Of a stretch of 11,119 nucleotides of DNA, positions 1-11,119 are shown one piece after another. The stretch's first letter is position 1; each line of letters opens with the position of its first letter. The DNA is taken from assembly GCA_027484885.1 (NCBI GenBank), contig JAIXSD010000769.1, forward strand, positions 1 to 11,119, read 5' to 3'. Under the pieces are notes generated by a model. It was not told the origin of the DNA. It did not search any database and saw only the letters and a list, made by a program, of their open reading frames with translations. A program made the translations under genes and the position numbers. The DNA is from Rubrivivax sp. GTDB lineage: Bacteria; Pseudomonadota; Gammaproteobacteria; Burkholderiales; Burkholderiaceae_C.

Positions 1-816
1 GACGAAGTTCCACCACATCTCGATCTCGGCCGGGAAGGGCTCGCCGCCCAGCAGCAGCAGGCGGCCGCCGGCGCTGAGGCGCAAAGACGCGGGCGCCTGC
101 CCCGGCGCCAGATAGGCGAGCTCGCCCGTGCCCAGGGTCTCGCCGGCCAGGCCCAGCTCGCCTTCCAGCGGCAGCAGGCCATGTTCGAAATCGCCGCGCA
201 GATCCAGCTGCAGCTCGACCGCTTCGTTCGGCGCGTGGATCTCCAGGCCCAGCAGCGGCGTGTAGACCTGCGGCGGCGCTGTGCGGCCGGCGTGGCTGCC
301 GGCCAGCAGGGTCCATTGCGCGCCCTGCGCCTGCCAGCGCGGCAGGCTGGCATGGTGTTCGAAGGCCGGGGCCCGATCTTCCTCACCCGGGGGCAGGGCG
401 ATCCAGAGCTGGGCGGCGTGGATGCGTGCGGTGCCGGCGGGCGCATCCTCGGTGTGCACGATGCCGTGCCCGGCCGTCATCAAGTTCACCTCACCGGGTC
501 GGATCAGCTGCTCGCTGCCCAGGCTGTCGCGGTGCAGGATCTCGCCCTCGATCATCCAGGTGAAGGTCTGCAGGCCAATGTGCGGGTGGGCGCCAACATG
601 CATTCCACCGTTCTCCAGCGCCTGACCCTCAAACTGCACGGGGCCGATGTGGTCCAGAAAACACCAGGCGCCGACCCGGCGCCGCTGCTTGGTGGGCAGG
701 GCGCGGCGGATGGTCAAACCTTCGCCCAGCTCGGTGCTGCGAGCGTGGATGCGGTCGAAGGGGGCGGCGGGGGTGTTGCTGCTGTTGTTGTCGCTATTGT
801 TCATGCTCTGGCTCAT
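1..816 (-). CDS. Pirin family protein (bicupin), 3' end outside window
   Basis: Pirins are cytosolic two-cupin metalloproteins; some act as quercetin 2,3-dioxygenases and others as redox-sensing partners of enzymes or transcription factors. 272 residues are visible and the reading frame runs off the left edge. The N-terminal cupin carries the pirin metal site: the HPH pair at H77 and H79 and the HTE motif at H121 and E123 match the family's four iron ligands, with the conserved HRDSLG stretch at 95-100 between them. The second cupin (about 190-272) is present up to a WWNF motif at the edge. The ATG at 816 is chosen because GGAG lies about 8 bases upstream; an in-frame ATG at 804 is the alternative. 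The first 18 residues are a Ser/Asn-rich low-complexity lead. The family is certain; the substrate is not predictable from sequence. Confidence 0.93.
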   Translation of the reverse strand, partial: MSQSMNNSDNNSSNTPAAPFDRIHARSTELGEGLTIRRALPTKQRRRVGAWCFLDHIGPVQFEGQALENGGMHVGAHPHIGLQTFTWMIEGEILHRDSLGSEQLIRPGEVNLMTAGHGIVHTEDAPAGTARIHAAQLWIALPPGEEDRAPAFEHHASLPRWQAQGAQWTLLAGSHAGRTAPPQVYTPLLGLEIHAPNEAVELQLDLRGDFEHGLLPLEGELGLAGETLGTGELAYLAPGQAPASLRLSAGGRLLLLGGEPFPAEIEMWWNFV

Positions 817-944
817 GCGAGGGCTCCGGGGGGGGTGGGGGACATCATCGCCCGAAAAGAGCAAGCAAGGCCCGCAGCGGGGTCCACGCGGCGGGCTTGG
901 GGGCGGGCATTCTTGCGGCTGAGCCTCAGCCTGCGATCAGCCCA
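817..944. other. Intergenic leader of the pirin gene
   Basis: This gene-free stretch separates the pirin start from the regulator remnant. It holds a run of eight G at 828-835 followed by T and five G, just upstream of the pirin ribosome-binding site. It also holds a GC-rich imperfect inverted repeat (AAGGCCCGC at 867-875 against GCGGGCTT at 891-898, one bulged base). The repeat could be a worn terminator or a leader hairpin. I see no convincing -35/-10 pair for the pirin gene. Confidence 0.4.
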
Positions 945-1257
945 GTTGTTTCTGACGCGCAGGCGCTCAATGTCGGCGTGACCGGCTTTGTCTCGGTGTG
1001 CATCGCCACGCACACGCAGGAATGCTTGGTTCGATCGCTTCCGCGCCACCGTGCAGGCGATTCCCGAGGTGGACGATGTCTACAGGTTGAGCGGCGAGGT
1101 CGACTACCCGCCGCGCGTCGTCGTGCCCGACATCTTCGCCTACGACGCGGTCTACAAAAGACTGACCGTCGGCACGCAGCTTTTCGATGTCGGCTCCAGC
1201 TTCGCGATGGAGTTGCTGAAGTTCACGACGGCACTGCCGTTGTCCTATGTCCGGTGA
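945..1257 (+). pseudogene. Lrp/AsnC family regulator remnant (ligand-binding half, frameshifted)
   Basis: The two pieces together give the C-terminal RAM/AsnC ligand-binding domain of an Lrp-type regulator. The first piece (945-1022) reads ALNVGVTGFVSVCIATHTQE. The second (1024-1257) runs from AWFDRFRATVQ through DVYRLSGEVDY and FAMELLKFTTALPL to a TGA. They lie in different frames, and dropping the single T at 1023 joins them as HTQE-AWFDRF, which fits the family alignment. The N-terminal helix-turn-helix is absent: I found nothing resembling it upstream to position 817. Residues usually conserved also look changed, such as two prolines in VDYPPRVVV where Leu-Leu is usual. The gene is therefore dead and cannot make a DNA-binding regulator. 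It differs from the intact Lrp gene at 7318 and is not a copy of it. Confidence 0.85.
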
Positions 1258-1460
1258 GTGCGCAGGCGGCGCCCCAAGCATGCGGACTCTGACCTCGTTG
1301 ACCCTGGGACCCGTTTTGCACAGACCATGGCTGCACAACTCGCTGGCGGGTTCAGGGCAACTGATGTGCCAGCTCTAGGCTGATGTGAGTCACTCGCTTG
1401 GCTCGCATGAGTGGCAGCTATCGCGAACACCAGTCATGGATACCGGCGACTTGAAATGAC
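1258..1460. other. Intergenic region between Lrp remnant and TIR gene 3' end
   Basis: About 200 bases contain no gene I can recognise. Short open frames on both strands have no family resemblance and no ribosome-binding sites. The G+C content looks lower than in the flanking housekeeping genes, as in the TIR gene. Nothing resembles a transposase end or a tRNA-type attachment site. Confidence 0.4.
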
Positions 1461-1467
1461 TCAAGTC
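1448..1467 (-). repeat. Stem-loop overlapping the TIR gene stop codon
   Basis: GACTTGA and TCAAGTC form a perfect 7-bp inverted repeat around a 6-base loop. Outer CCG/CGG bases (1443-1445 and 1468-1470) could extend the stem across a two-base bulge. The right arm includes the TGA stop of the TIR-DnaB gene at 1461-1463. No T-run follows on the minus strand, so it is not a standard intrinsic terminator. It may protect the mRNA 3' end or act as a weak terminator. Confidence 0.4.
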
Positions 1468-3077
1468 CGGCTCAGGAGGTGATCCGCCAAACTCTCCGCG
1501 AAAAGGCGCCCTGCTTCATAGGGTACCGCTGTCCCATCAGACAGCTTGGGCACCGGTATGGCGACACCGAGCGCATCGGTCTCGGACTCAAGACTGCCGC
1601 CAATTTGGTGGAACTCGGTAACGGCCGTTTGGAATTTCGAAACGGCGGCTAGTCGATGCTCCTCTTGCACAGATTGCAAAACCCGATGCCATGCAACCAC
1701 TTCCCTGCCCCGCTCAAACTGCGCGGCCAACAAGTTTGGCCTTTCCGCCCCCGCCACATCAGGCGGCGCGAGGTTAACGAGCCTTCCGGCATCTTTCGAA
1801 AGGGCGAGCTTTACGGTCGCAACAACGCCACTCTCTCGTTGCTTCGCAACGATGACCTCGACAACGTCCGGCTCTAAGGACGTCCAGCTGTAGAGCGAAT
1901 CCCTGTACATGAAGAGCACGACGTCAGTGTATGGATCGATTTCACCAACCTCTTTTAAGTCACTCAGATATGGCCTCTTGTCAGCACGCGTCTCGACCGT
2001 TCGGGTCAGATGAGAAGTGAGCAAAATCGGGCAGTTGTACTCACGCGCAAGCTTCTTCAGTTCACGACAGATTGCAGCCGAGTCATCTGCGACACCGCCC
2101 ATTAACTCCTGAAGTGAGTCCACCACTACGGCACCAAGCGCGCCCGAAAGTCTTGCCCGTTTCCCGACCTCGACCTTCACCTCAGCGATGGTCGTATCGG
2201 GTGAGTCGTAGACAAACAGCGCCGCGCGTCCCAATCTGTCAACCGCCTCGGATAAACGGCCCCATTCATCATCGCTTAGAGCACCTATCCGAAGACGTGC
2301 CTGCGAGATGTTGCCGGTCAAGCAAACTAGCCTATCTGCGGTCTGACGTGCTGATGTTGCAGGTGCGAAGACGACCACCGGCAATCCCTCCACGGTCGCG
2401 ACATGTTGCGCCACCTCTAGTGCGAAGGTGGTCTTACCAGTCTCCGGTCGACCTGCAAGGAGGTTCAGGGTTCCAGGCTGAAGTCCGGCGGTGATGCCGT
2501 CTAAGTCAATAAAGCCTGTCCGAACGCCTGTCACTGGCTCAGCTCCATGCTCGGCCAGCTCTGAGACGCGGTCAATTACCTGGAGAATCAGGTCTTCAAT
2601 ACTGTGTCCCTTCTCGGATTCAACTGGCAGCCGTTGCTCCGTCGGGGCATGACCGGCATTGGCTCGCCTGCGTGACGTCACGGCCTTCACCACTTGGTCA
2701 ACGACGTGGTGCAACCCCTTTGAGGTCGGGGCGGCCAACTTGTCTGCCAACGGGGGCGAGAACTTGACGATGTCGTCGCGACATACGTTGTGCCAAATGG
2801 GCAGGATCACTGTTGCCTTGCCGTCTTCGCGTGCGACTAGCCCATCCAGTTCCTTGTTTGGCCACTCCTTCTGAAAAAAGCTGGGGCTCAAGACAACAAC
2901 GCCGAAGCTCGAATTAGCCAGGCCTTCGTCGATCCTGCGACGCAGGCTGTCTCCTATGCAGAGCTCCATCTCGTCCAACCAGACACGAAACCCACGGCCG
3001 ATGAGTTGTTGAGCGAGCGGCCGAGCGATCTCATCCTTGTCTTCGCTGGCGTGGCTGATAAAGATGTCATATTTCAT
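1461..3077 (-). CDS. TIR domain-DnaB-like helicase core fusion, candidate defence protein
   Basis: The 538 residues comprise a TIR domain (about 2-135), a variable linker, a helix at about 159-177 resembling the DnaB linker helix, a DnaB C-terminal RecA-like core (about 180-440) and a 100-residue tail I cannot assign. The TIR part starts MKYDIFISHASEDK and has E76 in WPNKEL, the position of the NADase glutamate in SARM1-type TIRs. The core keeps the VTGVRTGFIDLD entry, Walker A GRPETGKT (209-216), Walker B VVVDSLQ (D320), SHLTR (355-359), the ADKRPYLSDLKEVGEID loop (K375, E376, G378) and KQR with the presumed arginine finger R414. The catalytic Glu of the DnaB SLEM motif appears to be Ala (A240). 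The DnaB N-terminal domain is replaced by TIR. ATG 3077 fits TIR family starts; an in-frame TTG at 3104 has the better ribosome-binding site. Domains are clear; a defence role (ring-forming sensor plus NAD+-depleting effector) is inference. Confidence 0.88.
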   Translation of the reverse strand: MKYDIFISHASEDKDEIARPLAQQLIGRGFRVWLDEMELCIGDSLRRRIDEGLANSSFGVVVLSPSFFQKEWPNKELDGLVAREDGKATVILPIWHNVCRDDIVKFSPPLADKLAAPTSKGLHHVVDQVVKAVTSRRRANAGHAPTEQRLPVESEKGHSIEDLILQVIDRVSELAEHGAEPVTGVRTGFIDLDGITAGLQPGTLNLLAGRPETGKTTFALEVAQHVATVEGLPVVVFAPATSARQTADRLVCLTGNISQARLRIGALSDDEWGRLSEAVDRLGRAALFVYDSPDTTIAEVKVEVGKRARLSGALGAVVVDSLQELMGGVADDSAAICRELKKLAREYNCPILLTSHLTRTVETRADKRPYLSDLKEVGEIDPYTDVVLFMYRDSLYSWTSLEPDVVEVIVAKQRESGVVATVKLALSKDAGRLVNLAPPDVAGAERPNLLAAQFERGREVVAWHRVLQSVQEEHRLAAVSKFQTAVTEFHQIGGSLESETDALGVAIPVPKLSDGTAVPYEAGRLFAESLADHLLSRT

Positions 3078-3079
3078 AC

Positions 3080-3094
3080 GGCCTAGTCTAGGCC
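3080..3094. promoter_or_regulatory. Perfect palindrome abutting the TIR-DnaB ATG
   Basis: GGCCTAG-T-CTAGGCC is a perfect inverted repeat with 7-bp arms and one central base, ending two bases before the ATG at 3077. If that ATG is used, the palindrome occupies the place of the ribosome-binding site, where no Shine-Dalgarno sequence is visible. It could then be an operator or an mRNA hairpin limiting translation. If the TTG at 3104 is used, it lies inside codons 4-9. Confidence 0.45.
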
Positions 3095-3104
3095 TTGCCG
3101 ACAA

Positions 3105-3432
3105 AGCCCCTCTCCCGCAAGTTGCAGTGAAACTGCGCCACCTACAGTTGACTTTCGTGCCGCCCGCGGCGCGTCATGCCGAGCGACCGTTTAATGGCGG
3201 TCAGCGTGGGTTGCGCCTGTTCGGGCGGAGGACTGCTACCGCTGCAAAGCCATAGCCGCCGCAACGTCATGCCCAAGCGCTTGCTCAGCGCAAACATGCG
3301 CTTAGATCTATGCCGATCATCACCCGCACGGCCCCCGCATCGCCTCTGAAGTCCTCCGTGTCTCCGTGACTCTGTGGTCGCTTCCTGCTGTTCAAACGCC
3401 AGCGCAGACGCAATCACGCAAAAGCCCAAAGA
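3105..3432. other. Gene-free region upstream of TIR-DnaB with short repeats
   Basis: No reading frame here looks like a real protein. The stretch contains a GGGAGAGGGG ribosome-binding-like sequence on the minus strand just before TTG 3104, and a small hairpin GCAGT-GAA-ACTGC at 3124-3136. CGTCATGCC occurs twice (3172-3180 and 3265-3273), and an 8-bp tandem repeat lies at 3354-3377. The minus-strand translation contains SLGMT- and TTESRRHGG-like strings, which I remember as typical of spurious ORFs over dispersed intergenic repeats in high-G+C proteobacteria. The TIR-DnaB promoter should lie here, but I cannot place it with confidence. Confidence 0.45.
3354..3377. repeat. Imperfect 8-bp tandem repeat, three units
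   Basis: The units are CTCCGTGT, CTCCGTGA and CTCTGTGG. On the minus strand this reads CCACAGAG-TCACGGAG-ACACGGAG, a phrase that, from memory, recurs in intergenic DNA of many bacterial genomes. It is more likely part of a dispersed repeat than a local regulatory site. Confidence 0.55.
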
Positions 3433-3461
3433 AAAAGCCCGCCGTATCCGGGCGGGCTTTT
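3433..3461 (-). terminator. Intrinsic terminator of the oxidoreductase gene
   Basis: AAAAGCCCGCC and GGCGGGCTTTT form an 11-bp perfect stem around a 7-base loop. On the minus strand the stem runs into TTTTTCTTT, giving a textbook Rho-independent terminator 24 bases after the TGA of the oxidoreductase gene. The A/T edges could let it work in both directions. Confidence 0.88.
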
Positions 3462-3484
3462 GTGTCCAGCTGAGTGCCTAACGA

Positions 3485-6400
3485 TCAGGCCTGCTGCTTC
3501 CACTGCTGCATCAGCGATTCCCACTTGGCCTTGGCCGCGTGGACATGGCGTTCCTTGACATGGCCATAACCGCGGATCTCCTCGGGGATGCGGGCGATCT
3601 CGGTGGCCAGCTTGAGGCGCTCGGCGGTCAGGCCCTTGGCCAGGATGGCTTCGATGCTGGCGCGGTACTCGCCAATCAGAGCGCGCTCCATCTTGCGCTC
3701 GGCGGTGTAGCCGAAGACGTCCAGCGCCGTGCCGCGCAGGCCCTTGAGCTTGGCCAGCAGGCCGAAGGCCGGGCGGACCCAGGCGCCCATCTGCTGCTTG
3801 ACCAGCTCGCCCTTGGCGTTCTTCTTGGCCAGCAGCGGCGGGGCCAGGTGGTGCACCAGCTTGTAGTTGCCTTCGAACTGGCTGGCCACCTTCTCGACAA
3901 AGCTCTTGTCGGTGTGCAGGCGGGCGACTTCGTACTCGTCCTTGTAGGCCATCAGCTTGAACAGGTACTTGGCCACGGCCTCGGTCAGCGCGGTGCTGCC
4001 CAGGCTGCCCTCGGCCGCGCGCACCTTCTCGACGAAGGCCTTGTACTGCGCGGCATAGGCGGCGTTCTGGTAGCCGGTCAGGAAGTCCACGCGCTTGGCC
4101 ACCAGCTCGTCCACGCCGGGGCGCTTGACGATGTTGATGACCTGGCGGGCAGCGTACAGACCTTGCACGGCGGCCAGATCGATGGCGCAGCGACGGCCCC
4201 ACTCGAAGGCGGCCTTGTTGTTGTCGATCTGCACATTGTTCAGCTCGATGGCGCGCATCAGGGCGGCATAGCTCAGGGGCACGCGGCCCTTTTGCCAGGC
4301 GTAGCCCAGCATCAGGGGGTTGGTGTAGAGCGAGTCACCGATCAGCTTGACGGCCACTTCCTCGGCATCAAACAGGCCCAGATGCTCCTTGCCCACCGCG
4401 GCCGCCACCGCAGCTTCGCAGGCGGCGCCGGGGAAGCTCCAGTCGGCGTTGTTGACCAGGCTGGCGGTTGGCGAGCCGTGGGTGTTCAGCGCCACAAAGG
4501 TGTGGCCTTCGCGCATGACGGCCAGGGTGCTCTTGTTGGCGGCGACGATGGAATCGCAGGCGATCACCAGATCGGCCTCGGCCGTGCCCACCTTGGTGCA
4601 GTGGATGGCGTCGGCGCTGTTGGCGATCTGGATGTGGCTCCAGGTGCTGCCGCCTTTTTGCGCCAAGCCGGCCGCGTCCTGCGTGATCACGCCCTTGCCT
4701 TCCAGGTGGGCGGCCATGCCCAGCAGCTGGCCGATGGTGATGACGCCGGTGCCGCCGACGCCGGCCACGACGATGCCCCAGGCCTTCTCGGCGTTCGGGA
4801 TCACCGGCTGCGGCACCGTGCCCAGGGCGGCATCGAAGGGGCTCAGGCGCTTGTCCTTCTTGGGCTTCTTGAGCTCGCCGCCTTCAACGGTGACGAAGCT
4901 GGGGCAGAAGCCCTTGACGCAGCTGAAGTCCTTGTTGCAGGTGTTCTGGTTGATCTGGCGCTTGCGGCCGAAATCGGTGTCCAGCGGTTCGATGGACAGG
5001 CAGTTGGACTGGATGCTGCAGTCGCCGCAGCCTTCGCAGACCAGCTCGTTGATGAGCACGCGCTTGGCCGGGTCGGCCAGCTTGCCGCGCTTGCGGCGGC
5101 GGCGCTTTTCGGTGGCGCAGGTCTGGTCGTAAATGATGGCGGTGGTGCCGGGGATCTCGCGGAACTGGCGCTGGATGGCGTCGAGCTCGTCGCGGTGGTG
5201 CACGGTCACGCCGGACAGCAGGGAGACGCCCATGTACTTGTCCGGCTCGTCAGTAACGATCACCAGCTTGGCCACGCCTTCCGAGACCAGGCTTTGCATG
5301 ATCTGCAGCACGGTGTGGCCTTCGGCGCGCTCACCCACCTGCTGGCCGCCGGTCATGGCGACGGCGTCGTTGTAGAGCACCTTGTAGGTGATGTTCACAC
5401 CCGAGGCGATGCTCTGGCGGATCGCCAGGATGCCGCTGTGGAAGTAGGTGCCGTCACCGAGGTTGGAGAAGATGTGCTTCTCGTTCGTGAAGGCCGACTG
5501 GCCCACCCATGGCACGCCCTCACCGCCCATCTGGGTGAAGGTGGCGGTGTTGCGGCCCGGCATCCAGGTGACCATGTAGTGGCAGCCGATGCCGCCCACG
5601 GCGCGCGAGCCCTCGGGCACGCGGGTGCTGGTGTTGTGCGGGCAGCCCGAGCAGAACCAGGGCGTGCGGTCGGCGCCGCCGGCGGTCTTCTCTTCGGCCT
5701 TGAGTGCGTTTTCCTTGCCGTCGATCAGGGCCACGCGGGCGTCCAGGCGGGCGGCCACATCGGCGTCCACGCCGAGCTTCTTCAGGCGCTTGGCAATCGC
5801 GCGGGCGATGATGGCCGGGGTCAGGTCAGCCTGCGGGCGCAGCAGCCAGTTCTTGCTCGGGTTGGCCATGCCCCATTCGCCACCCAGGGCGCCGGAGTCG
5901 GCGTCGTCGTCGAACTTGCCCAGCACCAGCGGGCGCACATCGGGGCGCCAGTTGTAGAGCTGTTCCTTGATTTGGTATTCGATGACCTGGCGCTTTTCTT
6001 CCACGACCAGGATCTCTTGCAGGCCGTCGGCGAAATCACGGGTGATGGTCGCTTCCAGCGGCCAGACCACATTGACCTTGTGCAGGCGGATGCCGAGGCG
6101 GCGGCAGGTGTCGTCATCGAGGCCCAGGTCATGCAGCGCCTGGCGGGTGTCGTTCCAGGCCTTGCCGCTGGCGATGATGCCGAAGCGGTCCTTCTCGGTG
6201 GCGATGACGTTGTAGTTCAGCTTGTTGGCGCGCACATAGGCCAGGGCGGCGTACCACTTGTGGTCCATCATGCGCGCTTCCTGGTCCAGCGGCGGGTCGG
6301 GCCAGCGGATGTGCAGGCCGCCTTGCGGCATGGGGAAGTCGTCCGGCGTGATGATCTGGACGCGGTCCGGGTCGACGCTGACCGAGGCGGAGGATTCGAC

Positions 6401-7048
6401 GATCTCCTGGATCGTCTTCATGCCCGACCACAGGCCCGAGAAGCGGCTCATGGCAAAGGCGTGCAAGCCCATGTCCAGGATGTCCTGCACGCTGCTGGGG
6501 AAGAACACCGGGAAGCCGGCGGCCTTGAAGACGTGGTCGCTCTGGTGGGCGGCGGTGGAGCTCTTGGCGATGTGGTCATCGCCGGCAATGGCGATCACGC
6601 CGCCATGCTGGGCCGTGCCGGCCATGTTCGCGTGCTTGAACACATCGATGCAGCGGTCCACGCCCGGGCCCTTGCCGTACCAGATGCCGAACACGCCGTC
6701 GAACTTGGCTTTTTCCTTGAACAGGTCCAGCTGCTGCGTGCCCCAGACGGCGGTGGCGCCGAGTTCTTCGTTGACACCGGGCTGGAAGACGATGTTCTGC
6801 TTGGCCAGATGCTTCTTGGCTGCTTGCAGGGCCTGGTCATAGCCACCCAGCGGCGAGCCACGGTAGCCCGACACAAAGCCGGCGGTGTTGAGGCCCTGGA
6901 TGGCATCGCGCGTGCGCTGCAACATGGGCAGGCGGACCAGGGCTTGCACCCCGCTCATGAAGGCGCGGCCGCTGTCGAGCGCGTATTTGTCGTCCAGCGT
7001 GACCTTCTCGAGCGCGCGCAGGATGTGGTCGGGCAGGGGAGCATTCAT
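3485..7048 (-). CDS. Indolepyruvate ferredoxin oxidoreductase family protein (fused subunits)
   Basis: This 1187-residue cytosolic enzyme should oxidatively decarboxylate aryl-2-oxoacids such as indolepyruvate or phenylpyruvate to acyl-CoA, reducing ferredoxin, in aromatic amino-acid breakdown. The start MNAPLPDHILRALEKVTLDD and RAFMSGVQALVRLP open the pyruvate-oxidoreductase alpha-like region. A WFCSGCPH motif (C466, C469) precedes the thiamine-diphosphate domain, with GDG at 531-533 and its partner N560. A cysteine cluster follows (C671, C674, C677, C683, then C704, C710, C715), fitting iron-sulfur binding. The gamma-type domain starts at GVGGTG (763-768), and a C-terminal DUF6537-like region runs from about 890. 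Length and order match the one-chain proteobacterial form. ATG 7048 matches family starts although its ribosome-binding site is weak; ATG 7111 would add 21 residues. The gene is divergent from an Lrp regulator and ends before a strong terminator. The exact oxoacid is uncertain. Confidence 0.95.
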   Translation of the reverse strand: MNAPLPDHILRALEKVTLDDKYALDSGRAFMSGVQALVRLPMLQRTRDAIQGLNTAGFVSGYRGSPLGGYDQALQAAKKHLAKQNIVFQPGVNEELGATAVWGTQQLDLFKEKAKFDGVFGIWYGKGPGVDRCIDVFKHANMAGTAQHGGVIAIAGDDHIAKSSTAAHQSDHVFKAAGFPVFFPSSVQDILDMGLHAFAMSRFSGLWSGMKTIQEIVESSASVSVDPDRVQIITPDDFPMPQGGLHIRWPDPPLDQEARMMDHKWYAALAYVRANKLNYNVIATEKDRFGIIASGKAWNDTRQALHDLGLDDDTCRRLGIRLHKVNVVWPLEATITRDFADGLQEILVVEEKRQVIEYQIKEQLYNWRPDVRPLVLGKFDDDADSGALGGEWGMANPSKNWLLRPQADLTPAIIARAIAKRLKKLGVDADVAARLDARVALIDGKENALKAEEKTAGGADRTPWFCSGCPHNTSTRVPEGSRAVGGIGCHYMVTWMPGRNTATFTQMGGEGVPWVGQSAFTNEKHIFSNLGDGTYFHSGILAIRQSIASGVNITYKVLYNDAVAMTGGQQVGERAEGHTVLQIMQSLVSEGVAKLVIVTDEPDKYMGVSLLSGVTVHHRDELDAIQRQFREIPGTTAIIYDQTCATEKRRRRKRGKLADPAKRVLINELVCEGCGDCSIQSNCLSIEPLDTDFGRKRQINQNTCNKDFSCVKGFCPSFVTVEGGELKKPKKDKRLSPFDAALGTVPQPVIPNAEKAWGIVVAGVGGTGVITIGQLLGMAAHLEGKGVITQDAAGLAQKGGSTWSHIQIANSADAIHCTKVGTAEADLVIACDSIVAANKSTLAVMREGHTFVALNTHGSPTASLVNNADWSFPGAACEAAVAAAVGKEHLGLFDAEEVAVKLIGDSLYTNPLMLGYAWQKGRVPLSYAALMRAIELNNVQIDNNKAAFEWGRRCAIDLAAVQGLYAARQVINIVKRPGVDELVAKRVDFLTGYQNAAYAAQYKAFVEKVRAAEGSLGSTALTEAVAKYLFKLMAYKDEYEVARLHTDKSFVEKVASQFEGNYKLVHHLAPPLLAKKNAKGELVKQQMGAWVRPAFGLLAKLKGLRGTALDVFGYTAERKMERALIGEYRASIEAILAKGLTAERLKLATEIARIPEEIRGYGHVKERHVHAAKAKWESLMQQWKQQA

Positions 7049-7317
7049 GGTGGGGATCTCGGCTTGTCTCGGGGTGGAACCGGGCTGGCTGCTGCCGCTT
7101 GTGGCGGCCATGCTCCCGTGTGCGTTGGATGCCGGCACAGGGTGCGGCACAGTATGTCCGGCCTGCAGGCCCTGTGTACAGGGCCGCAGCACGGATTTGC
7201 CCTTCAAAAAGGCAGGCGCCAGTGTAGGGAAAGGGCCGCGAGCGGTGCTTTCTATTTGGTCTTGGAAACCCAGGCGCTGAGCAATAATCTTTCCAGCAAT
7301 CTGTTTTGGGGCAAGAA
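7049..7317. promoter_or_regulatory. Divergent promoter region, oxidoreductase and Lrp genes
   Basis: These 269 bases must carry the start signals for both divergent genes. They hold an 18-bp palindrome at 7168-7185, a direct repeat CGGCACAG at 7133-7140 and 7145-7152, and an A/T-richer patch next to the Lrp start. In that patch AGCAAT occurs at 7280-7285 and again at 7295-7300, 15 bp apart. Lrp-type regulators often bind A/T-rich sites close to their own promoter, so the patch may be an autoregulatory site. No canonical sigma-70 pair stands out on either strand. Confidence 0.5.
7168..7185. promoter_or_regulatory. 18-bp palindrome, candidate operator
   Basis: GGCCCTGT-GT-ACAGGGCC is an inverted repeat with 8-bp perfect arms and a 2-base centre. 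Flanking TGC and GCA extend it with one extra base on the left. It sits about 120 bases upstream of the oxidoreductase start and 130 upstream of the Lrp start. With so short a centre it fits a dimeric DNA-binding protein better than an RNA terminator, and no T-run follows on either strand. The G+C-rich arms are unlike typical Lrp sites, so another regulator may bind it. Confidence 0.5.
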
Positions 7318-7908
7318 ATGGCATCGAGAAAGCCCGGACCTAGTAAAAACCCGCAGTCTCTCGACGGGGCTTTGGACCCGGCCACGGACGCGGGCGCCGA
7401 TGCCAGCGCGGCCGCGGACGCGCCCCAGGGCGACACCCTCGACCGCTATCACATCGCCATCCTGGCCGAGCTGCAGCGCGATGCGCGGCTCTCCAATGCC
7501 GAGCTCTCGGCCCGCATCGGCCTGTCCACCGCGCCCACCTGGCGGCGCGTGCGCTGGCTGGAGGAGCAGGGCTTCATCACCGGCTACCGCGCCGAGATCG
7601 ACCGCCGCAAGATCGGCCTGGGCGTGCTCGCCTTTGTGCGCGTGGACGCCGACCGCAACACCGGCACCTCGACCAAGCCGCTGGAAGACGCGCTGCGCCA
7701 GCTGCCCGAGGTGATCTCCTGCCACTACATCTCGGGCGCCGGCACGTTTGAGCTGCAGGTGCTGGCCACCGACCTCGACGCCTTCAGCCGCTTCACCATC
7801 GACACGCTCTTGCACCTGCCCAATGTCAAGGACGTGCACACCAGCTTCTCGCTCGGCGAAGTGAAGGCCGGCGGCGGCGTGCCGCTGCGGCATTTGCGCG
7901 GCGGCTGA
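7318..7908 (+). CDS. Lrp/AsnC family transcriptional regulator
   Basis: This 196-residue regulator should bind DNA as a dimer or octamer and sense an amino acid or related metabolite. Residues 1-38 are a disordered-looking Ala/Asp/Pro-rich lead that most Lrp proteins lack. The winged helix-turn-helix spans about 41-90 (DTLDRYHIAILAELQRDARL, then SNAELSARIGLS and WRRVRWLEEQGFI). The RAM ligand-binding domain spans about 100-190 and includes LPEVISCHYISGAGTFELQV and the VKDVHTSFSLGEVK ending. The ATG at 7318 is preceded by GGGGCAAGAA; an in-frame TTG at 7306 adds four residues. Divergence from the oxidoreductase gene suggests that it controls that gene and itself. The helix-turn-helix is intact, unlike the remnant at 945-1257. 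The ligand is unknown; an aromatic amino acid or its oxoacid is a guess from context. Confidence 0.93.
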   Translation: MASRKPGPSKNPQSLDGALDPATDAGADASAAADAPQGDTLDRYHIAILAELQRDARLSNAELSARIGLSTAPTWRRVRWLEEQGFITGYRAEIDRRKIGLGVLAFVRVDADRNTGTSTKPLEDALRQLPEVISCHYISGAGTFELQVLATDLDAFSRFTIDTLLHLPNVKDVHTSFSLGEVKAGGGVPLRHLRGG

Positions 7909-7934
7909 GGGGCGGCTGAAGGGCAGCCACGGTC

Positions 7935-8522
7935 ATGGCCTGGGCCGATCTGGACGCCATCGCCGCCCGCCAAAGCCAGGCGCTGCGGCGGGCCATGCGC
8001 GCGGCGGCGCGCCGCAGCAATGGCGAGCAGTCGGGCCTGCGCCTGCTGGGCCAGGGCGTGTTCGGCTTGTTGCTGTGCCTGTTGCCGCTCTGGGCGCTGG
8101 GCTTTTGGGGCTTGATCTTCTGCGCGCCGGGGTTGTGGTTCTTTGTGATGCCGGCCTTGGTGGAAGGGCTGCCCGAGCTTTGGGTCTGGGCCGCGCCGGC
8201 GCGCTGGGCCGATGTGCAGGGTCAGCGCTACAGCTTCATGGGCGCCTATCTGCACATCGAGCGTGACGCCGAGGGCCAGCCCTGGCTCTCATGCGAGGAA
8301 GTGCGCGCCGCGGGTGTCGACCTGCCGCAAGCCTGGATCGTGCAAGCCCGGCTGGACCCGGCGCGTTGCCGCCTCGATGCGCGCGGCCGGCGCCTGCAGC
8401 TGCGCGCCGATGCCTTGCTGGCCGGCCTGCAGGGCACGGCCCAGCCGCGCGGCCACAAGTTCGCGCTCTGGCTGCAGCGGGTGGTGATCTACCCTGCCGA
8501 CCGCGCGGCGCGGCGGCGCTGA
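7935..8522 (+). CDS. Hypothetical membrane protein
   Basis: I do not recognise a family for this 195-residue protein. It starts with a positively charged Ala/Arg-rich helix (about 1-32). A hydrophobic block of Leu, Trp, Phe and Gly follows (about 37-75), long enough for one or two membrane segments. From about 85 there is a soluble region with tyrosine and acidic residues (GQRYSFMGAYLHIERDAEGQ) and then an Arg/Leu-rich end. The arrangement suggests an inner-membrane protein with a cytosolic C-terminal domain. It begins 27 bases after the Lrp gene on the same strand, so co-transcription is likely, though a functional link is unproven. Codon use matches its neighbours, which supports a real gene. 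Confidence 0.72.
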   Translation: MAWADLDAIAARQSQALRRAMRAAARRSNGEQSGLRLLGQGVFGLLLCLLPLWALGFWGLIFCAPGLWFFVMPALVEGLPELWVWAAPARWADVQGQRYSFMGAYLHIERDAEGQPWLSCEEVRAAGVDLPQAWIVQARLDPARCRLDARGRRLQLRADALLAGLQGTAQPRGHKFALWLQRVVIYPADRAARRR

Positions 8523-8610
8523 GCGGCGGCCCCGCCGAGCGCGGCCCCCATTAGGGCGGTGTTCGCCACACACTTTCGGCAGGGCCGCCGGCAGCCCAGA
8601 GAATGAGGCC

Positions 8611-9513
8611 ATGAGCACCAGCGCCCGACTGCCTTTCCGCCACTTCCTGCTTGCCCTGGCCGTGGTGGCCATCTGGGGCAGCAATTTTGTGGTGATCCGC
8701 CTCGGGCTCAACGCCCTGCCGCCTTTGCTGTTTGCCACCCTGCGCTTCAGCCTGGCGGTGCTGCCGGCGGTGTTTTTCCTGCCGCGCCCGCCGCTGCCCT
8801 GGCGCAATCTCGCCAGCTACGGGCTCTTGATCGGCGTCGGCCAGTTCGGCCTGCTGTTTCTGGCCATGCGCGGGCCGCAGCCGGCCATCTCGCCGGGCCT
8901 GGCCTCGCTGGTGATCCAGACCCAGGTCTTCTTCACCCTGATGCTGTCCATGCGCCTGACGCGCGAGCCGGTCAAGGGCTACCAGTGGCTGGCCCTGGGC
9001 CTGGCCGCCTCGGGCATTGCCCTGATCGCCAGCCACACGGACGGCAGCGCCACGCCCCTGGGTTTGCTCATGGTGCTGGCCGCGGCCTTCAGTTGGGCCT
9101 GCGCGAACATGGTGGGCAAGCAGGCCGGGCGGGTGAATATGCTGGCCTATATGGTCTGGACCAGCGTGTTCGCCGTGCCGCCGCTCTTGCTGCTGTCGCT
9201 GTTGGTCGAGGGGCCGCAGGCCATGGCCGCGGGCCTGAGCCACGCCGGCTGGGGCACCTGGGCGGCGGTGCTCTGGCAGGCCCTGGGCAACACCTTGTTC
9301 GGCTACGGCGTCTGGGGCTGGCTGCTGGCCCGCCATGCGCCGGCCACCGTCGTGCCCATGGCCTTGCTGGTGCCGGTCTTCGGCATGAGCACCGCAGCCC
9401 TGGTGTTGGGCGAAGGCCTGCCGGCCTGGAAGCTGATCGCCGCCGGCTTGGTGCTGGCCGGCCTGGCGCTGAATCTGCTGTGGCCGCTGCGCCCGGCCCG
9501 CACACGCCCCTGA
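8611..9513 (+). CDS. eamA: EamA-type drug/metabolite transporter, probable O-acetylserine/cysteine exporter
   Basis: This 300-residue inner-membrane transporter of the DMT superfamily has about ten hydrophobic segments and two EamA repeats (about 10-140 and 150-290). From memory it resembles E. coli EamA (YdeD, 299 residues), which exports cysteine-pathway metabolites. Shared features are WGSNFVVIRLGL near the N-terminus, the PPLLFATLRF stretch, SPGLASLVIQTQVFFTLML, LAAAFSWACANM at the start of the second repeat, GYGVWGWLL and the VPMALLVPVFGM segment. The ATG at 8611 follows GAATGAGG, an acceptable ribosome-binding site. The gene follows the membrane protein gene by 88 bases and precedes arsA by 71 bases. 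The family is certain; the substrate is inferred from resemblance, and amino acids or other small metabolites are possible. Confidence 0.9.
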   Translation: MSTSARLPFRHFLLALAVVAIWGSNFVVIRLGLNALPPLLFATLRFSLAVLPAVFFLPRPPLPWRNLASYGLLIGVGQFGLLFLAMRGPQPAISPGLASLVIQTQVFFTLMLSMRLTREPVKGYQWLALGLAASGIALIASHTDGSATPLGLLMVLAAAFSWACANMVGKQAGRVNMLAYMVWTSVFAVPPLLLLSLLVEGPQAMAAGLSHAGWGTWAAVLWQALGNTLFGYGVWGWLLARHAPATVVPMALLVPVFGMSTAALVLGEGLPAWKLIAAGLVLAGLALNLLWPLRPARTRP

Positions 9514-9584
9514 GCATCGCTTGGGGCGCCGCTGTCTTGCGCTGGCGCATGGCTGGGGCCTCGCGGCTGCGCTAGGCTCAGCCC

Positions 9585-11119
9585 ATGGACACCTCGAACA
9601 CTCCGCGCTTCCAGTTCTTCACCGGCAAGGGTGGGGTCGGCAAGACTTCGTGCTCCACCGCCACTGCCCTGGCCCTGGCCGACGCTGGCCAGCGCGTGCT
9701 GCTGGTCAGCACCGACGCGGCCTCCAACCTCGATGAGATGCTGGCCATCCCGCTGCGCCAGCAGCCGGTGGCTGTGCCCGGAGCACCGGGCCTGTCGGTC
9801 ATGAACATCGACCCCAACCAGGCTGCCGAGGACTACCGCCAGCGCGTGTTGGCCCAGCTGGGCGCGGGCACCAGCACCGCCGAGCGCGACACCGTGCGCG
9901 AGCAGCTCAGCGGTGCTTGCACCACCGAGATCGCGGCCTTTGACGAGTTCGCCAGCCTGCTGGCCGAGGGCGCGCCCGGCTTTGACCACATCGTCTTCGA
10001 CACCGCACCCACCGGCCACACCCTGCGTCTGCTCAGCCTGCCCAAGGCCTGGAGCGGTTTTCTGGCCGACAACGATCGCGGCGCCTCCTGCCTGGGCCCG
10101 CACTCGGGGCTGAAGATGCAGGAGGCACGCTTTCAGGCCGCGCTGGCGGCCTTGTGCGACCCAGCGCTGACCGAGGTGGTGCTGGTGGCCCGACCCGAGC
10201 GCGGCGCGTTGGACGAGGCGGCGCGCAGTGCCGTCGAGCTGCAGGGTTTGGGGCTGAAGCGCCAGCGCCTCTTGGTCAACGGCGTCTTCCATGCCAGCGT
10301 GGCGGATGACCCGGTGGCTGCCTCGCTGGAAGCACAGGGCCAGGCGGCGCTGGCCGCCATGCCTGAGGCTCTGGCCGCGCTACCGCGCCGCGAGCTGCCG
10401 CTGTGGCCGGTGGACATGGTCGGGCTGGCCGCGCTGCGTGCCTTGTTTCAAGATCCCTCTACAAGCTTGCCGGCCCAAGCTTTGGGCGCTTCCGCCTTGG
10501 CGGTGCCCGATGAGGCCGCCCGCCTGTCGGCCCTGTGCGATGAGCTGGCCGCCGCCGGCCGGGGTCTGATCCTGGTCATGGGCAAAGGCGGCGTGGGCAA
10601 GACCACCATCGCCGCCGCCCTGGCCATCGGCCTGGTGCAGCGCGGCCATGCGGTGCACCTCAGCACCACTGACCCGGCCGCTCATGTGCTGCCCACGCTG
10701 CAGGGCGAGCTGCCCGGTTTGCGCGTCGATGCCATCGATCCCAAGCGCGAGACCGAGGCCTATATCGCCAAGGTCATGGCCCACAAGGGCCGGGATCTGG
10801 ATGAGGCCGGCCGCGCCTTGCTGCTGGAGGATCTGCAATCGCCCTGCACCGAAGAGGTGGCGGTGTTCCACGCCTTTTCGCGCGTGGTCAGCGAGGCGCG
10901 CAGTGCCTTTGTCGTGCTGGACACCGCGCCCACCGGCCACTCCCTGCTGCTGATGGATGCCACCGGCGCCTACGACCGCCAGATGCGCCGCGAGCTGCAG
11001 GGCACGGGCGCTGCGAGCGCACGGCTGATCACGCCGCTGATGCGCCTGCAAGACCCGGCCTACACCCGCATCCTCTTGGTCACCCTGGCCGAGCAGACGC
11101 CGGTCTCGCAAGCGGCCGC
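9585..11119 (+). CDS. arsA: ArsA-type arsenite-transporting ATPase, 3' end outside window
   Basis: ArsA is the cytosolic ATPase that drives arsenite or antimonite extrusion through ArsB; relatives include the Get3 targeting factors. 511 residues of an expected 580 or so are visible. Both halves of the bacterial ArsA are present. A1 has P-loop GKGGVGKTS (14-22) and signal-transduction motif DTAPTGHT at 139; A2 has GKGGVGKTT (333-341) and DTAPTGHS at 446. The three metal-site cysteines align with C113, C172 and C422 of the plasmid R773 enzyme, as C112 (LSGACTTEIAAFDEF), C169 (GASCLGP) and C421 (LQSPCTEEVAVF). Tandem halves plus all three cysteines favour a true arsenite ATPase over a single-domain Get3 type. 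No arsR, arsD or arsB is seen upstream; the preceding gene is the EamA exporter. The ATG at 9585 lacks a strong ribosome-binding site but fits the family start. Confidence 0.95.
   Translation, partial: MDTSNTPRFQFFTGKGGVGKTSCSTATALALADAGQRVLLVSTDAASNLDEMLAIPLRQQPVAVPGAPGLSVMNIDPNQAAEDYRQRVLAQLGAGTSTAERDTVREQLSGACTTEIAAFDEFASLLAEGAPGFDHIVFDTAPTGHTLRLLSLPKAWSGFLADNDRGASCLGPHSGLKMQEARFQAALAALCDPALTEVVLVARPERGALDEAARSAVELQGLGLKRQRLLVNGVFHASVADDPVAASLEAQGQAALAAMPEALAALPRRELPLWPVDMVGLAALRALFQDPSTSLPAQALGASALAVPDEAARLSALCDELAAAGRGLILVMGKGGVGKTTIAAALAIGLVQRGHAVHLSTTDPAAHVLPTLQGELPGLRVDAIDPKRETEAYIAKVMAHKGRDLDEAGRALLLEDLQSPCTEEVAVFHAFSRVVSEARSAFVVLDTAPTGHSLLLMDATGAYDRQMRRELQGTGAASARLITPLMRLQDPAYTRILLVTLAEQTPVSQAA

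Follow-up and report, generated by a model that had tools for sequence, protein, structure and literature searches.

TIR-DnaB, a rare protein family joining a predicted NADase TIR domain to a motor-eroded, host-type DnaB core: a possible decoy of the host helicase

The Rubrivivax sp. window (the whole stretch of DNA analysed, 11,119 nucleotides) encodes on its (-) strand a 538-residue protein (1461..3077; open reading frame and translation), termed TIR-DnaB, in which a TIR domain precedes the linker helix and C-terminal RecA-like core of a DnaB helicase. This architecture, put forward in a preliminary description of the same DNA, is confirmed, with the addition of an extra C-terminal tail. Judged by its sequence, and with confidence that stays a little short of even, TIR-DnaB is read here as a single-protein, likely anti-phage system that carries a predicted NAD+-cleaving TIR on a motor-less decoy of host DnaB. 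More doubtfully, it may be an 'integrated decoy' receptor, in which a copy of the cell's own replicative helicase, stripped of its motor and joined to a TIR death domain, would bait lambda-P-like loaders and answer the hijack with NAD+ loss.

The TIR domain spans residues 2-131 (2685..3074, (-)) and is matched by Pfam TIR_2 (E 3.6e-21), PDB 7uxr and AbTIR (8g83, E 3.1e-41). A variable linker at residues 132-156 (2610..2684, (-); 14% mean pairwise identity, low pLDDT at 143-155) leads to the DnaB linker helix (LH) region at residues 157-180 (2538..2609, (-)), which aligns with E. coli DnaB 182-202 and includes a modelled helix at 160-177. The DnaB_C RecA-like core occupies residues 181-437 (1767..2537, (-)). 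The protein scores above the curated cut-off of DnaB_C (PF03796) and has the DnaB fold; it falls below the cut-off of the NCBIfam equivalog TIGR00665 (244.4 bits; cut-off 385.25), and DnaB_N (PF00772) is absent by Pfam scan, its place being occupied by the TIR domain. The tail, residues 438-538 (1464..1766, (-)), occurs besides the window protein only in P0001; a Pfam scan gives no match for it, a search that reaches proteins about as long as the tail finds no homologue, and it is modelled with low confidence as a helix, a hairpin and a helix. The TIR half does not show in structure comparisons because DnaB chains fill the lists, and the predicted TIR assignment is based on sequence and on the secondary structure of the model. 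Among the best 50 matches to predicted viral structures, those with names are phage DnaB and primase-helicase proteins, and none is named with the TIR-DnaB architecture.

Residue counts refer to an alignment of 84 members (the window protein and 83 others), which excludes P0071 (truncated) and P0078 (N-terminal extension); P0122-P0127, found by profile search, enter no residue count. The TIR residues S8, D35, W72 and E76 are present in all 84. E76 (codon 2850..2852, (-)) is the predicted NADase glutamate of a WxxxE motif and the equivalent of E208 of AbTir, which is needed for NADase activity according to excerpts of PMC11374754. Averaged over pairs of members, identity reaches 69% in the TIR domain and 43% in the helicase core. 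L004 and L029 are the closest pair for which there is DNA sequence; between them, dN/dS is 0.05 for the TIR domain and 0.08 for the linker helix plus DnaB, and both halves are under purifying selection in this pair. The TIR domain is likely an NAD-destroying death switch, i.e., a predicted NADase.

The TIR domain might instead make a signal for a partner effector encoded elsewhere, in a Thoeris-like manner, rather than kill the cell itself. TIR domains can make cyclic ADPR isomers (PMC10022894; PMC12847820), but the stretch of the window that differs from the close genome G008 holds the TIR-DnaB gene alone, and its neighbours differ between the window and the loci L004, L029 and L030, with no common partner gene seen; signalling of this kind is judged very unlikely. 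Thoeris ThsA is absent among the window genes scanned. The likeness of TIR-DnaB to Thoeris ThsB, TIR-APAZ, SAVED-TIR and retron RT-TIR proteins is limited to the TIR part, and APAZ, SAVED and reverse transcriptase domains are absent from TIR-DnaB by Pfam scan.

As read from the alignment, the helicase motor is eroded across the family. The DnaB catalytic glutamate, E262 in E. coli (excerpts of PMC6391071), aligns with A240 of the window protein (2358..2360, (-)); a glutamate stands here in 29/29 plain DnaBs versus 3/84 TIR-DnaBs, and on the tree its state requires two changes. The ssDNA-contact arginine (E. coli R403) is matched by R/K in 7/84 members and the position is gapped in 20/84, while the DnaB-type Gln at position 356 is kept in five of the 84. 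At the finger K412-Q-R414 (1836..1844, (-); E. coli K440, R442), the exact K and R are found together in 31/84 members, and R/K at 414 in 80/84. None of the 84 has the complete set of six motor residues, made up of the Lys of Walker A and the Asp of Walker B, the catalytic Glu, the basic ssDNA residue and the Lys and Arg of the finger; the three members that keep the glutamate are without the basic ssDNA residue. The features retained are the fold, the Walker B aspartate D320 (2118..2120, (-); 83/84), the Walker A motif GRPETGKT at residues 209-216 (2430..2453, (-); G214-K215-[T/S]216 intact in 70/84) and W272 (84/84), one of four invariant residues in the helicase half. The plain DnaBs used for comparison (set A2, 29 of the 34 among the matches listed) average 88% identity over the same core, a figure that leans towards similarity as these are the top search matches. 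Since the motor set is lost and the fold and Walker A/B elements are kept, most members likely bind nucleotide without hydrolysing it efficiently, and are unlikely to translocate.

These losses bear on an ssDNA or fork sensor, in which a DnaB-like ring would load on phage ssDNA and so gather the TIR domains, as the preliminary description had supposed. The catalytic glutamate and the phosphate-contacting arginine being mostly lost, an active ring translocating on ssDNA is unlikely; the N-terminal tier of DnaB is absent as well, and the sensor reading as a whole is considered improbable. What stands of it is narrower: the window protein itself has K375-E376-G378 in its ssDNA-contact loop (K375-E376-V-G378, 1944..1955, (-); E. 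coli R403, E404, G406), and this member may bind ssDNA statically.

The invariant W272 falls in the docking/determinant helix (DH), residues 269-284 (2226..2273, (-)), and aligns with E. coli W294. In the sections of PMC9912922 available, the LH-DH module of DnaB is the common binding site of the loaders DnaC, DciA and lambda P, and the docking-helix Trp (W294) belongs to the helix bound by helicase loaders; the lambda P site is placed at E. coli DnaB 291-302 in part of PMC6391071. Special retention of the whole module is not found, as the fraction of host residues retained is near average apart from W272 (LH 0.41, DH 0.505, first ten DH residues 0.574, mean 0.479). Because LH and DH as wholes are not clearly better kept, the loader site is marked out by W272 alone, and folding or ring contacts could account for the conservation of this residue.

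The same helices would matter if TIR-DnaB guarded the replisome by co-assembly, its DnaB half joining hexamers of host DnaB and its TIR domain firing when a phage remodels or dismantles them. The 50% identity to the genome's own DnaB, the aligned linker helix and the conserved docking Trp are in keeping with such mixed rings. The linker helix is less conserved than the core (34% versus 43% mean pairwise identity), and a poisoned replisome should be costly to the cell; co-assembly thus weighed appears rather unlikely.

The preliminary description called for a search for TIR plus DnaB_C architectures, and this search reveals a recurrent family and not a one-off: at least 90 protein clusters have both domains, at least 84 found by single-sequence search and six more by profile search. 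In the profile list, the scores of TIR-DnaBs are set apart from those of plain DnaBs (weakest full-length TIR-DnaB listed, E 1.8e-142; best plain DnaB listed, 1.7e-98), and only P0071 (truncated), P0097 (a 661-residue TIR protein without DnaB_C) and P0127 (a 336-residue fragment with both domains) fall between. By these sequence scores TIR-DnaB is a discrete family. The few members with an organism name are from Variovorax, Hydrogenophaga, Albidiferax (now Rhodoferax), Curvibacter and Limnohabitans, all Comamonadaceae. An assembly artefact is ruled out, as a separate protein, P0001, matches at 97%, and L004, L029 and L030 encode full-length homologues that have no tail.

The family is also rare. 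Beyond the window's own genome, the genus is represented by 17 genomes; none has TIR-DnaB, and three have a TIR-only match. Of 399 genomes sampled from the window's family (E limit 1e-45) and 399 from its order (E limit 1e-35), one each has the gene, in both cases the window's own genome. Similarly, of 101 genomes from the genus of Variovorax gossypii G435 (E limit 1e-40), only G435 itself has the gene. These samples overlap and include one genome per species, and the family and order figures are based on at most seven candidates scored per genome. A scan of genome contigs finds one TIR-DnaB locus, L004 of V. gossypii.

The helicase half, about 50% identical to the DnaB of the window's own genome, is placed by a tree of 80 linker-helix-plus-core sequences (40 of the 84 TIR-DnaBs, six of the 29 A2 sequences and 34 of 46 DnaBs from the loci). 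Relative to a first tree of 99 sequences, seven long-branch TIR-DnaBs (P0060, P0064, P0066, P0068, P0083, P0084 and P0085), ten near-identical chromosomal sequences and two distant outgroup DnaBs were dropped; the root is formed by three DnaBs of phages (KS9, P1 Ban and a Bordetella phage) and by DnaBs from the order's other families. TIR-DnaB forms one clade (99/99). With support of 100/100 it joins the chromosomal DnaBs found in the family of the window genome, among which the V. gossypii DnaB and DnaBs from Hydrogenophaga and Piscinibacter plasmids also fall. Forced grouping with the three phage DnaBs is rejected (p 5e-91). Thus, on the evidence of this tree, the helicase half derives from a host-type DnaB. 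Nesting strictly inside the family's DnaBs is not established: the fork joining TIR-DnaB to one part of them has support of 90/78, and forced placement just outside them is not rejected (AU p 0.265). Compared to the chromosomal DnaB of the bacterial family, with which it shares the linker helix and C-terminal core, TIR-DnaB is without DnaB_N and has mostly lost the catalytic Glu, the ssDNA arginine and the Gln at 356.

The TIR-DnaB gene has a G+C content of 0.573, compared to 0.663 for the window. The window genes scanned with Pfam are a pirin, an AsnC fragment, an indolepyruvate oxidoreductase, an AsnC and an EamA gene. By BLASTN against locus L113 of the close genome G008, a stretch at about 1380..3239 is swapped for other sequence; TIR-DnaB is the sole domain-bearing gene found there in the window, and G008 has at that interval a gene with a PEP-CTERM motif. 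In the sister genome G011, the interval between the pirin and indolepyruvate oxidoreductase genes, which is the TIR-DnaB site of the window, encodes a 969-residue SEFIR protein (L112:9921-12830, (-)). This protein matches PADLOC bSEFIR (E 6.7e-43) in the SEFIR part of the profile only, and has a weak NACHT match (26.2 bits, just under the cut-off of 26.7) in place of DnaB. bSEFIR is a proven system. The comparison covers two of five same-genus loci, L114-L116 matching the oxidoreductase flank alone. To judge from these sequences, the window site appears to be variable and to take up defence-like genes. Searches for flanking repeats as insertion scars at the TIR-DnaB gene give only weak, short matches. 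At the edge of the variable site, positions 988-1257 (+) encode a short Lrp/AsnC ligand-binding fragment without the DNA-binding domain, probably a gene remnant.

Other copies of the gene are carried by prophages. In a scan of viral contigs, 40 loci have relatives, of which two (L029 and L030) encode the full TIR-DnaB architecture. The L029 protein is the same, residue for residue, as P0006 from a 1.99 Mb contig of V. boronicumulans, and the L030 protein as P0011 from a 0.87 Mb contig of V. atrisoli; by this identity, both copies are integrated in bacterial chromosomes. In L029, TIR-DnaB lies between a phage-type DNA polymerase gene, which in our reading is UmuC-like, and a small lysis-like ORF, after which come tail genes. 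In L030, TIR-DnaB is in the opposite orientation, between a DUF6602 PD-(D/E)XK-like gene that adjoins the terminase large subunit gene and a small ORF that adjoins the portal gene, well away from the replication initiator and the CI-like repressor and, thus, outside the replication genes. The DUF6602 gene (L030:11320-12642, (-)), with its PD-(D/E)XK-like PADLOC match, is possibly a second cargo gene. The single-gene character supposed for the system is supported, as TIR-DnaB is one-gene cargo in two prophages and occupies a variable site that holds the SEFIR gene in a sister genome.

Certain sources name family members 'replicative DNA helicase', and this name, together with the two copies in viral contigs, raises the question of a working phage or plasmid replicative helicase with an accessory TIR domain. 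The motor set, complete in no member, and the missing DnaB_N of the window protein speak against such a function, as do the position of the L030 copy between terminase and portal genes and the rejected grouping with phage DnaBs; in the plasmid and phage collections, moreover, no record covers 80% of the window protein. A replicative helicase is therefore rejected as extremely improbable; homologues with the TIR-DnaB architecture do not serve to replicate phages or plasmids, a finding that would have refuted the preliminary reading had it been the reverse.

The V. gossypii copy (L004) has within about 10 kb a YhcG nuclease gene, a UvrD-like helicase gene, a NERD gene and the PADLOC candidate PDC-M28B; three further neighbours scanned have no match in Pfam or PADLOC. 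These YhcG nuclease, UvrD-like, NERD and ParA-TPR (PDC-M28B) genes surround TIR-DnaB at L004:5448-20330.

The closest TIR profiles to TIR-DnaB are PADLOC PDC-S66 (E 1.9e-58), of which only positions 148-278 of 282 match, and PHROG 15646 (E 4.1e-50), with PHROG 9211 also matched; among the PADLOC, NCBIfam and PHROG models listed, none spans both halves of the protein. Related TIR proteins on 37 other viral loci are 164-352 residues long, the six scanned being without a DnaB match, and in 29 of the 37 a different N-terminal region comes first and the TIR domain begins no earlier than residue 100. Many of the TIR proteins on the viral contigs L031-L068 are of about 290 residues, and their N-terminal regions of about 150 residues, which have no Pfam match over the cut-off in the six scanned, are possible SpbK-like sensors. 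Searches of open PMC full text, made with partly narrow queries and leaving subscription journals mostly uncovered, find no paper on a TIR-DnaB protein, and the accessible portion of PMC7824862 has no TIR-DnaB fusion. In our rating, TIR-DnaB is a TIR effector with a new sensor.

A precedent is SpbK of Bacillus subtilis, encoded on ICEBs1, which in the text available of PMC12847820 is likewise a single mobile-element gene that combines a TIR NADase with a sensor and is switched by clustering, the trigger being the SPbeta portal protein YonE. In SpbK a four-helix bundle stands at the N-terminus and the TIR domain at the C-terminus, whereas in TIR-DnaB the TIR domain comes first and is followed by a DnaB-type domain. 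Clustering of SpbK by a portal protein also suits another anti-phage reading, in which the TIR responds to some phage protein, structural or not, and the DnaB half does no more than hold the oligomer together as a scaffold; the quicker divergence of the helicase half would fit a changing ligand. Such a scaffold leaves the choice of the host replicative helicase unexplained, and this reading is held to be unlikely.

In the decoy mechanism proposed, the DnaB half would still oligomerise with nucleotide bound, by means of its linker and docking helices. The helicase loader of an incoming phage, or another protein that seizes host DnaB, would bind the false DnaB, and this binding would gather the TIR domains and switch on NAD+ loss, such that the infected cell would stop ahead of phage release. 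The loader step is the least certain part of this model because the LH-DH module is hardly better kept than the rest. Several findings favour the decoy: the unvarying W272 of the loader-bound helix, the invariant motif and higher identity of the TIR domain, as expected of an active effector, the incomplete motor set of a pseudo-helicase, the placement of the clade beside chromosomal DnaB, as for a host-like bait, and the signs of mobile cargo (the prophage copies, the low G+C and the SEFIR gene at the same site in G011). Against it are the finding of the family on only two viral contigs, the three members that keep the catalytic Glu, the K-E-G residues in the DNA loop of the window's own protein and the partial match of the G011 gene to bSEFIR with NACHT under the cut-off. 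Also against it, across 18 genomes of the genus the native loader DciA has no match over the curated Pfam cut-off, G005 having one weak match; the DnaB loader of these genomes may be diverged.

A phage that depends on the replisome of its host has to capture DnaB. Plants have integrated-decoy receptors; if the sensor of TIR-DnaB is a decayed DnaB, the family would be a direct bacterial counterpart of these receptors, and the identity of the sensor would tell which step of infection is watched.
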